From: Pseudofrankia coriaricola
GTDB lineage: Bacteria; Actinomycetota; Actinomycetes; Frankiales; Frankiaceae
DNA: 64,000 nucleotides
Assembly (NCBI RefSeq): GCF_001854805.1
Contig: NZ_MBLO01000274.1
Location: 1 to 64,000 of the forward strand
Reading direction: 5' to 3'
Positions within the stretch are counted from its first letter, which is position 1, and the number at the start of each line of letters is the position of its first letter. The notes below the pieces were generated by a model. It was not told the origin of the DNA. It did not search any database and worked only from the letters and a program-made list of their open reading frames with translations. Shown piece after piece: positions 1-64,000 of the stretch. Made by a program: the position numbers and the translations under genes.

Positions 1-3
1 GAC

Positions 4-95
4 GCTCAGCGTCCGACAGGCAGGGCGGCGCGTCCAGCGCCCGCACGCCGCTCAGCGTCCGACAGGCAGGGCGGCGCGTCCAGCGCCCGCACGCC
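4..95. repeat. 46-bp direct tandem repeat, two copies
   Basis: Two identical 46-base units (4-49 and 50-95) begin GCTCAGCGTCCGACAGG and end just before the stop of the first response regulator. The unit resembles the element at 6911-7001 (GCTCAGCGCCCGACA, then GCGCGTCCAGCG). It is probably a tandemly duplicated relative of that interspersed family. The first copy may continue beyond the window edge. Confidence 0.85.
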
Positions 96-101
96 GCACG
101 C

Positions 102-746
102 CTAAACCAGGCCAGCCTGGTTGGCGAGGACGGCGAGCTGGGCGCGGTCCCGGGCGCCGAGCTTGACCATGACGCGGCTGACGTGGGTGCGGGCGGTGGC
201 GGGGCTGATCACCAGGCGGGCGGCGATCTCGTCGTTGGACAGGCCATGGCCGACGAGCCCCATCACCTCCCTCTCCCGGTCGGTCAGCCCGTCGAGGTCG
301 GGGGCATTGGGCGCGACCGGCCGGCGCGCGAACGCCTCGATCACCCGCCTGGTGACGGCCGGCGAGAGCAGCGACTCGCCGGCGGCGACGACCCGGATCG
401 CCCGCAGCAGGTCCGCCGGCTCGCTGTCCTTCAGCACGAAGCCGGAGGCGCCGCCGCGCAGCGCCTCGAACACGTACTCGTCGAGCTCGAAGGTCGTCAC
501 CATGACCACCCGGGTGTGGCTCAGCGCCGGGTCGTCGGTGATCTCCCGCAGCGCCGCCAGCCCGTCGAGCACGGGCATCCGGATGTCGAGAAGCGCGACG
601 TCCGGCCTGGCGCGCCGCACCAGCTCGACGGCGGCCCGGCCGTCCTCCGCCTCGCCGACGAGCTCGAGGTCGTCCTCGGTCTCGACGAGCACCCGCAGCC
701 CCAGCCGGATCAGCGGCTGGTCGTCGGCCACCACGACCCTGATCAA
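102..746 (-). CDS. LuxR/NarL-family response regulator
   Basis: Cytoplasmic DNA-binding response regulator, 214 residues. The N-terminal receiver has the acidic pair D8-D9, phospho-acceptor D54 (in ALLDIRMP) and K106 (GFVLKDS). The C-terminal LuxR-type helix-turn-helix (about 145-205) contains LTDREREVMGLVGHGLSNDEIA. I place the start at the TTG of 744-746, because its GGGGGGAAACG leader is a ribosome site and because it overlaps the TGA of the upstream histidine kinase as TTGA, which implies translational coupling. Longer upstream starts lie inside the kinase gene. Its partner is certainly the kinase at 743-2101; the target genes are unknown. The stop lies next to the tandem repeat at 4-95. 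Confidence 0.95.
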   Translation of the reverse strand: MIRVVVADDQPLIRLGLRVLVETEDDLELVGEAEDGRAAVELVRRARPDVALLDIRMPVLDGLAALREITDDPALSHTRVVMVTTFELDEYVFEALRGGASGFVLKDSEPADLLRAIRVVAAGESLLSPAVTRRVIEAFARRPVAPNAPDLDGLTDREREVMGLVGHGLSNDEIAARLVISPATARTHVSRVMVKLGARDRAQLAVLANQAGLV

Positions 747-2101
747 CGTTTCCCCCCACCTCCGCCACCACGGCTGGGACCTCCGACCGGTTGCGCCCGG
801 TTGATCGGGAGCTCCGCGTGCACGCGCCAGCCACCGCCCGCGCACGGGCCGGCGGTCAGGCGCCCGCCCAGCTCCTCGGCCCGCTCGCGCAGGCCGGTGA
901 GCCCGTGGCCCGGCGATACCACCGGTTGGGCGGCCGGCGGGTCCGGAGCGTCGGCGACGGCGATGGACACGGCGCTGGCGGAGACTGTCACCTCGATTGT
1001 GACCCGCGACGTGGCGGCGTGCCGGAGCACGTTCGTCAGCGACTCCTGCACGATCCGGTAGGCGGCGAGGTCGACGTTGGCGGGCAGCGTGTCGACTGGC
1101 CCGCTGGTCACGGCCTCGACCGGGATCCCACACAGCTGGACCTCGGCGAGCAGGCTGGGCAGCCGGCCGAGCCCCGTCAGCGGCGTCCGGTCGACCGTCC
1201 GGTCAGCGGTCCAACCGGCGGTCCGCTCGGCCGGCGCAGTAGGTGGAGGTGGAACAGGTGGAGTGGGCGGTGACAGCGGCGCCGCCGGCGCTGGTTCCAG
1301 CCGCGCTGGTTCCGGTGGCACCGGTTCCGGTGACACCGAGCGCCTCATGGACTGGCCGGCGCGGGTCAGCGCCAGGGTGGCGCGCAGCTCGTCGAGCGCA
1401 TCGATCGCCGTCCGGCGGATCGCCTCCAGCGAGATCTGCGCCTGCTCGGGCCGGCGGTCCAGGACGTGCAGCGCGACGCCCGCCTGCAACGAGATGATCG
1501 ACAGGCTGTGCCCGACGACGTCGTGGACCTCGCGGGCCATGCGCAGCCGTTCGTCGTCCACGCGGCGCCGGGTCGTCTCCTCCTCGGCCTTGGCCCGCCA
1601 GGCCCGGTGCTCCCCGATCAGCGCGCCGCCGACGACCGGGACCACGCCGAACAGCAGCGCGGCCCCCAGGCCGACAGAGAGATCCCAGCCGCCGCGCGCG
1701 TACCCGCGGAAGAAGCTCGCCAGCTCGCCGGCCGCGATCAGGACGGTGGCGCAGGCCGCGCCGCTGGCGGCCACTCGACGCTGGCTGGTCCGGCCGACGG
1801 TCAGCCCGGTGACCGCCACCGCGAGTAAGTAGGGACCGTGCGGGTAGCCCGCTCCGAGGATGGCGCCCACGAGCAGGCTCTGCGCGCCCAGCACATACAG
1901 CGGCAGCCAGCGGCGGACCAGCATCCCGGCCGCGATCGCGGCGAGCAGCGCGTACCCCGTCGCGTCGACGGCCCGGTACGACGGGACCTGGGCCTCGCCC
2001 CACTTGGGCGCGCTCAGGAAGAACAACGCCGTGAACGCGGCCGTCACCAGGACGTCCTTCACCAGGAACCGAAGGTTCCGCTGAAGCCACGTTCCGTCCA
2101 T
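743..2101 (-). CDS. Sensor histidine kinase, HisKA_3 type
   Basis: Membrane histidine kinase (452 residues from this start) forming a two-component system with the overlapping response regulator. The N-terminus carries about five hydrophobic segments (residues 10-165), followed by a dimerisation/phosphorylation helix with H193 in REVHDVVGHSLS. A proline-rich spacer (PEPVPPEPARLEPAPAAP) then leads to a HATPase domain with ESLTNVLRHA and GHGLTGLRERAEELGG. The start is uncertain: ATG codons at 2101, 2137 and 2203 are all in frame and none has a convincing ribosome site. The domain layout matches actinobacterial NarL-type kinases with no recognisable extracytoplasmic sensor, so the signal cannot be predicted. 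The proline-rich insert between the phospho-acceptor and ATPase domains is longer than usual. Confidence 0.93.
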   Translation of the reverse strand: MDGTWLQRNLRFLVKDVLVTAAFTALFFLSAPKWGEAQVPSYRAVDATGYALLAAIAAGMLVRRWLPLYVLGAQSLLVGAILGAGYPHGPYLLAVAVTGLTVGRTSQRRVAASGAACATVLIAAGELASFFRGYARGGWDLSVGLGAALLFGVVPVVGGALIGEHRAWRAKAEEETTRRRVDDERLRMAREVHDVVGHSLSIISLQAGVALHVLDRRPEQAQISLEAIRRTAIDALDELRATLALTRAGQSMRRSVSPEPVPPEPARLEPAPAAPLSPPTPPVPPPPTAPAERTAGWTADRTVDRTPLTGLGRLPSLLAEVQLCGIPVEAVTSGPVDTLPANVDLAAYRIVQESLTNVLRHAATSRVTIEVTVSASAVSIAVADAPDPPAAQPVVSPGHGLTGLRERAEELGGRLTAGPCAGGGWRVHAELPINRAQPVGGPSRGGGGGGKR

Positions 2102-2407
2102 CCCGGCGACGGTAACCCCCCACGTCGCCCCTGACATCCCGTCCGGCGCGTATCCCGCGCTACGCGTCCGGGCGTACCCGTCGGCGCTCCCATCATTGAT
2201 CATCAGTTGCCGTGGCGAGGACGGTCCGGGCCGGACCGCCTTTCCGAGTTGTTGTCCCGTGCACCGGATGATCGGCTGGCGTCGCGCGAGCCTGCGCCCG
2301 GGTGGTGGACGGTCCGGGCGGCGCGCGGATAACGCTGGAGCTCGGCCCCCGTCGGCGCGCGGGTAGCGTGGATCTCCTGCCTGGGCGAAGGACGAGGGGG
2401 ACGGCGC

Positions 2408-3094
2408 GTGATCGTCGCGATCGAGGGGATCGACGGGGCGGGGAAGAACACGCTGACCACGGCGTTGGTCGCCGCGCTGGAGGCGGCGGGGCGCCAGGTG
2501 GGCACGCTCGCATTCCCGCGCTACTCGGTCGCGCCCCTCGGCCCGGCGGCGCGGGCGATGCTGACCGGCGACCCGGCGCTCGCACCCGTCGCGGCCTCGG
2601 CCCGCGCGAGCGCCCTGCTGTTCGCGCTCGACCGGGCGAACGCGCGCCCCGAGCTCGACGCGGCGGCGGCGGGTGACGCGGTGGTGCTGGTGGACCGCTA
2701 TGTCGCCTCGAACGCGGCCTATGGCGCTGCCCGGCTGCCGGCCGAGGAACGCGCCGGCTTCCGCGCCTGGGTCGCCGCGACCGAGCTCGGCGACCTGGCA
2801 CTGCCTCGTCCGGACCTGCAGGTACTGCTGCGGGTGCCGGTCCAGGTCGCCCGGGCCCAGGCGCTTTCCCGCGCGGTCGCGGACACCGGGCGTGGCGTCG
2901 ACAGTTTCGAGGCGGACGAGGCGCTGCAGGCCCGGGTCGCGCACGAGTACGACGAGCTGGCCCGCTCCGGCTGGGCCGCCCCGTGGCTCACCGTCGACCG
3001 CGCCGAGACCGCGGGCGCGTCGGCGTCCGGTGCGGACGCCATGGCGGCCACCGTCGACGCCGCCGTCGAGAAGGTGCTGCGCAACCTGCGTTGA
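2408..3094 (+). CDS. Thymidylate (dTMP) kinase
   Basis: Phosphorylates dTMP to dTDP with ATP, an essential step of DNA precursor synthesis in the cytoplasm. The 228-residue protein opens with the P-loop GIDGAGKNT (residues 7-15), has the DRYVASNAAY motif of the dTMP-binding site, and keeps a basic LID-like segment (RAVADTGRGVDSFE). Length and motif order fit the family. The start is GTG, preceded by a GA-rich ribosome site (GACGAGGGGGA). It is divergent from the kinase gene on the left and is followed after 178 bases by the glutamine-synthetase-like gene; there is no sign of an operon. Confidence 0.93.
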   Translation: MIVAIEGIDGAGKNTLTTALVAALEAAGRQVGTLAFPRYSVAPLGPAARAMLTGDPALAPVAASARASALLFALDRANARPELDAAAAGDAVVLVDRYVASNAAYGAARLPAEERAGFRAWVAATELGDLALPRPDLQVLLRVPVQVARAQALSRAVADTGRGVDSFEADEALQARVAHEYDELARSGWAAPWLTVDRAETAGASASGADAMAATVDAAVEKVLRNLR

Positions 3095-3272
3095 CGCGCG
3101 CGTACCGCTCCACCCATGGGCGGCTGTCCCATGCCCGGGGGTACGGCCGAGGTGGGTCATCCCGCTTGTCGACCCACGTGCTGGTGCGTTTGGTAGCCAC
3201 GGCGGCACACTGGCGGTCGCTGGCTCGTGCGCGCGGGCCAGTGCGTCACCCATCTTTCTCCCAGGGGTGCCC

Positions 3273-4751
3273 GTGAGCGATGACGTCGGCATGTCGGCGG
3301 ACGAGGACAAGGCGGCGCGTATCGCGGAGGATCTGCGCTCGCGTGGCATCGGGGTGGTGGCGCTGACCTGGGTCGACAACAGCGGGATCACCCGGGTCAA
3401 GGGCGTGCCGGTCGGCAGGCTGGAGCGAGCCGTCCAGGCGGGTGTCGGGGTCTCGCCGGTGTTCGACGCGTTCGGGCTGACCGACGGGATCGCGTTCGGC
3501 CGCTATGCCGGGGGCCCGGTCGGCGACCTGCGGCTGCGCCCGGACCTGGACCGGCTGGTGCCGCTGGCCGCCCAGCCGGGCTGGGCCTGGGCACCGGCGG
3601 ACCGGTTCGACCAGCTCGGCCGGCCGCATCCGCAGGACGCCAGGGAGGTCCTGCGCCGCCAGGTCGACGCGCTCGCCGGCTTCCACGGCGGCATCGGCTT
3701 CCAGGCGCGGGCGGGCATCGAGATCGAATGGAATGTCTACGCCGAGGGCTGGCAGCGCTTCTCGGCGCCAGGCTCGATAGCCATGGGGCCTGCCTACGGC
3801 ATGGATCGGGTGATCGAGCTTTCCGACTACCTGCGCGATGTCGTCCAGGCGCTGACCGAGCAGGGGCTGGTCGTCGAGCAGATCCACCCGGAATACGCGC
3901 CGGGGCAGTTCGAGGTGTCCGTCGAGGCCGAGGACCCGCTCGGGGCGGCTGACAGCAGCGTGCTGGTCCGCCAGACCGTGCGCGCGGTCGGCGCCCGGCA
4001 CAAGCTGCGCACCTCGTTCTCGCCGGCGGTCGTCCCGAATGGCGTCGGCAATGGCGGGCACGTGCACCTGAGTCTCGGGATGAAGGACAGTCCGCGTTGG
4101 AACGCGCTCGTGGACGGGACGGGTCCGGCCGGGCTGAGCCAGCTGGGCGAGCGGTTTGCCGCCGGGATACTCGGCCACCTGCCCGCGCTGCTGGCCGTCG
4201 GCGCGCCCAGCGTCGCCTCGTACCTGCGGCTCGCGCCGTCGCGCTGGTCGGGCGCGTTCGCCTGCTGGGGCGTGGAGAACCGAGAGGCCGCGCTGCGGTT
4301 GGTGACCGGCCTGGCGGTCGGCGGACGGTCGGTGCACTCACCAGACGTGGAGGCCGAGCTGGGAGTCAAGATCAGCCTCGAGCGGTGGGCTGCCGCGTCC
4401 CCGAACCTCGAGATCAAGTGCTTCGATCTGACCGCCAACCCGTACCTGCTGCTGGCGGGCCTGCTGGCCGCCGGGCGGTCAGGTGTCGCGGCCCACGAAG
4501 CCCGCCTGCCCGAGCCGGTCGACGTCGACCCGGCCTCGCTGACCGAGGAAGAGCGAGCTCGGCGCGGCATAGCGGCGCTGCCGGCCCGGCTCGCCGATGC
4601 CGTGACCGCGTTCGAGGGTGACTCCGTCCTGCTCGACGCGTTCGGCGCCGAGCTGCACGACACGATCCTCGTCGTCCGCCGGGCGGAGATCGACCAGTTC
4701 GCGGACGCCACCCCCGACGAGATCGTCGCTCAGACGCTCTGGCGGCACTGA
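3273..4751 (+). CDS. Glutamine synthetase family protein (gamma-glutamyl ligase type)
   Basis: ATP-dependent ligase of the glutamine synthetase superfamily, 492 residues. The catalytic-domain motifs are visible: EVSVEAEDPLGAAD, NGVGNGGHVHLSL (metal/glutamate-binding His), SRWSGAFACWGVENREAALRL and EIKCFDLTANPYLLLAGLLAAG. The family includes true GlnA and GlnA-like enzymes that glutamylate polyamines or ethanolamine; the divergent N-terminus (DLRSRGIGVVALTWVDNSGITRVKGVPV) places it among the GlnA-like proteins, so I do not call it glnA. GTG at 3273 is preferred because AGGGG lies six bases upstream; ATG 3291 is the alternative. The amidohydrolase at 7051 on the same strand is the type of domain fused to such ligases in FluG proteins, which hints at a shared pathway. 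Confidence 0.9.
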   Translation: MSDDVGMSADEDKAARIAEDLRSRGIGVVALTWVDNSGITRVKGVPVGRLERAVQAGVGVSPVFDAFGLTDGIAFGRYAGGPVGDLRLRPDLDRLVPLAAQPGWAWAPADRFDQLGRPHPQDAREVLRRQVDALAGFHGGIGFQARAGIEIEWNVYAEGWQRFSAPGSIAMGPAYGMDRVIELSDYLRDVVQALTEQGLVVEQIHPEYAPGQFEVSVEAEDPLGAADSSVLVRQTVRAVGARHKLRTSFSPAVVPNGVGNGGHVHLSLGMKDSPRWNALVDGTGPAGLSQLGERFAAGILGHLPALLAVGAPSVASYLRLAPSRWSGAFACWGVENREAALRLVTGLAVGGRSVHSPDVEAELGVKISLERWAAASPNLEIKCFDLTANPYLLLAGLLAAGRSGVAAHEARLPEPVDVDPASLTEEERARRGIAALPARLADAVTAFEGDSVLLDAFGAELHDTILVVRRAEIDQFADATPDEIVAQTLWRH

Positions 4752-4810
4752 CCGCCGGCCAAGGGCGCCGCCGAACCGGTGGGGGCGCGGTGCCGGACCC
4801 GGACGCCGGC

Positions 4811-5230
4811 TCAGTGACAGCGGAGGCCGTGGCCGGTCTGAACGCAGGTGGGCAAGTCGATCGGGGGGAGCTGTATTCCGCCGCCGCCGGCGCCTGGTCC
4901 TGCGTCCGGGTCCGGTGACGGGGATGGCGTGGCGGTCCGCCGCGGGGTGGCGCCGCCGGTCGGGCGGGTGGCGGGCGACGCAGCCGGGCTCGCCGTCCCG
5001 GTGGGGGTCACGTCGCCGGACACCGTCGGCGTGTCGCGCACCGAGAACGAGGGTTCGGCAGTCGGCGAGGCCGAGAGTCTGGGTGAGGGGCTTGCCAGCA
5101 GGTCGGTGTTCTCGCTGTTGCCACCCAGTCCGCCGAACATCAACCCGATGGCGAGGGCGACGACACCGAAAGTCGCGAGGACGACCGGGAATGTGGTCAC
5201 GTGCCATTTCCGGCGGCGATGGCTGCCCAC
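4811..5230 (-). CDS. Single-pass membrane protein with proline/threonine/serine-rich outer region
   Basis: Unrecognised 139-residue protein. It has a short basic N-terminus (MGSHRRRKWH), one hydrophobic segment (about 12-33, FPVVLATFGVVALAIGLMF), a long Pro/Thr/Ser/Ala-rich stretch, and a conserved-looking C-terminal end with two cysteines (PTCVQTGHGLRC). This layout suggests an N-terminally anchored protein with an extended extracytoplasmic domain, and the two cysteines could form a disulfide. The start is GTG without a strong ribosome site. It is convergent with the glutamine-synthetase-like gene (59 bases between ends). No function can be assigned. Confidence 0.7.
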   Translation of the reverse strand: MGSHRRRKWHVTTFPVVLATFGVVALAIGLMFGGLGGNSENTDLLASPSPRLSASPTAEPSFSVRDTPTVSGDVTPTGTASPAASPATRPTGGATPRRTATPSPSPDPDAGPGAGGGGIQLPPIDLPTCVQTGHGLRCH

Positions 5231-5329
5231 GAGGACACACTATGGACTACGTCGCGTACCCGGCCGTCGTTGGGGCTGGTACCGCCGTTGGGGCTGGCAC
5301 CGCGTACCGGTGGGCCGAGCGCCGAGCCT

Positions 5330-5380
5330 GACCTCCCAGATCGGCTCCGCAGGCTCCGCCGATCCGGCAGGAACCCTGCT
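5330..5380. repeat. Structured repeat, family GACCTCCCAGATC (copy 1)
   Basis: Begins GACCTCCCAGATCGG and ends CCGGCAGGAACCCTGC. The internal arms GATCGG (5339-5344) and CCGATC (5359-5364) can pair. A nearly identical reverse-complement copy lies at 59657-59707, and related copies at 18565-18646 and 36585-36624. It sits in the gap between two minus-strand genes. Confidence 0.8.
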
Positions 5381-5417
5381 CCCCATCGCGGCGGGGAGGG
5401 CGCTCGGCCCCGCCGGC

Positions 5418-6350
5418 TCAGGCCTGGGCGGCGAGCTCGCTGGTGGCCCGTGCGGCGCGGGCGGCGCGCTTCTCCTCCTGGAGGGTGGCGAAGGCGTCGA
5501 GTCCCTCGAGGAAGGACGCCACCTCGGCCCTGGCCTGCTCGGCCTCGCCGCCCAGGCCCTCCAGCGCGAAGAACTGCCACTGCCGCAGAACCGGCGTCAC
5601 CACCTCGTCGTGGTGGACACGCAGGTTGTAGATGCCGGCGTCGGCGATCTGGCGGGCCTTGGACTTGAAGTCGAGGATGCCGGTGCCGGGCATGTCGAAG
5701 TTGAGAACCTCGTCACGGATGGCCAGCACGGTCTGGTCCGGGGCGAGTTCCAGCGCGGCGGTGACGAGGTTCCGGTAGAAGATCATGTGGAGGTTCTCGT
5801 CGGCGGCGATCCGGGCCAGCAGCTTCTCGGCCACCGGCTCCTGGGTGAACCGGCCGGTGTTGCGGTGGCTGATCCGGGTGGCCAGCTCCTGGATGGTCAC
5901 GTAGGCCATGACCCGCAGCGGGGACTTGTTGCCGCTGTCGTAGCCGAGCTCCATCTGGTGCATCCGGCCGCGCTCCAGCGCCACCGGGTCGACGCCGCGG
6001 GTGACCATCAGGTAGTCCCGCATCGCGATCGCGTGCCGGCCCTCCTCCGCGGTCCACCGGCCGACCCAGGTGCCCCAGGCGCCGTCGCGGCCATACGCCG
6101 AGGCGATCTCCCGGTGGTAGCTCGGCAGGTTGTCCTCGGTGAGCAGGTTGACCTCGAAGGCGATCTGGGCGACATCGGACAGCGCCGACTGCTCCGGCTC
6201 CCACGGCAGGGTGTCGAAGTCGCGCCCCAGACTCCACGGCACGTACTCGTGCGGCATCCACTCGGCGGCAAGACCGAGGTGCCGGTCGATGTTCGCCGCG
6301 GCGACTGGCTCCAGCTCGCGCAGCAGATCCAGGTCCGTGGGTGAGGTCAT
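5418..6350 (-). CDS. Acyl-ACP desaturase-like di-iron protein
   Basis: Ferritin-like di-iron oxygenase of the plant-type soluble acyl-ACP desaturase family, 310 residues, predicted to introduce a double bond into acyl chains using O2 and reduced ferredoxin. Metal-ligand motifs are present: Glu in FEVNLLTEDNLPSYH, EEGRHA (ExxH), Glu in TIQELATRISHRN, and DENLHM. Length matches the actinobacterial DesA group. I chose ATG 6350; an in-frame ATG twelve codons upstream is possible. The C-terminus ends in an Ala/Arg-rich stretch. It is transcribed alone, away from the DnaA-box region at 6574-6712. Confidence 0.9.
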   Translation of the reverse strand: MTSPTDLDLLRELEPVAAANIDRHLGLAAEWMPHEYVPWSLGRDFDTLPWEPEQSALSDVAQIAFEVNLLTEDNLPSYHREIASAYGRDGAWGTWVGRWTAEEGRHAIAMRDYLMVTRGVDPVALERGRMHQMELGYDSGNKSPLRVMAYVTIQELATRISHRNTGRFTQEPVAEKLLARIAADENLHMIFYRNLVTAALELAPDQTVLAIRDEVLNFDMPGTGILDFKSKARQIADAGIYNLRVHHDEVVTPVLRQWQFFALEGLGGEAEQARAEVASFLEGLDAFATLQEEKRAARAARATSELAAQA

Positions 6351-6573
6351 GGACTGACCATCGCAGCCGAACCCCGGGCTCGCCATGTCCCAGCGGAGTG
6401 GACTTGCCGGCCGTGAACTGTTCCGCGGGAACAGTTCAGCCGTCCGCGGCGACCGCCGGGCCCGGCCTACCGCGCGGCCGTCATCCTCGAAGACCGCCGT
6501 TGGCCGCGCGGCCAGTCTCAGCGTCCGGACGTTGGTCCAGCTATCGGTTTCACCGATGTCGTTCGGCCCGTGG

Positions 6574-6712
6574 CTGTCCACAGTCGTCCACAGGCGACGG
6601 GTCGCCGGAAACCCCTGCACAGAGGACGGTCAAGGCCCGCGAGTTCCATAGAGGCGGGTCTACCAACCTGGTTATACACAGGCCACCCCCACTTCTCCAC
6701 AGGTTATCCACA
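6574..6712 (+). promoter_or_regulatory. Cluster of five DnaA-box-like 9-mers
   Basis: Within 139 bases lie CTGTCCACA (6574-6582), TCGTCCACA (6584-6592), TTATACACA (6672-6680), TTCTCCACA (6693-6701) and TTATCCACA (6704-6712), all in the same orientation. The last is the canonical DnaA box, the third fits TTATNCACA, and the others differ by one base from the canonical or the actinobacterial TTGTCCACA form. No dnaA, dnaN, recF or gyrB is nearby, so this is not the usual chromosomal origin. It may be a DnaA-titration or DnaA-regulated site upstream of the desaturase gene. Confidence 0.7.
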
Positions 6713-6769
6713 GGCTCTGGGTTGGGCGCCGGGACGCGGGAGCCGCCAGTCTGGACCGCTTTCCCGGCA

Positions 6770-6840
6770 AGTGATCCTGGGGACAACGGCCGCCGGGCGT
6801 GCGAAGGAAGATCATTTTCGCACACCCTTTGGCCCACTAG
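6770..6840. repeat. 70-bp palindromic element, family 1 (copy A)
   Basis: Matches copy B (27522-27591, inverted) almost base for base. The hairpin arms are GGGCGTGCGAA (6796-6806) and TTCGCACACCC with an 11-base loop; one pair is G-U-like in this copy. The flanks carry GTGATCCTGGGG on the left and TTTGGCCCACTAG on the right. It lies in the gap between the desaturase and amidohydrolase genes. Confidence 0.85.
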
Positions 6841-6910
6841 GCGGCCACGGATGGTGGCGGCGCATCGGCGCGGTACCAACCGGCCATCTCGTCTACCTGG
6901 AACCAGCCCA

Positions 6911-7001
6911 ACCACCGCCATACGCCTGGGTCCGGAACCACATGGGAGGGCGCTCAGCGCCCGACACGGGGCGAGCGCGTCCAGCGCCGCGCCCCGGCAT
7001 C
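6911..7001. repeat. About 90-bp interspersed repeat, family 2 (copy 1)
   Basis: Shares ACCACCGCCATA, GGGCGCTCAGCGCCCGACA and GGGGCGAGCGCGTCCAGCG with the inverted copy at 18364-18454. The GGGCGCT/AGCGCCC core is a self-complementary 15-mer. It ends about 50 bases upstream of the amidohydrolase start. The tandem unit at 4-95 is a shorter relative. Confidence 0.8.
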
Positions 7002-7050
7002 AGCCCGCCCCAGATGCTTGCGGCGCCGGGATACGGGGGAAGTTCTCCGC

Positions 7051-8634
7051 GTGTCGGTGCCACGGATCGAGACGCTCGAATCGCTCCCGCTGGTCGACCA
7101 CCACTGCCACGGGCTGGTGCGGCGCGAGCTGAACCGCATGGACTTCGAACGGGCCATGACGGAGGCCGACCATCCGGGGCCGCGGGGGGCCTCGTTCTTC
7201 GACAGCCAGCTCGGCTTCGCGCTGCGGCGCTACTGCGCGCCGGTGCTGGACCTGCCCGCGCACGCCCTGCCAGACGACTACCTCGCCCGCCGGGCGGAGC
7301 TCGGCGCCGACGAGGTGGCGTCACGGATGCTTCGGTCGGCCGGCATCGCCGACTTCTGCGTCGACACCGGGTTCGCCCCGGAGCGGCTCACCAGCGCCGC
7401 GGATCTCGCCACGGCCGCGGGTGGCCGCGGCCATGATGTCGTCCGGCTCGAGCCGCTCGCCGAGCAGGTGGCGCTCGACATCGTGACCGGCCAGATCGGC
7501 GTCGCCCACTTCCCCGACCACGTGCGCGCTCGCCTCGCGGCGCGCGCGGCGGCTGACGGCGGCAGCGCGGGCGCTCGCCCCGCTACCGGTGACAGTGCTC
7601 CCGTCGTCGGGGTGAAGTCGGTGGCCGCGTACCGAGTGGGCCTGGAGCTGCCCGCCGAGCGGCCCACCGACCGGGTGGTGATCGCGGCTGTACGGTCCTG
7701 GATCGGCCGGCTGCGCGCGGGCGCGCCGATTCGGCTCGCGGATCCAGTGCTGCACAGCTTCCTCATCTGGGCGGGCGCCGACCTGGGCCTGCCGGTACAG
7801 ATCCACACCGGCTATGGGGACACCGACCTGCACCTGAGGCGGGCCAACCCGCTGCTGCTCACCGACATGCTCCGGGCGCTCGCGTCAACCGGCGCACCGG
7901 TGCTGCTGCTGCACTGCTACCCGTTCCACCGCGAGGCGGGCTACCTCGCGCAGGTCTTCCCGCACGTCTACCTGGACGTCGGCCTAGCGACCCATAACGT
8001 CGGCCGGGCGAGTGCGACCGTTCTCGCTGAGGCGCTGGAGCTCGCACCGTTTGGCAAGCTGCTGTTCTCCACGGACGCGTTCGCCCTCGCCGAGTTGTAC
8101 CCGCTGGGTGCGCGCCTGTTCCGCCGGGCGCTCACGGCCCTCCTGGCCGCGGGCATCGCGGACGGCGACTGGACGGCCGATGACGCGGACCGCGTCGCGG
8201 TCATGGTGGGGGCCGGCAACGCCCGTCGGGTCTATGGCCTGGCGGAGCCGGCCGGCGGTGCCGAGCCCGAGCCCACCGAGGCGCGGGCCGCGAAGCCGCG
8301 CGCCCGCGCCACCGGCGCCGGCACGAAGAGGCGTGCCGCCGCGAGGTCGTCCACGGCGAAGCCGTCGGCCGAACGACCGGCCGGGACGAGACGATCCGCC
8401 GAGAAGCCGGCCCGGGCGGAGACGCCGGCCGCGAAGGCGCCGGCCGAGGAGCCGGAGGCGGCGGAGCCGGCGAAGGCGAAGCCAGCCGCGACGAAGCGGC
8501 CGGCCGGCACGGCGGCCAGGCGGAACACGGCCAAGCGCGCGCCGGCCAAGAAGGCGGGTCCCGCGAAGAAGGAACCCGCCGCGAAACCGGCCGCGGCCAG
8601 GCGGCCGCCGAAACCGCCGCCCGACGCGAGCTGA
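7051..8634 (+). CDS. Amidohydrolase with a histone-H1-like Lys/Ala/Pro tail
   Basis: Metal-dependent hydrolase of the amidohydrolase superfamily, 527 residues. The catalytic domain (1 to about 397) has the first metal motif DHHCHG (H18, H20), HTGYGD (H252), HCYPFH (H288) and FSTDAF (D342). This type is fused to glutamine synthetase in FluG proteins, and a glutamine-synthetase-like gene lies 2.3 kb upstream on the same strand. From about residue 398 the protein becomes a 130-residue tail dominated by Ala, Lys, Pro and Arg (AKKAGPAKKEPAAK), like the tails of actinobacterial nucleoid proteins. GTG 7051 is preferred for its GGGGGA ribosome site at 7035-7040. The tail is in the same frame with the same base composition, so it looks genuine rather than a misread. 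Confidence 0.9.
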   Translation: MSVPRIETLESLPLVDHHCHGLVRRELNRMDFERAMTEADHPGPRGASFFDSQLGFALRRYCAPVLDLPAHALPDDYLARRAELGADEVASRMLRSAGIADFCVDTGFAPERLTSAADLATAAGGRGHDVVRLEPLAEQVALDIVTGQIGVAHFPDHVRARLAARAAADGGSAGARPATGDSAPVVGVKSVAAYRVGLELPAERPTDRVVIAAVRSWIGRLRAGAPIRLADPVLHSFLIWAGADLGLPVQIHTGYGDTDLHLRRANPLLLTDMLRALASTGAPVLLLHCYPFHREAGYLAQVFPHVYLDVGLATHNVGRASATVLAEALELAPFGKLLFSTDAFALAELYPLGARLFRRALTALLAAGIADGDWTADDADRVAVMVGAGNARRVYGLAEPAGGAEPEPTEARAAKPRARATGAGTKRRAAARSSTAKPSAERPAGTRRSAEKPARAETPAAKAPAEEPEAAEPAKAKPAATKRPAGTAARRNTAKRAPAKKAGPAKKEPAAKPAAARRPPKPPPDAS

Positions 8635-8655
8635 GTCCCGGTCACTCGGCGGGGG

Positions 8656-9798
8656 TCACACGCCGAGACCGCGGCCGATGATCTCCTTCATGATCTCGGT
8701 GGTGCCGGCGTAGATGGTCTGCACCCGGGCGTCGAGGTACGCACGGGCGACCGGGTACTCCGTCATGTAGCCATAGCCGCCGTGCAGCTGCAGGCAGCGG
8801 TCGATCAGCTTGACCTGCAGCTCCGTCGACCACCACTTCGCCATCGCCGCGTCCTCGGACGAGAGCCGGCCGGCGACCAGCTCCTCGATGCATCGGTCGA
8901 TGAACGTGCGCACCACCTGGGTCTCGGTGGCGAGCTCGGCGAGCAGGAACCGGCTGTTCTGGAAACTGCCGATCGACTGGCCGAAAGCCTTGCGGCTCTT
9001 GCAGTACTCGACGGTGTACCCGAGCACCGCCTCCATCGACGCGGCGGCGAGCACCGCGACCGAGAGCCTTTCCTGGGGCAGGTTGCCGACCAGGTGCAGG
9101 AAGCCGGCCCCCTCCTCGCCGATCAGGTTCGCCGCCGGTACCCGGACGTCGTCGAAGAACAGCTCGGCGGTGTCCTGCGCCTTCATGCCGACCTTGTCGA
9201 GGTTGCGGCCGCGGGTGAAGCCGGGCATCCCGCGCTCCACGCCGAACAGCGAGAGCCCGCGGCCGCCGTTGCGCTCGGAGGTGCGGGCGGCGACGACCAC
9301 CAGGTCAGCGTGAATACCGTTGGTGATGAACGTCTTGGAGCCGGAGAGAAGCCAGTCGCTCCCGTCCCTGCGGGCCGAGGTCCGCATGCCGCGCAGGTCG
9401 CTGCCCGCGCCCGGCTCGGTCATCGCGATCGCGGTGACGATCTCCCCCGAGCAGAAGCCGGGCAGCCAGCGCCGCTTCTGCTCGTCGGTGCAGAGCTTGA
9501 TCAGGTAGGGCGCCACGACGTCGTTGTGCAGCGCATAGCCGAGGCCAGTGGTGCCCGCGCGCCCGCACTCCTCGGTGATGACGGCGTTGTAGCGGAAGTC
9601 GTCCTGCCCGCCGCCGCCATACTCCTCGGGAACATCGAATCCAAGGAAGCCCTGCTTGCCGGCCTCCGTCCAGACCGCCCGGTCGACGATCCCGGCCTTC
9701 TCCCAGTCGGCGTGATAGGGCGTGACGTGCTCGGCCAGGAAGGCGCGGAACGCGTCCCGCAGGAGCAGGTGTTCCTCGTCGAACAGGGTGCGCCGCAT
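8656..9798 (-). CDS. Acyl-CoA dehydrogenase
   Basis: FAD enzyme introducing the alpha-beta double bond in acyl-CoA at the first step of beta-oxidation or a related pathway, passing electrons to electron-transfer flavoprotein. At 380 residues it has the family landmarks: FAD/substrate segment IVTAIAMTEPGAGSDL, FITNG, QERLSVAVLAAASMEAVLGYTVEYCKSR, and the C-terminal QLHGGYGYMTEYPVARAYLDARVQTIYAGTTEIMKEIIGR. The usual catalytic Glu lies in YAGTTEIM. GGAGGAAATC sits directly before the ATG. A TetR gene lies upstream in the same direction with a 154-base gap that contains a near-palindrome, so TetR control is likely. Chain length cannot be predicted. Confidence 0.95.
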   Translation of the reverse strand: MRRTLFDEEHLLLRDAFRAFLAEHVTPYHADWEKAGIVDRAVWTEAGKQGFLGFDVPEEYGGGGQDDFRYNAVITEECGRAGTTGLGYALHNDVVAPYLIKLCTDEQKRRWLPGFCSGEIVTAIAMTEPGAGSDLRGMRTSARRDGSDWLLSGSKTFITNGIHADLVVVAARTSERNGGRGLSLFGVERGMPGFTRGRNLDKVGMKAQDTAELFFDDVRVPAANLIGEEGAGFLHLVGNLPQERLSVAVLAAASMEAVLGYTVEYCKSRKAFGQSIGSFQNSRFLLAELATETQVVRTFIDRCIEELVAGRLSSEDAAMAKWWSTELQVKLIDRCLQLHGGYGYMTEYPVARAYLDARVQTIYAGTTEIMKEIIGRGLGV

Positions 9799-9895
9799 GA
9801 TTTCCTCCGGGTATCCGCTGGCCGCCAGGGCGCGACGGCCGTCCGGGACCGCGCGCCGCGTCGCGCCCGGCCTCGTTGGACAGTGGCGGACTAAA

Positions 9896-9907
9896 CGATA
9901 GCTAACG
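9896..9907. promoter_or_regulatory. Near-palindrome in the acyl-CoA dehydrogenase promoter gap
   Basis: CGATAGCTAACG is self-complementary at ten of twelve positions and lies 98 bases upstream of the acyl-CoA dehydrogenase start, in an unusually A/T-rich stretch (ACTAAACGATAGCTAACGA). It is a plausible TetR-family operator; the assignment is inferred from position only. Confidence 0.35.
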
Positions 9908-9952
9908 ACTGTTATGTGATCCCGTGATCGCCGGAATCATGCGGGACGGCCT

Positions 9953-10591
9953 TCAGTACTCGACAGGCGGAGGCGGAGGCGGGGGAGGGATGCGTAGGCC
10001 GGTGACGACGGCCTCGAAGACCGCGCGCAGCTCGTCCAGATCGGGCCCGGCCATCCCGGCGGCGCGGCCCGTGAGCAACCCGATCGGGGCCAGGTAGAGG
10101 AACCAGGCGATGGCGTCGGGGGACAGGTCGTCGCGTAGCTCGCCGTCGTCGCGCGCCTGCTCGATGGCGCCGCGCACCAGCTCGAACCGCTCGCGCAGCA
10201 CCTCGCCGAGCGCGTGGCGCAGCGTCGGCTCCCGGCGGGCGGCGACCATCGCCTCGAGCAGCAGCGCCTGCTCGCGTGACAGCCGCCGTCCGGCCGCGGC
10301 CGACGTGGCGGCGGTCAGCAGCGCGTCGCCGAGCTCGCCGTGGCCGACGTGCGCGACCGCCTGTACGGCGTGGTCGACGGCGCGCCCGGCGGCGTCGGCG
10401 AGAAGTGAGGCCATGTCCGGGTAGTGCGAGTAGATCGCGCCGGTGGTCACCCCCGCCCGGTCGGCGATGTCGCGGACGCGTACGCCGTCATAACCTCGTT
10501 CGGCGAACAGGTCGACGGCGGCGGCGAGCAGCCGGTCCCGGGTGACCTCCGGCTGGCGACGGCGCCCGGCCGCGGGACTGCGCAATGCCAT
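9953..10591 (-). CDS. TetR-family transcriptional regulator
   Basis: DNA-binding repressor, 212 residues. The N-terminal helix-turn-helix is clear: RDRLLAAAVDLFAERGYDGVRVRDIADRAGVTTGAIYSHYPDMASLL. The ligand-binding C-terminal domain is divergent and ends in a run of eight prolines (RIPPPPPPPPVEY). ATG 10591 is chosen because the longer reading from 10636 would cover the perfect inverted repeat at 10617-10632. Position upstream of, and codirectional with, the acyl-CoA dehydrogenase suggests that it controls that gene and itself, with an acyl-CoA-like ligand being the usual case for such pairs. Confidence 0.92.
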   Translation of the reverse strand: MALRSPAAGRRRQPEVTRDRLLAAAVDLFAERGYDGVRVRDIADRAGVTTGAIYSHYPDMASLLADAAGRAVDHAVQAVAHVGHGELGDALLTAATSAAAGRRLSREQALLLEAMVAARREPTLRHALGEVLRERFELVRGAIEQARDDGELRDDLSPDAIAWFLYLAPIGLLTGRAAGMAGPDLDELRAVFEAVVTGLRIPPPPPPPPVEY

Positions 10592-10616
10592 CAGCCCAGT
10601 CTGCCTGTCAAAACGC

Positions 10617-10632
10617 GCGTTCGTTCGAACGC
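10617..10632. promoter_or_regulatory. Inverted repeat upstream of the TetR gene (candidate autoregulatory operator)
   Basis: GCGTTCG-TT-CGAACGC is a perfect 7+7 inverted repeat with a two-base centre, 26 bases upstream of the TetR start codon. This is the usual spacing and symmetry of a TetR dimer site. Confidence 0.55.
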
Positions 10633-10800
10633 ACACTGTTAGGCGCGGAAGGGGCGGGCCTGTCAGTCATTGCGCGTGCCGGAAATCGTCGTCATCGTTA
10701 CGTGAGGTCGTCATTCGATAGCGCTGTGCTATCGGCTGGAGGCCTCGACCGCTGGGCGCTCCGCCTCCTGCCTCCTACCCCGGCCGCCGTCGAGCCCGGC

Positions 10801-11502
10801 TCAGGTGCTGTACGTCGTGGCGGTGGGCGGCGGGCAGTCGAGAGCCAGGTCGGCACGGGCCTGGGACGGGACGAGCGTGCAGCCGACCTCGTAGCTGCCG
10901 AGCTGCACCAGCCGCCAGCCGGACTCGGTCCTGTGCAGCACGCCGCGGGCCCGGTCGACGTCAGCGGTCACCGGCATCAGCTCGGCCCGCGCCCAGCTCG
11001 GGTCGCTGCCGGCGATCTCGATGTCGACGACCTGATAGGAGGCCGGGGAGACCAGGCCGGTCAGGTCACTCGACCGGATCGCGGCGGTGATCGCCCCCGC
11101 GTCCGCGGGCGACGGTGTGACCGCTCCGGCGACGGCGGACCGGGCCGCGCCCGCGGAGGCGCCCACGGCCGCCGCCTCGCCCTCGGGCGGGGTGGTGCCG
11201 GCGAGCGCGCCGTCCGGGCTTGCCGCGCCGGTGGGCGCGGTACCGACTGGCGCGGTCGTGGCCGCGCGGATGACGGGTTCGGCGGCGTCCCGCGGGCTGG
11301 TCGCGAAGGCGACCGCGCCGCCGATGGTGATGACGCTCGCGACCGCGACCGTGACCGCGGGCAGGGCGATGCGCCGCGCAACCACGGCCCGGGAGGTCGC
11401 CTTGGCCGCGGCGCGAGCCGCGTGCCGGCCGTCGGAACGGCGGTGTGGCGCGGCGGAAGCTACCCGCGGGGCGGTCCGGGAGTCGACTCGGTGTCGGGCC
11501 AT
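10801..11502 (-). CDS. Membrane-anchored hypothetical protein
   Basis: Unrecognised 233-residue protein. A basic, Arg/Ala-rich cytoplasmic N-terminus (about 45 residues) precedes one transmembrane segment (LPAVTVAVASVITIGGAVAFA). An Ala/Gly/Pro/Thr linker then leads to a C-terminal globular region (about 135-233) with DAGAITAAIRSSDLTGLVSPASYQVVD and SGWRLVQLGSYEVGCTLVP. The C-terminal part resembles the small outer domains of actinobacterial single-pass proteins; two cysteines near the end could pair. ATG 11502 is taken, with TTGGGGA about ten bases upstream. It is transcribed alone. Confidence 0.7.
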   Translation of the reverse strand: MARHRVDSRTAPRVASAAPHRRSDGRHAARAAAKATSRAVVARRIALPAVTVAVASVITIGGAVAFATSPRDAAEPVIRAATTAPVGTAPTGAASPDGALAGTTPPEGEAAAVGASAGAARSAVAGAVTPSPADAGAITAAIRSSDLTGLVSPASYQVVDIEIAGSDPSWARAELMPVTADVDRARGVLHRTESGWRLVQLGSYEVGCTLVPSQARADLALDCPPPTATTYST

Positions 11503-11833
11503 GGGTTGCACATCCCCAAGTGTGCTCGGCTCATTCAGGTGAATCGTGATGAGATCGCGATGTGAAAGAGTCGGACTGCTGACAGACCACTCTAGTATTT
11601 GGCGTACGACTGCGTACGAAGCGTCGCGGACGCCGAATACCCGATCAATACCCTGCTGGTGTCCCGGTGTAGGCGTTCTGACGCCGGAGCGCCTAAAAGT
11701 GCTGCCTTCAAGATTCCCGGTGGTAGGAGGACGGCGCCACTGCTCGGCTGGCCTCGGGTGCCGGGCCGACCGGCCGGGCACGCGGTCGGGATGGCCTCTG
11801 GCGTACCGAGGGCGGTCCGCTGTTGACGTGGGC
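11503..11833. other. Intergenic region, relatively A/T-rich
   Basis: Upstream of the anchored hypothetical protein. It contains GTACGACTGCGTACG and, on the minus strand, a possible promoter TTCGTA-17 bases-TACTAG; neither is strong. I see no convincing coding sequence here. Confidence 0.4.
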
Positions 11834-11859
11834 CCCGGCCGACGTACGCGTCGGCCGGG
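11834..11859. terminator. GC-rich hairpin downstream of the 55-residue peptide gene
   Basis: Perfect 11-bp arms (CCCGGCCGACG / CGTCGGCCGGG) with loop TACG, 28 bases beyond the stop of the minus-strand small gene. There is no T-run, but this is a common form of terminator in very GC-rich genomes. Confidence 0.55.
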
Positions 11860-11886
11860 CGCCCGACGGCAGGTGCCCGGACGTGC

Positions 11887-12054
11887 TCAGGCCACGCGGC
11901 TGACGGTGCCGGCCGCGGCCCGGTCCTCGGCGTCGCCGTCGGTTTCCGTGCCCGCGGCCGAGGTGTCCTGGCTGGCCGAGGCCGCTTTGCCCGCGGCGGG
12001 AACCGCGGTGACGTCGCCGTAGGGGAAGGTCGCCGGGCTGGTGCTGGTCATCAT
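11887..12054 (-). CDS. Small peptide, 55 residues, unknown
   Basis: Short gene with an unusually good ribosome site (AACGAGGAGACC before ATG ATG). The peptide starts MMTSTSPATFPYGDVTAVP and continues as an Ala/Ser/Thr/Asp-rich acidic segment without cysteines or membrane segments. A strong hairpin follows the stop. It is divergent from the ABC/histidine-kinase operon that starts 363 bases away. Small peptides beside such operons can be ligands, precursors or immunity targets, but nothing in the sequence proves this. Codon bias over so few codons is only supportive. Confidence 0.5.
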   Translation of the reverse strand: MMTSTSPATFPYGDVTAVPAAGKAASASQDTSAAGTETDGDAEDRAAAGTVSRVA

Positions 12055-12250
12055 GGTCTCCTCGTTGAGACGCCGACGTGGGACGCGCCACGGTGGTCGG
12101 TTCGCTGCCCGGAGAGGCAGCGGCACGACTGTGCGTCATCGCGGCACTGCCCAGCGACGGTGCCAGCCGGCGAGCGGCCGGGGAGGCCAGCACCACCCCC
12201 GTGGGGCGGTTATCCCGCTTCCCCGCGTCGCGAGAACCCGCTGGAATCCA

Positions 12251-12278
12251 GTCATCCCCGCGCAGCGGGGTGATCCGC
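12251..12278. repeat. Solitary hairpin resembling a type I-E CRISPR repeat
   Basis: GTCATCCCCGCGCAGCGGGG followed by TGATCCGC: arms CCCCGC/GCGGGG with loop GCA-like centre and TCA/TGA outer pairs, similar in form to actinobacterial type I-E repeats. Only one copy is present, with no spacer-repeat periodicity and no cas genes in the window. Confidence 0.4.
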
Positions 12279-12416
12279 GCCCGTCCGGGCCGAGCTCAGC
12301 CGGTCATGGGTGCGATCATGCGGTTCGAAACACGCCCCCGGAGGCGGACGTCCTTGGGAACATGGGAACGCGACGTCGGCCGTCGTGACGTGACGGAGTC
12401 GGACCGGGGGGACGGG

Positions 12417-13232
12417 GTGCGGATGCGGAGCGCCGTCAGCGCGATCGCGACGGGCCGGGGCTCGGGTGACGGGGGCGCGCGCGCCGCGGGCGCCACTGAC
12501 CGCCCGGCGGGCGATCCGGAGCGGTGGGAGACCTCGCCGGAGACGGTCGTGACAGTGGTCGGCGTGCACCGGACCTTCGACGCGGAGGTGGCCCCGGTCC
12601 GGGCGCTGCGGGGGGCGTCGCTCACGGTCTGGCCCGGCGAGTTCGTCGCCGTCACGGGCCCGTCCGGCAGCGGCAAGTCCACGCTGCTCAACATCATCGC
12701 CGGGCTGGAGCGCGCGGACGACGGATCCGTGGCGGTCGCCGGTCAGGCACTCGGCGAGCTGTCCGAGACCCAGCTCGCCCGGCTGCGCCGCCGGCACGTG
12801 GGCATGGTGTTCCAGTTCTTCCACCTGCTGGAGAGCATGACGGCGGCCGACAACGTGGTGCTGGCCGCGCGGCTTGCCGGGCTCGGCCGGCGTGCCGCGG
12901 TGCGCCGCGCGCAGGACCTCCTCGACGTGCTCGGCCTGTTGGAGCGGGCCGAGGCGCTGCCCGCGACGCTGTCCGGTGGCCAGCGTCAGCGGCTCGCGAT
13001 CGCCAGGGCGCTCGCCGGGAGCCCCACGCTGCTGCTCGCCGACGAGCCGACGGGCGCGCTGGACTCCGCTGGCGCGGCCGAGGTGCTCGACCTGTTCACC
13101 AGGCTGCACGCGCGTGGTCAGACCATCGTGATGGTCACCCACGACGCCGCGGTCGCCGCCGGCGCGCAGCGGATCGTGGCCATGCGCGACGGCCAGATCG
13201 AGAGCCCGTCCGGCCTCGAGGACCTGCCATGA
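12417..13232 (+). CDS. ABC transporter ATP-binding protein, LolD/MacB type
   Basis: Cytoplasmic ATPase that powers an FtsX-like permease (15325-17793). 271 residues with Walker A GPSGSGKST (81-89), Q-loop MVFQFFHLLESMTA, signature LSGGQRQRLAIARAL, Walker B LLLADEPTGALD and H-loop VMVTHD. Group membership follows from the MacB-like pattern HVGMVFQ and ADEPTGALD. GTG 12417 is chosen because GGGGGGA lies five to six bases upstream; ATG 12423 is a close alternative. It is first gene of an operon with the histidine kinase and permease. The longer reading back to 12078 has non-coding character. Confidence 0.93.
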   Translation: MRMRSAVSAIATGRGSGDGGARAAGATDRPAGDPERWETSPETVVTVVGVHRTFDAEVAPVRALRGASLTVWPGEFVAVTGPSGSGKSTLLNIIAGLERADDGSVAVAGQALGELSETQLARLRRRHVGMVFQFFHLLESMTAADNVVLAARLAGLGRRAAVRRAQDLLDVLGLLERAEALPATLSGGQRQRLAIARALAGSPTLLLADEPTGALDSAGAAEVLDLFTRLHARGQTIVMVTHDAAVAAGAQRIVAMRDGQIESPSGLEDLP

Positions 13233-13317
13233 CCCGAGGACCTGGCCTAGGCATACACCGCCGCCGCCACTGCGACGGCGACAGCGCCGGCGGCCCCGGA
13301 CGCGGCGAGGTGCGCCG

Positions 13318-15321
13318 GTGAGCCTGCCGCCGCTCGCCGCGCCGCCGCGTGCGCGTGAGACGACCTCGCGGCCGCGACGGCTGTTGCTGATCGCCGCCGT
13401 GCTCGCCGCCGCCGGCATCGCCGCGCTGTGCGCCGTGCCGCGGCTGCTGGGCGCCGGGTATCCCCCCTGGTGGGTGCCGATCGTGTCGGCGGCGGTGCTA
13501 CTCGTCGCGGGCGTGCTCGCCGGCCAGTTCGGCACGCCGCGGCGGCACGCGGAGCAGGTGCTGATCCTCGGCGCGGATGTCGCCTCGTTCGCGCTGGTCG
13601 GGGCCGGGGCACTCGCGGCGTCGGTGGTCGCGCTCGGCCGGATCCCCGACGACAACGGCGCCGGGTTCCTCATGCCTGTGCTGGTGAGCGCGGCGACCGC
13701 GGCCACGCTCAGCGTGGCGCTGCGGATACCGGCTAGGCGCGCAGCCCGCCGGGCCGCGCGCGGCGGGCGCTTCCGGCCGGACGACGTGCTGGCGACGTTC
13801 GGCGAACAGACGAGCCGGGATGGGCCGCTGGAGCAGGCGCTCGTGCAGCTCGCCGACGCGCTGCGCCGCACCCTGGCGCTGCGCCGCGTCGAGATCTGGA
13901 CGGGGGCCGGCGGGCGGCTCACGGCCGCCGTCGTGCTGCCGGAGCCCCCACCGCGCCGATCCTCTGTCCCGTCGCCGGCCGGCCAGGGCGGTAGGTCCGA
14001 GCTCGCGGACGCGGGCCTGGGGCAGGCCCGGCCGGGCGAGACGCTCTCCTTGTCCGCCGGTGACCTGGTCGCCCTGTCCCGGGCCAGGGTCGCGGGTCCC
14101 GGCTGGCTGTCGTTGTGGGTGCCGCGGCTGGTCTGGGCGCGGCCGGGCATCCAGCTGCGGGTCGTCCCGGCGCGGGCCAGCGGCGCGCTGCTCGGCCTGC
14201 TCGTCGTCGAACGGTGGGTGGACGACCCGCGGTTCAGCGAGGCGGAAGACCGGCTGCTCGCCGAGCTCGGCACCCGGCTTGGCGCCGTGCTGCACAACCG
14301 GCAGCTCGACGCGAACCTGCGCGAGGCGCTCGTGGACCTGCGCCGGGCGAACGACGAGCTGCGGGTCTCCCGGGCCCGGCTGGTCGCCGCCGCCGACGCC
14401 GAGCGGCGCAGGATCGAGCGGGACCTGCACGACGGCGCCCAACAGCAGCTGGTCTCGCTCGCGATCGGTCTGCGGCTGGTGCGTGACCTGGTCACCGAGG
14501 ACACCGAGGCGGCCGAGGAGCTGATCGGCGAGATGGCCGAGCAGGTGACCGCCGCGATCTCCGAGGTGCGCAACCTCGCGCAGGGCATCTACCCGCCGCT
14601 GCTGCGCTCCTCCGGCCTGACCGAGGCCCTGCGCGCCGCCGCTTCTCGCTCCCCGCTGGGCGTACGGCTCGTCACGGACGGCGTCGGCCGGCACGGCCCG
14701 GACGTCGAGGCAGCCGTCTACTTCTGCTGCCTGGAGGCTCTGCAGAATGCCGCCAAGCACGCGCCCGGCAGCCAGGTGGAGATCGCCCTGACCGAGCGCG
14801 AGGACGCGCTGGCGTTCAGCGTCGCCGACGACGGCCCTGGCTTCGACCCGCGGCGGCGGCCCGCCGGCCAGGGACTCACGAACATGCGCGACCGGATCGG
14901 CGCGATCGGTGGCTCGCTCGTGATCGGGTCGGCACCGGGCGAGGGGGTGCGGCTGGGCGCCGTCGTCCCGCTGGCTGACAACACGGGCAGCGTCGCCAGC
15001 GGCCTCGCCGCCCCTTCCGCCGGCGGCTCGACGCTGCCCCCCGGCTCCAGCTCCGGCACTGGTGCCAGCTCCACGTCCAGCTCCACGTCTGGCTCTGGCG
15101 CCGGCCCCGGTGGTGCCGCCGCCGTGGGTGGCTCGGTGGCCGTCGGCCCATCGGCGGGCGACGTGGCGGCGGGCGAGGACGCGACGGGAGCCCCGGGAGG
15201 CGCCGAGGCGCTGGTGGGTGGCGCCCGCGCGGGCGCGGCCACGGCGGACGGCCGCGTGCCGGCCGCGTCGGATGGGCGCGTGGCGCCCGTGCCGGGCGAG
15301 CCCGGCGGGAACGGCGGCTGA
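13318..15321 (+). CDS. Membrane sensor histidine kinase with GAF-like domain
   Basis: Histidine kinase of 667 residues placed between the two halves of an ABC transporter. There are four hydrophobic segments (about 20-140), a GAF-like region (about 160-330, LEQALVQLADALRRTLALRRVEIW to AGALLGLLVVERW-type strands), then the HisKA_3 helix with H371 in ERDLHDGAQQQLVSLAIGL. The ATPase domain follows with ALQNAAKHA, DDGPGFDP and GQGLTNMRDRIGAIGG. From about residue 560 it ends in a 100-residue Ser/Gly/Ala/Pro low-complexity tail. GTG start, 85 bases after the ATPase gene; its stop is three bases before the permease start. Likely regulators are the two response regulators encoded opposite. A kinase inside a transporter operon suggests the transporter's substrate or state is the signal. 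Confidence 0.93.
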   Translation: MSLPPLAAPPRARETTSRPRRLLLIAAVLAAAGIAALCAVPRLLGAGYPPWWVPIVSAAVLLVAGVLAGQFGTPRRHAEQVLILGADVASFALVGAGALAASVVALGRIPDDNGAGFLMPVLVSAATAATLSVALRIPARRAARRAARGGRFRPDDVLATFGEQTSRDGPLEQALVQLADALRRTLALRRVEIWTGAGGRLTAAVVLPEPPPRRSSVPSPAGQGGRSELADAGLGQARPGETLSLSAGDLVALSRARVAGPGWLSLWVPRLVWARPGIQLRVVPARASGALLGLLVVERWVDDPRFSEAEDRLLAELGTRLGAVLHNRQLDANLREALVDLRRANDELRVSRARLVAAADAERRRIERDLHDGAQQQLVSLAIGLRLVRDLVTEDTEAAEELIGEMAEQVTAAISEVRNLAQGIYPPLLRSSGLTEALRAAASRSPLGVRLVTDGVGRHGPDVEAAVYFCCLEALQNAAKHAPGSQVEIALTEREDALAFSVADDGPGFDPRRRPAGQGLTNMRDRIGAIGGSLVIGSAPGEGVRLGAVVPLADNTGSVASGLAAPSAGGSTLPPGSSSGTGASSTSSSTSGSGAGPGGAAAVGGSVAVGPSAGDVAAGEDATGAPGGAEALVGGARAGAATADGRVPAASDGRVAPVPGEPGGNGG

Positions 15322-15324
15322 GAC

Positions 15325-17793
15325 ATGGCAGCCCCGGTGTTCGGCGCCGTCCGCATGATCGCCCTCGGGCAGCTGCGGCGTCGCTGGCTCAGCCTGGTCG
15401 CGCTCGGACTGCTCGTAGGACTGGTCGGCGCGGTCGTCGGCGGCGCGGCCGCGCTGACCCGGCGCACCGGGACCGCCCCCGCCCGGCTCGAACGCGCGAC
15501 GGCGGTGCCGGACCTGCAGATCACAGTGCCCGGCGGACCGGGGCTCGCGGCCAGGGCCGCGTCGGTGGTTCCCGGCCTGCGGTCCGTCTGGATCACCGCG
15601 GGGTCCGCGGCCCGGGTGGAGAACCGGCCGGGAGTCGTGTACCTCGGAATGCTCGCCGGCCACCCGGTCGGCTCGGAGGTAGGCGTCTACACCCCGGTCG
15701 TCGTGAAGGGCCGGGACTACGACCCGACCGCGGCGGAGGCGGTTCTCGACGAGCGAACGGCCAGGTCGCTCGGGGTCGGGGTCGACGATGTCCTGACCTT
15801 GCGGACGCTGACCAGGGAGGACTTCTTCAGCTTCGACACCGGCTTCGGGATGCCGCACGGGCCACGGATAACGGTGCGGGTGACCGGCCTCGTCCGGATG
15901 GCTGGCGCGACGGCCCAGCAGACACCGCTGCTGGTCTCGCCCGCCGTCGCCCAGGACCTCGCCGCCGTCGGCATCACCGTCATGATCAAGCTGGTGCCGG
16001 CTCCGGACGCGGTGGCGCGTGCCGACGCGGCGCTCGCCCGCGCCGCCGCGGCGGCCGGTGACGAGCAGGACCCCCAGGCGGCCGAGTTCCCGATTCTCGA
16101 GGTGAACCATCCGGCGACCGACTCGGACGCCCGCGTCGGGGCCACGACCCGGGTGCTGCTGACCGGCCTGGTGGCGTTCGCCGTCGTCGTCGGGGTGACC
16201 GGGCTCGCCACCGCGGCGGTGGCGTTCGCGCGACACCACTACGCGCGCGTGACGGAGCAGCGGATCGAGGCCGTGCTCGGCGTGACACCGGCCGGAAGGG
16301 CGGCGGCGCGGGTACTCGCGGCCGTCCCGGCGGCGGCGCTCGCCGGGCTGGTCGCCGCGATGGGGCCGCTGCTCGCCGGGCGGCTGGAGCCGATCGGCCC
16401 GGTGGCCGACCTTGAGCCCCATCCTGGCTACGCGCCCAACCTCGCGATCGCGGGGATCACCGCGGTGGCCGCCGTCGGTCTCGTCCTGGCGTTCGCGGGC
16501 TGGTCGGCCGCGCGTGCGGGCCGCGGCCGGGCCGCCGCCGGGGCCGCGCGCGCCGCCGGCCCGGTGCGCGCCGGCTGGCCGCGTCCCGGGCCGGCCTGGG
16601 TGGGCCCGGCCTGGCTGTGGGTGGGCGCGCGGTTCGCGCTCACCGGGCACCGGCCGTCGTCGGGCCGCCGTCCCTCCGTCATCACCGCCATGATCTCGGT
16701 CGCGGCGCTGGTGGCCGCGGCGACGGTCGCGCACGGCGTCGATCGGCTGATGAGAGATCCCAACCGCTACGGCTGGACGGCCGACCTCGACCTCCTCGAC
16801 GCCCGGCCGGACATCGTCGCGCGGCTGAAGGTGGACCCCTGGATAGCCGCCGTCAGCCTGGTCGCCCGCTCGACGGTGCTCGCGGGCGACAACTGCGGCG
16901 CGACGGGTACCGCCGATGACAGCCCCAGCCGGCGGATCCAGGCGGCGCCCGCGGCGAGGCCGGGTCCCGGCTGCGTCGAGGTCACCGCGTACGCCGTCCA
17001 TTCGTCTACCGGTGAGCAGCGTTGGACGATTCTCTCCGGGCGGCTCGGCCGCGGCCCGGGTGAGGTGGTGGTCGGGACGCATGCCGCCCGGGACCTGGGC
17101 GTCGAGGTCGGTGACGTCCTCGACCTGGCGCCCAGGCCGGGTGGCGACCACGGGGCGCGGGTCACCGTGGTGGGCGTCGGGCTCGGGCCGCCGGTCGGCG
17201 GGGAACGACTCGGCGACAACTTGCTGCTCGAACCAGGCGTGCTCGAGCAGACCCAGCGGACGGCTCCCTGGTGGGACGGCCTGGTCACCGCCGCCGACGG
17301 CGTGCCGGTGTCGTCGCTCGTCGGGGACCTCGGCGACGAGTACGAGGTGGCGCCCCGGCAGCCGCCGACGGAGGTCGCGAACCTCGGCGGCATCGGCAGG
17401 CTGCCCGAGGTGCTCGAGATCGTGCTCGGCGGCCTCGCGGCCATCGCGCTGGTCCACTCGGTGACGACGAGCTGGCGCCGGCGCGCCGGCGAGGCCGGCG
17501 TACTGCGCACGCTCGGGAGCACCCCGGCGCAGACGGCCGCGGCCTCGGTGACGGCGGCCTGCGTGACGGCGCTCGGCGCGGTCGGCGTCGGGATTCCCCT
17601 CGGCCTCGGTGTCGGGCGCCTGGTGTGGTGGGAGATCGCGAGCGCCACCGGCGTCGGGGGCGACGTCGCGGTCCCGGGCCTGCTGCTGCTGGCGCTGCCG
17701 CCGGTGGCCCTGGTCATCGGAGCTCTCGCGGCGCTCATCCCGGCCCCGCGCAACGCCTGGCTGCGGCCCTCGGTCCACTCGCGATCCGGTTAG
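15325..17793 (+). CDS. FtsX/MacB-type ABC transporter permease
   Basis: Permease partner of the ATPase at 12417, 822 residues with a duplicated layout. There is an N-terminal transmembrane segment (WLSLVALGLLVGLVGAVVGG), a large outer domain, three membrane segments around 265-400, a second start-of-repeat motif (ARFALTGHRPSSGRR, then a hydrophobic helix), a second outer domain, and three C-terminal segments ending PVALVIGALAALIPA. Such proteins move lipoproteins, peptides or antimicrobials from the membrane, or act mechanically, and do not form import channels. ATG lies three bases after the kinase stop, which indicates cotranslation. Confidence 0.92.
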   Translation: MAAPVFGAVRMIALGQLRRRWLSLVALGLLVGLVGAVVGGAAALTRRTGTAPARLERATAVPDLQITVPGGPGLAARAASVVPGLRSVWITAGSAARVENRPGVVYLGMLAGHPVGSEVGVYTPVVVKGRDYDPTAAEAVLDERTARSLGVGVDDVLTLRTLTREDFFSFDTGFGMPHGPRITVRVTGLVRMAGATAQQTPLLVSPAVAQDLAAVGITVMIKLVPAPDAVARADAALARAAAAAGDEQDPQAAEFPILEVNHPATDSDARVGATTRVLLTGLVAFAVVVGVTGLATAAVAFARHHYARVTEQRIEAVLGVTPAGRAAARVLAAVPAAALAGLVAAMGPLLAGRLEPIGPVADLEPHPGYAPNLAIAGITAVAAVGLVLAFAGWSAARAGRGRAAAGAARAAGPVRAGWPRPGPAWVGPAWLWVGARFALTGHRPSSGRRPSVITAMISVAALVAAATVAHGVDRLMRDPNRYGWTADLDLLDARPDIVARLKVDPWIAAVSLVARSTVLAGDNCGATGTADDSPSRRIQAAPAARPGPGCVEVTAYAVHSSTGEQRWTILSGRLGRGPGEVVVGTHAARDLGVEVGDVLDLAPRPGGDHGARVTVVGVGLGPPVGGERLGDNLLLEPGVLEQTQRTAPWWDGLVTAADGVPVSSLVGDLGDEYEVAPRQPPTEVANLGGIGRLPEVLEIVLGGLAAIALVHSVTTSWRRRAGEAGVLRTLGSTPAQTAAASVTAACVTALGAVGVGIPLGLGVGRLVWWEIASATGVGGDVAVPGLLLLALPPVALVIGALAALIPAPRNAWLRPSVHSRSG

Positions 17794-17902
17794 GCCGCGG
17801 TCGCCCAGCGCCGCGCGATGCCGCCACCCCGTCGGCCGGTACCGGAACCTCCGCGACCTTCCTGAGGCGGCTGGGCGCGTGCCGCCGACCGGCGGTGGGT
17901 GG

Positions 17903-18289
17903 CTAGTCGTCGTCGGAGGTGCGGCGTTCCCAGAGAGCGCGCAGGACGGCGGGCGCGAGGTCCGCCTTGTGGAGGTAGTCCATGCCGCTGGTGGCGACGG
18001 TCGCCGGAAGATCGGTCTTGCCGTAGGTGGAACAGAGAACCACGACGGTGTGCGGGTCGGCGTCGCGGATCCGGCTGCCGGCGGCGACACCGTCGATGCC
18101 GGGCAGGTTCACATCCATCAGGACGAGGTCTGGGCGCAGCGACTCGGCGGCGGCGACGCCAGCCTCGCCCGTGTCCGCCTCGCCGGCCAGGACGAATCCC
18201 GGCGCGCGCCGGACAACGGCGCGTACCGCCATGCGAAAGGGTCGCTGGTCGTCCACGACAAGGACCGAGACGGCGGAGGGGGAGGTCAT
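17903..18289 (-). CDS. Single-domain response regulator (receiver only)
   Basis: 128-residue receiver without an output domain: acidic pair D13-D14, phospho-acceptor D59 (LVLMDVNLPG), K107 (YLHKADL). Receiver-only proteins act by protein contact or as phosphate sinks. It is convergent with the permease of the ABC/kinase operon, 109 bases apart, and is the nearest candidate partner of that kinase, together with the LuxR-type regulator at 18966. The ribosome site before ATG 18289 is weak. The C-terminus is short and acidic (RRTSDDD). Confidence 0.9.
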   Translation of the reverse strand: MTSPSAVSVLVVDDQRPFRMAVRAVVRRAPGFVLAGEADTGEAGVAAAESLRPDLVLMDVNLPGIDGVAAGSRIRDADPHTVVVLCSTYGKTDLPATVATSGMDYLHKADLAPAVLRALWERRTSDDD

Positions 18290-18363
18290 GAATCCAGTGT
18301 GTCCGCCTGTCCCGTTCTAACCCAGGATGCGACCACCCACGTCGCAGGGTGTGGCTAACCCCC

Positions 18364-18454
18364 CTGCCGGGGCGAGACGCTGGACGCGCTCGCCCCGTGT
18401 CGGGCGCTGGGCGCCCTCCCCGCGTGGTACCGGGCCCTGGCATATGGCGGTGGT
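18364..18454. repeat. About 90-bp interspersed repeat, family 2 (copy 2, inverted)
   Basis: Reverse complement of the element at 6911-7001, sharing the CGACACGGGGCGAGCGCGTC core, the GGGCGC/GCGCCC hairpin and the ACCACCGCCATA end. It lies upstream of the receiver-only gene, within a 676-base gap without genes. Confidence 0.8.
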
Positions 18455-18564
18455 AGAGCTGGGACCGGGCTGACGAGGTGGCTGGGTAGGTACTGCGCCA
18501 ATGCGCGGTCACCAGCTGTGGCTGGACATCCGAGCCCATGGGATGTCTGTCGGGCGCTGAGCCT

Positions 18565-18646
18565 GACCTCCCAGATCGCTTACCTCCCAGATCGCTTCGC
18601 GAGCCGGCAGGAACCCTGTCGCCGATCCGGCAGGGACCCTGCTCCC
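18565..18646. repeat. Structured repeat, family GACCTCCCAGATC (copy 2)
   Basis: Two consecutive ACCTCCCAGATCGC units, then GCCGGCAGGAACCCTG and GATCCGGCAGGGACCCTG. Same order of blocks as at 5330-5380 but rearranged by internal duplication. The rest of the gap (18650-18965) is less GC-rich and shows no coding sequence I can support. Confidence 0.7.
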
Positions 18647-18965
18647 AACGTGGTTCCGGGCCGAGGCAGATGAGGGTGGTCCGACCAGTCGGGACCGACG
18701 AGATGGTTGCGTTGACGTAGCGCTGATGCGCCGTCACTACTTGTGGTCGAGTTGCGTTTGCTGGTACCGGTACGACATGACATTCCTGTCTGTCGCTGGA
18801 CGTCCAGGGTCGTGATGGCTGAGTCGCGCTTGCCGGTTATCAGGAGGACGTCACATCCCGGCTGCCTCTGGACGACCAAGACCTTGAGGTGACTGAGACG
18901 GCGGGCGTCGATAGCGGTGGGTGTCAGAGGTGGCTGGCGTTGGCCTTGGGAGTCGTGGTTGTTTC

Positions 18966-19712
18966 TCAGCCGCCGCGGGGTGCGCGGCCGGCGCCTGGGC
19001 GGGCCTGGCGGGTGGTCGGCGAGCCGTCGGGCGTGCCCGCGGCGTTCTGCTGGCCCGAGTGGAGGTAAAGCAGGACCGCCTTGACGCGGCGGTTCAGGTC
19101 CGGTTCGTCGGTCAGGCCCAGCTTGGCGAAGATCGAGTTACTGTGCTTCTCGACCGCGCGCTCCGAGAGCACCAGGCTCGCGGCGATCGCCGCGTTGCTC
19201 CAGCCCTGGGCCATGTGGCTGAGCACCTCACGCTCCCGCGGGGTCAGCCGGTCGAGCTCGGAATGGGTGCGCCTGGTGTTGGCGGCGACGAGGCCCTCGA
19301 CGACAGCCGGGTCGATCACCGACTCGCCGGCCGCCACCGCGCGGATCGCCCGCAGCAGCTCGTCCAGCCCGGCGACGCGTTCCTTGAGCAGGTAGGCACG
19401 CCCGGCCGAGCCGCCTTCCAACAGCGCGAGCGCGTAGGTGGCCTCGGCGAACTGGCTGAGCACGACGACGCCGACACCCGGGTGCTCCCGGCGTAGCCAG
19501 GCGGCGACCTGGATGCCCTCGTCGGTCCGCGTCGGCGGCATCCGGATATCCGTGACGACGACGTCCGGGGACAGCTCGCGGACGGCCTGCTCCACCGACG
19601 GCCGGTCCGTGACGGCGCCGACCAGCTCCACTCCGTCGGTCCGCTCGATCAGCGTCGCGAGGCCATGCCGTAGCAGCGCATCGTCCTCGGCGAGCAGTAC
19701 GCGGATGGCCAC
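18966..19712 (-). CDS. LuxR/NarL-family response regulator
   Basis: Two-component DNA-binding regulator, 248 residues. Receiver with E9-D10-D11, phospho-acceptor D55 (VVVTDIRMPP) and K110 (AYLLKERVAG); LuxR-type helix-turn-helix with LTPREREVLSHMAQGWSNAAIAASLVLSERAVEKHSNSIFAKLGL. The last 30 residues are a Gly/Pro/Arg-rich extension beyond the usual end. GTG start at 19712. No kinase is adjacent in the same direction; the nearest is the one at 13318-15321, on the opposite strand, making these a probable but unproven pair. Confidence 0.92.
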   Translation of the reverse strand: MAIRVLLAEDDALLRHGLATLIERTDGVELVGAVTDRPSVEQAVRELSPDVVVTDIRMPPTRTDEGIQVAAWLRREHPGVGVVVLSQFAEATYALALLEGGSAGRAYLLKERVAGLDELLRAIRAVAAGESVIDPAVVEGLVAANTRRTHSELDRLTPREREVLSHMAQGWSNAAIAASLVLSERAVEKHSNSIFAKLGLTDEPDLNRRVKAVLLYLHSGQQNAAGTPDGSPTTRQARPGAGRAPRGG

Positions 19713-20009
19713 CGTCTAACCCTAAGCGCACGATCGCGCCGACGTGGCGGCCGCCCTTGCGCGGATATATGTCTCGTCGGCGACGGAGCGCGGAAACCGG
19801 CCCAGGGGTACCGACACGCGGAAGAGCGCGCCGGCCCGACGCCCGGGTCCGGGAAATCCGCGGCCATTGCGGACGAGATCTGGCCGCTATCGCTTCTAGC
19901 GTCGAATCCGACGGACGACGGCGGCGGATCCACCGCCAGGCCCCGGAAGGCGGGACCCCGCGGCATCGAACGTCATCCCCTGACAGGCGCGCAGGAAGGA
20001 CCATCGACG

Positions 20010-20627
20010 ATGACGGCGATCATCACCACCACGAGCTCGGCCACCGGCACCGCAACCCTCGAGCCTGGCGCGGAGGCCCCGGCCAACGCCGGCGAGGCCG
20101 CGGCGGCGGCCAGCGAGGCCGGCGCCGGCGCTCCCGCGCTCACCGGCGAGCACACCGACCTGCTGGAGACACTGGCGCGCCACCGGTTCTTCCTGCGCTT
20201 CACCACCAAGGACCTGACCGACGAGCAGGCCGCCGCCCGCACCACGGTGAGTGAGCTGACCCTCGGCGGGCTGGTCAAGCACGTCGCCCTCACCGAGCGG
20301 CGGTGGATGGACTTCGTGGTGCGCGGCGGGGACGCGTTCGCGAACGGCTTCAGTGAGCGTGAGGCGGAGTTCCGCCTGGTGGAGGGTGAGACGCTCGCCG
20401 GCGTCCTGGCGCGCTACGAGGAGGTCGCCCGGCGTACGGAGGAGATCGTCGCCGGCATCCCGGACCTCGGGGCCGGCCATCCGCTGCCGGAGGCGCCCTG
20501 GTTCGAGCCGGGCGCGAGCTGGTCGGCCCGCCGCGTGCTCCTGCACCTCATCGCGGAGACCTCCCAGCACGCCGGCCACGCCGACATCATCCGCGAGTCC
20601 CTGGACGGCGCCCGCACCATGGGCTGA
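20010..20627 (+). CDS. DinB-like (DUF664) four-helix protein
   Basis: Member of the DinB/YfiT superfamily of metal-binding four-helix bundles, which includes mycothiol- and bacillithiol-dependent transferases. 205 residues. An Ala/Glu-rich N-terminal 45 residues precede the domain (HTDLLETLARHRFFLRFTTKDLTDEQAAAR). The putative metal ligands are the His in VKHVALTERRWMDF and the two His of HLIAETSQHAGHADIIRESLDG, in the usual positions. AGGAAGGA nine bases before ATG. In actinobacteria many such proteins use mycothiol, but the substrate here is unknown. It stands alone. Confidence 0.88.
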   Translation: MTAIITTTSSATGTATLEPGAEAPANAGEAAAAASEAGAGAPALTGEHTDLLETLARHRFFLRFTTKDLTDEQAAARTTVSELTLGGLVKHVALTERRWMDFVVRGGDAFANGFSEREAEFRLVEGETLAGVLARYEEVARRTEEIVAGIPDLGAGHPLPEAPWFEPGASWSARRVLLHLIAETSQHAGHADIIRESLDGARTMG

Positions 20628-20829
20628 TCCCATCCCGGGCTGATTCGCGAACGCGGCCCAGCCCCCTCGGCCCGGCGGCCACGCCCGGCGGCGCGCGGCG
20701 CATGCCAGGCGGCGCATGCCAGGCGGCGCACGCCCGGCGGCGGGCGGCGCGCGAATCAGTGGACTCCGCGTCTCGGCTTACGCGGATCTCGGGAGGCGCT
20801 GAGCCTCCGCGCCCGGCGGACCCGATCCG

Positions 20830-20881
20830 ATGATCTGGTGGAGTATTCGACCTATAGCTCGGAAAAATTCCACCAGATCAT
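20830..20881. repeat. 13-bp inverted repeat upstream of the GT39 gene
   Basis: Perfect arms ATGATCTGGTGGA (20830-20842) and TCCACCAGATCAT (20869-20881) with a 26-base A/T-richer loop. A third related copy, TTCCACCAGATCGTG (23695-23709), lies 47 bases after the same gene's stop. The rest of 20628-21016 holds short GC-rich direct repeats (GCATGCCAGGCGGC twice) and no gene. Confidence 0.65.
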
Positions 20882-21016
20882 GGAGCAGCGTCGCGCGCGG
20901 GACCGGCAAGGGCGACGCCCTGGGGCCGATTGCCAGCACGCCGCGGCCCGCTGGCTGCTGGCAGCGTTTAGGAACCCGTTCAGGAAAACCACAGACGCCC
21001 CGGCGACCCTGAACAC

Positions 21017-23647
21017 ATGACAACGCACGAGCCGGTGTCGCGCGCCACCGCGGCGGACCTGCCGGGGCAGCGAGCCGTCCCTGACGACGCCGAGGCCGTC
21101 GGCGCCGCGACCGGCCCGACTGCCGCGGCCGGCACGTTTGGCACGTCCAAGAGCGTCCCTGCCGCGGTGGGCGCGGCAGGGACCATCGCCGTGGCCGCTC
21201 CGCCCGCGCCGGCTGGTCCGCGCGAGCCGGTCGGCCAGCCGGGAGCCGCGGACCTGGCCGGTCTGGCAGGGCCGTACGGCGGCCCGGCGGACGGCGGCCC
21301 GGGAGACGGCGGCCCGGGAGACGGCGGCCCGGGAGACGGCGGCCCGGGATGGCGCGGGCGGCTCGCGCGGGTGGCCAGGGGACCGGCGGACGACCCGCGG
21401 TGGGCCCGACCGGCGTTGCTCGTGCTGCTGGCGGCGACGGCGGTGCTCTACCTGTGGGGGCTGGGCCGGTCCGGGTGGGCGAACGCCTTCTACTCGGCGG
21501 CGGCCCAGGCCGGCGGGCAGAGCTGGAAGGCGCTCTTCTACGGGTCCTCGGACGCCGGTAACTCGATCACCGTCGACAAGCCGCCGGTCGCGATGTGGCT
21601 GATGAGCCTGTCGGTGCGGATCTTCGGCCTGAGCTCGTGGAGCATTCTGGTGCCGGAGGCGCTGTGCGGCGTCGCCTCCGTCGGGCTGCTGTACGCGACC
21701 GTCCGGCGGGCCTTCAGCCCGGCCGCCGGCCTGATCGCCGGGCTCGTCCTCGCGACGACGCCGGTGGCCGTGCTGATGTTCCGGTTCAACAACCCGGACG
21801 CACTGCTGGTGCTGCTGCTCATCGGCGCGGCGTACGCGACGCTGCGGGCCGTCGAACGGGCGAGCGCGCGCTGGCTCGCGCTCGCCGGCGTGCTGGTCGG
21901 GTTCGGCTTCCTGACCAAGATGCTGCAGGCATTCCTGATCGTGCCGGTGCTCGCGGTGGTGTACCTGGTCGCGGCGCCGACGGGGATCGGCCGGCGGGTG
22001 CGTGACGTACTGCTCTCCGGCCTCGCGCTGGTCGCGTCGGCCGGCTGGTACATCGCCGTCGTGGAGCTCGTCCCAGCCTCCGCCCGCCCGTACATCGGCG
22101 GCTCCCAGCACAACAGCATCCTGGAGCTCACCCTCGGCTACAACGGCTTCGGCCGGCTGACCGGCGACGAGACAGGCAGCGTGGGCGGTGGCCCCGGCGG
22201 CGGGGGTGGCGGCGCCGGGGCCGCGGCCGGACGGGTGTTCGGGCCGCCGACGGCCGGCGGCGGCTGGGGCCAGACCGGCTGGGGCCGGATGTTCAACACC
22301 GAGATCGGCGGCCAGGTCGCCTGGCTGCTGCCGGCCGCGCTCGCGCTGCTCGTCGCCGGTCTGTGGGTGACGTCGCGGGTCATGCCGTTCTGGTCGGGCG
22401 GCGCGGAGCCCGCCCGCCGGCAGCTCTGGGCAACTCCGTCGCCGATGCCGTCCGCGGCCGACCATGAGCCGCCGGGCCAGCCGTCCTGGGCGCCTTCCGC
22501 GACGCACTCAGCAACCGGCCAGGAGCCGGTCCGCCAGCCGCGATGGACTCCGCGCACCGACCGGGCGCGCGCGGCGTTCCTGGTGTGGGGCGGCTGGCTG
22601 CTGGTGACGGGCATCGTGTTCAGCGAGATGCAGGGGATCTTCCATCCTTACTACACGGTCGCGCTGGCCCCGGCGATCGGCGCGCTGGTCGGCATGGGGT
22701 CGGTCGCGCTCTGGGAGCGTCGCGAGCACCCGGCGGCCGCCGTCACGCTCGCCGCTGTCACGGCCCTCACGGCGTGGTGGTGCGCCCATCTGCTCGACCG
22801 TACCGCCGGCTGGCACGAGTGGCTGCGCCCCGCCGTGCTCGTGGTGGGGCTCGCGGGCGCGGTACTGCTCCTGGGCGTGTCCCGGCTGCCGGCCCGCGCG
22901 GGCCTCGCCGTCGCGGGCCTGGCTCTGGCCGGCTGCCTGCTCGGCCCGACCAGCTATGCCCTGGCGACCGCGGACTCGCCGCATACGGGAGCGCTCCCGA
23001 GCGCGGGCCCGTCGGCCGGTGGGGGCAACGCCCGTCCCGCCGCCGGCGGCTTCCCCGGTGGCCAGGGCCGACTAGGCCAGGGCCAGGGACAGGGGCAGCA
23101 GGGCCAGGGCGGCTTCCCGTGGCAGGGCGGAACGATGCCCGGTGGCGGACTCGGCCGTGGTTTCGGCGGTGGGACGCCCAGCCTCCCCGGCGGCCAGGGC
23201 GGTACTGGTGGTCAGGGTGGCGGCATGGGCGGCCTGCTCGGCGCGACGGACCCGGGCGCGGACCTGGTGGCGTTGCTGAGGCAGAACAGCTCCGCGTACA
23301 CCTGGGCCGCGGCCGCCGTCGGCTCGAACAATGCCGCCGGGTACCAGCTGGCGGCCGACGAGCCGGTCATGGCGATCGGCGGCTTCAACGGCACCGACCC
23401 GTCGCCCACACTCGCGCAGTTCCAGAAGTACGTCGCCGAAGGAAAGATTCACTACTTCATCGGTGGCGGGCTTTCCGGCCGCGGAAACGGCGGTAGTCAG
23501 CAGGCTTCCGCGATCACCGCCTGGGTCCAGGAGAATTTCACGCCCACCACGGTCGGCGGCGTCAGCATCTACGACCTGACCGCCGTCGCCGGTGAGGCAA
23601 CGGACAACGGTGATGGTGCGGTCAACGGTGGAACGACAGTGACCTGA
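21017..23647 (+). CDS. GT39-family membrane glycosyltransferase
   Basis: Polytopic dolichyl/polyprenyl-phosphate-dependent glycosyltransferase (ArnT/PMT-like), 876 residues. It probably moves a sugar from a lipid carrier to an envelope acceptor on the outer face. The N-terminal 115 residues are low complexity, including GDGGP repeats (four 15-base repeats, 21301-21345). The catalytic region has VDKPPVAMWLMSLSVRIFGLSSW with the conserved acidic residue of the first outer loop, followed by about ten membrane segments. After the last comes a Gly/Gln-rich linker and a soluble C-terminal domain (about 750-876: SSAYTWAAAAVGSNNAAGYQL to VGGVSIYDLT), as in actinobacterial YycA-like proteins. ATG 21017 has only a weak ribosome site. 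Acceptor unknown. Confidence 0.9.
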   Translation: MTTHEPVSRATAADLPGQRAVPDDAEAVGAATGPTAAAGTFGTSKSVPAAVGAAGTIAVAAPPAPAGPREPVGQPGAADLAGLAGPYGGPADGGPGDGGPGDGGPGDGGPGWRGRLARVARGPADDPRWARPALLVLLAATAVLYLWGLGRSGWANAFYSAAAQAGGQSWKALFYGSSDAGNSITVDKPPVAMWLMSLSVRIFGLSSWSILVPEALCGVASVGLLYATVRRAFSPAAGLIAGLVLATTPVAVLMFRFNNPDALLVLLLIGAAYATLRAVERASARWLALAGVLVGFGFLTKMLQAFLIVPVLAVVYLVAAPTGIGRRVRDVLLSGLALVASAGWYIAVVELVPASARPYIGGSQHNSILELTLGYNGFGRLTGDETGSVGGGPGGGGGGAGAAAGRVFGPPTAGGGWGQTGWGRMFNTEIGGQVAWLLPAALALLVAGLWVTSRVMPFWSGGAEPARRQLWATPSPMPSAADHEPPGQPSWAPSATHSATGQEPVRQPRWTPRTDRARAAFLVWGGWLLVTGIVFSEMQGIFHPYYTVALAPAIGALVGMGSVALWERREHPAAAVTLAAVTALTAWWCAHLLDRTAGWHEWLRPAVLVVGLAGAVLLLGVSRLPARAGLAVAGLALAGCLLGPTSYALATADSPHTGALPSAGPSAGGGNARPAAGGFPGGQGRLGQGQGQGQQGQGGFPWQGGTMPGGGLGRGFGGGTPSLPGGQGGTGGQGGGMGGLLGATDPGADLVALLRQNSSAYTWAAAAVGSNNAAGYQLAADEPVMAIGGFNGTDPSPTLAQFQKYVAEGKIHYFIGGGLSGRGNGGSQQASAITAWVQENFTPTTVGGVSIYDLTAVAGEATDNGDGAVNGGTTVT

Positions 23648-23734
23648 GGAAAGCTCAATTCCGCTTCGGAGTTGGCCGCCGAAAGAATTTCCGGTTCCAC
23701 CAGATCGTGTGGGTGGCGGCGGCTCGGGCCGCCG

Positions 23735-23760
23735 GGCCCACGGGCCGCGACCCGTGGGCC
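23735..23760. terminator. Bidirectional hairpin between convergent genes
   Basis: Arms GGCCCACGGG and CCCGTGGGCC, loop CCGCGA, between the GT39 gene and pyruvate carboxylase. It is followed by further GGGCCGCGACCC direct repeats up to 23790. There are no T-runs, so termination is inferred from position and stability. Confidence 0.6.
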
Positions 23761-23793
23761 GCGACCCGCGGGCTGTGGGCCGCGGCCCGTGGG

Positions 23794-26700
23794 TCAGGGT
23801 TGGATGGTGGCGAGGAGGTCGCCGACTTCGACGGAGTCGCCGGTCGTGTGGGTGAGTTCGGTGATGGTGCCGGCCACCGGGCTGGTGACGGCGGCTTCCA
23901 TTTTCATGGCCTCGATGACGGCGAGGCGGTCGCCCTTTTCGATGGTGTCGCCGGCCTTGACGGTGTAGGTGACGATGCCGGGCAGGCCGGCGCCGATGTG
24001 GCCGGGGTTGTTCGGGTCGGCGCGGCGGGCGGCGGCGGAGACCGAGGTGATCGACTCGTCGCGGACTCGGACCGGTCGGGGCTGGCCGTTGACGCGCAGG
24101 TACAGGGTGCGGATCCCGGCGCGGTCCGGTTCGCCGATCGTCTCCAGCTCGACGATGATCTCGACACCCGGTTCCAGGAAGACGCTGGCGGGCTCGCCGG
24201 GTAGCAGGCCGTAGAGGAAGGCCTCGGTTGGGATGACGGAGCTGTCGCCGTAGAGTTCGACGGCTTTGGTGTAGTCGCGCCACGGGCCGGGGAACAGCAG
24301 CCGCGACAGCGCGGCCCGGCGGTCCTGGCCGGCAAGCGCGGCTTGGTCATCGGGGGCGAGGTCGACCGCGGGCGGGGCGGGGCGACGGCCGGCGAGGGCG
24401 CGCTCGCGGAAGGGCTCGGCGAAGCCGGCGGGTGGGGTGCCGAGCTCACCGGCCAGGTAGCCCAGCACGCTCGCGGGCAGGTCGAACTTCTCCGGTTCGG
24501 TGCGCAGGGTCTTCGGGTCGATGTTGCCGCCGGCGATGAACAGGGCGAGGTCGCCGACGACCTTGCTCGTCGGGGTGACCTTGATGGGTTTGCCGAGGAG
24601 CTCGTTCGCGATCGCGTAGCACTCGGTCACCTCCGACCAGCGGTCACCGAGGCCGAGGGAGATGGCCTGTTGGCGCAGGTTCGTCAGCTGGCCGCCGGGG
24701 ATCTCATGGCGATACACAGCCCCCGTCGGTGCCCGCAGACCGGCCTCGAACGGCGCGTACAGGTCGCGGACCGCCTCCCAGTAGGCCTCCAGCGCCGAGA
24801 GCGCCGCGAGCGGGATGCCAGTGGCCCGCGGGGTGTGGTCGGTCGCGGCGACCAGCGCGGACATGTTCGGTTGGCTGGTGCCGCCCGACATCGGCGCCGC
24901 CGCCGCATCCACCGCGTCGACGCCGGCGTTCGCCGCGGCGAGCAGGGTCGCGAGCTGGCCGCCGGCGGTGTCGTGGGTGTGCAGGTGGACCGGCACGTCG
25001 AAGCGTTCCCGCAGCGCCGTGACCAGCCGGGTCGCGGCCGGGGGGCGCAGCAGACCGGCCATATCCTTGATCGCGAGCACGTGCACGCCAGCACCGACGA
25101 GCTGCTCGGCGAGGCGCAGGTAGTAGTCGAGGGTGTAGATCCGCTCGCCCGGGTCGGTGAGGTCGCCGGTGTAGCACAGGGTGCCCTCGGCGATCGCCGC
25201 CGTGTCCTGGACGACGGCGTCGATGGCGGGGCGCATCTGCTCGATGTCGTTGAGCGCGTCGAAGATGCGGAACAGGTCGATCCCGGTCGCCGCGGCTTCC
25301 TGGACGAACGTCTGGACCATCTCGTCGGGGTAGGGGGTGTAGCCGACGGCATTACGGCCGCGTAGCAGCATCTGCAGGCAGATGTTCGGCGCGGCCTCGC
25401 GCAGCGCGGCGAGCCGGTCCCACGGGTCCTCGGACAGGAACCGCAACGCCACGTCGTAGGTCGCCCCGCCCCAGCACTCCAGACTGAGCAGGTTCGGGGT
25501 GAGGCGGGCGAACGCCGGGGCGGCGGCCAGGATGTCGAAGCTGCGCAGCCGGGTCGCCAGCAGCGACTGGTGGGCGTCACGCAACGTCGTGTCCGTCACC
25601 GCGAGTGTCGTCCGCGCCCGCAGCCGGGACGCCCACCCGGCGGGGCCGACCTCGGCGAGCAGCTGACGCGACCCCGCCACCAGCCCATCCGGCCCGTCGG
25701 ACTCGCCCGGCCCGTCAGCCGCCTCCAGCGCGGGTAGCAGCCGGCGCGGGTCGGTGAACGCCGCGCCGGCCGGCCGCTTGTGGCCGTTGACCGTCGCGTG
25801 CGCGAGACGGGCCAGCATCCGGCTGGTCTTGTCGGTGCCACCGTCACCGGCCAAAAGCCACGGCCGCTCGTCGATGAAGGACGTCGTCACCCCACCGGCC
25901 AGGAACGCCTCGTCGGCGAGCAGCCGGGACAGGAACTCGATGTTGGTCCGTACCCCGCGGATCCGGAACTCCCGCAACGCCCGGCGCGCCCGCCGCGACG
26001 CCTTCTCCACCGTGCCGCCCCGACACGTCAGTTTCACCAGCAACGAGTCGAAATACGGGCTGACCTCGGCGCCGGAGTAGGTCGCACCATCCAGGCGCAC
26101 CCCCGGACCGCCCGGCGACTGGTAGTAGGAGATCCGACCGGTGTCCGGACGGAAGTCCTGCGCCGGATCCTCCGTCGTCACCCGGCACTGGATCGCCGCG
26201 CCGCGGATCGTGACCGCCTCCTGGGGCAGGTTCAGATCCGCCAACGTGTCTCCCGCGGCGATCCGCAGCTGCGCACCCACCAGATCCACACCGGTGACCT
26301 CCTCGGTCACCGTGTGCTCGACCTGGATCCGCGGGTTCATCTCCATGAACGTGTACCGGCCATCCGCCCCGACCAGGAACTCCACCGTCCCCGCGTTCAC
26401 ATAGCCCACATGCCGGGCGAACCGCACCGCCGCGTCGCACAACCCGTCGCGCACCGCCGGATCCAGCCGCGGCGCCGGCGCGATCTCCACGACCTTCTGA
26501 TGACGGCGCTGCACCGAACAGTCCCGCTCAAACAGATGGATCACCGCCCCGGTCGCATCCCCGAGGACCTGCACCTCGATGTGACGCGGACGGTCCACCG
26601 CCTGCTCCAGGAACACCGTCCCGTCACCGAACGCCGCCGCCGCTTCCCGCACCGCCGAGCCCACCGCATCCGCCAGGTCCGCCGCCCGCGCCACCCGCCG

Positions 26701-27201
26701 CAGACCCCGCCCACCACCACCCGCCGACGCCTTCACGAACAGCGGGAAACCAACCTCCTCCGCCGCCGCCAGCGCACCAGTCCCATCCGGCAGCGGCACC
26801 GACGCCCGCAACACCGGCAACCCCGCCGTGATCGCCGCGTTCCGCGCCGCGACCTTGTCCCCCGTCAGCCGCAGCACCGCCGGCGGCGGCCCGACGAACG
26901 TGATCCCCGCCGTCGCGCACGCCTCCGCGAGCGCCGCGGATTCCGACAGAAACCCATACCCTGGATGCAGCGCATCCGCCTCCGCGTGCTTCGCGACCCG
27001 CAGCAACTCGTCGATGTCCAGGTAGCCCCGCACCGGATGCCCGGGCTCGCCCAGCTCGTACGCCTCGTCGGCCTTCGTCCGATGCAGCGACGAAACATCC
27101 TCGGGCGTGTACACCGCGACCGTCCGCAAACCCAGCTCATGGGCCGCACGAGACACCCGTACCGCGATCTCACTGCGATTGGCGACCAGGACCTTGTGCA
27201 C
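23794..27201 (-). CDS. pyc: Pyruvate carboxylase
   Basis: Biotin enzyme converting pyruvate, bicarbonate and ATP to oxaloacetate (anaplerosis). All three parts are present in 1135 residues: biotin carboxylase (about 1-445; KVLVANRSEIAVRV, ALHPGYGFLSE, EMNPRIQVEHTVTEEVTG), carboxyltransferase (about 535-800; VTDTTLRDAHQSLLATRLR, CYTGDLTDP, IKDMAGLLRP, HTHDTAGGQ) and a biotinyl domain with K1100 in VIEAMKMEAAV. Length matches the single-chain enzyme. The start is GTG with AGGAG five bases upstream. The gene is convergent with GT39 and transcribed alone; the 320 bases upstream (27202-27521) show no gene. Confidence 0.97.
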   Translation of the reverse strand: MHKVLVANRSEIAVRVSRAAHELGLRTVAVYTPEDVSSLHRTKADEAYELGEPGHPVRGYLDIDELLRVAKHAEADALHPGYGFLSESAALAEACATAGITFVGPPPAVLRLTGDKVAARNAAITAGLPVLRASVPLPDGTGALAAAEEVGFPLFVKASAGGGGRGLRRVARAADLADAVGSAVREAAAAFGDGTVFLEQAVDRPRHIEVQVLGDATGAVIHLFERDCSVQRRHQKVVEIAPAPRLDPAVRDGLCDAAVRFARHVGYVNAGTVEFLVGADGRYTFMEMNPRIQVEHTVTEEVTGVDLVGAQLRIAAGDTLADLNLPQEAVTIRGAAIQCRVTTEDPAQDFRPDTGRISYYQSPGGPGVRLDGATYSGAEVSPYFDSLLVKLTCRGGTVEKASRRARRALREFRIRGVRTNIEFLSRLLADEAFLAGGVTTSFIDERPWLLAGDGGTDKTSRMLARLAHATVNGHKRPAGAAFTDPRRLLPALEAADGPGESDGPDGLVAGSRQLLAEVGPAGWASRLRARTTLAVTDTTLRDAHQSLLATRLRSFDILAAAPAFARLTPNLLSLECWGGATYDVALRFLSEDPWDRLAALREAAPNICLQMLLRGRNAVGYTPYPDEMVQTFVQEAAATGIDLFRIFDALNDIEQMRPAIDAVVQDTAAIAEGTLCYTGDLTDPGERIYTLDYYLRLAEQLVGAGVHVLAIKDMAGLLRPPAATRLVTALRERFDVPVHLHTHDTAGGQLATLLAAANAGVDAVDAAAAPMSGGTSQPNMSALVAATDHTPRATGIPLAALSALEAYWEAVRDLYAPFEAGLRAPTGAVYRHEIPGGQLTNLRQQAISLGLGDRWSEVTECYAIANELLGKPIKVTPTSKVVGDLALFIAGGNIDPKTLRTEPEKFDLPASVLGYLAGELGTPPAGFAEPFRERALAGRRPAPPAVDLAPDDQAALAGQDRRAALSRLLFPGPWRDYTKAVELYGDSSVIPTEAFLYGLLPGEPASVFLEPGVEIIVELETIGEPDRAGIRTLYLRVNGQPRPVRVRDESITSVSAAARRADPNNPGHIGAGLPGIVTYTVKAGDTIEKGDRLAVIEAMKMEAAVTSPVAGTITELTHTTGDSVEVGDLLATIQP

Positions 27202-27521
27202 GCGTGCTCCTCACCGGGCTTAGCGTCTCCGGCGCCGTGTGGGCACCAGCGTCGGACAGACGGACGGGGAACCTGCGGTTAGCGGTCCATTCTGGCGGGC
27301 TCTGGGAGGGGGGACCAGGGCAACGTGGGGTGACTCACCACAGCGGAGCGACACACCACGTAGTCATCGGGACACAGAGAGGGTTCGGGCGTCGAGACCT
27401 GGCCATCGGAGGGTCAACGATCGGCCATCCGCCCGCAACCGGTCAAGCGCCGCGCGCACGCCCGCGGCACGCGGCTCGCTCAGCCCTGCCACCACTGGCG
27501 AGGGCGCTCAGGCGAGGGCGT
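27202..27521. other. Gap upstream of pyruvate carboxylase
   Basis: Contains the pyc promoter presumably, and a direct repeat GGCGAGGGCG near its right end. No coding sequence or strong hairpin seen before the repeat element at 27522. Confidence 0.4.
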
Positions 27522-27591
27522 CTAGAGGGCCAAAGGGCGTGCGAAAATGATCTTCCTTCGCACGCCCGGCGGCCGTTGCCCCCAGGATCAC
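27522..27591. repeat. 70-bp palindromic element, family 1 (copy B)
   Basis: Perfect 11-bp hairpin GGGCGTGCGAA (27535-27545) / TTCGCACGCCC (27557-27567), loop AATGATCTTCC, flanked by CTAGAGGGCCAAA and CCCCCAGGATCACTA. Its right end supplies the TAG stop (27591-27593) of the Hsp70/WD40 gene. Relative to copies C-E, two stem pairs are changed on both sides. Confidence 0.9.
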
Positions 27592-29951
27592 TAACGGGTG
27601 TAGATGATCTCCCAGAGGCGGGCCGTGGCGTCTGTGCTCGTCGTCGCGAGCAGCAGGCCGAACGGGGCGAACGCGCAGCTCATGACGGTGCCGCTGTGAC
27701 CGGACAGCGTCGCGACCTCGACCCCGGTGCTGACGTCCCACAGGCGGGCGACGTCGTCGGTGCTCGCGGTCGCGAGCAGCTGGCCGTCGGGGGAGAACGC
27801 GCAGCTCTGCGCCGAACCGCCGAGCGTCATCGTCGTCGTGCCGGTCGGGACGTCGGTCACCCGGGTGCCGTCGTTGCTGGTGGTGGCCAGCAGCAGGCCG
27901 TCGGGCGAGAACGCGCACCCGTTCGCGAAGTTCGTGTGCCCGGGCACCTTCATGATGCTCTCGCCGAGCGCGACGTCCCACAGGAAGATTGCCTCGGCGC
28001 CGGCCGAGACCAGCAGCCGCCCGTCGGGCGAGAACGCGCAGCCGTAGATCGAGCCGCGGTGGTCGCCGGTGAGGGAGGCGATCTGCTTGCCGGTCGAGAC
28101 ACCCCACAGCTTGACGGTCCGGTCGGTGCTGGTGGTGGCCAGCAGGGTGCCGTCGGGGGAGAACGCGACGCCGTAGACGGGGCCCTTGTGGCCGGAGAAC
28201 GCCGCCGTCTCGGCCCTGGTCGCGACGTCGAAGATCCGGATCGTCTTGTCGCTGCCGGTGATGGCGATCAGCTTGCCGTCCGGGGAGAACGCGCAGCTGT
28301 TCGGGATCGAGCTCTTGCGGCCGGGAACGGCCAGCTCGTCCACCGACCGTCCGGTGTTCACGTCCCAGAGCTGGATGCCGTCCTTGCTGGTGGTGGCCAG
28401 CAGCCGGCCGTCGGGAGAGAACCCGCAGCTTGTCACGTCGCGCTCGTGGCCGGTCAGGGTTGCCCGCAAGCTGACCTCGACGAGGTGCGCCGGCCGGTGC
28501 GAGCGCTCGATCGTCGCGCCGCCGCGCAGGTCGGCGCCACCGCCACCGTTGCCGCGCGACTGGCCGAGCGGTATGGGCGAGGTCGGCAGGGTGGTGGCGA
28601 TCCAGTCATGCTCGGTGATGGACGTGCCCGGCCTGGCGTGCGTGTGCAGCAGGCTGCCGGAGGCCTCCGCGGCCAGGTCGAACAGCGAGCCGTCGGTCAG
28701 GCGCACCCGGGCGAGCACGGTGCCCGCCTCGAACCGTGCGCCGGGCTCGGCGAGCCAGCGGACCATCGTCGCGGTGCCGCCGGGGATCTCCCAGCGGGCC
28801 GGCTGGACGACCGGGCTGGGCCTGGCCGCGACCGTGCGCCGGGTGGAGACCGAGGCGGCCCAGGCCGCCGCGCCGCGCACGACCGCGAGTTCCGGCTCCA
28901 ACGGGACGAACAGCTCCTGGGGCGGCCAGTCGGTGGCGACGCCCAGCTTCCCGGACAGGATGTCCGCGACCACCGGCATCCGCGAGCCGCCGCCGACGAG
29001 CAGCACCCCGCCCAACTTCTCCGCCGGGACGTCGGCGGCGTCGAGCAGGTGCTGGCAGCAGGCCATCGTGCGGGCCAGCGTCGGCGAGGCGAGCTGGACG
29101 AAGCGCTCACGGTCGATGCCGACGAGCAGCCCGGCGGGGCCGAACACGTCCTCGACCATCGGCACGTCGGTGAGCTGGTGCTTGAGCTGGCGGGCAAAAT
29201 CGATCAGCTCGTGGCGGGTGCGCCGCGCGGCGGTCTGGAACACCTCGCCCGGGCCCGTCGGGTTGAGCAGCGGCTCGAGGCTCGGGCCGTGGATGCCGAG
29301 GATCTCGTCGAAGAGCAGCTGGTCGAGGTCGCGTCCGCCGCAGTCGTAGAGCGAGGAGTGGCCGATCACCTCGTGCCGGCCGGACGAGCCGACCGCGATC
29401 AGCGCCGCGTCGAATGTGCCGCCGCCGAGGTCGTAGACGAGCATCAGGTCGCCGGGGTGCGGGCGGCCCGCGCCGAGCGGCGCCCATGCGGCCGCGACCG
29501 GCTCGGCGAGCAGGTCGACGTCGACGAAACCGGCGGCCTCGGCCGCGCCGATCATGAGTCGGCGCAGCGGGCCGGCGGGGTCGTACACCGCGGGGATGGT
29601 GACGACGGCGCGCGGCAGCGCCCCGCCGAGCTGGGCCTCCGCCTCGGACTTCAGCGCGGCCATCGTCGCGGTGACCAGCCTGGCCGGCGGGTAGGTCCGC
29701 CCGTCGAGCACCACCGGGGCCTCACGGCGCAGGTCCCGTTTGACCTCGCCGCGGTATGCCGCGGGCCAGATCCGCTTGCGACGCTCGGCGAGCGTGCCGA
29801 CGATCAGGTTCTCGCCGTCCGCGAACACCGACGAGGGCCAGGACACCGCTCCGCTGGCGGACTCCCTGACCAGCTCGACCTGACCGTCGACCACGTATGC
29901 CGCGGACGCTCGGAAGGTGCCGTAGTCGATCGCGAGGATCGGCTCACCCAC
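27591..29951 (-). CDS. Hsp70-type ATPase / biotinyl-lipoyl-like / WD40 fusion protein
   Basis: 786-residue cytoplasmic protein with three parts. Residues 5-372 form an Hsp70/actin-like ATPase: phosphate-1 AIDYGTFRASAAYV, connect-1 AEPVAAAWA, phosphate-2 LVYDLGGGTFDAALI, and adenosine motif GGVLLVGGGSRMPVVADIL. The Hsp70 peptide-binding domain is missing. Residues about 386-455 instead look like a biotinyl/lipoyl-type barrel (GGTATMVRWLAEPGARFEAG, ASGSLLHTHARPGTSITEHD) without a lysine in the modified position. Residues 496-786 contain seven WD40 repeats, each with FSPDG-LLATTS-type blades. GTG 29951 is chosen for the GGAGG just upstream and because the reading begins directly at the ATPase fold. 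Such proteins are probably scaffolds or signalling ATPases; no partner gene is adjacent. Confidence 0.9.
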   Translation of the reverse strand: MGEPILAIDYGTFRASAAYVVDGQVELVRESASGAVSWPSSVFADGENLIVGTLAERRKRIWPAAYRGEVKRDLRREAPVVLDGRTYPPARLVTATMAALKSEAEAQLGGALPRAVVTIPAVYDPAGPLRRLMIGAAEAAGFVDVDLLAEPVAAAWAPLGAGRPHPGDLMLVYDLGGGTFDAALIAVGSSGRHEVIGHSSLYDCGGRDLDQLLFDEILGIHGPSLEPLLNPTGPGEVFQTAARRTRHELIDFARQLKHQLTDVPMVEDVFGPAGLLVGIDRERFVQLASPTLARTMACCQHLLDAADVPAEKLGGVLLVGGGSRMPVVADILSGKLGVATDWPPQELFVPLEPELAVVRGAAAWAASVSTRRTVAARPSPVVQPARWEIPGGTATMVRWLAEPGARFEAGTVLARVRLTDGSLFDLAAEASGSLLHTHARPGTSITEHDWIATTLPTSPIPLGQSRGNGGGGADLRGGATIERSHRPAHLVEVSLRATLTGHERDVTSCGFSPDGRLLATTSKDGIQLWDVNTGRSVDELAVPGRKSSIPNSCAFSPDGKLIAITGSDKTIRIFDVATRAETAAFSGHKGPVYGVAFSPDGTLLATTSTDRTVKLWGVSTGKQIASLTGDHRGSIYGCAFSPDGRLLVSAGAEAIFLWDVALGESIMKVPGHTNFANGCAFSPDGLLLATTSNDGTRVTDVPTGTTTMTLGGSAQSCAFSPDGQLLATASTDDVARLWDVSTGVEVATLSGHSGTVMSCAFAPFGLLLATTSTDATARLWEIIYTR

Positions 29952-30614
29952 CGCGCCCTCCGTCTGTCTTGCCGGGCCTCGCGAGCGAGCCGCCGGTGAT
30001 CGAACAAATACCGGTGACCCGTCGCGTCTGCCGCCTGGTATCAGCGCGCCATCCGCTCCGGGCCGCTGTGTGCCCTCCAACCCGTCGCGGTTCGGGCTCC
30101 TCCCGGATCGGCTTCGCCGGTCCGACCTTCACCCATCGCCGGCACAAGGCCGGCCCACCATCCGCTACGGGTGGCCCCGTGGTCGCCGGCCGGCATCATC
30201 GCCAAGCGGTCGACTTGTCCGATCGATCCTAGCCGAGTGCCTCGTGGGCCCCTTCGCGCGGGTAGCCGCCCCTCTCCCGTGTTGATCATCTCGCTCAACG
30301 TGGCCGATTTGTGCCAGCGTTTACCGAACGCGCCTTCCCCGTCGATCCGCCTGGCCGGTTTCCGTTGGAGCTCCGCCGGCGGCGGGGTCGGGGTGGTCGT
30401 CGACCCGCCGGCTGGATCCCCGTGTCTCGCCGATCCGGCGGAACCCGAGCCCGGGCCGTCGCCGCCGCCGACTACCGGCCCCGAGCCTGCCGAGCCTGCC
30501 GAGGAAGGGGGCGCGACCGACCGAGGCGTCATATCTCACTCCGTTCGGTGGCATGTGTGAGACAGCGCGGTGGTGGTACGGGCACGCTGAGTAGGTGCCG
30601 TGAAGGAGGCCGAG
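29952..30614. other. Gap without a supported gene
   Basis: Contains a degenerate GGATCGGCTTCGCCGGTCC element near 30105, possibly related to the GACCTCCCAGATC family, and an A/T-richer patch around 30275-30325. Open readings here have no ribosome site and poor codon bias. Confidence 0.4.
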
Positions 30615-30908
30615 ATGAGCCCCACAACGCTCCCAAGCCGCACGACGTTCGCGACCCGGGCTGTGCGAGTGGTCTGGGCGGTGCGGGCGGGATCACCGCG
30701 TTCGCACCGCTCGGTGATGCCGCCGCCGTCGCCCGGTCCGACGCCGGGCCCCGGCGAACCGATTCCTCCGGCGCCGATCCCGGACCCCCAGCCGCCGGCC
30801 CCCGATCCCGACCCGGTCCCGCCGTCCCCGATGCCGGATCCGTACCCGCCGCCAGTACCGGGCCCCGACATTCCCGTCCCGCCCATCCCCACGCCGGAAC
30901 CGCTCTGA
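30615..30908 (+). CDS. Proline-rich small protein
   Basis: 97 residues: a basic N-terminus of about 35 residues (SPTTLPSRTTFATRAVRVVWAVRAG) then 60 residues built from PxP units (PGPTPGPGEPIPPAPIPDP) ending PTPEPL. AAGGAGG lies eight bases before the ATG, which supports expression. There are no clear membrane segments and no family is recognised; extended proline-rich chains of this kind are often wall-spanning or binding segments. The opposite strand reads as a Gly-rich chain but without a ribosome site. Confidence 0.55.
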   Translation: MSPTTLPSRTTFATRAVRVVWAVRAGSPRSHRSVMPPPSPGPTPGPGEPIPPAPIPDPQPPAPDPDPVPPSPMPDPYPPPVPGPDIPVPPIPTPEPL

Positions 30909-31032
30909 CACCAGGACACCCAGACCCCCAGACCCCAGAGTGCCAGTGCCGAACGGTTGATCGGCTCAGACGCCGGTGGGTGAAGGCGCTGGCGGGAAGG
31001 TTGGTGGATGGGCGAGCGGGTACGTCCGCGGT

Positions 31033-31281
31033 ATGAGCCACCGCCCAGACGGCATCCCTGGCCGCGAGCTGTCCGACGCGGCTCTGGTTCGCGAAGTGCG
31101 TCAACTGCACCGAACCCGACATGCGACGTTCCTCGAAGGTAGTGAGGACGCATTCGAGACGCACACCCGGCGGATGATGGAGCTGGAGCGCGAGTACCTG
31201 CGCCGCTTCCCGGACGCCGTCAGCCCTGACCCGCGCCGCACCCGTGCGGGCCGCCGCCGCGCGGCGGGCCTTCCCGCGTAG
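31033..31281 (+). CDS. DUF6158 family protein
   Basis: Small cytoplasmic protein of 82 residues, unknown function, found widely in actinobacteria. Sequence core: IPGRELSDAALVREVRQLHRTRHATFLEG, then EAHTRRMMELEREYLRRFPD, ending with an Arg-rich tail. It is predicted mostly helical. I start at ATG 31033, since the longer reading from 30976 adds a Gly-rich segment not typical of the family. Its TAG stop directly abuts a family-1 repeat element (31282). Confidence 0.8.
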   Translation: MSHRPDGIPGRELSDAALVREVRQLHRTRHATFLEGSEDAFETHTRRMMELEREYLRRFPDAVSPDPRRTRAGRRRAAGLPA

Positions 31282-31347
31282 CGGGCCAAAGGAGGTGCGA
31301 AAATGCTCCTCCTTCGCACCTCCGGAGGCCCACGTCCCAGAAGCACT
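31282..31347. repeat. Palindromic element, family 1 (copy C)
   Basis: Hairpin GGAGGTGCGAA (31291-31301) / TTCGCACCTCC with loop AATGCTCCTCC, flanked by GGGCCAAA and GGAGGCCC. It begins at the stop codon of the DUF6158 gene and is followed immediately by copy D in the same orientation. Confidence 0.9.
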
Positions 31348-31410
31348 GCCGAAGGAGGTGCGAAAATGCTCCTCCTTCGCACCTCCGGAGGTCCCCGCCT
31401 CAGAAGCACT
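31348..31410. repeat. Palindromic element, family 1 (copy D)
   Basis: Hairpin identical to copy C (arms and loop), with right flank GGAGGTCCCCGCCTCAGAAGCACTA. The terminal CTA supplies the TAG stop of the nucleotidyltransferase gene on the minus strand (31409-31411). Copies C and D together form a double hairpin between two convergent genes, a likely bidirectional terminator. Confidence 0.9.
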
Positions 31411-32086
31411 AGACCTGGCGCCCGGCGTCTTTCAGGCGGATCAGGTCGGCGGGGGTGTCGATGTCGTCCGGGCTCCCGACGTCCTCGCAAGGCACCTGGA
31501 GTACGCGGTCCGGGTTGGCGCGTAGCCAGGCGCGGGCGCCGACGTCACCGCGGGCCAGCCGGGCGACGTCCGGCCAGATCTCGCGACGAAGCAGCACCGG
31601 GGTCCGTGGCTGGCCCGCATAGCTGGCGACGACCGCCGCCAGCTGTGGCTGTCTGTCCGGACCATCCAGATCTGTGTGTGCCGCGTCGATGAGGCGGCGG
31701 ATGAGCGCGGGGCTGACGAGTGGCTGGTCGACGAGCGCGACGACCACCCCGGCCAGGTCGTCCGCCGTGAGCGCGGCGAGGCCCGCGCGCAGCGATGCAC
31801 CCATGCCCTCGGGCCAGTCGGCCACCCGGACGACCCGCGTCGGCACCGCCTCCTCCGGGGACGAGGCGGCCGGCGGGCCGCCGTCGGTGGCGCCCGCGCC
31901 GTCCAGGGCGGCGGCGACCTCCTCGGCCGCCGCCCCGACCGTCACCGTCAGCGGCGAGCAGCCGCCGGCGGCGAGCAGGCGGACGCCTCGCGCCACCAGC
32001 GGCTCGCCGTCCACCGTCAGCAACCCCTTGGGCGTCCCCATGCGTCGGCCGGCTCCCGCCGCCAACAAAAGCCCCGCTACCCGCAC
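31409..32086 (-). CDS. MocA/MobA-like nucleotidyltransferase
   Basis: NTP-transferase domain protein, 225 residues, of the type that adds CMP or GMP to molybdopterin. The signature LLLAAGAGRRMGTPKGLLTVDGEPL (residues 6-30) binds the nucleotide; VVALVDQPLVSPALIRRL carries the metal-binding Asp. Paired divergently with an XdhC gene 405 bases away, it more likely makes the cytosine-dinucleotide cofactor used by xanthine dehydrogenase/CO dehydrogenase-type enzymes than that of others. The start codon is GTG. No molybdoenzyme structural genes are in this window. The stop codon lies inside repeat copy D. Confidence 0.88.
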   Translation of the reverse strand: MRVAGLLLAAGAGRRMGTPKGLLTVDGEPLVARGVRLLAAGGCSPLTVTVGAAAEEVAAALDGAGATDGGPPAASSPEEAVPTRVVRVADWPEGMGASLRAGLAALTADDLAGVVVALVDQPLVSPALIRRLIDAAHTDLDGPDRQPQLAAVVASYAGQPRTPVLLRREIWPDVARLARGDVGARAWLRANPDRVLQVPCEDVGSPDDIDTPADLIRLKDAGRQV

Positions 32087-32491
32087 ACGTGGTTCTTACC
32101 TCGGCACCATCCTCGCGGCCCCGGTTGGCGCACGTTCCGGCCAGGTGATCGTCGTCCTCCCCCGCCCCGGCTCGAGTGCCTCTGATCGCGGGCTGGGCAG
32201 AGGAACGCCTGGCCCTGCGTCCGGGCGCCGATCGGCGTGCCAGGCCGGCCGTCGAGGGAGTGGGATCCTGGCCGCCGCTAGCGTGGCCTTTGTCCGGACG
32301 CGCGGCAGGCGTTCCATGCCGACGGCCGCCCCGAAACGCGGATATCTCCGCTCATGCCGGGATGCCTCGCTACTGTTGGGCGATAGCCCAAATTTGGCGG
32401 CTTCGGTGTGGAGACGGATGCGCGCACCGGGTGGGCGCGCAACCCTTGAGACACCCAGGCTGACGATGCGATGGCGGAGGGTGACGCCAGG
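32087..32491. other. Divergent promoter gap between the MocA-like and XdhC genes
   Basis: 405 bases. The clearest structure is the inverted repeat TTGGGC-GATA-GCCCAA (32376-32391), about 100 bases before the XdhC start, with an A/T-rich patch AAATTTGG behind it; it could be an operator. No gene seen. Confidence 0.4.
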
Positions 32492-33736
32492 ATGCGGGAG
32501 TTGACGGAGCACCTGCGCGGGTGGCGTGACGCCGGGACGCCGTTCGCGGTCGCGACGGTGGTCGGGGTACGCGGCAGCGCGCCACGCCAGCCGGGCGCGG
32601 TGATGGCCGTCGACGCCGTCGGCGAGGCGCTCGGCAGCGTGTCCGGCGGGTGCGTCGAAGGCGCCGTCTATGAGGTGGCGACCGAGGTGCTCGCCACCGG
32701 CACGGCCGTGCTCGAGACCTATGGCATCTCCGACGACGATGCGTTCTCCGTCGGCCTGACCTGCGGCGGTGTCATCGACGTGCTGGTCTCACCGGCCAGC
32801 GAGCCGCTCTTCGAGGTATTGGACGCGATCGCGGCGGACCTCCCGGTCGCCCTTGTCACCGTCCTCGCGGGCTCGGCCGCCCCATCGGCCGGCTGGCCGG
32901 CCGGCCCAGTGCCGGTCGGCCGGCAGATAGCCGTGTGGGCGGACCGGGTGGCGGGCAGCCTCGGTGCGCCCGGGCTCGACCACGCCGTCATCGACGACGC
33001 CCGCGGCATGCTCGCCGCCGGCCGCACCGGCCTGCGCCACTACGGTCCCTCGGGTCAGCGCTCCCCGGTGGACGCCGCCGCCACCACTCCCTCCGGCCTT
33101 GGCCCGACCGGCGAGAAGCGGGAGCCGCGGACCGCCGCCGTCGGCATCGCGGCGGAGGCTGCGGGCCTTCCGGCGGACGCGGTCACGGTGTTCGTGCAGT
33201 CGTTCGCGCCGCCGCCGCGGATGCTCGTGTTCGGCGCGATCGACTACGCCGCCGCGGTGGTCTCGATGGGCCGTTTCCTCGGGTACCGGGTGACGGTCTG
33301 CGACGCGCGCCCGGTTTTCGCGACCCCCCGGCGCTTCCCCGACGCGCACGAGGTGGTGTGCGAATGGCCCGCGCGGTATTTCGCCCGGGTCTGTGTGGAT
33401 GAGCGGACGGTGGTCTGCGTGCTGACGCACGACTCGAAGTTCGACGTTCCGCTGCTGCGCGCGGCGCTGCGTTCCCCGGCGGGCTACGTCGGCGCGATGG
33501 GCTCCCGCAGAACGCACGAGGACCGGCTGGACCGCCTGCGCACGGACGGGCTCACCGACGAAGAGCTCGCCCGCCTGCGCTCCCCGATCGGCCTGGACAT
33601 CGGCGGGCGAACCCCAGAGGAGACCGCGGTCTCGATCGCCGCCGAGATCATCCAGACGATGTGGGGTGGCACCGGTACGCCGCTGCGCCGCACGGACGGC
33701 CGCATTCACGGCGTCTCCGCCGACGTGGCGGGATGA
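32492..33736 (+). CDS. XdhC/CoxI family molybdoenzyme maturation protein
   Basis: Accessory protein (414 residues) that in studied cases binds molybdenum cofactor, helps its sulfuration and inserts it into xanthine dehydrogenase-type enzymes. N-terminal XdhC/CoxI domain: ATVVGVRGSAPRQPGAVMAV, GSVSGGCVEGAVYEVATEVL, GLTCGGVIDVLV. C-terminal Rossmann domain: RMLVFGAIDYAAAVVSMG, GYVGAMGSRRTHEDRLDRL and IGLDIGGRTPEETAVSIAAEII. GGAGGGTGA seven bases before ATG 32492 decides the start over ATG 32471. Divergent from the MocA-like gene. Confidence 0.93.
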   Translation: MRELTEHLRGWRDAGTPFAVATVVGVRGSAPRQPGAVMAVDAVGEALGSVSGGCVEGAVYEVATEVLATGTAVLETYGISDDDAFSVGLTCGGVIDVLVSPASEPLFEVLDAIAADLPVALVTVLAGSAAPSAGWPAGPVPVGRQIAVWADRVAGSLGAPGLDHAVIDDARGMLAAGRTGLRHYGPSGQRSPVDAAATTPSGLGPTGEKREPRTAAVGIAAEAAGLPADAVTVFVQSFAPPPRMLVFGAIDYAAAVVSMGRFLGYRVTVCDARPVFATPRRFPDAHEVVCEWPARYFARVCVDERTVVCVLTHDSKFDVPLLRAALRSPAGYVGAMGSRRTHEDRLDRLRTDGLTDEELARLRSPIGLDIGGRTPEETAVSIAAEIIQTMWGGTGTPLRRTDGRIHGVSADVAG

Positions 33737-34144
33737 CAGGCCCGTTCACCTGGGCGGGCAGGGGAGAGCCCTCAGCTGGTGGGTCGGCCCGGTCGCCGCG
33801 GTGACGCCCCAGGCGCGCGTGTAGTCGAGGCCCCACTCCCGCGATCGTCCATTCCTGGGATCGCCGATGCCGTTTTTCCGTGGACTACCGGCGGCGCCGC
33901 GCGGGGATGCCCGCGCCCGGCGCAACGCCCGCCGCGTCGTGTTACGGGAAGCCCGCCGGCTCTCGCGAGGGCATCCGCGGGCATCCGGTCGAAAGCGATG
34001 GAACAACCGGTGCATACTGTCCCGCAACGCGGTGATCTGTCCGGTAACGCGGTGGCCGACGGACGGCCAAGGGCCGCCAATTTCCTTTGTCGCCCGCCGC
34101 GGGGACCGGCACGATCGACCTTCGTCGACGATTCAGAGGTCTCG
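33737..34144. other. Gap upstream of the DUF3089 lipoprotein gene
   Basis: Contains AACGCGGTG twice at about 34025-34055. Several possible starts in frame with the lipoprotein lie here but the reading has non-coding character. No other gene seen. Confidence 0.4.
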
Positions 34145-35407
34145 ATGCGCCGATGCCCGGCCCGTCCGCCCACCGTCCTGACCACGCTGCTGCTCGCTCT
34201 GCTGCTAGGTTCCGCGTGCGGTCAGACCCCGGCATCGGATCCGGCCACCGCGCCAGGCTCGCCGACGAACCCCGCGGTCGACACCAGCGCCCTCGCCGTC
34301 AACCATCCGACCGTCTGGGTGTGCCGGCCGGGGACGGTCGACGACGACTGTGCCGGCGGCCTGGACGTCACCATCGTCGGCCCGTCCGGACCGACGTTCG
34401 CGTTGCCGTTCCAGCCGGCAGCGAATCCGCCCGCCGACTGCTTCTACGTCTACCCGACCGTCTCAGGGGTGGGGCTCGGCAATGCGCCGCTGAAGGCGAC
34501 CGATGCCGAGATCGCGATGGTCCGGGCTCAGGCGGCCCGGTTCGCGTCGGTCTGCCGCGTGTTCGCGCCGGCCTACCAGCAGTACACGGTGGTGTCCCGG
34601 CTGCAGCCGGACGGGCCGGACGACCTCTCCCGCGCCGTCGCCTTCGCCGACGTCCAGTCGGCCTGGAACGACTACCTGCTCAACGACAACCAGGGCCGGC
34701 CGGTCGTGCTCGTCGGCGATGACCAGGGCGCCGAGATGCTGCTGCGCCTCCTGCGCGAGGAGATCGAGCCCGACGCCGGCCAGCGGGCGTTGCTCGTGTC
34801 GGCGCTGCTGGTCGGCGCGGACGTGCGGGTTCGCGCCGGCGCGCTCACCGGCGGCGATCTGACGAAGATCCCCGCCTGCCAGCGGCACGACGAGTTCGGC
34901 TGCGTCGTCGCGTACTCCGCCTACCAGGGCGACGCACCGGCCGACGCCCAGTTCGGCCTGCCGTCCGCGCCGTCGCGCGGCGTCGCGGCCACGGCCGACC
35001 TCACGGACGACCCCTCCGACCTGCGGACGCTGTGCACCAACCCGGCCGCGCTCGGGGGCGGGGAGGCGGAGCTCGAGCCCTACCTGCCCACCGCCCGGCT
35101 CGTCGGCGCCCTCCTGCCCGGGCTGTCGCCCGAGAACCTGCCGGCCGCCGACACCGGCTTCGTCACCTATCCGGAGTTCCTCACCGCCGAGTGCCGGCAG
35201 GCGGGCGGCCGGGCCTGGCTCGCGGTGACGCCCAGGCCGGTGCCGGGCGGTGACCTCCGGTCGCTGCCGGTCATCGAATCACCACCGTCCTGGGGGCTGC
35301 ACTTCGCCGAGTTCTCCCTGACGCTCGGAGATCTGGTCGAGCTCGCCGGCCGTCAGACCACCGCCTACCTGGGCGCGCACCAGGCGCTGGCCGGCGGCCA
35401 CGGATAG
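34145..35407 (+). CDS. DUF3089 lipoprotein, alpha/beta-hydrolase fold, nucleophile changed
   Basis: 420-residue exported lipoprotein. The signal peptide LTTLLLALLLGSACGQ has a lipobox (LGSAC), so it should be anchored on the outer face of the membrane. The DUF3089 alpha/beta-hydrolase domain follows: CFYVYPTVSG, RVFAPAYQQYTV, and the nucleophile elbow VVLVGDDQGAEMLLRLL. In related proteins the elbow reads GHSQG; here G191-D192-D193-Q194-G195 has Asp in place of Ser. The C-terminal GLHFAEFSLTLGDLVEL keeps the His of the usual LH motif. It is therefore either inactive as a Ser hydrolase or uses another nucleophile. ATG 34145 is chosen because it starts the signal peptide. Single gene. Confidence 0.88.
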   Translation: MRRCPARPPTVLTTLLLALLLGSACGQTPASDPATAPGSPTNPAVDTSALAVNHPTVWVCRPGTVDDDCAGGLDVTIVGPSGPTFALPFQPAANPPADCFYVYPTVSGVGLGNAPLKATDAEIAMVRAQAARFASVCRVFAPAYQQYTVVSRLQPDGPDDLSRAVAFADVQSAWNDYLLNDNQGRPVVLVGDDQGAEMLLRLLREEIEPDAGQRALLVSALLVGADVRVRAGALTGGDLTKIPACQRHDEFGCVVAYSAYQGDAPADAQFGLPSAPSRGVAATADLTDDPSDLRTLCTNPAALGGGEAELEPYLPTARLVGALLPGLSPENLPAADTGFVTYPEFLTAECRQAGGRAWLAVTPRPVPGGDLRSLPVIESPPSWGLHFAEFSLTLGDLVELAGRQTTAYLGAHQALAGGHG

Positions 35408-35782
35408 GGGTGCGAACGCCCGACCCGCGCCCGGTGCCCGCGCCGGGCGCGGGTGCTGCCGCCGCCGATCCTCCGGATGGAGACCGGAGCCCCGCAGGTG
35501 GATCGGCGGGGAGGGGGTAAGAGCCTGGAGGGGGATAAGAGCCTTCAGTGGCGGGTAGCGGGATGTCAGCGTCGTCCCGCGCTCACACCGAGTCGGGGCT
35601 GTGCGGTCACCAGGTGCGCGTGCCCGGTCCGCCGCCTCGCCGCCTCGCCGGATCGGAGAGGCCCGGGGTCCTCCGGCCGGCAGGTCCGCCGGCGTCCGCG
35701 ATCTGCCATCCCCGGCTCCCCACCGGCGTCAATCTCCGGAACAAGAACAGATCGGGCAGATCGATCGGGCAGGGAGTGGGGC
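35408..35782. other. Gap with a short tandem repeat
   Basis: An approximate 17-18 base direct repeat (GGAGGGGGTAAGAGCCT at about 35510-35526, GGAGGGGGATAAGAGCCT at 35527-35544) is the only structure seen. No supported gene. Confidence 0.4.
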
Positions 35783-36442
35783 ATGACCGGCTATGCGGAT
35801 CGTCGGGCGGCGGGACGTGCCCTGGCGGGCCGGGTGGTTCCCGCGGTGCCCGAGGGAGAGCCCGTGATCGTGCTCGGCCTGCCGCGCGGCGGTGTTCCGG
35901 TGGCCGCGGAGGTCGCGCGTCGACTGTCCGCGCCGCTGGAAGCGTTCGGGGTGCGCAAGCTGGGTGCGCCGGGGCAGCCAGAGTTCGCCCTCGGCGCGAT
36001 CGCGACCGGCGGGATCAGGGTGGTCAACGAGGCGGTCGTAGGCCGGCTGGGCCTGACCGACGCCGAGCTTGAGACGCTCGTCGCCCGGGAGATGGCGGAG
36101 CTCGCGCGCCGCGAGCACACCTACCGGGACGGCCGCCCGGCGCCGGCGCTCGCCGGCCGGACGGTGGTGCTGGTCGACGACGGCCTGGCCACGGGCGCGA
36201 CGATGGTCGCCGCGGCGCGCGCCGCGCGGGCGGCTGGGGCGGCCCGGCTCGTGGCGGCCGTTCCCGTCGCGTCGCCCGAGGGCGCCGACGCGGTGCTCGC
36301 CGAGGTGGACGAGCTCGTCTGCCCGTTGTACCCGCCCGATTTCATGGCCGTCGGCCAGTTCTACGACGACTTCGCGGCCACGTCCGACGAGGAGGTCCGC
36401 GACCTGCTCGGAGTCCTCCTTCCGCACCGATCGGCTAGATAA
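35783..36442 (+). CDS. Phosphoribosyltransferase family protein
   Basis: 219-residue type I phosphoribosyltransferase fold. The N-terminus has VIVLGLPRGGVPVAAEVARRL and VRKLGAPGQPEFALGAIATGG; the PRPP loop VVLVDDGLATGATMVAAARA carries the two Asp; LVCPLYPPDFMAVGQFYDDFAATSDEEV is the typical end. Members of this subgroup are not purine salvage enzymes of known substrate, and are often linked to stress or phosphate/dienelactone-hydrolase-like genes; the substrate is not predictable. GGGAG lies six to seven bases before ATG 35783. Single gene. Confidence 0.9.
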   Translation: MTGYADRRAAGRALAGRVVPAVPEGEPVIVLGLPRGGVPVAAEVARRLSAPLEAFGVRKLGAPGQPEFALGAIATGGIRVVNEAVVGRLGLTDAELETLVAREMAELARREHTYRDGRPAPALAGRTVVLVDDGLATGATMVAAARAARAAGAARLVAAVPVASPEGADAVLAEVDELVCPLYPPDFMAVGQFYDDFAATSDEEVRDLLGVLLPHRSAR

Positions 36443-36994
36443 CGGCCTGGCGCCTGCCGCCACGTGCGTCCCTGTCCACCAGGCAGCCGATCCCGACTTC
36501 CCAGATCGCAGACTTCCCAGATCGCAGACCTCCCAGCAGACCTCCCAGGCGGGGACCCCGGGCTCCCAGACCTCCCCGATCGCTGACCTCCCAGATCGGC
36601 TCCGCCGATCCGGCAGGGACCCTGTCGCCAATCGGGCAGGGACCCCGGGTCCGGCAGGGACCCCGGGAGACCCCGCGGACGGGTCGGGCGAAAGGGATAT
36701 CTGGCATACCTGCCTGGTCGGTGGATCGGTTCTGAGGCCGGTGATGACTGCCGGTTGGTAGGCGCGCCGACCGCGCGACGTGCCAAGCTCCCGACTAGCC
36801 AATCGGCGGGAAGGGGTGAAGCGGGCATGTCGCGCCCAGATGAACCCAGCTCCAACCGCGAGCGAGTGAGCGCCCACAAACTATAGATTCCCGGCAGATG
36901 GGCTCGTGTTGTCGTGTTCGCTCCTCCCAGCGATGGCTCGCTCGTCGGCGAACGGCTGGCAGCGGCGGACCTGGCGAGGCAGCTGACCACATAG
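36443..36994. other. Intergenic region with repeats of the GACCTCCCAGATC family
   Basis: 36495-36550 is a tandem array of 16-base units (GACTTCCCAGATCGCA twice, then GACCTCCCAG variants), and 36585-36624 is a fuller copy with GATCGG/CCGATC arms. Further GGCAGGGACCCCGGG units follow to 36670. The remaining 300 bases before the DoxX gene are plain and A/T-richer and probably contain its promoter. Confidence 0.6.
36495..36624. repeat. Structured repeat, family GACCTCCCAGATC (copy 3, with tandem array)
   Basis: Array of GAC(T/C)TCCCAGATCGCA units followed by GACCTCCCAGATCGGC then TCCGCCGATCCGGCAGGG. In this copy the GATCGG and CCGATC arms are separated by only CTCCG, giving a tighter hairpin than at 5330-5380. 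Confidence 0.8.
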
Positions 36995-37010
36995 GGAAGG
37001 AGAGATCCCC

Positions 37011-37565
37011 GTGACCGCAGCGGACACCGCGGACCTCGTGCTACGGGTCGTCGTCGGGCTGACGATCGTGGCACACGGCTACAACCACATTTTCGGGCCG
37101 GGAGGCATCCAGGGCACCGCGGGCTGGTTCGCGAGCATGGGGCTCAAGCCGGGCATCATGCACGCCTGGGCGAGCGGCCTGATCGAGCTGGCCGCCGGCG
37201 TGGGCCTGGCCGTCGGTTTCCTCACGCCGTTCAGCGCCGGTGCGATCATCGGCATCATGGTCGTTGCCGGGATGACGGCGCACCGCAAGAACGGTTTCTT
37301 CATCTTCAAGCCGGGCCAGGGCTACGAGTACGTCCTGATGATCGCGGTCGTCTGCCTGGCCATCGCCACCTTCGGGCCCGGGTACGCCTCGCTCGACCAC
37401 GCGATCACGATCGACGACAACCTCGACGGCTGGCTCGGCGGCCTGATCGCCCTGGTGTTGGGTGTGGTCGGCTCGGCCGGCCTGCTGGTCACCTTCTGGC
37501 GCCCGGACCCGCCGAAGCCGGCCACCACGCCCACCCAGGATGCACAGGCCAAGCAGGACGCGTAG
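37011..37565 (+). CDS. DoxX-like membrane protein
   Basis: 184-residue protein with four membrane segments (about 8-25, 55-75, 80-95 and 105-125, plus a hydrophobic stretch near 145-162). DoxX-family signatures are GLTIVAHGYNHIFGPGGIQGTAGWFASMGL and ASGLIELAAGVGLAVGFLTPF. Family members take part in quinone-linked or redox functions, but the role of most is unknown. The C-terminus is a hydrophilic Pro/Thr/Gln tail. GTG start preceded by GGAAGGAGAGA. A strong hairpin follows the stop, and the next gene, a MarR regulator, is convergent. Confidence 0.88.
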   Translation: MTAADTADLVLRVVVGLTIVAHGYNHIFGPGGIQGTAGWFASMGLKPGIMHAWASGLIELAAGVGLAVGFLTPFSAGAIIGIMVVAGMTAHRKNGFFIFKPGQGYEYVLMIAVVCLAIATFGPGYASLDHAITIDDNLDGWLGGLIALVLGVVGSAGLLVTFWRPDPPKPATTPTQDAQAKQDA

Positions 37566-37566
37566 C

Positions 37567-37591
37567 GCGTGCGCGGGGGTACCGCGCACGC
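37567..37591 (+). terminator. Hairpin after the DoxX gene
   Basis: Perfect 10-bp arms GCGTGCGCGG / CCGCGCACGC with loop GGGTA, two bases after the stop codon. Confidence 0.6.
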
Positions 37592-37660
37592 GCGGGTACA
37601 CGCGCGGCACGGCCCACGGCGGCCAGGGAGCGCGCGACGGGCCTAGTCGGGGAGAGCGTG

Positions 37661-37701
37661 AAGGGAGCCATGCCCACCGGTCCGGTGGGCGTGGCTCCCT
37701 T
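37661..37701. terminator. Long bidirectional hairpin between DoxX and MarR genes
   Basis: Arms of about 19 bases (AAGGGAGCCATGCCCACCG and CGGTGGGCGTGGCTCCCTT) with one T-G mismatch-type pair and a three-base centre. It touches the stop codon of the MarR gene on the other strand. Confidence 0.75.
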
Positions 37702-38199
37702 CTACGTCTCGTCGGCGGGCTCCGCCTGCTGGGAGCCGGTTCGGCTCATCGGGAACGCCTCGACGACGCGGCCCAGCAGGGATACGAGGGCAATGCGCTC
37801 CTCGCTGGCCAGTGGCGCCAGCAACTGCTCGTTCATCGCCTCGGCGCGCTCGGCCACCTCGGAGTGGGTGTTCTCTCCTCGTACCGTCAGCCGAAGCACG
37901 TTGCGCCGGCCGTCGTGCGGGTCGCGCACCCGGCGGATCAGTCCGCGCTGGACGAGCCTGGCCACCACGTCGGCGACCGTGGAGCGGTCCAGGCAGGCGC
38001 GCTCGCCGAGGGTGCGCTGGTCGATGTCGGGCGACGCCCGCAGGCTGTTGAGCACGACGAACTGCGGTGGGGTGATCTCGGTGGAGACCGAGGCCGTCCA
38101 CAGCTGGTGGATCACCTGCTGAAGGCGGCGGGCGAGGTGCCCTGGGTTGGCCGACAGGTCCGCCGCGCCGTCGTCGGCGGTTCCGGACGGTACCGACAC
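37702..38199 (-). CDS. MarR-family transcriptional regulator
   Basis: 165-residue winged-helix regulator (from GTG 38199): GHLARRLQQVIHQLW, ITPPQFVVLNSLRASPDIDQRTLGERACLDRSTVADVVARLVQRGLIRRVRDPHDGRRNVLRLT. I prefer this start because it leaves about 20 residues before the first helix, and because the inverted repeat CCATTC-N6-GAATGG (38213-38230) would then lie in its leader as an autoregulatory site. ATG 38241 and ATG 38352 give longer readings with atypical N-termini. The neighbour DoxX gene is a possible target. Confidence 0.85.
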   Translation of the reverse strand: MSVPSGTADDGAADLSANPGHLARRLQQVIHQLWTASVSTEITPPQFVVLNSLRASPDIDQRTLGERACLDRSTVADVVARLVQRGLIRRVRDPHDGRRNVLRLTVRGENTHSEVAERAEAMNEQLLAPLASEERIALVSLLGRVVEAFPMSRTGSQQAEPADET

Positions 38200-38212
38200 G
38201 GTGGTCCGTCCA

Positions 38213-38230
38213 CCATTCCCTGCCGAATGG
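38213..38230. promoter_or_regulatory. Inverted repeat upstream of MarR
   Basis: CCATTC-CCTGCC-GAATGG, 14 bases before the preferred GTG start of the MarR gene, with the arm length and spacing of MarR dimer sites. If the longer start is right, it lies inside the gene. Confidence 0.4.
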
Positions 38231-38308
38231 TCGGGAAGCATCTGCGTGTTCAGGGTCTGCGTCCGTTCACTTCGGGCACCTGGGACGGGACGCGGGGAGC
38301 GGCCCGTC

Positions 38309-38329
38309 GTCGGGCGCTTCGCGCCCGAC
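38309..38329. repeat. Hairpin GTCGGGCGC / GCGCCCGAC
   Basis: Nine-base perfect arms with loop TTC, in the 640-base gap between the MarR and DUF2795 genes. It shares GCGCCCGACA with the family-2 elements. Apart from this and a TTGCCGATAC site at 38748, I see nothing else in 38231-38840. Confidence 0.55.
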
Positions 38330-38840
38330 AGCGCGGTCTTGGGTCGATGCATATGACGGGTGGTTGGTACCGGTTCGGGGTCCGTGAGGTGGCTGGACAG
38401 GTGCGCTTACGGGAAGCGGGTCGGAGCCGGAGGCGGCGGTCGGCGGCGTGCGGTCATGATGGGTTGAGATCATAATCGTCCGCATCAGGTCGTGCTGTGG
38501 GGGAATCGCCGGAGAAGGGGGCCTCGACCCTGGAGAAGGTGGCATGTCGGCCGAAAATGTACGAACATTCCACTTTCAGGGCCCCAGGCGGACTGGATGC
38601 TCTCAATTTGACACCGAGTGCCGCCCTTGCGGCGTGCGGACAAGGCCGGCGATGCCTGACCGTCCTGACCACGTGAACGTCGGTGGGAACTTCGGTGAGC
38701 GCGTCGGATCGACCGCCCGGTAGCGTCCTCGGTGACTCTTCCATGCTTTGCCGATACCCGTCCGGGTAGGTCCGATCCGTAGCCTGGCCGCCGGCCGGGC
38801 CCAGGCAGTCGGCACCAGCCGCAGGTGACGGGAGCAGCCG

Positions 38841-39257
38841 ATGGACCGAGGCAGCGCCAAGCACGGCCCGCAACTCGACGAGGCGATGGCCGGAGAGGTG
38901 CGCGGATATGTCCGGGCACGCCGGGATCCTTACGCGGTCGAGTGGAAGTCACCCGAGCCGCCCACGGACGACGTGTCGGAGGCCTTTGATCGCCAGGACG
39001 GGATCGGCCGGGGGAGCGCACCGCCCGGCATGTCCCTGACCGACGTGGAGGAGCGCTCGGAGCTGGCCCGCCTGCTCGGCCGGGCGGTCTTCCCCGCACG
39101 CCGCGACGAGGTGCTGGACCACCTGCGCGGCCAGAACGCCCCAGACCACATCGTCGAGGAGACTCGAGCCGCACCAGCGGATGCGCTGTTCGGGTCGCTT
39201 GGCGAACTCTGGCGGGCGCTGCACGGCGGAGCACACGTCGAGGCCAGGCGTTACTGA
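38841..39257 (+). CDS. DUF2795 domain protein
   Basis: 138-residue cytoplasmic protein of unknown function. The N-terminus (DRGSAKHGPQLDEAMAGEVRGYVRARRDPYAVEWKSPEPP) is typical of actinobacterial members; the C-terminal DUF2795 helix-rich part is SELARLLGRAVFPARRDEVLDHLRGQNAPDHIVEETRAAP. ATG is preceded by GGGAGCAG. Single gene. Its leader region contains a TTGCCGATAC motif repeated four more times near 40.6 kb. Confidence 0.85.
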   Translation: MDRGSAKHGPQLDEAMAGEVRGYVRARRDPYAVEWKSPEPPTDDVSEAFDRQDGIGRGSAPPGMSLTDVEERSELARLLGRAVFPARRDEVLDHLRGQNAPDHIVEETRAAPADALFGSLGELWRALHGGAHVEARRY

Positions 39258-39576
39258 ACCCGCCCCCTCAGACGGTCGTCGACCACCGATCCCGTCTTCG
39301 CCCAGCGCATCCGATCCCTCCGCACCGACCTGTCCGCGGTTCCTGGGGTCCCGGGGGCTTCCGGCGGCCCCGCGGGCAGCCGCGCGGTCGGCCGCCTTGT
39401 TGCCGGAGCATCTGTTGCCGGAGCATCGGACGGAGGCGCCGGAGGGCGTGTCGAACCGTTCCCTGGCCCATGAGCCGCTCTTGGCCAATCGGTGGGAACG
39501 AGGTCTGGTCCAGCCCTGGCGAGTGGCAACAAGGGCCGAAGGTCCCGGTGTCGACATAGCGGGCGCGCCGCTGGGC
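39258..39576. other. Gap with in-frame but non-coding-like reading
   Basis: Open in the frame of the next gene, but its codon use (many A/T third positions) and composition do not look coding. Contains a repeated TTGCCGGAGCATC(T/G)G pair at about 39400-39430. Confidence 0.4.
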
Positions 39577-40233
39577 ATGAGCGGTGCCATGAAGCGACAC
39601 GCGGGTGTGCGGGGCCGCGCCAAGGCCAGACGCAGAGACGTCGGCGGACTGGTGGTCATGTGCCTGGCGCTCGGAACGGTCATCCTGGTGCTGTCCGGGC
39701 TGGTCGGGGCGTTGGACATGCTCGCGGTGGGCGCGATCCTCGGCGCTTGGGCGCTGTGCGTGGCGGCCAGGATGGTCCTCGGACGGTACGGCGAGGACTG
39801 GGCCTTCCCCGCCGGCTGGGACGTCGCCGACCTGTGGCCCCGGGTTCGAGCCGGCATGCGGCGCCGGGGGCCCACGTCATCGGCCAGGTCCGGTGCCGGC
39901 GGCCGCCGGCCCTGGGACGGTGCTCGCCGATACCTCGAAGCCCGACGTGGCCGGGGCGCGGCGGCGCGCCGACGGCTGCCCTCGCCGACATCTCCGCCGG
40001 CGGCCATGGGCCCAGGAGCGGTCCGAGCGGACGCCTCCCGACCTGGCGCCTCGCGGTCCGGCGCCTCGCGGTCCGGGGCCGCAGGGTCCGAAGCCACCAG
40101 GTCCGAAGCCACCAGGTCCGAAGCCACCAGGTCCGAAGCCACCGTGGGCGCCGCGTCGGGGTGGCCACCCGGGCCGGGTCCGACCAAAGCACGCGGCCAC
40201 GGCCATGAAACCGGCCGTGGTTCGGGGGAATAG
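39577..40233 (+). CDS. Two-segment membrane protein with repetitive C-terminus
   Basis: Unrecognised 218-residue protein. A basic N-terminus (MKRHAGVRGRAKARRRD) precedes two hydrophobic segments (GLVVMCLALGTVILVLSGLVG and MLAVGAILGAWALCVAARMV), then an Arg/Ser/Ala-rich cytoplasmic-looking tail with four RSEAT repeats (15-base tandem repeats, 40093-40140). In the next frame the same repeats read GPKPP and a Pro-rich chain, so a frameshift near 39.9 kb is an alternative. Third-position G/C favours the reading given. Starts ATG 39577 and 39589 are both possible. Confidence 0.55.
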   Translation: MSGAMKRHAGVRGRAKARRRDVGGLVVMCLALGTVILVLSGLVGALDMLAVGAILGAWALCVAARMVLGRYGEDWAFPAGWDVADLWPRVRAGMRRRGPTSSARSGAGGRRPWDGARRYLEARRGRGAAARRRLPSPTSPPAAMGPGAVRADASRPGASRSGASRSGAAGSEATRSEATRSEATRSEATVGAASGWPPGPGPTKARGHGHETGRGSGE

Positions 40234-40262
40234 CCGTCGAATGACCGGGTAGGCCACTGGGT

Positions 40263-40493
40263 ATGGGTGCGACGAGTGAATACGGCCGACGACCGGGTTC
40301 TGGTGGTTTGTTTCAGACTCTCGCGGCGGGGCTGGATCAGGCGGAGCGGGAGCAGACCCTCAAGCTGATCAGGCAGCGTCTTTATGCCGACAGGGCCGCC
40401 GCCGCGGCCGGGCAGCGCGAGCGCCAGGTCGATGTCGGCACACGCACACGTGCGCGCCGCCGCCGGGACAACCCCGACGAACCCAAGCGTTGA
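40263..40493 (+). CDS. Small basic protein, unknown
   Basis: 76 residues: GLFQTLAAGLDQAEREQTLKLIRQRLYADRAAAAAGQRERQVD forms a likely amphipathic helix, followed by an Arg-rich end (RTRARRRRDNPDEPKR). No membrane segment, no family recognised. The start ATG lacks a strong ribosome site and the first 20 codons use less G/C at third positions than neighbours, so it may be young or horizontally acquired, or not a gene. Confidence 0.45.
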   Translation: MGATSEYGRRPGSGGLFQTLAAGLDQAEREQTLKLIRQRLYADRAAAAAGQRERQVDVGTRTRARRRRDNPDEPKR

Positions 40494-40582
40494 ACCCGCG
40501 TCGGTCAGCCGCCGGGCGCAAGGGGAGGAGGCGCCGGGGCGCCGTATCACAGCCCAAATACGGCGCTTACCGTGATGTCGGT

Positions 40583-40736
40583 TTGCCGATAGGCCCGTCG
40601 GTCGTGTGACGTCGTCCGAGCACGGTTGCCGACCCGCATCGAGCAAAGTAAATCGGTCGGCCGATACGGCCTCGTGCGCGCGGATTTGCCGATACGCCGT
40701 TTGGCGGCTCAGCGCATCGGGCCACGCGTATCGGCA
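40583..40736. promoter_or_regulatory. Cluster of GCCGATA motifs
   Basis: TTGCCGATAG (40583-40592), GGCCGATACG (40659-40668), TTGCCGATACG (40686-40696) and CGTATCGGCA (40727-40736, inverted) lie in 154 bases of A/T-richer spacer; a fifth, TTGCCGATAC, is at 38748-38757. They may be protein-binding sites. Confidence 0.35.
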
Positions 40737-40737
40737 T

Positions 40738-42867
40738 TCAGCGGATGGGTGCCCAGCCAGCCTGATGAGCGCCGAGTGAGCTCGGCGGGCGGTCGTAGCC
40801 ATGAGTAGCGCCGCCGACGGAGCCGGCGGGCGCGATGTAGGAGAGTTCGCCGAACTCACTGCGCATCGTGCGCCGGTACGGGTCGATCTCGCCGTCCTTG
40901 GGTTCGGCCAGGTCGAACGTGTCGCGTTCGCCCAAGGACACGAGCCAGCGGCCGGTCTGCGCGAGCGAGATCCGCACGTGCCAGCTGCCGCCCTCGCCCT
41001 CGCGGCGCGCGAGCGCGGCCAGCACGCCGTGGGCGGCCAGATAGCCCGTGGCGTGGTCCAACGCCTGCGCGGGCAGTGGCACCGGCCGGTCTGACTCGCT
41101 CGCGCGGGCCCCGGCCAGCGCGATTCCCGACGCGGTCTGCACCAGGCTGTCGAAGCCACGCAGCCCGCTCCACGGGCCGACCCGGCCATAGGCGCTGATC
41201 GTCGCGACGACTATGCCCGGCCGGATCCTGGCCAGCGCCTCCGGCCCGAACCCGAGGCGGTCGAGTGCCTTGGGCCGGTAGGCCTGCACCACGACGTCCG
41301 CCTGCGCGACCAGCTCCCGTAGCCGGCGCGCGTCCGAGGCGACGCGCAGGTTCAGGAACGTGCTCCGCTTGCCGAAGCCGGTGTCGATCACCAGGGCGCG
41401 CGCATCCCCCAGGTGGGCGGCACCGACCCGCAGCACGTCTGCCCCGAACGAGGCCAACACCCGCCCGCATACCGGCCCGGCGATCACCCTTGTCATGTCC
41501 AGGACGCGCAGGCCGGCTGCCGGGCGGGATGGCGACGGACGGGCCTGCGCCTGCGCGGACAGCGCCTGCGCGGGCATCGCCGGCGCCCGTGTCCCCCGAG
41601 TCCGGCCCACGGCGGACGGCCCGCCGCGCACGTCCCCGGCGTCGCCGATCCGCGAGGTCTCCGCCAGCGGCAACCCGGCCACGGCCTGCCCGGCGGGGTG
41701 TGCCCACCACTCCCGCTCCTCGCGGGCCATCGAGGCGCACATGCCCATCGCCTGAAGCTCGGCCTCCAGGTCGGCCGCGTTGTACTGGGCCACCGCCCGG
41801 GCGACCGCGACCGGGTCCGCGTGCGTGCGGAGCAGGTCCAGCACCCCGGCCCGGTGGTGCGGCAGGTTGCAGTGCAACTGAACCCAGCGGCCGTCGCCGG
41901 CGCGGTAGTAGCCGGAGAGCGCGTCCCATGGGCTTGGCGCCGGCCGGCCGGCGATCCGCAGCAACCGCTCGCTGCGGAACGCGGCCGCGGCGTGCCGCGT
42001 GTCGACGCTGACCGGCGGGACGTCCTCGCCCGACCTGGCGGCCCACAGCTCGGCGGCGCCGTGCGCGGCCGCGGCGACGGAGATCGTGGCCGCGGCGGTC
42101 ACCCGGTAGAGGCTCGGCAGGACGTCGACCGGCCCGGTGACCGTGAGGCGCGCGGCCGCGCGTGGGTCGCCGACGACGTGGGCGAACTCGGTGAGGATCC
42201 CGGCGGTCTCCCTGACCGTCTCGTGATCTTCCTCCGTGTCGTGATCCTCCGCCGTGGCCGCCGTGGCCGCCGTGGCCGCCGTGGCCACTGCGGCCGGAGC
42301 AATCGGAGCAGCCGGGGGCAGCGTCTGGGCGTCGGCGTCCTCGTCCGGTTCGCCGGACTCGTCCGCGCCGGCCGTCGCGAGTGCCTGATCCGCGGTGTCC
42401 GCCTCGGCCGCCGCCTGGCCGGTGTCTACGGGCTCGTCCTCGTCCTCAGCTTCAGCCTCGGTCTGGCCAGCGCCGGCCTCGACTGGCTGGTCGGCCTGGT
42501 TTGTCTCGGGCTCGGTGGCCGTCGCCTGGCCGATGCCGTCGGCCTGGCCGTTGTCCGCGCCTTCGGCCGGGTCGATGGCTTCGGTGGGGTCCGTGGCTTC
42601 GGTGGGGTCGGTGGGGTCCGTGGCGGCGCCGTCCATCGCGTCGGCCTCGCCCACGCCGGTGACGCCGTCCTCGGCCGGGGTGCCGTCGTCGGCATCGAGG
42701 GTGCGGTCGGCCGTGATGGCGCTGTCCGAGACGTTGTTGTCCGCCGTGGTGGCGCCGCCCGCAACGGTCTCGTCGGTCGCGGTCTCGTCGGTCGCGGTCG
42801 CGACGGCCGCTGAGTCCGGGCGAGCCTCGTCGCGCGGCCGCGGTAGCTCATCCAGCTGGTCCGCCAT
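40738..42867 (-). CDS. CaiB/BaiF-type CoA-transferase with acidic N-terminal extension
   Basis: 709 residues. Residues 1 to about 205 are a disordered, acidic Thr/Ala/Glu/Asp-rich extension (TDPTDPTEATDPTEAIDPAE). The family III CoA-transferase part follows but in unusual order: the segment WDALSGYYRAGDGRWVQLHCNLPHHR, usually C-terminal, comes first (near 330), and the segment LRVLDMTRVIAGPVCGRVLASFGADVLRVG, normally N-terminal, comes near 460. The catalytic Asp candidate is D573 in GFDSLVQTASGI. The class moves CoA between carboxylic acids; the substrate is unknown. ATG 42867 is chosen because GGTGGGGAG precedes it directly. Single gene. Confidence 0.85.
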   Translation of the reverse strand: MADQLDELPRPRDEARPDSAAVATATDETATDETVAGGATTADNNVSDSAITADRTLDADDGTPAEDGVTGVGEADAMDGAATDPTDPTEATDPTEAIDPAEGADNGQADGIGQATATEPETNQADQPVEAGAGQTEAEAEDEDEPVDTGQAAAEADTADQALATAGADESGEPDEDADAQTLPPAAPIAPAAVATAATAATAATAEDHDTEEDHETVRETAGILTEFAHVVGDPRAAARLTVTGPVDVLPSLYRVTAAATISVAAAAHGAAELWAARSGEDVPPVSVDTRHAAAAFRSERLLRIAGRPAPSPWDALSGYYRAGDGRWVQLHCNLPHHRAGVLDLLRTHADPVAVARAVAQYNAADLEAELQAMGMCASMAREEREWWAHPAGQAVAGLPLAETSRIGDAGDVRGGPSAVGRTRGTRAPAMPAQALSAQAQARPSPSRPAAGLRVLDMTRVIAGPVCGRVLASFGADVLRVGAAHLGDARALVIDTGFGKRSTFLNLRVASDARRLRELVAQADVVVQAYRPKALDRLGFGPEALARIRPGIVVATISAYGRVGPWSGLRGFDSLVQTASGIALAGARASESDRPVPLPAQALDHATGYLAAHGVLAALARREGEGGSWHVRISLAQTGRWLVSLGERDTFDLAEPKDGEIDPYRRTMRSEFGELSYIAPAGSVGGATHGYDRPPSSLGAHQAGWAPIR

Positions 42868-43091
42868 CTCCCCACCCACCTCAGCGCCCGTCCGGATCAC
42901 CGCTGTCTACCCCGCACCTGATGTCCGACAGTGGGCGGTTCGCCACGCACAGCATCGCATCAGTTGCGACAGTATCCGGCACAACGGCCCAACCAGGACC
43001 ATCATGACGAGGGGAAGCGCTTTCGTGGTGCTCGGGGAGACCGCGGGGACCCAATTCGGCGAAAAGCCGGCCCGAGCGTTGGGCCTGGAGG

Positions 43092-43166
43092 AACTTAGTG
43101 CTTCTGGGGACGGGGGCCTCCGGAGGTGCGAAGGAGGAGCATTTTCGCACCTCCTTTGGCCCTCTA
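43092..43166. repeat. 70-bp palindromic element, family 1 (copy E, inverted)
   Basis: Hairpin GGAGGTGCGAA (43123-43133) / TTCGCACCTCC (43145-43155), flanked by TTAGTGCTTCTGGGG and TTTGGCCCTCTAG. It is in the orientation of copy A and opposite to B, C and D. It lies between the CoA-transferase and J-domain genes, both of whose 5' ends face it. The rest of 42868-43248 shows no supported gene. Confidence 0.9.
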
Positions 43167-43248
43167 GGAGGGCGGCACCAAGGAGGCCGGTCGAAGAGGC
43201 TCGGCCGCCCGGCGGGCGGCGACGCGATGCGCGCGGGAGGGAGAGCGC

Positions 43249-43881
43249 ATGGCCAGGCGGACCTCGTTGTACGACCTGCTCGGTGTGTCCCCATCCGCGA
43301 CTTCCGACGAGATCAGAGCGGCCTACCGCCGAGCCGCCCGAGTACTGCACCCGGACGCCGGCGGTTCGGCGGCGGCCTTCGAGCGGCTCACCATCGCCTA
43401 CCACATCCTCGCCGACCCGGCGTACCGCTCCGACTACGACAGCTACCTCGCCGGCGGTGGCGGCACCGCCTCCGGCGGGAGCGCCAGGGGACCGCGGCGG
43501 GGCGCCCCACCGGGCACGGGTGCCGCGCCAGGCGGGCCCGCCGACACGGCGGCCAGGAGAGACGCCGCCGGCCGGCACCGTCCACCGGGCGATCGTCCTG
43601 GCTCAGATCGTCCTGGCTCGACGGAGAGCTTCCCCGGAGTGAGCCGCGCCGCGCGGCGCGGCTACCTGGCGATGATGAGCGTCGCCCTCACCCTGTTCAT
43701 CCTGGCCGGCACCGTCGTGCGCCCCGCCTCGGTGCCGGCGGCGATCGCCATGGCCCTGGTCGCGATGGTGATCCCCCCGGTCGCCGCCATCGTTGTGAAC
43801 CGCCTCCGCGCCCACCCGGTGGACCGTCCCGGGGCGCGCGCGACCGACCACGACGCCACCGAGGACCAGAGCGGGCGCTGA
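43249..43881 (+). CDS. Membrane-anchored J-domain protein
   Basis: 210 residues. N-terminal J domain (about 5-65): LYDLLGVSPSATSDEIRAAYRRAARVLHPDAGG with the HPD tripeptide at 34-36, then FERLTIAYHILADPAYRSDYDSYL. A Gly/Pro/Ala linker leads to two membrane segments (YLAMMSVALTLFILAGTVV and VPAAIAMALVAMVIPPVAAIVV) and a hydrophilic end. It presumably recruits a DnaK-type ATPase to the membrane; the Hsp70-like protein in this window is a possible but unproven partner. GGGAGGGAGAG precedes the ATG. Confidence 0.92.
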   Translation: MARRTSLYDLLGVSPSATSDEIRAAYRRAARVLHPDAGGSAAAFERLTIAYHILADPAYRSDYDSYLAGGGGTASGGSARGPRRGAPPGTGAAPGGPADTAARRDAAGRHRPPGDRPGSDRPGSTESFPGVSRAARRGYLAMMSVALTLFILAGTVVRPASVPAAIAMALVAMVIPPVAAIVVNRLRAHPVDRPGARATDHDATEDQSGR

Positions 43882-43923
43882 GTTTCGGCGCGTGGCGGGG
43901 CGCGGTCTTCCTATCCTCTGGTT

Positions 43924-44154
43924 ATGCCGAGATACGACTACCGCTGCCGGGTCTGCGACGCCTCCTTTGAGGTGCGTCGCGGCATCCAAGAGGACGCGCC
44001 GGCCTCATCCGTGTCCTGCCCTGCCGGCCACTCGGAGACCTCCAGGGTCTTCTCCGCCGTGGCGGTCTCCCGCGGAGCCGCCGCGCCGATCGGGGCGCCC
44101 GCTCCCACCGGCGGCGGTGGGGGCTGCTGCGGCGGCGGCTGCGGCTGCCACTGA
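43924..44154 (+). CDS. FmdB-type zinc-ribbon protein
   Basis: 76 residues: PRYDYRCRVCDASFEVRRG with the CxxC pair C8/C11, then SVSCPAGHSETSRVFS. The second half of the ribbon here is C32 with H36 where the usual second CxxC would be, giving a CCCH-type site. The C-terminus is Gly/Cys-rich (GGGGGCCGGGCGCH). Members are small putative regulatory proteins, first noted next to formamidase/amidase genes; function unknown. Codirectional with the J-domain gene, 42 bases after it, so they may be cotranscribed. Confidence 0.88.
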   Translation: MPRYDYRCRVCDASFEVRRGIQEDAPASSVSCPAGHSETSRVFSAVAVSRGAAAPIGAPAPTGGGGGCCGGGCGCH

Positions 44155-44799
44155 CGGAGGCACGAGTACGCCGTCACGGACGGAGGCGCGGCATACCGTC
44201 GCCCCGTTCCTCGCGGCTGACTGTCCGCACTGCCGACGAGGCTGTGGGTGACCTCGTCTGGAGGGCCGAACGAGGGTCTGACCAGGGCCGGCCGCGCCGG
44301 GCGGCTTGCTGTTCTGGGCGGTAGTTGAGGTCCAGGGCGATGGCCGGGCCCCGGCCGGGCCCCGGCCGCGCGTGAGCGGGCGGCCCGCGGGGCGGGCCGT
44401 GGGTGGGGCTGGGATGGCTCAAGTGGGTGAGAAGGGTTGGTGTGGTGCGTGTTGCGGGGTGCGGTTGCCGGGCGTGCTTGATGAACGGACGCGTTGCCAA
44501 AGTGCCTGGTTTGTGTCCTGCATGTAACAACACCTCAACGGACCTACCCGTTCGGTCGCGGGAGGGCTAGGTTTCCGCCAACTCGGCGGGGTCATGCCAG
44601 GGGGCGCCGGAAGTCACCTTCGGCGCGCTGGTGGCGCACGTCGAGGCAATGAGACCGAAGCGGTTCCGATCACCATGACCGGTGCCCGCATCCTCCGCGG
44701 CCGTTGACAGCCCGCCGGAATCGTCTGGCGGATCGTCGTGGCTCGCGGTTCGGGGGCGTCACGCCGGCGGGGTCGTCCGGCACACGTAGGAGGAAGTTG
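44155..44799. other. Leader region of the liv operon
   Basis: 645 bases without a supported gene. A GC-rich self-complementary patch (CCGGGCCCCGGCCGGGCCCC, about 44345-44375) is the main structure. The stretch 44510-44700 is more A/T-rich and probably holds the livK promoter. The GTAAC...TCAAC pattern near 44524 is too weak to call a GlnR site. Confidence 0.4.
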
Positions 44800-45981
44800 A
44801 TGGCAAGACGCAGGCTCCTGGGCGCGCTGGCGCTCGCGACGGCGGTATCGCTCACCGCCGCCGCCTGTGGCAGCGATGACGGAGACTCGAACGGTGGCTC
44901 AGGCAGCGGCAAGCCGAGCTACACCATCGGCTTCCAGGGCCCGCTGTCCGGCGACAACCAGCAGCTGGGCATCAACGGCGAGGACGGCTTCAAGCTCGCC
45001 ATCGACGAGGCGAACAAGAAGGGCGACCTTCCGTTCGAGCTGAAGACCGTCAGCTCCGACGACGTCGGCAGCCCCGACCAGGCTCCGGCCGCGGCGCAGA
45101 AGCTCGTCGACAACAAGGACGTCATCGCGCTCGTCGGCCCGATGTTCTCCGGCGCCACGAAGGCCAGCGAGCAGTTCTTCACCGAGGCGAACCTGCTGTC
45201 GGTGAGCCCGTCGGCGACCAACCCGACGCTGACCTCGCTCGGCTTCAAGACGTTCTTCCGGGTCATCCCGTCCGACGACGTCCAGGGCCAGGCCGTCGCC
45301 AACTACATCTCCAAGGCGCTCAAGCCGACCAAGGTGTACTCGGTGGATGACGCCAGCGAGTACGGCACCGGCCTGTCCAAGGTCATCGAGGGGCAGCTGA
45401 AGGCGAACGGCACCACGTACGTTCACGACAGCGTGAACCCGACCAAGGACTACACGTCCGAGGCCACCAAGCTCGTCGCCGAGAAGCCGGAAGTGATCTA
45501 CTACTCCGGCTACTACGCGGAGTTCGCGCTGTTCACCAAGGCGCTGAAGGACAAGGGCTACACCGGCAAGATCCTCTCCGGTGACGGCTCGCTCGACCCG
45601 CAGTTCGTCGCGCAGGCCGGTGCGGCCGCCGCCGAGGGCGCCCTGATCAGCTGCCCGTGCCTCTGGGCCCAGGCGGACCCGAACGCCGCTGGCTTCGTCA
45701 GCGCCTACAAGGCGCTCAACGGCCAGGACCCGGGCACCTACTCGGCCGAGGCGTACGACGCGGCCAACGCGATCATCGAGGTCCTCAAGAAGCTCGGCCC
45801 CGGCGCTGACCGTGCCGCCGTGTCCGAGGCCTTCAAGACCACCGACTACAAGGGCCTGACCAAGCAGATCAAGTTCACCGACAAGGGCGAGGTCAACGAC
45901 CAGGCCGTCTTCATCTACACCGTGAAGAGCGGCGAGATCAGCCTGGTCGGCCCGGTGTCGAAGCTGGTCCCGACCAGCTGA
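44800..45981 (+). CDS. livK: Branched-chain amino-acid-type ABC transporter, solute-binding lipoprotein
   Basis: Extracytoplasmic binding lipoprotein, 393 residues. Signal peptide RRRLLGALALATAVSLTAAACGS with lipobox TAAAC, then the type I periplasmic-binding fold: YTIGFQGPLSGDNQQLGINGEDGFKLAIDEAN, VIALVGPMFSGATKASEQFF, SVSPSATNPTL, FFRVIPSDDVQGQAVANYI. The ligand may be branched-chain amino acids, or amides, urea or short peptides; the sequence does not decide. GTAGGAGGAAG gives an excellent ribosome site before ATG 44800. First gene of a five-gene import cluster but separated from livH by a very strong hairpin. Confidence 0.95.
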   Translation: MARRRLLGALALATAVSLTAAACGSDDGDSNGGSGSGKPSYTIGFQGPLSGDNQQLGINGEDGFKLAIDEANKKGDLPFELKTVSSDDVGSPDQAPAAAQKLVDNKDVIALVGPMFSGATKASEQFFTEANLLSVSPSATNPTLTSLGFKTFFRVIPSDDVQGQAVANYISKALKPTKVYSVDDASEYGTGLSKVIEGQLKANGTTYVHDSVNPTKDYTSEATKLVAEKPEVIYYSGYYAEFALFTKALKDKGYTGKILSGDGSLDPQFVAQAGAAAAEGALISCPCLWAQADPNAAGFVSAYKALNGQDPGTYSAEAYDAANAIIEVLKKLGPGADRAAVSEAFKTTDYKGLTKQIKFTDKGEVNDQAVFIYTVKSGEISLVGPVSKLVPTS

Positions 45982-45998
45982 CCAATCGGTCGACCGGT

Positions 45999-46041
45999 GA
46001 GGACCCCCGCCGCGCGCCTCGCGCCCGCGGCGGGGGTCCTC
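45999..46041 (+). terminator. Strong hairpin between livK and livH
   Basis: Perfect 16-base arms GAGGACCCCCGCCGCG / CGCGGCGGGGGTCCTC with an 11-base loop, 17 bases after the livK stop. It likely terminates most transcripts so that the binding protein is made in excess of the membrane components, or protects the livK mRNA end. No further gene in 46042-46401. Confidence 0.8.
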
Positions 46042-46401
46042 ACTCGGCAGGTTCGCGGCGGTCGGGCGGCGGGCGCATGCGTCCGCCGCCCGCTCCGATG
46101 TTCGCGGCAGGCCGGTGAGCAGCGCGGCCCTCCTGGTCTGGTGGGCCCGCCGCTGACCGGGCCCGTCGCGGCGGTCGGGCACCGTGACCGGCCATGGTGG
46201 CCCGCTGGTCCATCGAGGAGCGAGTGACCGCGTGGCGGCGGCCGGCTCCGGCCGCGAGCCCCGGATCCTGAGTAATGATGTTGCCTGCCTGGTGCGCGGC
46301 CATGTCCTGGTCAGGTACGCAGGTTGGAACGACCTTGCCTCGGGCTGTGCGGCCCTGGTCCGCCGCGCCGTGGCGGCAGATGATATTGACAAGGCGGATG
46401 C

Positions 46402-47334
46402 ATGGGCTTCGTCCACCAGTTCTGGCAGCTGACCATCGACGGGCTGATGTCCGGCTCGCTGTACGCTGTGATCGCGCTTGGCTACACGCTGGTGTACGGC
46501 GTTCTGCAGCTGATCAACTTCGCGCACAGTGAAGTGTTCATGCTGGGCGCGTTCGGCGGCCTGTTCGCGGCCAGGGAGCTGGTCAACAACTTCAGCGATA
46601 CCCCGTCCGGCATGGCGTCCGTGGGGATTGTCCTGGTGGGCCTCGCTGTCGGCGCGCTGTGCGGCGCCGCCGCCGCGTTCACCCTCGAGCGAGTCGCCTA
46701 CCGGCCGCTGCGCAAGCGGAACGCGCCCCGGCTGGCCTACCTGATCAGCGCCATCGGCGCCTCGCTGTTCGCCGTGAACATGGCCGGCAAGCTGTGGGAG
46801 CGCCAGAACGTGACCATGGAGCTTCCGTTCACCAACGGCACCGTCTTCCACGTCTTCAGCGCTGAGGTCAACACCAAGACGCTGGTGATCATCCTGGTGG
46901 CGGCGGTGATGCTGGTCCTGCTCGACACGCTCGTCGCCCGTACCCGGCTCGGCCAGAGCATCCGCGCCGTCGCGCAGGACGCCGACACCGCGACCCTCAT
47001 GGGCGTCAACGTCGAGCGGGTGATCCTGCTGACGTTCATCATCGGCGGGCTGCTCGCCGGCGCCGGCGGATTCCTGTATGCGATGACCTTCAGCGCCTCG
47101 AACAACATGGGCTTCATCCCCGGCGTCAAGGCGTTCACCGCCGCCGTGCTCGGCGGCATCGGCAACGTGCGCGGGGCCATGCTCGGCGGCATCGTGCTCG
47201 GCCTGGTCGAAAGCTACGGCGGCTACGTCTTCCAGGCCTCCTACAAGGACGTCATCGCCTTCCTGGTGCTGGTACTGATCCTTATGGTCAGGCCGACCGG
47301 CCTGTTGGGCGAGCGGCTGGGGAGGGCGGCATGA
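46402..47334 (+). CDS. livH: Branched-chain amino-acid ABC transporter permease LivH
   Basis: 310-residue polytopic permease. Typical motifs: GLMSGSLYAVIALGYTLVYGVLQLINFAHSEVFMLGAF, ERVAYRPLRKRNAPRLAYLISAIG, TRLGQSIRAVAQDADTATLMGVNVERVILLTFIIGG, FTAAVLGGIGNVRGAMLGGIVLGLVES. About eight membrane segments. AAGGCGG precedes ATG. Its stop overlaps livM (ATGA), so the two are translationally coupled. Confidence 0.96.
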   Translation: MGFVHQFWQLTIDGLMSGSLYAVIALGYTLVYGVLQLINFAHSEVFMLGAFGGLFAARELVNNFSDTPSGMASVGIVLVGLAVGALCGAAAAFTLERVAYRPLRKRNAPRLAYLISAIGASLFAVNMAGKLWERQNVTMELPFTNGTVFHVFSAEVNTKTLVIILVAAVMLVLLDTLVARTRLGQSIRAVAQDADTATLMGVNVERVILLTFIIGGLLAGAGGFLYAMTFSASNNMGFIPGVKAFTAAVLGGIGNVRGAMLGGIVLGLVESYGGYVFQASYKDVIAFLVLVLILMVRPTGLLGERLGRAA

Positions 47335-48734
47335 GCACGACCTCGGCGACTCCCGCCACCCCGTCGGTGGCGCCAACCCCGCCACCGTCACAACCGGGCG
47401 GCGCGGCGGCGCTCGGCCGCGCGGCCGCCGCGGCGCTGTTCAGCCTGGCGGGGCTGCGTCAGCTGGGCGTCTGCGTTCTGATCGGGCTCACCCTCGCCCT
47501 CATGACCGGCCCCAACGGCAAGGCGGCGGAACCACTGGGCGCCGTCCGGCACGCCATCCTCGCGCCGCGGATCGTCACCTACCTGATCATCGCCGCCGTG
47601 CTGTGGCTGCTCATCGCGCTCTGGCCGCTCGCTCGCCCTCTGTGGTCGATGGGCCAGGCGGCGGCCCGCGGGCCGGTGACGGCCGTGGCCCAGCAGCGCT
47701 TCGCCCCGCTCGGCCTGAACCTCGCGCTGCTGATCGTGGCGATCATCATGCCGATGTTCTTCTCGAACGCGGCGGTCACGTGGATGGTCGACGGCGTCGG
47801 GATCTACGCGCTGCTCGCGCTCGGCCTCAACGTCGTCATCGGCTACGCCGGCATGCTCGACCTGGGCTACATCGCCTTCTTCGCGATCGGCGCCTACACG
47901 ACGGCGTACTTCACCTCCAAGACCGCGATCTCGGCTCACTTCCCGGTCTCGCTCAACCCGTTCTTCGTCTTCCCGATCGCGTTCGTCCTCGCGGCGGTCG
48001 CCGGCGTCCTCCTCGGCGCCCCGACGCTGCGGCTGCGCGGTGACTACCTGGCGATCGTCACGCTGGGCTTCGGCGAGATCATCCAGCTGATCGCGAACAA
48101 CTCGCACTGGACCAACGGGCCGCGCGGCGCGTTCGGCGTCCCGCACCTGTCGATCCACCTCCTCGGGATCAACTACTCCTGGAAGCTCGATCCGAAGCCG
48201 TACTACTACCTGCTGCTGGCGATCATCGTGTTGGTGATGATCGCCTTTGGCCGGCTGGAACGGTCGCGGATCGGCCGGGCCTGGGCGGCCATCCGGGAGG
48301 ACGAGATCGCGGCCGAGGCGACGGGTGTGCCGACGCTGCGGCTGAAACTGCTGGCGTTCGCGATCGGCGCGTCGGTGTCCGGCTTCGCCGGTGTGCTGTT
48401 CGCGAGCAAGCAGTTCTTCAACCCGCAGATCTTCAGCCTGCAGGCGTCGTTCCTCGTGGTCACGATCGTGATCTTCGGCGGGATGGGCAACCGGCTGGGC
48501 GTCGTCGTCGGTTCGGTCGTCCTGCAGGGGCTCGCCTTCTACCTGCGTGACAAGGTGCCGGCGACGGACCGGTTCATCTACTTCGGCGCGGTGGTGATCG
48601 TCATGATGATCTTCCGTCCGCAGGGCATCGTCCCCTCGCGGCGCCGCAAGCGTGAGATCAGCCTCGCCGAGCACGGGGTCGGTCATGCCGACTCGCTGGG
48701 CAGCGCGCCGACCTCGGAGAGCGGGGCCCGATGA
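47331..48734 (+). CDS. livM: Branched-chain amino-acid ABC transporter permease LivM
   Basis: 467-residue permease partner of LivH. The core (about 135-440) has GLNVVIGYAGMLDLGYIAFFAIGAYTTA, GAPTLRLRGDYLAIVTLGFGEIIQ, WAAIREDEIAAEATGV, FGGMGNRLGVVVGSVV and FRPQGIVPSRRRK. It is longer than the usual 320-360 residues because of an N-terminal extension of about 120 residues with two additional hydrophobic segments and a Pro/Thr/Ser-rich start, a form common in actinobacteria. ATG overlaps the livH stop and its own stop overlaps livG. Confidence 0.96.
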   Translation: MSTTSATPATPSVAPTPPPSQPGGAAALGRAAAAALFSLAGLRQLGVCVLIGLTLALMTGPNGKAAEPLGAVRHAILAPRIVTYLIIAAVLWLLIALWPLARPLWSMGQAAARGPVTAVAQQRFAPLGLNLALLIVAIIMPMFFSNAAVTWMVDGVGIYALLALGLNVVIGYAGMLDLGYIAFFAIGAYTTAYFTSKTAISAHFPVSLNPFFVFPIAFVLAAVAGVLLGAPTLRLRGDYLAIVTLGFGEIIQLIANNSHWTNGPRGAFGVPHLSIHLLGINYSWKLDPKPYYYLLLAIIVLVMIAFGRLERSRIGRAWAAIREDEIAAEATGVPTLRLKLLAFAIGASVSGFAGVLFASKQFFNPQIFSLQASFLVVTIVIFGGMGNRLGVVVGSVVLQGLAFYLRDKVPATDRFIYFGAVVIVMMIFRPQGIVPSRRRKREISLAEHGVGHADSLGSAPTSESGAR

Positions 48735-49671
48735 GCAAGCACCGCGCGGCGGGCCCCGGGCGTGCCGTTCTTGTTCCCGGTGGCCCCGGCGGCGAGAGCC
48801 CGGCCGGGGATCCCGGCGCCGACCTGGTGGTCGACGCGCGCGACCTGACGCTGCGCTTCGGTGGCGTGACCAGCCTCGACGGGGTGACGCTGCGGCATCA
48901 TCGCGGCGAGATCCTCGCCGTCATCGGCCCGAACGGCGCCGGTAAGACGTCGCTGTTCAACTGCCTGACCGGTGCCTACAAGCCGCAGCAGGGCTCGGTG
49001 GCGTTCTCGCCGGAACCGGGCAGGTCGCACTCCATCGTCGGGAAGACGCCGCACTCGATCACCAAGCTCGGCGTCGCGCGGACGTTCCAGAACATCCGCC
49101 TGTTCCCCGCGCTGTCCGCGCTGGAGAACGTCCAGATCGGCGTCGAGATGCGCCAGCGCTACGGCTCGATCGGCGCGATCCTCGGAACGCCCCGGATGCG
49201 GCGCGAGGAGCGTTCCGGGGTCGAGAAGTCGATCGAGCTGCTCGAGCTGGTCGGGCTGCGCCACCGGGTTCACGAGCTTTCCGCGTCGTTGCCGTACGGT
49301 GAGCAGCGCCGGCTGGAGATCGCCCGCGCGCTCGGCACCGGCCCGAAGCTGCTGCTGCTCGACGAGCCCGCGGCCGGCACCAACCCGTCGGAGAAGCTGG
49401 AGCTCGCGGAACTGATCCGCACGATCGCCGGTACGGGTGTCTCGGTGCTGCTGATCGAGCACGACATGCGCCTGGTCATGTCGGTCGCGGCGAACGTCAC
49501 TGTGCTGAACTTCGGGCGGGTCATCGCGCACGGCACGCCGGCGGAGGTCCAGCGTGACCCGGCCGTGGTGGAGGCGTACCTCGGCACCCAGGACGACGAC
49601 TCCGTCGGCGAGAGTGACGCGCCCGCGGGAGATCTCGTTGGCAATGGCGGTACCGGAAGGGACCAGCACTG

Positions 49672-49672
<1 letters not shown>
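48731..49672 (+). CDS. livG: Branched-chain amino-acid ABC transporter ATPase LivG
   Basis: 313-residue ATPase. Walker A IGPNGAGKTSLFN, LivG-specific LGVARTFQNIRLFPALSALENVQIG, signature SASLPYGEQRRLEIARALG, Walker B LLLLDEPAAGTNPSE, and LIEHDMRLVMSV. N-terminal 35 residues are an extra Gly/Pro/Arg segment, and the C-terminus extends beyond the fold with an acidic tail. ATGA overlap with livM. Confidence 0.96.
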
Positions 49673-50418
<746 letters not shown>

Positions 50419-50545
50419 CGGCGTAGCGTCCATCGGCACGTCCGGCACCTCCGTGGCTGGCAGCCAATGGGCGGGGACCCCGCGGCCGGGCTGGCGCAGA
50501 AAGAAAATGTCGGCGCTGTCGGGAACTCGACGGCCGGGCGGGCCG

Positions 50546-50615
50546 CCAGGACCGGCGGCGGGGTTCCTCCCAGATGGGCGACGAGGTCGGCGATCTGGGA
50601 GGTCGGCGGTCCTGG
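50546..50615. terminator. Large inverted repeat downstream of livF, using the GACCTCCCAGATC motif
   Basis: Outer arms CCAGGACCG (50546-50554) / CGGTCCTGG (50607-50615) and inner arms CCTCCCAGAT (50566-50575) / ATCTGGGAGG (50593-50602). It lies between the convergent livF gene and the small membrane protein gene, fitting a bidirectional terminator built from the repeat family. Confidence 0.65.
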
Positions 50616-50676
50616 TGGTGCCCGGAGAAGGCCGCGGCGAGGGTGACGCCTGGGAGGGCCGGAGCCCTTTCCCGCG

Positions 50677-50916
50677 TCAGGACCGTGACCAGGGGTGTTC
50701 CATGGGACGGCAGCCACCCAGCTCGGCGGGCAGCTTGAGGGTGGCGAGGTCGGGGGCTCGGTGGTCGCGGGAGTGGAATCCGGCGACCCAGGGATGACTT
50801 TGGTCGATGTCGTCGGTGGGCGTCCAGTCTCTGCCGTCGCGGGAGTCGGCGCCGAAGCGCCAGACCCCGGCCACGAGCAGCAGGACCGCCAGGGCGGTGA
50901 GGGTTGCGATGACCAT
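50677..50916 (-). CDS. Small single-pass membrane protein
   Basis: 79 residues: an N-terminal hydrophobic segment (VIATLTALAVLLLVAGVWRFG) directly after the start, then a hydrophilic tail with PTDDIDQSHPWVAGFHSRDHRAPDLATLKLPAELGG. No family recognised. It is divergent from the LysR gene at 50990, 73 bases away, and may be its target. No clear ribosome site before ATG 50916. Confidence 0.55.
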   Translation of the reverse strand: MVIATLTALAVLLLVAGVWRFGADSRDGRDWTPTDDIDQSHPWVAGFHSRDHRAPDLATLKLPAELGGCRPMEHPWSRS

Positions 50917-50989
50917 GTGAAGAGAGTGCGTCCACTCGGTTATCGCGGTCCATCTAATTTTTGTGGCCGAGACCGTTAAGCTGCTCTAC

Positions 50990-51958
50990 ATGATCGATGT
51001 TCGACGGCTCCGGCTGCTCCGCGAGCTCGACAACCGGGGGACGGTGGCGGCGACCGCCGCGGCGCTGCACCTGACCCCGTCCGCCATCAGCCAGCAGCTC
51101 GCGGCGCTCTCGCGCGAGGCCGGTGTCCCGCTGCTGGATCCCGTCGGCCGGCGGGTACGGCTCACCCCGGCCGCCAAGGTGCTCCTGCGGCACGCCGACG
51201 AGATCTTCGCCCAGCTGGAGCGGGCCGAGGCGGACCTCGCCGCGTTCGACGAGGGCCGGCTCGGCGAGGTGACCATCGCCGCGTTCGCGACGGCGATCAC
51301 CGGGATCGTCGCGCCCGCGCTCCAGGAGCTGCGGATAACCCATCCCGGCCTGCAGATCACCATCGTCGACGTCGGACCGCCGGACTGCTACGACATGCTG
51401 ATCAGCGGCGAGCTGGACATGGCGTTCGACTTCGTGTCGACCAGGCCGGACGACGGCCGCTTCGAGATGGTCAAGATGGTCGATGACCTGTTCGACGTCG
51501 CGCTGCCCTGGGATCATCCGCTCGCCGGGCTCGACCAGGTGCGCCTGGCCCAGCTCGCCGACGACGACTTCATCGCGAGCCGGCCCGGGACGGCCTGCCT
51601 GGAGATCATGCAGGCCGCGTGCGCGGCGGCCGGGTTCGCGCCGCGGCTCCGGCATCGTACGGACGAGTTCATCGCGGTCCTCGGCCTGATCGGGGCAGGC
51701 TGCGGGATCGGGCTGATCCCGCGGCTCGCCGGCCTCGCCTCGACGGACCAGGTCGTGCTGCGGCCGCTGGTCGACGCGCCGGCGCGCCGGCTTTCGGTGT
51801 CGCTGCGGCGCGGCTCCGCGAGCGCGCCCCATCTCGCGGCCGTGCTGTGCGCGCTGACGACCGCCGCGAATTCCGCCCTGACCGTGCCGCCGGTAGTGCC
51901 CGTGCGTGGCGTCCAGCCGGCGCCCGTCCTGGCGGCGGTGGCGGCCAAGGCTGGTTGA
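50990..51958 (+). CDS. LysR-family transcriptional regulator
   Basis: 322-residue regulator. N-terminal helix-turn-helix: IDVRRLRLLRELDNRGTVAATAAALHLTPSAISQQLAALSREAGVPLLD. The effector-binding domain follows (VTIAAFATAITGIVAPALQEL, GPPDCYDMLISGELDMAFDF, LGLIGAGCGIGLIPRLAG). ATG 50990 gives the standard beginning MIDVRRL; the upstream GTG at 50963 adds nine atypical residues. It is divergent from the small membrane protein, and next to the liv cluster, which it could also regulate. Confidence 0.93.
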   Translation: MIDVRRLRLLRELDNRGTVAATAAALHLTPSAISQQLAALSREAGVPLLDPVGRRVRLTPAAKVLLRHADEIFAQLERAEADLAAFDEGRLGEVTIAAFATAITGIVAPALQELRITHPGLQITIVDVGPPDCYDMLISGELDMAFDFVSTRPDDGRFEMVKMVDDLFDVALPWDHPLAGLDQVRLAQLADDDFIASRPGTACLEIMQAACAAAGFAPRLRHRTDEFIAVLGLIGAGCGIGLIPRLAGLASTDQVVLRPLVDAPARRLSVSLRRGSASAPHLAAVLCALTTAANSALTVPPVVPVRGVQPAPVLAAVAAKAG

Positions 51959-52263
51959 TCAGCGGCCTACGGCGACTCGCCGACTACAAGACGTAGTCGA
52001 TCGCCTGGCCGTCATCATTCGGGTACCTGGCGTGCGCACGCGTGTGACCAGGTCAGCCGGGCCGCCGTGGGCCGCCGCCAAACGTCTTCCCGCGGCCCAC
52101 TGGCGGGCGCCGTCACCCCGCGCGACCATCGCCGGCCAACGGAAGGCTGACGGATGGTCAGCGCACGCGGTGTTCGCGTCGATGCTGGCCCGCGCGGGCC
52201 CAAGTCCTGGTACACCAGCGCTGTAGCACAGACGAATATTCGGATCAAGAAGCAGGGACAGTA
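51959..52263. other. Gap between LysR and YbaK genes
   Basis: Contains ACCTGG-N17-CCAGGT (52025-52053), a possible terminator for the LysR gene, and the palindrome CGAATATTCG (52233-52242) 22 bases before the YbaK start, a possible operator. No gene seen. Confidence 0.45.
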
Positions 52264-52734
52264 ATGCATCCGACAGTGGAGCGTTTTCAGGGGCGCCTGC
52301 GGGAGCTGGGCGCCACCGGTGAGGCCAAGGAGCTGCCGAACAGTTCACACACCGCCGCCGAGGCCGCGGAGGCGCTCGACGTGTCCGTCGCCCAGATCGT
52401 GAAGAGCCTGGTCTTCCTGGCCGACAAAAAGCCGATCATGGTGCTGGCGTCGGGTGACAACCAGGTCGACACGGAGAAGATCGCCCAGCTGCTCGGCGAG
52501 CCGGTGGGGCGCGCCGGCGCGAAGACCGTCCGCGAGGCCACCGGCTACGCGATCGGTGGGGTGCCGCCGGTCGCTCACGCCACCGAGATGCGCATTCTCG
52601 TCGACCGTGACCTGCTCGCCCACGCCGAACTGTGGGCCGCCGCCGGAACCCCCAACGCCGTCTTCCCGACCAATCCGGACGAGCTCATCGCCATCACCCG
52701 CGGCGAATGGGCCGACATCCGCCACGAGTTCTGA
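52264..52734 (+). CDS. YbaK/EbsC-type aminoacyl-tRNA deacylase
   Basis: 156-residue protein of the YbaK/ProX editing superfamily that hydrolyses mischarged aminoacyl-tRNA such as Cys- or Ala-tRNA(Pro). Motifs: HTAAEAAEALDVSVAQIVKSLVFLADKKPIMVLASGDNQVD with the conserved K of IVKSLVF, and GYAIGGVPPVAHATEMRILVDRDLL. Length and layout match the free-standing family. AGGGA precedes ATG. Single gene. Confidence 0.93.
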   Translation: MHPTVERFQGRLRELGATGEAKELPNSSHTAAEAAEALDVSVAQIVKSLVFLADKKPIMVLASGDNQVDTEKIAQLLGEPVGRAGAKTVREATGYAIGGVPPVAHATEMRILVDRDLLAHAELWAAAGTPNAVFPTNPDELIAITRGEWADIRHEF

Positions 52735-52911
52735 CGCCGGCGGCTTGGTCGAGGGCTATCCGACGCGACCGTCCTGGCGGCGCCTTGGCCGCGCGGCGGG
52801 TTTCGCCTGCCGCGCGGAGGACCATTCTTCATTATATCTTCGTCGTATCCGTCGGGCGGCGTTACACCGACATGCCGCTGTCGGGGAACATCTGAGAACG
52901 GCGAGCGTGTC

Positions 52912-53061
52912 ATGTGGCTGTACCGAGCGTCGAAAGCATGGCGCACGCTCGAGATCTGCTCGGCGCCGCTTCTGATCGGCGTACTGGTGACGCTCGTGGT
53001 CGTGGCGCTGACCACCGGTCTGCCCGGTCACTCGGGGCGTCCCGGGGGGCCTCAGGGCTGA
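52912..53061 (+). CDS. Putative 49-residue membrane peptide
   Basis: MWLYRASKAWRTLEICSA is followed by one hydrophobic helix (PLLIGVLVTLVVVALTTG) and a short Gly/Pro tail. It has a clean start and stop but no clear ribosome site, so it is supported only by its membrane-helix pattern. Confidence 0.4.
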   Translation: MWLYRASKAWRTLEICSAPLLIGVLVTLVVVALTTGLPGHSGRPGGPQG

Positions 53062-53598
53062 CAGGCCCGCCTGGATTGCCGTCGCTGAGAGGGACCCAGA
53101 CAGGCAGGTAGGCAGGTGCGGCGAGGGCGGCGTCGAGCCCCGGTAGTCGGTGCCGCGGCCCGCCGGGTGGGCGGTGTCCGTCGCCGGACAATGCGGGATC
53201 GCATTCGTTTGATCACGATAGGCTGCCGAGGGCCGTTGATCTCCCACCCTTTCTCAAGGTCGGTGAGTGGGCAATGCGAGTAAGCCGGGAAAAGCGCTCG
53301 ATGACCGGAAGGGCCGGCGACCGGTCGGCGCGTGCCTCGGCGTCGGCCCATGGCGAGGGCTGGTCCCCGTCCGGCTGGACACGCGGGCCGAGCTACACAC
53401 TCCGGCTGGAACTCGAGCTCGCCGATGCCATCGCCCCCTGGCAGGCTGACGACTGGGCCACCGACGACTGGTCCGGGTGACAGTGGTCCGGGTGACAGCG
53501 CGCCTGGCGACACGGCGCACACTGACCCGGCGACCCGGCCCGGCTACAGGGCGCGCGGCTCGGTCCTGGCCTACGGCTGGACCGGGCCGGGTCCTGGC
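53062..53598. other. Gap without a well-supported gene
   Basis: A 68-codon reading at 53274-53480 (ending DAIAPWQADDWATDDWSG) begins after GTGAGTGGGCA but has mixed codon bias. GGTCCTGGCCTACGGCTGGACC occurs twice in tandem near 53563-53610 (about 27-base period), the second copy running into the next gene's end. Confidence 0.4.
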
Positions 53599-54957
53599 CT
53601 ACGGCTGGACCGGGCCGAGGACCCGGTCCAGGTAGTCGTTGGTCAGAACGCCCCTGGGGTCCGCGGCGGCCCGGACGGCGAGGAACTCGTCGAACTTCGG
53701 ATAGCGGGGACGTAGCGTCTCGGCATCCTGGGTGTGCAGCTTCCCCCAGTGCGGCCGGCCACCCACACTCATCATGATCTTTTCGACGAGCGCGAAGTAC
53801 TCCTCGTGCGGCGTACGGTGGTCGACATGGACCGCGACATATCCGGTCTCGCGCCCCTGCGCCGTCGACAGCCAGATCTCGTCGGCCGCCGCGACTCTGA
53901 CCTCCATCGGGAATGAAATGTTCAGGCCAGATGTCTCCAACGCGCTCGTCAGCTCACGGACGACACCGACCAGCTCCGCTCTCGGAACGGCGTACTCCAT
54001 CTCCTTGAACCGCACTCGCCGCTCCGAGGTGAACACCTTGTATGACACGTCCGTAAAGGTGCGGGAGCCGAGCGCGCGGGAGCTGACCTTCGCCGCGGGC
54101 TGAATCGTGCGCGGCAGGCGGCGGCCGGTGGCGACGACCATGCCGAACACCCGGTTGGACAGGAACTCGTCGTCGAACCAGCCACGCAGCCGGGGCAGCG
54201 GATCGAGCCCGTCGGACAGCGGCGCGCGGGTGTTGCGTTTGGTCAGTGTCCGGTCGGTGTGCGGGAACCAGTAGAACTCGGCGTGGTCGGCGCCGCCGAG
54301 GAACTCGTCGAAGCCGTCGAGCAGGTCGTCCAGGCGTGCCGAGCCCTCCTCGGCGCGCAGCGCGAACAGCGGCACCGCCTGCAGCGTCACCGACGTCACC
54401 ACGCCGACCGCACCCAGGCCCACACGCGCGGCGGTGAACAGGTCGGCGTGTTCGTGCGCCGAGCAGAGCACGATCGTGCCGTCGCCGCGCACCAGCTCGA
54501 ACGCGCGCACCTGGGTGGCCAGGCCTCCGAACCTGGCGCCCGTGCCGTGCGTGCCGGTCGCGAGCGCACCGGAGATCGTCTGCTGATCGATGTCGCCCAG
54601 GTTGGTCAACGCCAGCCCCGCCTCGGCGAGCAGCCGATTGAGACGGCGCAACGTCATCCCGGCGCCGACCGTCACCAGCCCGCTGCCCGCGTCCAGCGCG
54701 AGCAGGTCGGCGCAGCGGTCCATGACCAGCTGGATGGTCCGCTCGTCCGGCCGCCCGACCGGCGTGAACGAATGCCCGCTGCCGATCGGGCGCACCCTGG
54801 TGCCGTCGTCGAGCGCCTTGCGCACCAGCGCGGCGACCTCGTCGGCATCCGTCGGGTGCGCCACCGCGATCGGTGTCGCCACCTGGTTACCCGCCCAGTT
54901 CGACCACGACGCCGACGCGTCGGACCGCGTATGCCGCCAGCCGGCGGAAGAGCCCAC
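53599..54957 (-). CDS. D-arabinono-1,4-lactone oxidase family FAD protein
   Basis: 452-residue flavoprotein of the vanillyl-alcohol-oxidase fold. FAD domain: VRPIGSGHSFTPVG, where H62 is the usual covalent flavin attachment residue, GDIDQQTISGALATGTHGTGARFGGLATQV, and LGAVGVVTSVTLQAVPLF. C-terminal ALO domain ends with the HWGKLHT motif of aldonolactone oxidases. It probably oxidises a sugar lactone or polyol with O2. GTG start at 54957. Divergent from a PLP enzyme 129 bases away, an association I recall from other actinobacteria, suggesting a joint pathway. Confidence 0.92.
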   Translation of the reverse strand: MGSSAGWRHTRSDASASWSNWAGNQVATPIAVAHPTDADEVAALVRKALDDGTRVRPIGSGHSFTPVGRPDERTIQLVMDRCADLLALDAGSGLVTVGAGMTLRRLNRLLAEAGLALTNLGDIDQQTISGALATGTHGTGARFGGLATQVRAFELVRGDGTIVLCSAHEHADLFTAARVGLGAVGVVTSVTLQAVPLFALRAEEGSARLDDLLDGFDEFLGGADHAEFYWFPHTDRTLTKRNTRAPLSDGLDPLPRLRGWFDDEFLSNRVFGMVVATGRRLPRTIQPAAKVSSRALGSRTFTDVSYKVFTSERRVRFKEMEYAVPRAELVGVVRELTSALETSGLNISFPMEVRVAAADEIWLSTAQGRETGYVAVHVDHRTPHEEYFALVEKIMMSVGGRPHWGKLHTQDAETLRPRYPKFDEFLAVRAAADPRGVLTNDYLDRVLGPVQP

Positions 54958-55086
54958 GGACCACCTCCGAATGTCCGCCCCCAGCTTCCCCGTACCCCGC
55001 GCGCGGCGCGACGCGGGGGTGGGTGCGCGCGATCAGTTGCCCGCCCTTGGGCGGATGTGGGGTGATCCGGCTCCCGTCGGGCGGGT

Positions 55087-56475
55087 ATGGCGAACGTGCC
55101 CGACAGCGGACACGATAGGGATGTGGTAGCGCTGGAGAACCTGGTGGGGATCTTTACGCGGCCGGCCGTCCCGGCGCGAGCCGGCCAGGCGGAGCCGCCG
55201 CCACAGCCGCCACAGCCCGACTGGGACCGGCTCGCGGCGGCGACCGCCGCGCTCGACCCGCCGTTCGCCGTCGTCGACCTACCGGCGCTGCGGGCGAACG
55301 CGGCCGACCTGGTCCGGCGGGCGGCCGGCAAGCCGATCCGGGTGGCCAGCAAGTCGGTACGGTCGCGGGCGGTGCTGCGCGCTGTGCTGGCGACCGACGG
55401 ATTCGCCGGCATCCTCGCGTACACCCTCCCCGAGGCGATCTGGCTCGCCGAGGAGTTCCACGACGTCGTCGTCGGCTACCCGACGGCCGACCGGGCCGCG
55501 CTGCGCACGCTCGCCGATCACCCACTCGCGGCGAGCCGGGTGACGCTGATGATCGACTCCGTGGAACAGCTCGACCTGATCGACGCGGTCCTCGGCGCGG
55601 CCCGTCCGCCGCTGCGGGTCTGCATAGACCTGGACGCCTCGCTACGGCTGGCGGCCGGCCGGGTGCACCTCGGTGTGCGCCGCTCGCCGGTGCACACCGC
55701 TGAGCAGGCGGGCGAGCTCGCCAAGGCCATCGCCACCCGGCCGGGTTTCGCGCTCGTCGGCCTGATGGGGTACGAGGCGCAGATCGCCGGCATGGGCGAC
55801 GCACCGCCCCCGCCCCTGCCGCCGGCCGAGCCCGCCGACGGCTCCGGCTCCGGCTCGGCGCCCCGCCTCGAGCCCGCGCGGCGGGCGGCGGCGTCGGCGC
55901 GGGCCGAGGTGGTCCGGCGGATGCAGGCACGTTCGATGGCCGAGCTCGCCGCGCGGCGGGCGGCGGCCGTGGCGGCCGTGCGGGAAGTCGCGCCCGGGTT
56001 GGAGTTCGTCAACGGCGGCGGCACCGGAAGCGTGCACCTGACGACTGCCGAGGCGGCCGTCACCGAGATCGCCGCCGGCTCCGGCCTGTACGGGCCGACG
56101 CTGTTCGACATCTACCAGGCGTTCACGCCCGCCCCGGCGGCGTTTTTCGCGCTGCCGGTGGTGCGCCGCCCGGCGCCCGGCATCGTCACCGTCGCCGGCG
56201 GTGGCTGGATCGCCTCCGGCCCGGCCGGTCCGGACCGCGTGCCCCGCCCGGTCCACCCGGCCGGCCTGCGGATGATCGGGACGGAGGGGGCGGGCGAGGT
56301 GCAGACCCCGCTGCGCGGCCCGGCCGCCGACACCCTGCGGATCGGCGACCGGGTCTGGTTCCGCCACGCCAAGGCGGGCGAGCTGTGCGAGCACGTCAAC
56401 GCGCTGCATCTCGTCGACGCCGACGGCTCCATCCAGGCCGTTCCGACCTACCGCGGCGAAGGCCGCGCCTTCTGA
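55087..56475 (+). CDS. PLP-dependent alanine-racemase-like amino acid deaminase/aldolase
   Basis: 462 residues of the alanine racemase N-terminal fold (type III PLP). The cofactor Lys is probably K89 in IRVASKSVRS; other landmarks are FAVVDLPALRANA, MIDSVEQLDLID, VCIDLDASLRLAAGRVHLGVRRSP, VGLMGYEAQIAGMGD and VNGGGTGSVHLT. An 18-residue Pro/Gly/Ser spacer sits in mid-domain. Members include D-threonine aldolase-like and deaminase enzymes; the substrate is not set by sequence. ATG without a clear ribosome site. Divergent pair with the lactone oxidase. Confidence 0.88.
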   Translation: MANVPDSGHDRDVVALENLVGIFTRPAVPARAGQAEPPPQPPQPDWDRLAAATAALDPPFAVVDLPALRANAADLVRRAAGKPIRVASKSVRSRAVLRAVLATDGFAGILAYTLPEAIWLAEEFHDVVVGYPTADRAALRTLADHPLAASRVTLMIDSVEQLDLIDAVLGAARPPLRVCIDLDASLRLAAGRVHLGVRRSPVHTAEQAGELAKAIATRPGFALVGLMGYEAQIAGMGDAPPPPLPPAEPADGSGSGSAPRLEPARRAAASARAEVVRRMQARSMAELAARRAAAVAAVREVAPGLEFVNGGGTGSVHLTTAEAAVTEIAAGSGLYGPTLFDIYQAFTPAPAAFFALPVVRRPAPGIVTVAGGGWIASGPAGPDRVPRPVHPAGLRMIGTEGAGEVQTPLRGPAADTLRIGDRVWFRHAKAGELCEHVNALHLVDADGSIQAVPTYRGEGRAF

Positions 56476-56666
56476 GCCGCGCCTTCTGACTCGTGCGCTC
56501 TGACCGCCGCGTGCGCTCTGACCGCGCGTTCTGAGATGCGCGTACGGCGGCCCGGGCGCACGCTCGCGTCCTCATGGATGAGGGACGAGGCCGGATCGGA
56601 CAGTGCTCCCGTGCGGGCTCGTGGGGTTGCGGTGCGGTGGTGGCGGGGCGGTCGCGAGAATGGGGC

Positions 56667-57230
56667 ATGCTCAGTCACGACGATGTTGACGAGATCATGA
56701 CCAGGGCGGCGCGGGACGGGCGGCATGGGGCCGCGGCGGCGCGGTTCGAGGAACTGGCCGGCCAGCCGGAGCGCCACGGCGAGGAGGTCAACCGTGCGGC
56801 GCTGCTCGTCGAGGCAGGCAGCCAGCACGGGCTCGCCGGCGAGTGGGACGCGGCGATCCGGTGCTACCAGGAAGCCATCGCCGACGGCGGCTGCCAGGGG
56901 ATCGATCCCCGGGTCTGGCTGCACGACGCGTTTCTGCGCGCCGGCCGGCAGGATGACGCCGCGGCTCTGCTGCGCGAGCTGAAGGCCAGCCGCAGTAAGG
57001 ACCCGGATCTCTACTCCGCGGTCGCCGAGTCGCTGGAGGCGGGCGGGATGCTCGCCGACGCGCACACCTGGTTCACCATGGGCTACCACCGCTGCGAGAA
57101 CGCCGACGTCCCCGAGTTCATGATCGATCTTCTGCTCGTCGGCCGCCGCCGCGTCCGCGTCGAGCTCGGCCACCCGATGGACGACCTCGACGAGCTGGCC
57201 GACGACTACCTCGCCGCCGTCGGCGAGTAG
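56667..57230 (+). CDS. Tetratricopeptide-repeat protein
   Basis: 187-residue helical repeat protein: HDDVDEIMTRAARDGRHGAAAARFEELAG, VNRAALLVEAGSQHGLAGEWDAAIRCYQEAIADGG, AFLRAGRQDDAAALLRELK, LYSAVAESLEAGGMLADAHTWFTMGYHRCE. About four TPR-like units and an acidic C-terminus (DDLDELADDYLAAVGE). Likely a protein-interaction module; partner unknown. ATG 56667 is the natural start of the first helix. Confidence 0.85.
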   Translation: MLSHDDVDEIMTRAARDGRHGAAAARFEELAGQPERHGEEVNRAALLVEAGSQHGLAGEWDAAIRCYQEAIADGGCQGIDPRVWLHDAFLRAGRQDDAAALLRELKASRSKDPDLYSAVAESLEAGGMLADAHTWFTMGYHRCENADVPEFMIDLLLVGRRRVRVELGHPMDDLDELADDYLAAVGE

Positions 57231-57386
57231 CCCGGGCAGACCGCTTCGTCGAGGTCACAGCTGGTAGCCATGCCCACACGGCTGAGTCGGACGCTGGCCG
57301 GCGAACGTGAGCGGCCGGGGTAATGCCCTGGCCCGTCCTGGAGCCCGTCCTGGAGCCCGTCACAGGCCCGGCGCCCTCCACGCGCG

Positions 57387-57432
57387 AAGTGCGTCAGATG
57401 ACCATGCCTATAGGCTTGCTCATCCAACACAC
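57387..57432. repeat. Degenerate copy of the 42-bp palindrome
   Basis: Aligns with 57451-57496 at a spacing of 64 bases, sharing AAGTG-GTCAG, the centre TGCCTATAGGC and an ACACA end. Most differences fall in the arms, which no longer pair perfectly. Confidence 0.65.
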
Positions 57433-57453
57433 ACAGACAGCGGTGCCCCGAAG

Positions 57454-57495
57454 TGTGTCAGCTCAGCCTGCCTATAGGCAGGCTGAGCTGACACA
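57454..57495. repeat. Perfect 42-bp palindrome downstream of the acyl-CoA synthetase gene
   Basis: Two 21-base arms meet without a loop around CCTATAGG; the left arm reads TGTGTCAGCTCAGCCTGCC and so on, and every base pairs. It is 15 bases after the stop of the minus-strand synthetase gene and is likely a bidirectional terminator or a protein site. Confidence 0.9.
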
Positions 57496-57510
57496 GAACC
57501 GTGGTCGGGG

Positions 57511-59439
57511 TCAGGTGGCCGGGTCGGGGGCCAAGACGGGACGCAGGGCGTCGAGGACCGCCGGGTCTTCGATGGTCGACGGGATGGCCGGTGAGCGGCC
57601 GTCGGCGATCTCGCGCATGGTGCGGCGCAGGATCTTGCCCGAGCGGGTCTTCGGCAGCGCGGCGACGACGTCGACCCGCTTGAAGGACGCGACCGGGCCG
57701 ATCTCGGCGCGTACCCGGGCAACGAGTTCGCCCGCGAGGACCGCCGGGTCGATGTCCATGCCGCTCTTCACGACCACCAGCCCGCGCGGGACCTGGCCCT
57801 TGAACGAGTCGGCGACCCCGACGACCGCGCACTCGGCGACCGCCGGGTGTGCCGCGAGCACCGCCTCCAGCTGCCCGGTCGAGAGCCGGTGCCCGGCGAC
57901 GTTGATGACGTCGTCCGTGCGGCCGAGGACGTACAGGTAGCCGTCCTCGTCGACATAGCCGCCGTCGCCGGTCAGGTAGTAGCCGTCGAACGTCGACAGG
58001 TACGACGAGACGTAGCGGTCGTCGTCGCCCCACAGCGTCGGCAGGGTGCCCGGCGGCAGCGGCAGCCGGATGGCGATCGCGCCCTCGGTGTGGGCCGGGA
58101 GCTCCACGCCGGCCGCGGGAGTCGGGCCCGGATCGGCGGGGGCCTGGGCCGGGTCGAGGACGCGGACGTCGTAGCCCGGCATCGGGACCGACGGCGAGCC
58201 GGCCTTCACCGGGAGCCGCTCGAGGCCCAGCGGGTTCGCGGCGATCGGCCAGCCGGTTTCGGTCTGCCACCAGTTGTCGACGACCGGCACGCCGAGCATG
58301 CTCGTCGCCCACTCGTAGGTGGCCGGGTCGAGCCGCTCGCCGGCCAGGTAGAGCGCCCGCAGCGACGCGCCCACGTCGTACTTGGCGAGGTGCGTGCCGG
58401 CCGAGTCCTCCTTCTTGATCGCCCGGATCGCCGTCGGGGCGGTGAAGACGACCTTCGCCCCGTGCTCGGCGACCACTCGCCAGAACGCGCCGGCGTCCGG
58501 TGTGCCGACCGGCTTGCCCTCGTAGAGGACGGACGTCGCGCCGACGAGCAGCGGGCCGTAGACGGTGTACGAGTGGCCGACCGCCCAGCCGATGTCGGAG
58601 GCGGTGAACATGGTCTCGCCGGGGCCGACGTCGTAGACGTTGGCCATGGACCAGGTCATCGCGACGGCGTGCCCGCCGTTGTCGCGGACGATCCCCTTCG
58701 GGCGGCCGGTCGTTCCGGACGTGTAGAGGATGTACAGCGGGTCGGTGGCGGCGACGGTGACTGGGTCCGCCGGGGCGGCACCGGGGACGACGTCCGCCCA
58801 GTCGTGGTCGCGGCCGGCGACCAGGTCGCACCGCTGCTGCTCCCGCTGGACGATCACGCACCGCGCCGGCGGGTGGGCTGCGAGGCGCAGCGCCTCGTCG
58901 AGCATCGGCTTGTAGGGGACCAGCCGGGTCGGCTCGATGCCGCAGGAGGCACTGACGACGAGGGTCGGGCGCGCGTCGTCGATCCGGGCGGCGAGCTCGG
59001 AGGGGGCGAAGCCGCCGAAGACGACCGAGTGGACCGCGCCGAGCCGGGCGCAGGCCAGCATCGTGATGACCGCCTCGGGGATCATCGGCAGGTAGACGAT
59101 GACCCGGTCGCCGCGGCCGACGCCGAGCGCGGCGAAGGCGCCGGCGGCGCGCGCGACCTCATCACGCAGCTCGCGGTAGGTGTAGCGGCGCAGGGCGCCG
59201 GTCACGGGCGAGTCGTAGACGACGGCCACCGCGTCGCCCCGGCCGTTCGCCACGTGCCGGTCCACCGCGTTGAAGCAGGTGTTCAGCTCGGCGTCGGGGA
59301 ACCAGCGGTAGAACGGCGGCCGGCTGGCGTCGAGGATCTGTTCCGGCGGGCGGGCCCAGTCGATCGCGCGTGCGGCCTCGGCCCAGAACTCCTCGGGCCG
59401 GGCGATGCTCTGCTCGTAGATCCGCTGGTAGTCGCCCAT
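57511..59439 (-). CDS. prpE: Propionyl/acyl-CoA synthetase, PrpE/ACSS3 type
   Basis: AMP-forming ligase (642 residues) activating a short-chain acid to its CoA ester. Signatures: YTSGTTGRPKGIVRDNGGHAV, where VRDNGGH is characteristic of propionate-type enzymes, WWQTETGWPI, YYLTGDGGYVDEDGY, DDVINVAGHRLSTGQLEAV, and KTRSGKILRRTMRE with the conserved, often acetylated Lys. Propionate is the likely main substrate, acetate or butyrate possible. AAGGAGGAG precedes ATG 59439, overriding the longer reading to 59643. A perfect palindrome follows the stop. Codirectional with acid symporter genes. Confidence 0.92.
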   Translation of the reverse strand: MGDYQRIYEQSIARPEEFWAEAARAIDWARPPEQILDASRPPFYRWFPDAELNTCFNAVDRHVANGRGDAVAVVYDSPVTGALRRYTYRELRDEVARAAGAFAALGVGRGDRVIVYLPMIPEAVITMLACARLGAVHSVVFGGFAPSELAARIDDARPTLVVSASCGIEPTRLVPYKPMLDEALRLAAHPPARCVIVQREQQRCDLVAGRDHDWADVVPGAAPADPVTVAATDPLYILYTSGTTGRPKGIVRDNGGHAVAMTWSMANVYDVGPGETMFTASDIGWAVGHSYTVYGPLLVGATSVLYEGKPVGTPDAGAFWRVVAEHGAKVVFTAPTAIRAIKKEDSAGTHLAKYDVGASLRALYLAGERLDPATYEWATSMLGVPVVDNWWQTETGWPIAANPLGLERLPVKAGSPSVPMPGYDVRVLDPAQAPADPGPTPAAGVELPAHTEGAIAIRLPLPPGTLPTLWGDDDRYVSSYLSTFDGYYLTGDGGYVDEDGYLYVLGRTDDVINVAGHRLSTGQLEAVLAAHPAVAECAVVGVADSFKGQVPRGLVVVKSGMDIDPAVLAGELVARVRAEIGPVASFKRVDVVAALPKTRSGKILRRTMREIADGRSPAIPSTIEDPAVLDALRPVLAPDPAT

Positions 59440-59879
59440 CCCGCGCTCCTCCTTGAGTCCGCACCGCCCGTCGTGCGGTAGCCGCGGCTCACCCACCCGT
59501 CCCGGTACCGGGCGGCGATCCGTGGCGCCCGTCACGTTCGCATGACCGGACCTTCCGGCGCATCGTCCGGATCGCGACAGCTGTATTTCTGGTTCGCTCC
59601 GTGCGGGCACGGCACTCCGGCCCCTTACTCGCTTCGCTCCCAAGGGACCTCCGCGCCGCGGGGTTCCTGCCGGATCGACGGAGCTTGCGGAGTCGATCTG
59701 GGAGGTCCGCCTCCTCCGCTCACGGGCGCTCCGGCGACCTCGCTGCGGCCCGGCCCACTTCGCTTCGCTCGTGGGCCGGGCCTCCGCGAGGCGCGCCTCC
59801 GCGCCCGCACGGTCACCCGCCGCTGCACGTCACCCATTCACGTCTACGGCGTTCGCGGGCTCCGAGCGGTCGTGGGGTG
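59440..59879. other. Gap between the synthetase and symporter genes, with repeats
   Basis: Contains copy 4 of the GACCTCCCAGATC family (59657-59707) and several CTTCGCTCC / GCCTCCGCG units around 59630 and 59760-59800. No gene is supported. Confidence 0.5.
59657..59707. repeat. Structured repeat, family GACCTCCCAGATC (copy 4, inverted)
   Basis: Reverse complement nearly identical to 5330-5380. On the complementary strand the arms are GATCGA and TCGATC, whereas the first copy has GATCGG and CCGATC: a compensatory G-C to A-T change. Confidence 0.85.
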
Positions 59880-61532
59880 TCAGACCGGCTCGGGTAGGGC
59901 GTCCTCCTCGGACCGGGGCGGCGGGACGGTCGCGCGCTCCGCGCCCGCGCCGGTCAGCGACCGGACCTCCATCTCGGCGTACTTCGCCTCGTCGACCCGT
60001 TCACGGCTGGTGACTGTGCCGAGCCAGCCGAGGAAGAACGCGAGCGGGATCGAGACGATCCCCGGGTTGTCCAGCGGGAACCAGTGGAAGTCCACCGACG
60101 AGTCCTTGATCATGGATGCGTTGGCGGCCTTTCCGGAGACCACCGGGGAGAAGACGATCAGCACGATGGCGGAGATCAGGCCGCCGTAGATGCTCCAGAG
60201 CGCGCCGCGGGTGTTGAAGCGCTTCCAGAACAGCGAGTAGAGGATCGTCGGCAGGTTCGCCGACGCGGCGACCGCGAACGCCAGCGCCACCAGGAAGGCG
60301 ACGTTCTGGTCCTTCGCGAGAATGCCGCCGACGATCGCCACCAGGCCGATGACGACCGCCGTGATCCGGGCCACCCGCACCTCCTGCTCGGGCGCGGCCG
60401 CGCCCTTCTTCACGACGCTGTTGTAGACGTCGTGCGCGAACGACGCGCTCGCCGTGATGGTGAGGCCGGCGACGACGGCGAGGATCGTCGCGAACGCGAC
60501 CGCGGCGATGATGCCGAGCAGCAGCGTCCCGCCGAGCTCGAAGGCCAGCAGGGGCGCCGCCGAGTTCACCTTCCCTGGCGCCGCGTTGATCTTGTCCGCG
60601 CCGACCAGGTACATCGCGCCGTAGCCGAGCACCAGCGTGAACAGGTAGAAGACCCCGATGATCCCGATCGCCCAGGCGACGCTGCGGCGGGCCTGGATCG
60701 CGCTCGGCACGGTGTAGAACCGCATCAGGACGTGCGGCAGCCCGGCCGTGCCGAGCACCAGCGCCATCGCGAGCGAGATGAAGTCGATCTTCGTCGTGGT
60801 GGTGAGGCCGTACTTGACGCCGGGGTTGAGCACGGCGTCCTTCTTGGGGCTGGCCGCGGCCGCGTCGCCGAGGACAGACGACAGGTTGAAGCCGGCCTTG
60901 CCGAGCACCCAGAAGGTCATCAGCGCGGCGCCGAGCACCAGCAGGACGGCCTTGATGATCTGAACCCAGGTGGTGCCCTTCATTCCGCCGACGAGCACGT
61001 AGACGATCATCAGGACGCCGACGATGGCGATCGTCAGGTCCTGCCAGGCCGTGCCCTTGACCCCGAGCAGCAGGTTCACCAGTCCGCCGGCGCCGGTCAT
61101 CTGGGCGAGCAGGTAGAACAGGCTGACGGTGAGCGTCGAGATGGCGGCGGCGGTGCGTACCGGGCCCTGGCGCAGCCGGAAGCTCAGCACGTCCGCCATC
61201 GTGTAGCGGCCGGTGTTGCGCAGCAGCTCGGCGACCAGCAGCAGCGCCACCAGCCAGGCGACGAGGAACCCGATCGAGTAGAGGAACCCGTCGTAGCCCT
61301 GCAGGGCGATGGCGCCGGCGATGCCGAGGAAGGACGCCGCCGAGAGGTAGTCACCGGAGATCGCGATGCCGTTCTGCCGGCCGGAGAACGCGCGCCCGCC
61401 CGCGTAGAAGTCGGTGGCGGTGCGGTTGGCCCGCGAGAATCGGATGACGATCGCGAGGGTGACGACGACGAACAGGGCGAAGATCGAGATGTTGACGGCC
61501 GGCCTGCCGACCGTGTCAGCCGCAAGGTTCAC
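59880..61532 (-). CDS. actP: Cation/acetate-type solute symporter (ActP-like)
   Basis: 550-residue Na+/solute symporter family protein with about 13 membrane segments: NISIFALFVVVTLAIVIRFSRANRTATDFYAGGRAFSGRQNGIAISGDYLSAASFLGI region, GGMKGTTWVQIIKAVLL, TAGLPHVLMRFYTV (typical of ActP), ASASFAHDVYNSVV and VALAFAVAASANLPTILYSLFW. It should import acetate, propionate or pyruvate for the acyl-CoA synthetase next door. GTG start overlaps the DUF485 stop by four bases (GTGA), as in other yjcH-actP pairs. Confidence 0.94.
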   Translation of the reverse strand: MNLAADTVGRPAVNISIFALFVVVTLAIVIRFSRANRTATDFYAGGRAFSGRQNGIAISGDYLSAASFLGIAGAIALQGYDGFLYSIGFLVAWLVALLLVAELLRNTGRYTMADVLSFRLRQGPVRTAAAISTLTVSLFYLLAQMTGAGGLVNLLLGVKGTAWQDLTIAIVGVLMIVYVLVGGMKGTTWVQIIKAVLLVLGAALMTFWVLGKAGFNLSSVLGDAAAASPKKDAVLNPGVKYGLTTTTKIDFISLAMALVLGTAGLPHVLMRFYTVPSAIQARRSVAWAIGIIGVFYLFTLVLGYGAMYLVGADKINAAPGKVNSAAPLLAFELGGTLLLGIIAAVAFATILAVVAGLTITASASFAHDVYNSVVKKGAAAPEQEVRVARITAVVIGLVAIVGGILAKDQNVAFLVALAFAVAASANLPTILYSLFWKRFNTRGALWSIYGGLISAIVLIVFSPVVSGKAANASMIKDSSVDFHWFPLDNPGIVSIPLAFFLGWLGTVTSRERVDEAKYAEMEVRSLTGAGAERATVPPPRSEEDALPEPV

Positions 61533-61924
61533 CGTGCCTCACCCCCGGCCTGCGTGCCCTCGAGCTGCGTGCCCTCAAATCGAGCGCGCAGCGCGGACGC
61601 CGCCGGGTCCAGCCGGCGGTCGGCCCAGCGGACATAGACCGCCGTGATCACGAACGTCGACAGGAACTGGCCGAGCCCGAACAGCAGGCCGACGTTGATG
61701 TTCCCGCCCACCTTGTGCGACATGAAGCTGGACGCGAAGGCGGCCAGCAGCACGTAGAGGAAGTACCAGGCCAGGAAGAGCGCGGTCATCGGGAACACGA
61801 ACCGCCGGAAGCCGCGGCGCAGCTCGCCGAACTCGGGACTGCGCTGAAGGTCGAGATAGCTCTCCGGCCCGCTGGCGGACGCGCCAGGGGCGGCCTCGCC
61901 GGGGGATGACTGGATGGTGCTCAC
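61529..61924 (-). CDS. DUF485 membrane protein
   Basis: 131 residues, the small partner usually encoded before ActP-type symporters (YjcH type). A hydrophilic N-terminus leads to the DUF485 core: SPEFGELRRGFRRFVFPMTALFLAWYFLYVLLAAF and NINVGLLFGLGQFLSTFVITAVYVRWADRRLDP, with two membrane segments. GTG 61924 has GGAGG seven bases upstream. Coupled to the symporter gene by overlap. Its function may be to support symporter assembly or activity. Confidence 0.9.
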   Translation of the reverse strand: MSTIQSSPGEAAPGASASGPESYLDLQRSPEFGELRRGFRRFVFPMTALFLAWYFLYVLLAAFASSFMSHKVGGNINVGLLFGLGQFLSTFVITAVYVRWADRRLDPAASALRARFEGTQLEGTQAGGEAR

Positions 61925-62230
61925 GCGGCTGCCTCCACTCCGCTGGAGGCCACCGGCCACGTCTCCGCCTCGCGGTCACGCGGCCCCTGGCCCGGTGTGG
62001 CCCGGACGTTGGGGGTACGCCGGGCAATCGGTGTGACGGGCGTCACCGTAGGGCTACGTGCGGACGTGGTGGAGCCCGCCGCGCGGACCTTGCTGTCGGC
62101 GGCGCGAACCCGGCGCCCGGCGGGCCGGCGCGGCGCGACGAGCGGTCGGCCGGCCGGGCCGGGCGACGAGCGGTCGATTCCGCGCGACGAGCGGCGCCCC
62201 GACGAGCGGCCCTCCAGGGCCGGCCGGCCT
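61925..62230. other. Gap with short direct repeats
   Basis: CGACGAGCGG occurs four times between about 62134 and 62210 (GGGCCGGGCGACGAGCGGTC is a longer shared unit). No coding sequence is supported. It separates the two symporter transcription units. Confidence 0.45.
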
Positions 62231-64000
62231 TCACGGGTGACGGGCGGCGTCCGACTGGTCGTGCTGGACGGCCGGACTCGACAGGCCGAAGGCCGGCGTG
62301 CTGTCGGGCGGCGCGGCGCGGGCGGCGCGGACCGCCTCGGGGACGTGCAGGCGGGTCAGCACCCGCCCGACGCCCGCGGGCACGGTGGCGGGCGTGCGCA
62401 GCGAGACCAGCAGCATCACCGCGAACGACAGCGGCACCGTCCACGCGGCCGGCTGGGCCAGCAGCGCGCCCGCGAGCCCCGCGGGCGCCCAGCCGAGCAT
62501 GGTCACCATCGCCGCGGAGGTCGCTGTCAGCCCGCCGATCCCGAGGCCGCACAGCGCCCCGGCCACACTCAGCCGGCGCCACCAGATGCCCAGCACCAGC
62601 AGCGGGCAGAACGTGGAGGCGGCGACCGCGAACGCGAGGCCGACCGTGTCGGCGAGGCCGACCCGGGTCGCCAGCAGCGTGCCCGCCGCCGGCACGGCGA
62701 CGGCGAGCACCGCGCCGGCCCGGAAGCCGGCGACGCCGGTGCGGGTGCGGCGGCGCAGCAGGTCCTGGCTCAGTACCCCGGCGACCGAGACCGTCAGTCC
62801 GCTGGAGGTCGAGAGGAATGCCGCGAACGCGCCGCCCATCACCAGCGCGGCCAGCGCCTCGCCCGCGGCCCCTGGCAGCACCCGCGCCGGCAGCGCGAGT
62901 ACCACTGTGTCGGTGCGCCCCGTCAGCAGCAGGTCCGGGGCGTAGACCCGGCCGAGTGCCGCGTACACCGGCGGGAACAGGTAGAACGCGCCGAGCAGCC
63001 CGATGACGGCCGCGGCCGTGCGGCGGGCACCGCCGCCGTCGGGGTTCGTGTAGAAGCGGACGATCACGTGCGGCAGGCCCATCGTGCCGAGCAGCAGCGC
63101 GACCAGCAACGAGTACGTCCGGTAGAGGGCGTGGTCGCGGCGGGCGGCACCGGCCGGTACGGCGCCGGTGCCGCCGCGGCTGAGGATCGCCTCGGCCCGC
63201 GGCACCGGCGTCCCGGCCGGCAGGGTCACCGTGCTGCCAGCCGAGAGCACCGCCGTCCCCGCCGTCCCCAGCCGGACCGTCTCCCCGGCCTGGGCAGGCA
63301 GCCGCCCCGCGCCTCCGGAGGCGCGCACGGTGGCGTCTGCCTCGGCAGAGGTGCCGGCGGGGCCGGAGCCGTCCCGCACCCCGTCCGGGGCGAGCCGGAC
63401 GGGGCCCGCGACCGGATGTCCGTTGAGGACGCCGTACATCGTGAACGTCGTGGGGGTGTCGACGCGAACCCGGACCGTGTCGACGAGGCGGACGGTGACC
63501 GGCCGGACCGTCACCGGGTGGCCGTCGGCGGGCGCCGCCGGGGCACCGTCGCGCCACCACACCGCCAGCAGGAAGAACACCGGGACCGCGATCGCGGTGA
63601 GCTTCAGCCAGTACTGGAACGCCTGCACGATGGTGATCGAGCGCATCCCGCCGGCCAGCACGTTGAGCACGACGACCCCGGCGACGATCACGGCGCCCAG
63701 CCAGGCCGGGGCGCCGGTGGCGGCGCGCAGCGCGAGGCCGGCGCCCTGGAACTGTGGGAGCAGGTAGAGCCAGCCGATCCCGACGACCAGCACCGAGGCG
63801 ACCCGGCGCAGCCTCGCCGAACCCATCCGGATCTCCGCGAAGTCCGGCAGCGTGAACGCGCCGGAACGGCGCAGCGGGGCCGCGACCAGCACCAGCAGCA
63901 CCACGTAGCCGGCGGTGTAGCCGATCGGGTACCAGAGCATGTCGGCGCCGGCCGCGAGCACGAGCCCGGCCACGCCGAGGAAGCTCGCCGCCGACAGGTA
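62231..64000 (-). CDS. Second sodium/solute symporter, 5' end outside the window
   Basis: Partial gene: the reading stays open to the window edge (first visible residues YLSAASFLGVAG, the same region as in ActP). Visible part about 590 residues. Membrane segments and family motifs: GYVVLLVLVAAPLRRSGAFTLPDFAEIR, GGMRSITIVQAFQYWLKL, TMGLPHVIVRFYTN, STSSGLTVSVAGVLSQDLL and VGLAFAVAASTFCPLLVLGIWWR. Between two membrane segments is an inserted outer region of about 130 residues (VTVRPVTVRLVDTVRVRVD to AILSRGG) rich in Val/Thr/Ala/Gly. Substrate presumably a short carboxylic acid. Confidence 0.9.
   Translation of the reverse strand, partial: YLSAASFLGVAGLVLAAGADMLWYPIGYTAGYVVLLVLVAAPLRRSGAFTLPDFAEIRMGSARLRRVASVLVVGIGWLYLLPQFQGAGLALRAATGAPAWLGAVIVAGVVVLNVLAGGMRSITIVQAFQYWLKLTAIAVPVFFLLAVWWRDGAPAAPADGHPVTVRPVTVRLVDTVRVRVDTPTTFTMYGVLNGHPVAGPVRLAPDGVRDGSGPAGTSAEADATVRASGGAGRLPAQAGETVRLGTAGTAVLSAGSTVTLPAGTPVPRAEAILSRGGTGAVPAGAARRDHALYRTYSLLVALLLGTMGLPHVIVRFYTNPDGGGARRTAAAVIGLLGAFYLFPPVYAALGRVYAPDLLLTGRTDTVVLALPARVLPGAAGEALAALVMGGAFAAFLSTSSGLTVSVAGVLSQDLLRRRTRTGVAGFRAGAVLAVAVPAAGTLLATRVGLADTVGLAFAVAASTFCPLLVLGIWWRRLSVAGALCGLGIGGLTATSAAMVTMLGWAPAGLAGALLAQPAAWTVPLSFAVMLLVSLRTPATVPAGVGRVLTRLHVPEAVRAARAAPPDSTPAFGLSSPAVQHDQSDAARHP

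Follow-up and report, generated by a model that had tools for sequence, protein, structure and literature searches.

A DnaA-box cluster outside oriC is conserved across Frankiaceae and is a predicted DnaA-binding control site

A group of DnaA-like boxes that lies between a desaturase and an amidohydrolase gene, away from replication-origin genes, raises the question of whether it is a chance assembly of motifs, a piece of an origin, a promoter element or a DnaA-binding site involved in initiation control. This question was addressed for the window, a stretch of 64,000 nucleotides from Pseudofrankia coriaricola. A scan of the + strand identified five 9-mers in the same orientation, each with at most one mismatch to TTATCCACA/TTGTCCACA (TTRTCCACA) and all packed into 139 bp (6574-6712; Table 1). 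Two of the five fit TTATNCACA, which confirmed the preliminary description of the cluster, and one is an exact consensus box, the other four missing the strict consensus at one position. Elsewhere in the window one-mismatch matches were solitary (6778, 18350, 33394, 38635 and 51330, the first of them within a dispersed repeat) and no second cluster was found in the 64 kb, as had also been claimed.

Table 1. Coordinates of the DnaA-box element, its parts and the neighbouring genes in the window
Feature	Position	Strand	Basis or remark
Glutamine-synthetase-like (GS-like) gene	3291..4751	+	Pfam PF00120, E=2.4e-70
Acyl-ACP desaturase gene desA (FA_desaturase_2)	5418..6353	-	Pfam PF03405, E=2.6e-64
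Whole DnaA-box element	6565..6720	+	Profile match, single copy in genome
Extra DnaA-like box CTGTCCACA	6574..6582	+	Starts 10 bp before box A
Box A TCGTCCACA	6584..6592	+	One-mismatch scan with TTRTCCACA
Conserved spacer block GGAAACCCCTGCACAG	6607..6622	+	Alignment within the genus, most genomes of which have a similar block
Box B TTATACACA, weak box	6672..6680	+	Mostly TGTCCCCA in sister genera
Box C TTCTCCACA	6693..6701	+	Box D follows at 11 bp
Box D TTATCCACA, exact consensus	6704..6712	+	TTRTCCACA in 17/17 genomes
Amidohydro_2 gene	7051..8634	+	Pfam PF04909, E=4e-11; start codon inferred from RBS-like GGGGGAAG

For TTATCCACA with one mismatch, the window held six matches compared with 1.39 expected, and none of 100 shuffles reached six. 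In the whole genome (11.2 Mb in 280 contigs), exact TTRTCCACA occurred 51 times versus 22 times for the reversed control, and with one mismatch the totals over the 11.2 Mb were 1,209 and 1,048, respectively. The near equality of these last two counts is what a chance cluster of degenerate motifs has in its favour, but the clustering is far beyond chance and the spacing is identical in 17 genomes (see below). Based on the one-mismatch density, ~2.5e-6 clusters of five boxes in 139 bp would be expected in 11.2 Mb (Poisson), a post hoc estimate that still has an ample margin; the many chance clusters that, according to the preliminary description, would speak against its proposal are thus not expected from the genome-wide count. 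Tandem box pairs elsewhere in the genome were few and smaller, with seven matches versus none for the reversed pattern. Given that box clusters are rare and enriched genome-wide, this one is not explained by chance, and its conservation had by itself already ruled out a chance cluster, which we regard as extremely improbable. A density of DnaA boxes above chance over a short distance is a property of extra-oriC DnaA-box clusters, and the element has it.

The element was present in all eight genomes of the genus with the same layout: a pair of boxes at 10 bp, then a spacer, then a trio spaced by 21 and 11 bp. At the place of the extra box (6574) TCCACAG was found in 8/8 of these genomes, and in the sister genera this box is not retained. 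Among genomes G000, G004, G005 and G006 the flanks were barely alignable, whereas the element aligned. In G001, G002 and G003 the entire element is inverted, including the spacer block GAAACC.CTGCACAG, and both neighbour genes keep their orientation. Beyond the genus the spacer block is only loosely retained. In the window's genome profile R1 matched at 6565-6720 (E=1.1e-33) and profile R2 at 6568-6719 (E=2.9e-20), the next match in the genome (4.3e-4) being the box cluster beside dnaA.

Two further candidates were rejected. A structured RNA at the element had a z-score of 0.13, no useful covariation and no Rfam match on the element, and a mobile or repeated element is at odds with the profile search, which gave one strong match genome-wide. 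The repeat DNA at 6770-6999 is adjacent but separate and consists of two different dispersed types (6770-6846 and 6844-6999, roughly 71-77 bp and 156 bp long) that recur tens of times genome-wide, the shorter type also standing in tandem at G000:C136:10309-10525. Both types are frequent in G005 and G006, two close relatives, and were not found in G007.

To cover the family, the sequence-only profile R1 was run on related genomes and recovered the element from Parafrankia (g2) and from genus g6, each match lying upstream of the amidohydrolase gene. A four-box core (A, then B-21 bp-C-11 bp-D) was located at orthologous positions in 17 genomes from three Frankiaceae genera. The spacings of 21 bp (B-C) and 11 bp (C-D) were identical in 17/17 loci, the latter being partly selected for since the loci were cut out by boxes C-D and the former being free of that selection, and the A-B spacing varied from 65 to 124 bp. 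Across the 17 loci, 25 of the 27 invariant alignment columns fell inside boxes, which make up 36 of the 121 ungapped columns (Fisher p=3e-15). The TCCACAG of box A was invariant in the 17 genomes and three genera, and box D was TTATCCACA in 16/17 and TTGTCCACA in 1/17. Both are textbook DnaA boxes, and the element profile also matches the cluster beside dnaA (E=4.3e-4); these observations argue against the boxes being read by another protein with a DnaA-like site, an improbable reading in whose favour one can name that boxes B and C deviate from the strict consensus and that DnaA binding is predicted.

In genus g3 no orthologous element was found by the profile search, the best matches there being different clusters, and in g3 genomes (L232, L235) a DnaA-box cluster was seen between rplI-like and dnaB genes. 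Outside Frankiaceae the top profile match (E=2.5e-6) was intergenic, beside serS- and pheA-like genes; the family bearing it is probably Streptomycetaceae, and the match may or may not be Streptomyces D78. Other clusters were also observed within the family. The Parafrankia genomes (L172-L176) have a second strong cluster at a separate locus, whose four boxes are spaced by about 10/11/11 bp (TGTCCACAGCTCTCCACA...TTATCCACA), and two exact TTGTCCACA boxes, 18 bp start to start, lie just upstream of recA (L078, G000:C210:50656-50682), a similar pair being found in other Frankiaceae genomes.

The element is not the replication origin. The dnaA gene of the window's genome is on another contig (C259, near 202-204 kb) and seven one-mismatch boxes just downstream of it form an oriC-type cluster, directly downstream of dnaA being the customary place of oriC in actinobacteria. 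In four relatives with complete chromosomes the element was 481, 419, 362 and 737 kb from dnaA, corresponding to 5.5-9.8% of the chromosome, and the distance in G006 was 379 kb. The claim that the cluster is located away from replication-origin genes was therefore borne out; the element does not adjoin dnaA/dnaN, and in the complete relatives it is outside oriC yet in the chromosome region near oriC. No AT-rich unwinding region was found at the element, as no 60-bp window between 6000 and 7400 is below 55% GC. Given dnaA elsewhere with its own box cluster and no AT-rich stretch at the element, oriC itself was rejected. A remnant or secondary origin would explain why there is a box cluster, which counts among oriC ingredients, but with the oriC-type cluster directly downstream of dnaA and a lowest 60-bp window of 55% GC we consider it very improbable. 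GC skew, sampled at 18 places in G001, was too weak and noisy for placing origin or terminus. Among the other tandem box pairs in these genomes, 13/24 were within 10% of the chromosome on either side of dnaA, more than expected (p=2e-4, an optimistic value because orthologous clusters are shared among genomes and not independent).

The neighbouring genes point to a different partner from the one first proposed. The amidohydrolase gene adjoins the element in 17/17 Frankiaceae loci, whereas the positions of desA, tmk and the GS-like gene vary. The desaturase gene diverges from the element solely in the window's genus, where desA takes the place of the GS-like gene and the latter is located elsewhere; in the sister genera desA is 2-8 kb from the element with the amidohydrolase gene always adjacent, and in G007 the element is beside the amidohydrolase gene, with a sigma-factor-like frame (recognized by eye) and tmk between element and desA. 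The GS-like gene diverges across the element from the amidohydrolase gene in 3/5 Parafrankia genomes and in three g6 genomes. The earlier proposal of a titration or regulatory site upstream of the acyl-ACP desaturase consequently survives in its first half, as the box cluster is outside oriC and family-wide with fixed spacing, and loses the link to the desaturase, given the constant amidohydrolase neighbour and the genes that intervene in G007.

Two other features were noted at desA. On the strand opposite to the desaturase gene there is an Rfam match to the ASdes antisense sRNA (5977-6044, +, 70.4 bits), which may merely reflect conservation of the coding sequence. The palindrome CTGTTCCGCGGGAACAG (6418-6434) upstream of desA is retained in relatives including Parafrankia and looks like an operator for a desaturase regulator.

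The constancy of the amidohydrolase neighbour suggests a further explanation, in which cluster-bound DnaA acts as repressor or activator of the amidohydrolase promoter, together with the divergent GS-like gene in the sister-genus arrangement. In several genomes box D is merely tens of bp before the amidohydrolase gene. In g3, where no orthologous element was found, the amidohydrolase gene was likewise not found, with no match in G009 and none within ~17-18 kb around desA in five g3 genomes. Upstream of 20 amidohydrolase homologues from other families no box cluster was found. A constant neighbour and a g3 in which neither gene nor orthologous element was found fit promoter control as well as or better than titration. 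A DnaA-regulated promoter would be expected to have its boxes at a fixed place relative to the gene start; here the neighbour is the same in 17/17, the gap to the gene varies up to ~340 bp, the value in the window, where it contains the two inserted repeats, and the element is inverted in three genomes. The tight linkage could also reflect too little room for breakpoints within the promoter region. Because of the persistent amidohydrolase neighbour we keep promoter control as a tentative alternative, possible though rather unlikely, and if it were true a probable nitrogen-metabolism enzyme pair would be tied to replication or to the DnaA-ATP level.

Given that the same sites, the same spacing and the same downstream gene are kept in relatives, the element is very probably a genuine DnaA-binding control site of a type already described in Streptomyces, Bacillus and E. 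coli. Neither orientation (inverted in G001-G003) nor gene distance (repeats inserted in the window) is kept, which favours a DnaA binder over a classical operator. The reading that we lean towards is that of a cooperative, oriC-distal DnaA-binding site that would sequester DnaA or otherwise lower initiation. In line with general knowledge of DnaA, the helical phasing, the uniform strand and the combination of one strong with several weaker boxes would fit cooperative head-to-tail binding; the boxes, their single copy and fixed spacing, their place relative to dnaA in relatives and the inversion are observed, and we infer DnaA binding, cooperativity and an effect on initiation. DnaA monomers would most likely line up head-to-tail along one helix face at boxes B, C and D (21 and 11 bp being about two helical turns and one), starting at the strong box D and then filling the weaker boxes cooperatively, and DNA bending across the 65-124 bp to B could bring in box A. 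Because the site is copied fairly early after initiation at oriC, it would, by binding DnaA or speeding its ATP hydrolysis, damp further initiation in the manner of the Streptomyces and Bacillus clusters and of E. coli datA. The effect of this single element could be small since it is one among several box clusters. A combined role, in which the element would both buffer initiation and set amidohydrolase/GS-like expression via the B-21-C-11-D array and so couple nitrogen metabolism to replication in Frankiaceae, appears doubtful.

Control of initiation is poorly known beyond E. coli, Bacillus and Streptomyces, and in the library searched no literature joining Frankia with DnaA boxes was found. 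In relatives of Frankia, a single-copy element with precise spacing throughout the family offers a small target open to direct testing, and its natural inversion provides a built-in test of whether orientation matters.

Among the known systems, the E. coli sites datA, DARS1 and DARS2 stay at constant relative distances (PMC4585315). Like datA, the Frankiaceae element is a non-coding box cluster with a conserved relative distance near oriC, in which the protein sites are conserved and the spacers between them vary (PMC4585315). datA requires IHF and drives DnaA-ATP hydrolysis (PMC5295017); in the Frankiaceae element the A-B spacer, in which an IHF-type bending site would lie, is 65-124 bp long and variable. 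DARS1 and DARS2, which regenerate DnaA-ATP (PMC4585315), are similarly small DnaA-box clusters outside oriC, but nothing in the Frankiaceae element speaks for a regeneration activity.

Two further comparisons come from Bacillus and Streptomyces. Okumura et al. in 2012 reportedly described oriC-proximal DnaA-box clusters (DBCs) in B. subtilis, and Smulczyk-Krawczyszyn et al. in 2006 are said to have described the clusters D78, H24 and H69 in S. coelicolor. The clusters near oriC in both species repress untimely initiation (PMC4585315), and deletion of all six clusters in B. subtilis leads to early initiation (PMC5295017). As with the DBCs, there are box clusters beyond oriC and more than one per genome; in contrast, the effect in B. 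subtilis is spread over six clusters, to which the Frankiaceae element has no demonstrated sequence relation. With the S. coelicolor clusters the element shares an actinobacterial host, a place outside oriC in the oriC-proximal chromosome part and several boxes in a short stretch, and it differs in locus and neighbours, in being known here from its sequence, and in the 21/11 same-strand geometry and amidohydrolase/GS-like association that are specific to Frankiaceae. These findings suggest that the element adds a predicted new member to the already known class of extra-oriC DnaA-box clusters.

What the first reader, a model, noticed from the sequence alone, without database searches (positions are those of the whole stretch)
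27591..29951. Hsp70 ATPase joined to a biotinyl-like barrel and a seven-blade WD40 propeller
Seen: complete Hsp70 nucleotide-binding motifs (1-372), no peptide-binding domain, a segment with the Gly and turn pattern of biotinyl/lipoyl domains (386-455) lacking a modifiable Lys, then seven WD40 repeats. Known: Hsp70s act through their substrate domain, and WD40 domains bind proteins. Inference: the propeller replaces the substrate domain, giving an ATP-switched scaffold. I know of no described system with this exact order.
Basis: partly seen in the sequence, partly recalled or inferred. Interest (0 to 1): 0.75.

Follow-up and report, generated by a model that had tools for sequence, protein, structure and literature searches.

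The report
Hsp70 ATPase fused to WD40 propeller
A real, intact gene shared by the Frankia-type soil and root-nodule bacteria makes a protein that joins the ATP-burning half of the Hsp70 chaperone to an inactive vitamin-carrier barrel and a seven-blade binding propeller; it is probably an ATP-controlled binding platform rather than a classic chaperone, and nobody has yet tested what it does.

Summary
The minus-strand gene 27591-29951 encodes 786 aa: a complete Hsp70 nucleotide-binding domain (1-372), a barrel of the biotinyl/lipoyl type without a modifiable lysine (387-457), a variable linker, and a seven-bladed WD40 propeller (495-786). It is not a chance fusion. Full-length orthologues (69-98% identical) sit once per genome in 27 of 27 Pseudofrankia, Frankia and Parafrankia genomes, and all three domains are under purifying selection. 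None was found in 8 other Frankiaceae genomes, in about 360 further Actinomycetes, or in a pattern scan of 84,980 species genomes. ATPase residues are invariant, but the substrate-binding domain and Hsp70 linker are missing and the J-protein arginine is replaced by an invariant aspartate. 'No described system with this order' holds for the exact order, but the theme is not unique: Hsp70 ATPase domains without a substrate domain are fused to other beta-propellers in other Actinomycetes, including one WD40 case. Verdict: a new, lineage-specific variant of the SBD-less Hsp70 class, function untested.

The parts
27591..29951 (-). Whole gene, 786 aa, GTG start at 29951, stop at 27593-27591
   Evidence: open frame; GTG start conserved in all 19 aligned orthologues
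28836..29951 (-). Hsp70-type nucleotide-binding domain, residues 1-372; invariant D9, K71, E150, D174, T179 and the G320-G321 adenosine motif
   Evidence: Pfam HSP70 E 5.4e-31; DnaK 2v7y E 7e-39; invariant columns
28581..28793 (-). Degenerate biotinyl/lipoyl-type barrel, residues 387-457, no modifiable lysine
   Evidence: hhalign E 5e-8 with shuffle control; AlphaFold model pLDDT 78 and fold match to lipoyl/biotinyl domains; lysine absent
28470..28580 (-). Variable-length flexible linker, residues 458-494
   Evidence: 22% invariant columns against 52-55% in the domains; pLDDT mostly under 50
27594..28469 (-). Seven-bladed WD40 propeller, residues 495-786; blade motifs at residues 511, 555, 597, 640, 681, 719, 761
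   Evidence: Pfam WD40 E 3.5e-61, 7 stretches; fold Z 45 to 7-bladed WD40 structures; motifs
30976..31281 (+). DUF6158 gene (true start probably near 31045), divergently oriented neighbour; the only neighbour seen beside this gene in all three genera
   Evidence: Pfam DUF6158 E 8.5e-27; synteny; also present without the fusion gene in related genera, so not an obligate partner
23794..27201 (-). Pyruvate carboxylase, downstream neighbour; adjacency only in Pseudofrankia
   Evidence: Pfam; present beside the gene in L038-L041 only, not in Frankia or Parafrankia

Best explanation
A soluble, single-copy, lineage-specific protein that works as an ATP-gated binding platform. The Hsp70-type domain binds and slowly hydrolyses ATP (inferred from invariant catalytic residues). 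The dead lipoyl-type barrel sits where the Hsp70 substrate-binding beta domain would start and acts as a structural coupler or docking surface, not as a cofactor carrier (fold shown; role inferred). The WD40 propeller binds one conserved partner through its top face, and the ATP/ADP state changes grip or access (inferred). Shown here: domains, missing parts, conservation, distribution. Inferred: the switch, the partner and the coupling. It most likely does not run a normal DnaJ/GrpE chaperone cycle.
For: ATPase residues D9, K71, E150, D174, T179 and the P120/R130-R131 switch positions are invariant in 19 orthologues. No SBD: the Pfam match ends at position 376 of 599. No LLLDV-type linker follows the domain. 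DnaK's J-domain arginine (E. coli R167) aligns with D146, invariant. Purifying selection in all three domains, dN/dS 0.06-0.24. The barrel is as conserved as the ATPase, while the linker after it is not. Propeller top-face loops differ between blades yet are conserved between orthologues (mean entropy 0.34 and 0.46, against 0.73 for bottom C-D loops), which suggests a fixed partner. Retained in small-genome members (5.4 Mb G010, 4.9 Mb G020).
Against: No biochemistry, expression record or partner is known. No conserved operon names a pathway: neighbours differ between genera. The whole-protein model has low confidence in the ATPase domain (pLDDT under 50 over much of 1-386), so no domain contacts could be read from it. 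ATPase residues can persist in proteins that only bind nucleotide.
Confidence: 0.5

Rival explanations
1. A specialised chaperone: the propeller is the client-binding part, and ATP cycling with a dedicated co-chaperone folds or assembles one client.
For: Intact Hsp70 ATPase site; conserved top face of the propeller suggests one client.
Against: No SBD, no linker, J-domain arginine replaced by invariant Asp; no DnaJ or GrpE gene among the conserved neighbours.
Confidence: 0.17
2. A regulator or assembly factor of lipoyl- or biotin-dependent enzymes (2-oxoacid dehydrogenases, pyruvate carboxylase), with the dead lipoyl barrel as a decoy or docking module.
For: The barrel is closest to lipoyl/biotinyl domains, by profile, by weak matches in other genomes and by fold; in Pseudofrankia the gene lies just upstream of pyruvate carboxylase on the same strand.
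Against: The pyruvate carboxylase neighbour is absent in Frankia and Parafrankia loci; no lipoyl enzyme gene is a conserved neighbour; such barrels are often purely structural (HlyD is among the fold matches).
Confidence: 0.12
3. A component of an anti-phage or conflict system, like the NTPase/propeller/HSP70 systems described for multicellular bacteria (PMC7159879).
For: Conflict systems in Actinobacteria do use SBD-less Hsp70, and related ones use beta-propellers (PMC7159879); the genome's nearest other WD40 propeller is in a protein that looks TIR-like.
Against: Single copy, same architecture in 27 of 27 genomes with no variable blades; no GTPase, tubulin, GrpE or effector neighbours; PADLOC gives only a generic propeller hit.
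Confidence: 0.11
4. A chance fusion or sequencing/assembly artefact without function.
For: Only that the architecture is unusual.
Against: 27 of 27 full-length orthologues in three genera, dN/dS 0.06-0.24 in all domains.
Confidence: 0.01

Closest known systems
SBD-less Hsp70 family proteins (NBD-only class, CDD cd10170), e.g. those surveyed in Myxococcus xanthus (PMC8265645)
   Same: Hsp70 ATPase domain with no canonical substrate-binding domain; common in bacteria with complex life cycles
   Different: This one carries a dead lipoyl-type barrel and a WD40 propeller and is a single-copy core gene of three genera
NBD-WD40 protein L166 (another actinomycete, G124)
   Same: SBD-less Hsp70 domain followed by WD40 repeats, 687 aa
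   Different: No room for a lipoyl-type barrel (short proline-rich stretch between the domains); sporadic, found in 1 of 61 genomes of its order; NBD about 32% identical; the tree joins them only weakly (SH-aLRT 84, long branches)
NBD-linker-propeller proteins L153 (PQQ/BamB) and L154 (Vgb/YNCE) of other actinomycetes
   Same: SBD-less Hsp70 domain plus a beta-propeller
   Different: Other propeller families, reached through a long low-complexity stretch with a hydrophobic, probably membrane-spanning segment; no lipoyl-type barrel reported by Pfam
PkwA-type Ser/Thr kinase-WD40 proteins of actinomycetes (5yzv, PMC6113231)
   Same: Very similar 7-bladed WD40 domain (Z 45, 41% identity) on an ATP-using N-terminal domain
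   Different: Protein kinase instead of Hsp70 ATPase
DnaK/Hsp70
   Same: ATPase domain and its catalytic residues
   Different: No SBD, lid or linker; J-domain contact lost

Membership tests
Canonical DnaK/Hsp70 chaperone | Hsp70 nucleotide-binding domain with catalytic residues | tested here: met
   HSP70 E 5.4e-31; DnaK 2v7y E 7e-39; D9, K71, E150, D174, T179 invariant
Canonical DnaK/Hsp70 chaperone | Peptide-binding domain and lid | tested here: not met
   Pfam match stops at profile position 376 of 599; lipoyl-type barrel and propeller follow instead
Canonical DnaK/Hsp70 chaperone | Hydrophobic interdomain linker (DVLLLDV type) | tested here: not met
   the stretch AAWAASVSTRRTVAARPSPVVQPARWEIPGG follows the ATPase domain and is conserved without such a motif
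Canonical DnaK/Hsp70 chaperone | J-domain contact arginine (E. coli DnaK R167) | tested here: not met
   aligned with D146, invariant in 19 orthologues; role of R167 is from established knowledge
Canonical DnaK/Hsp70 chaperone | ATPase stimulated by J-protein and client | not testable with these tools
   needs purified protein
SBD-less Hsp70 family (NBD-only class, cd10170) | Hsp70 NBD without substrate-binding domain | tested here: met
   the CDD model itself was not available here
Biotinyl/lipoyl domain | Barrel fold and family profile | tested here: met
   hhalign E 5e-8 with controls; Foldseek and VIA-align matches; below Pfam's own cut-off
Biotinyl/lipoyl domain | Lysine that carries biotin or lipoate | tested here: not met
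   absent at the site in all 19 orthologues
WD40 propeller | Seven GH/WD repeats forming a 7-bladed propeller | tested here: met
   seven Pfam stretches; fold Z 45, rmsd 1.2 over 280 residues
NTP-dependent conflict systems (PMC7159879) | Linked GTPase/tubulin/MoxR-vWA and variable effector genes | tested here: not met
   no such conserved neighbours within the flanks read
NTP-dependent conflict systems (PMC7159879) | Patchy distribution and rapid diversification | tested here: not met
   27 of 27 genomes of three genera, uniform architecture

The most novel reading that the evidence does not exclude
An Hsp70-derived ATP switch in which the substrate-binding domain has been replaced by a pseudo-lipoyl coupler and a WD40 propeller, so that the Hsp70 allosteric cycle gates a fixed protein partner instead of exposed peptides; a core assembly or signalling factor of the Frankia lineage.
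Probability: 0.35. Interest if true: 0.65.

Novelty: new variant of a known kind. Interest (0 to 1): 0.45.

Why it matters
Hsp70 is usually thought to work only through its peptide-binding half. A conserved natural protein in which that half is swapped for a propeller would be a clean test of whether the Hsp70 ATPase can drive another output. It would also show what the many bacterial Hsp70 ATPase domains without a substrate domain are for. In the Frankia lineage it marks an uncharacterised core gene that is present both in root-nodule symbionts and in relatives described as non-nodulating (the latter from general knowledge), so it probably belongs to general cell biology rather than to nodulation.

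Tried and rejected
Antisense 931-aa ORF on the plus strand: rejected as a GC artefact. Recent origin of the barrel from the adjacent pyruvate carboxylase biotinyl domain: the adjacency is only in Pseudofrankia while the barrel is in all three genera, so rejected as an explanation of its conservation. DUF6158 as an obligate partner: rejected, since DUF6158 is also in genomes without the fusion. Empty-site test in the related genus: around its DUF6158 gene tblastn at E up to 10 listed no remnant of the fusion, but gain and loss cannot be told apart without the genus tree. Defence library: only a generic propeller hit in PADLOC. Plasmids: no record covers 80% of the protein. Literature on Frankia proteomes and transcriptomes was searched; no passage could be tied to this gene, and I did not establish its locus tag in F. 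alni. The AlphaFold model of the ATPase domain was poor, probably because the alignment is shallow; sequence evidence was used instead.

Full report
What is there. The finding lies on the minus strand: 29951 to 27591 is one open frame of 786 codons. Pfam sees an Hsp70 ATPase domain and seven WD40 stretches; the ATPase domain aligns over residues 4-362 with a solved DnaK. The long plus-strand ORF over the same bases is a GC artefact: the minus frame has third-position GC 0.96, the antisense frame has its GC peak at the first position. The start is sound: all 19 aligned orthologues start with GTG at the same residue.

The middle part. Pfam alone gives only a sub-threshold hit. A profile of 19 orthologues against biotinyl/lipoyl domains of the same genome and the neighbouring pyruvate carboxylase gives 94.8% probability and E 5e-8 over 61 columns; the best of 30 column shuffles reached 5.8% and the reversed profile 0.2%. 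An AlphaFold model of the segment alone (pLDDT 78) matches lipoyl and biotinyl domains with Foldseek and VIA-align (Z up to 11.9, rmsd 1.7 over 77 residues). The lysine that would carry the cofactor is missing in every orthologue. So it is a true but degenerate member of the barrel family, and it cannot work as a lipoate or biotin carrier.

The propeller. Seven blade motifs and a model with high confidence in this part that matches 7-bladed WD40 structures at Z 45. Positions on the top face differ from blade to blade but are kept among orthologues (B-C loops 0.34 and D-A loops 0.46 bits mean entropy against 0.73 for C-D loops on the bottom). This is what a fixed binding partner would give; it is suggestive only, since no unrelated WD40 family was run as a control and some B-C positions are structural.

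Distribution. A search with the middle segment found it once in each of 8 genomes of the window's genus and in 27 of 35 genomes of the order, all of them in three genera; tblastn shows that all 27 are full length with 69-98% identity. Contig names identify the genera as Pseudofrankia, Frankia and Parafrankia. Searches of 394 and 297 genomes of the class, overlapping sets that include the Frankiaceae, found no further orthologue: other matches are DnaK-level ATPase domains at about 30-38% or weak lipoyl-domain matches. A pattern scan of 84,980 species genomes returned 18 loci from this group and one WD40-only locus. So the exact three-part order is, as far as searched, private to these three genera, where it is a single-copy core gene.

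Selection. dN/dS is 0.06-0.24 for the ATPase, barrel and propeller parts separately. Column conservation is about equal in the three domains and falls only in the linker 458-494. All three parts are therefore maintained together.

Neighbours. In Pseudofrankia the gene is followed by pyruvate carboxylase; in Frankia it lies downstream of a two-component kinase/regulator pair; in Parafrankia it is followed by a mechanosensitive channel gene. Only a divergently oriented DUF6158 gene is shared by the three genera, and that gene also exists without the fusion in the related genera. There is no conserved operon, so neighbours do not name the pathway.

How it most likely works. Invariant D9, K71, E150, D174, T179 and the P120/R130-131 positions argue for a working ATPase (roles from established Hsp70 knowledge). 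Missing SBD, missing LLLDV linker and an invariant Asp in place of the J-domain contact Arg argue against a normal DnaJ-driven cycle. I commit to an ATP-gated binding platform, at 0.5; the gating itself is inference.

Compared with what is known. SBD-less Hsp70s are a recognised, abundant and little-studied class: 3,477 cd10170 genes in 5,551 prokaryotic genomes (PMC8265645). Among those read here in Actinomycetes, the ATPase domain is followed by quite different parts: WD40 (L166), PQQ propeller (L153), Vgb/YNCE propeller (L154), ricin-type lectin (L162), and substrate-binding-protein-like domains by eye (L094, L108, L113). L166 is the nearest in layout but lacks the barrel and is sporadic (1 of 61 genomes of its order). 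A tree of ATPase domains puts the window family next to L166 and the ATPase-only L117, apart from DnaK and from the other fusions, but with weak support (84) and long branches. No paper found describes this protein; in the passages read, the systematic survey of prokaryotic WD40 proteins mentions Hsp70 only through DnaJ-domain neighbours (PMC5587647).

Verdict. Observation confirmed; interpretation partly supported; new variant of a known kind. The interest comes from a conserved natural swap of the Hsp70 output domain; it is limited by the lack of any functional clue and by the recurrence of the theme.

Noticed in passing
L165:1534-4152 (Pseudofrankia genome G002): A DnaK-type Hsp70 (ATPase and substrate domain) fused to a C-terminal TIR domain (Pfam TIR_2 E 3.9e-32), 873 aa.
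   Followed up: no
L162:1384-3744 (Frankia genome G008, size of F. alni ACN14a): SBD-less Hsp70 ATPase domain, linker, and ricin-type beta-trefoil lectin domain, 787 aa.
   Followed up: partly
L166:1301-3361 and upstream ORF 13-1287: A second, sporadic Hsp70 ATPase-WD40 fusion, directly downstream of an ORF that looks by eye like the C-terminal part of a dynamin-like protein.
   Followed up: partly
L094, L108, L113 (Frankiaceae genomes): SBD-less Hsp70 ATPase domains with a membrane-spanning segment and a C-terminal part that looks like a phosphate-type substrate-binding protein (by eye).
   Followed up: no
L119:895-2514 (own genome, C125): The propeller's closest paralogue in the genome (44-47% identity) sits in a protein whose N-terminus looks like a TIR domain (by eye, not run through Pfam).
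   Followed up: no
L117:2057-3211 (own genome, C220): A stand-alone Hsp70 ATPase domain of 384 aa with nothing fused to it; in the tree it falls beside the window family, but on a long branch.
   Followed up: partly
window 21017-23647 +: YkcB-like mannosyltransferase (PMT_2 plus YkcB_C) with a Gly/Gln-rich stretch.
   Followed up: no
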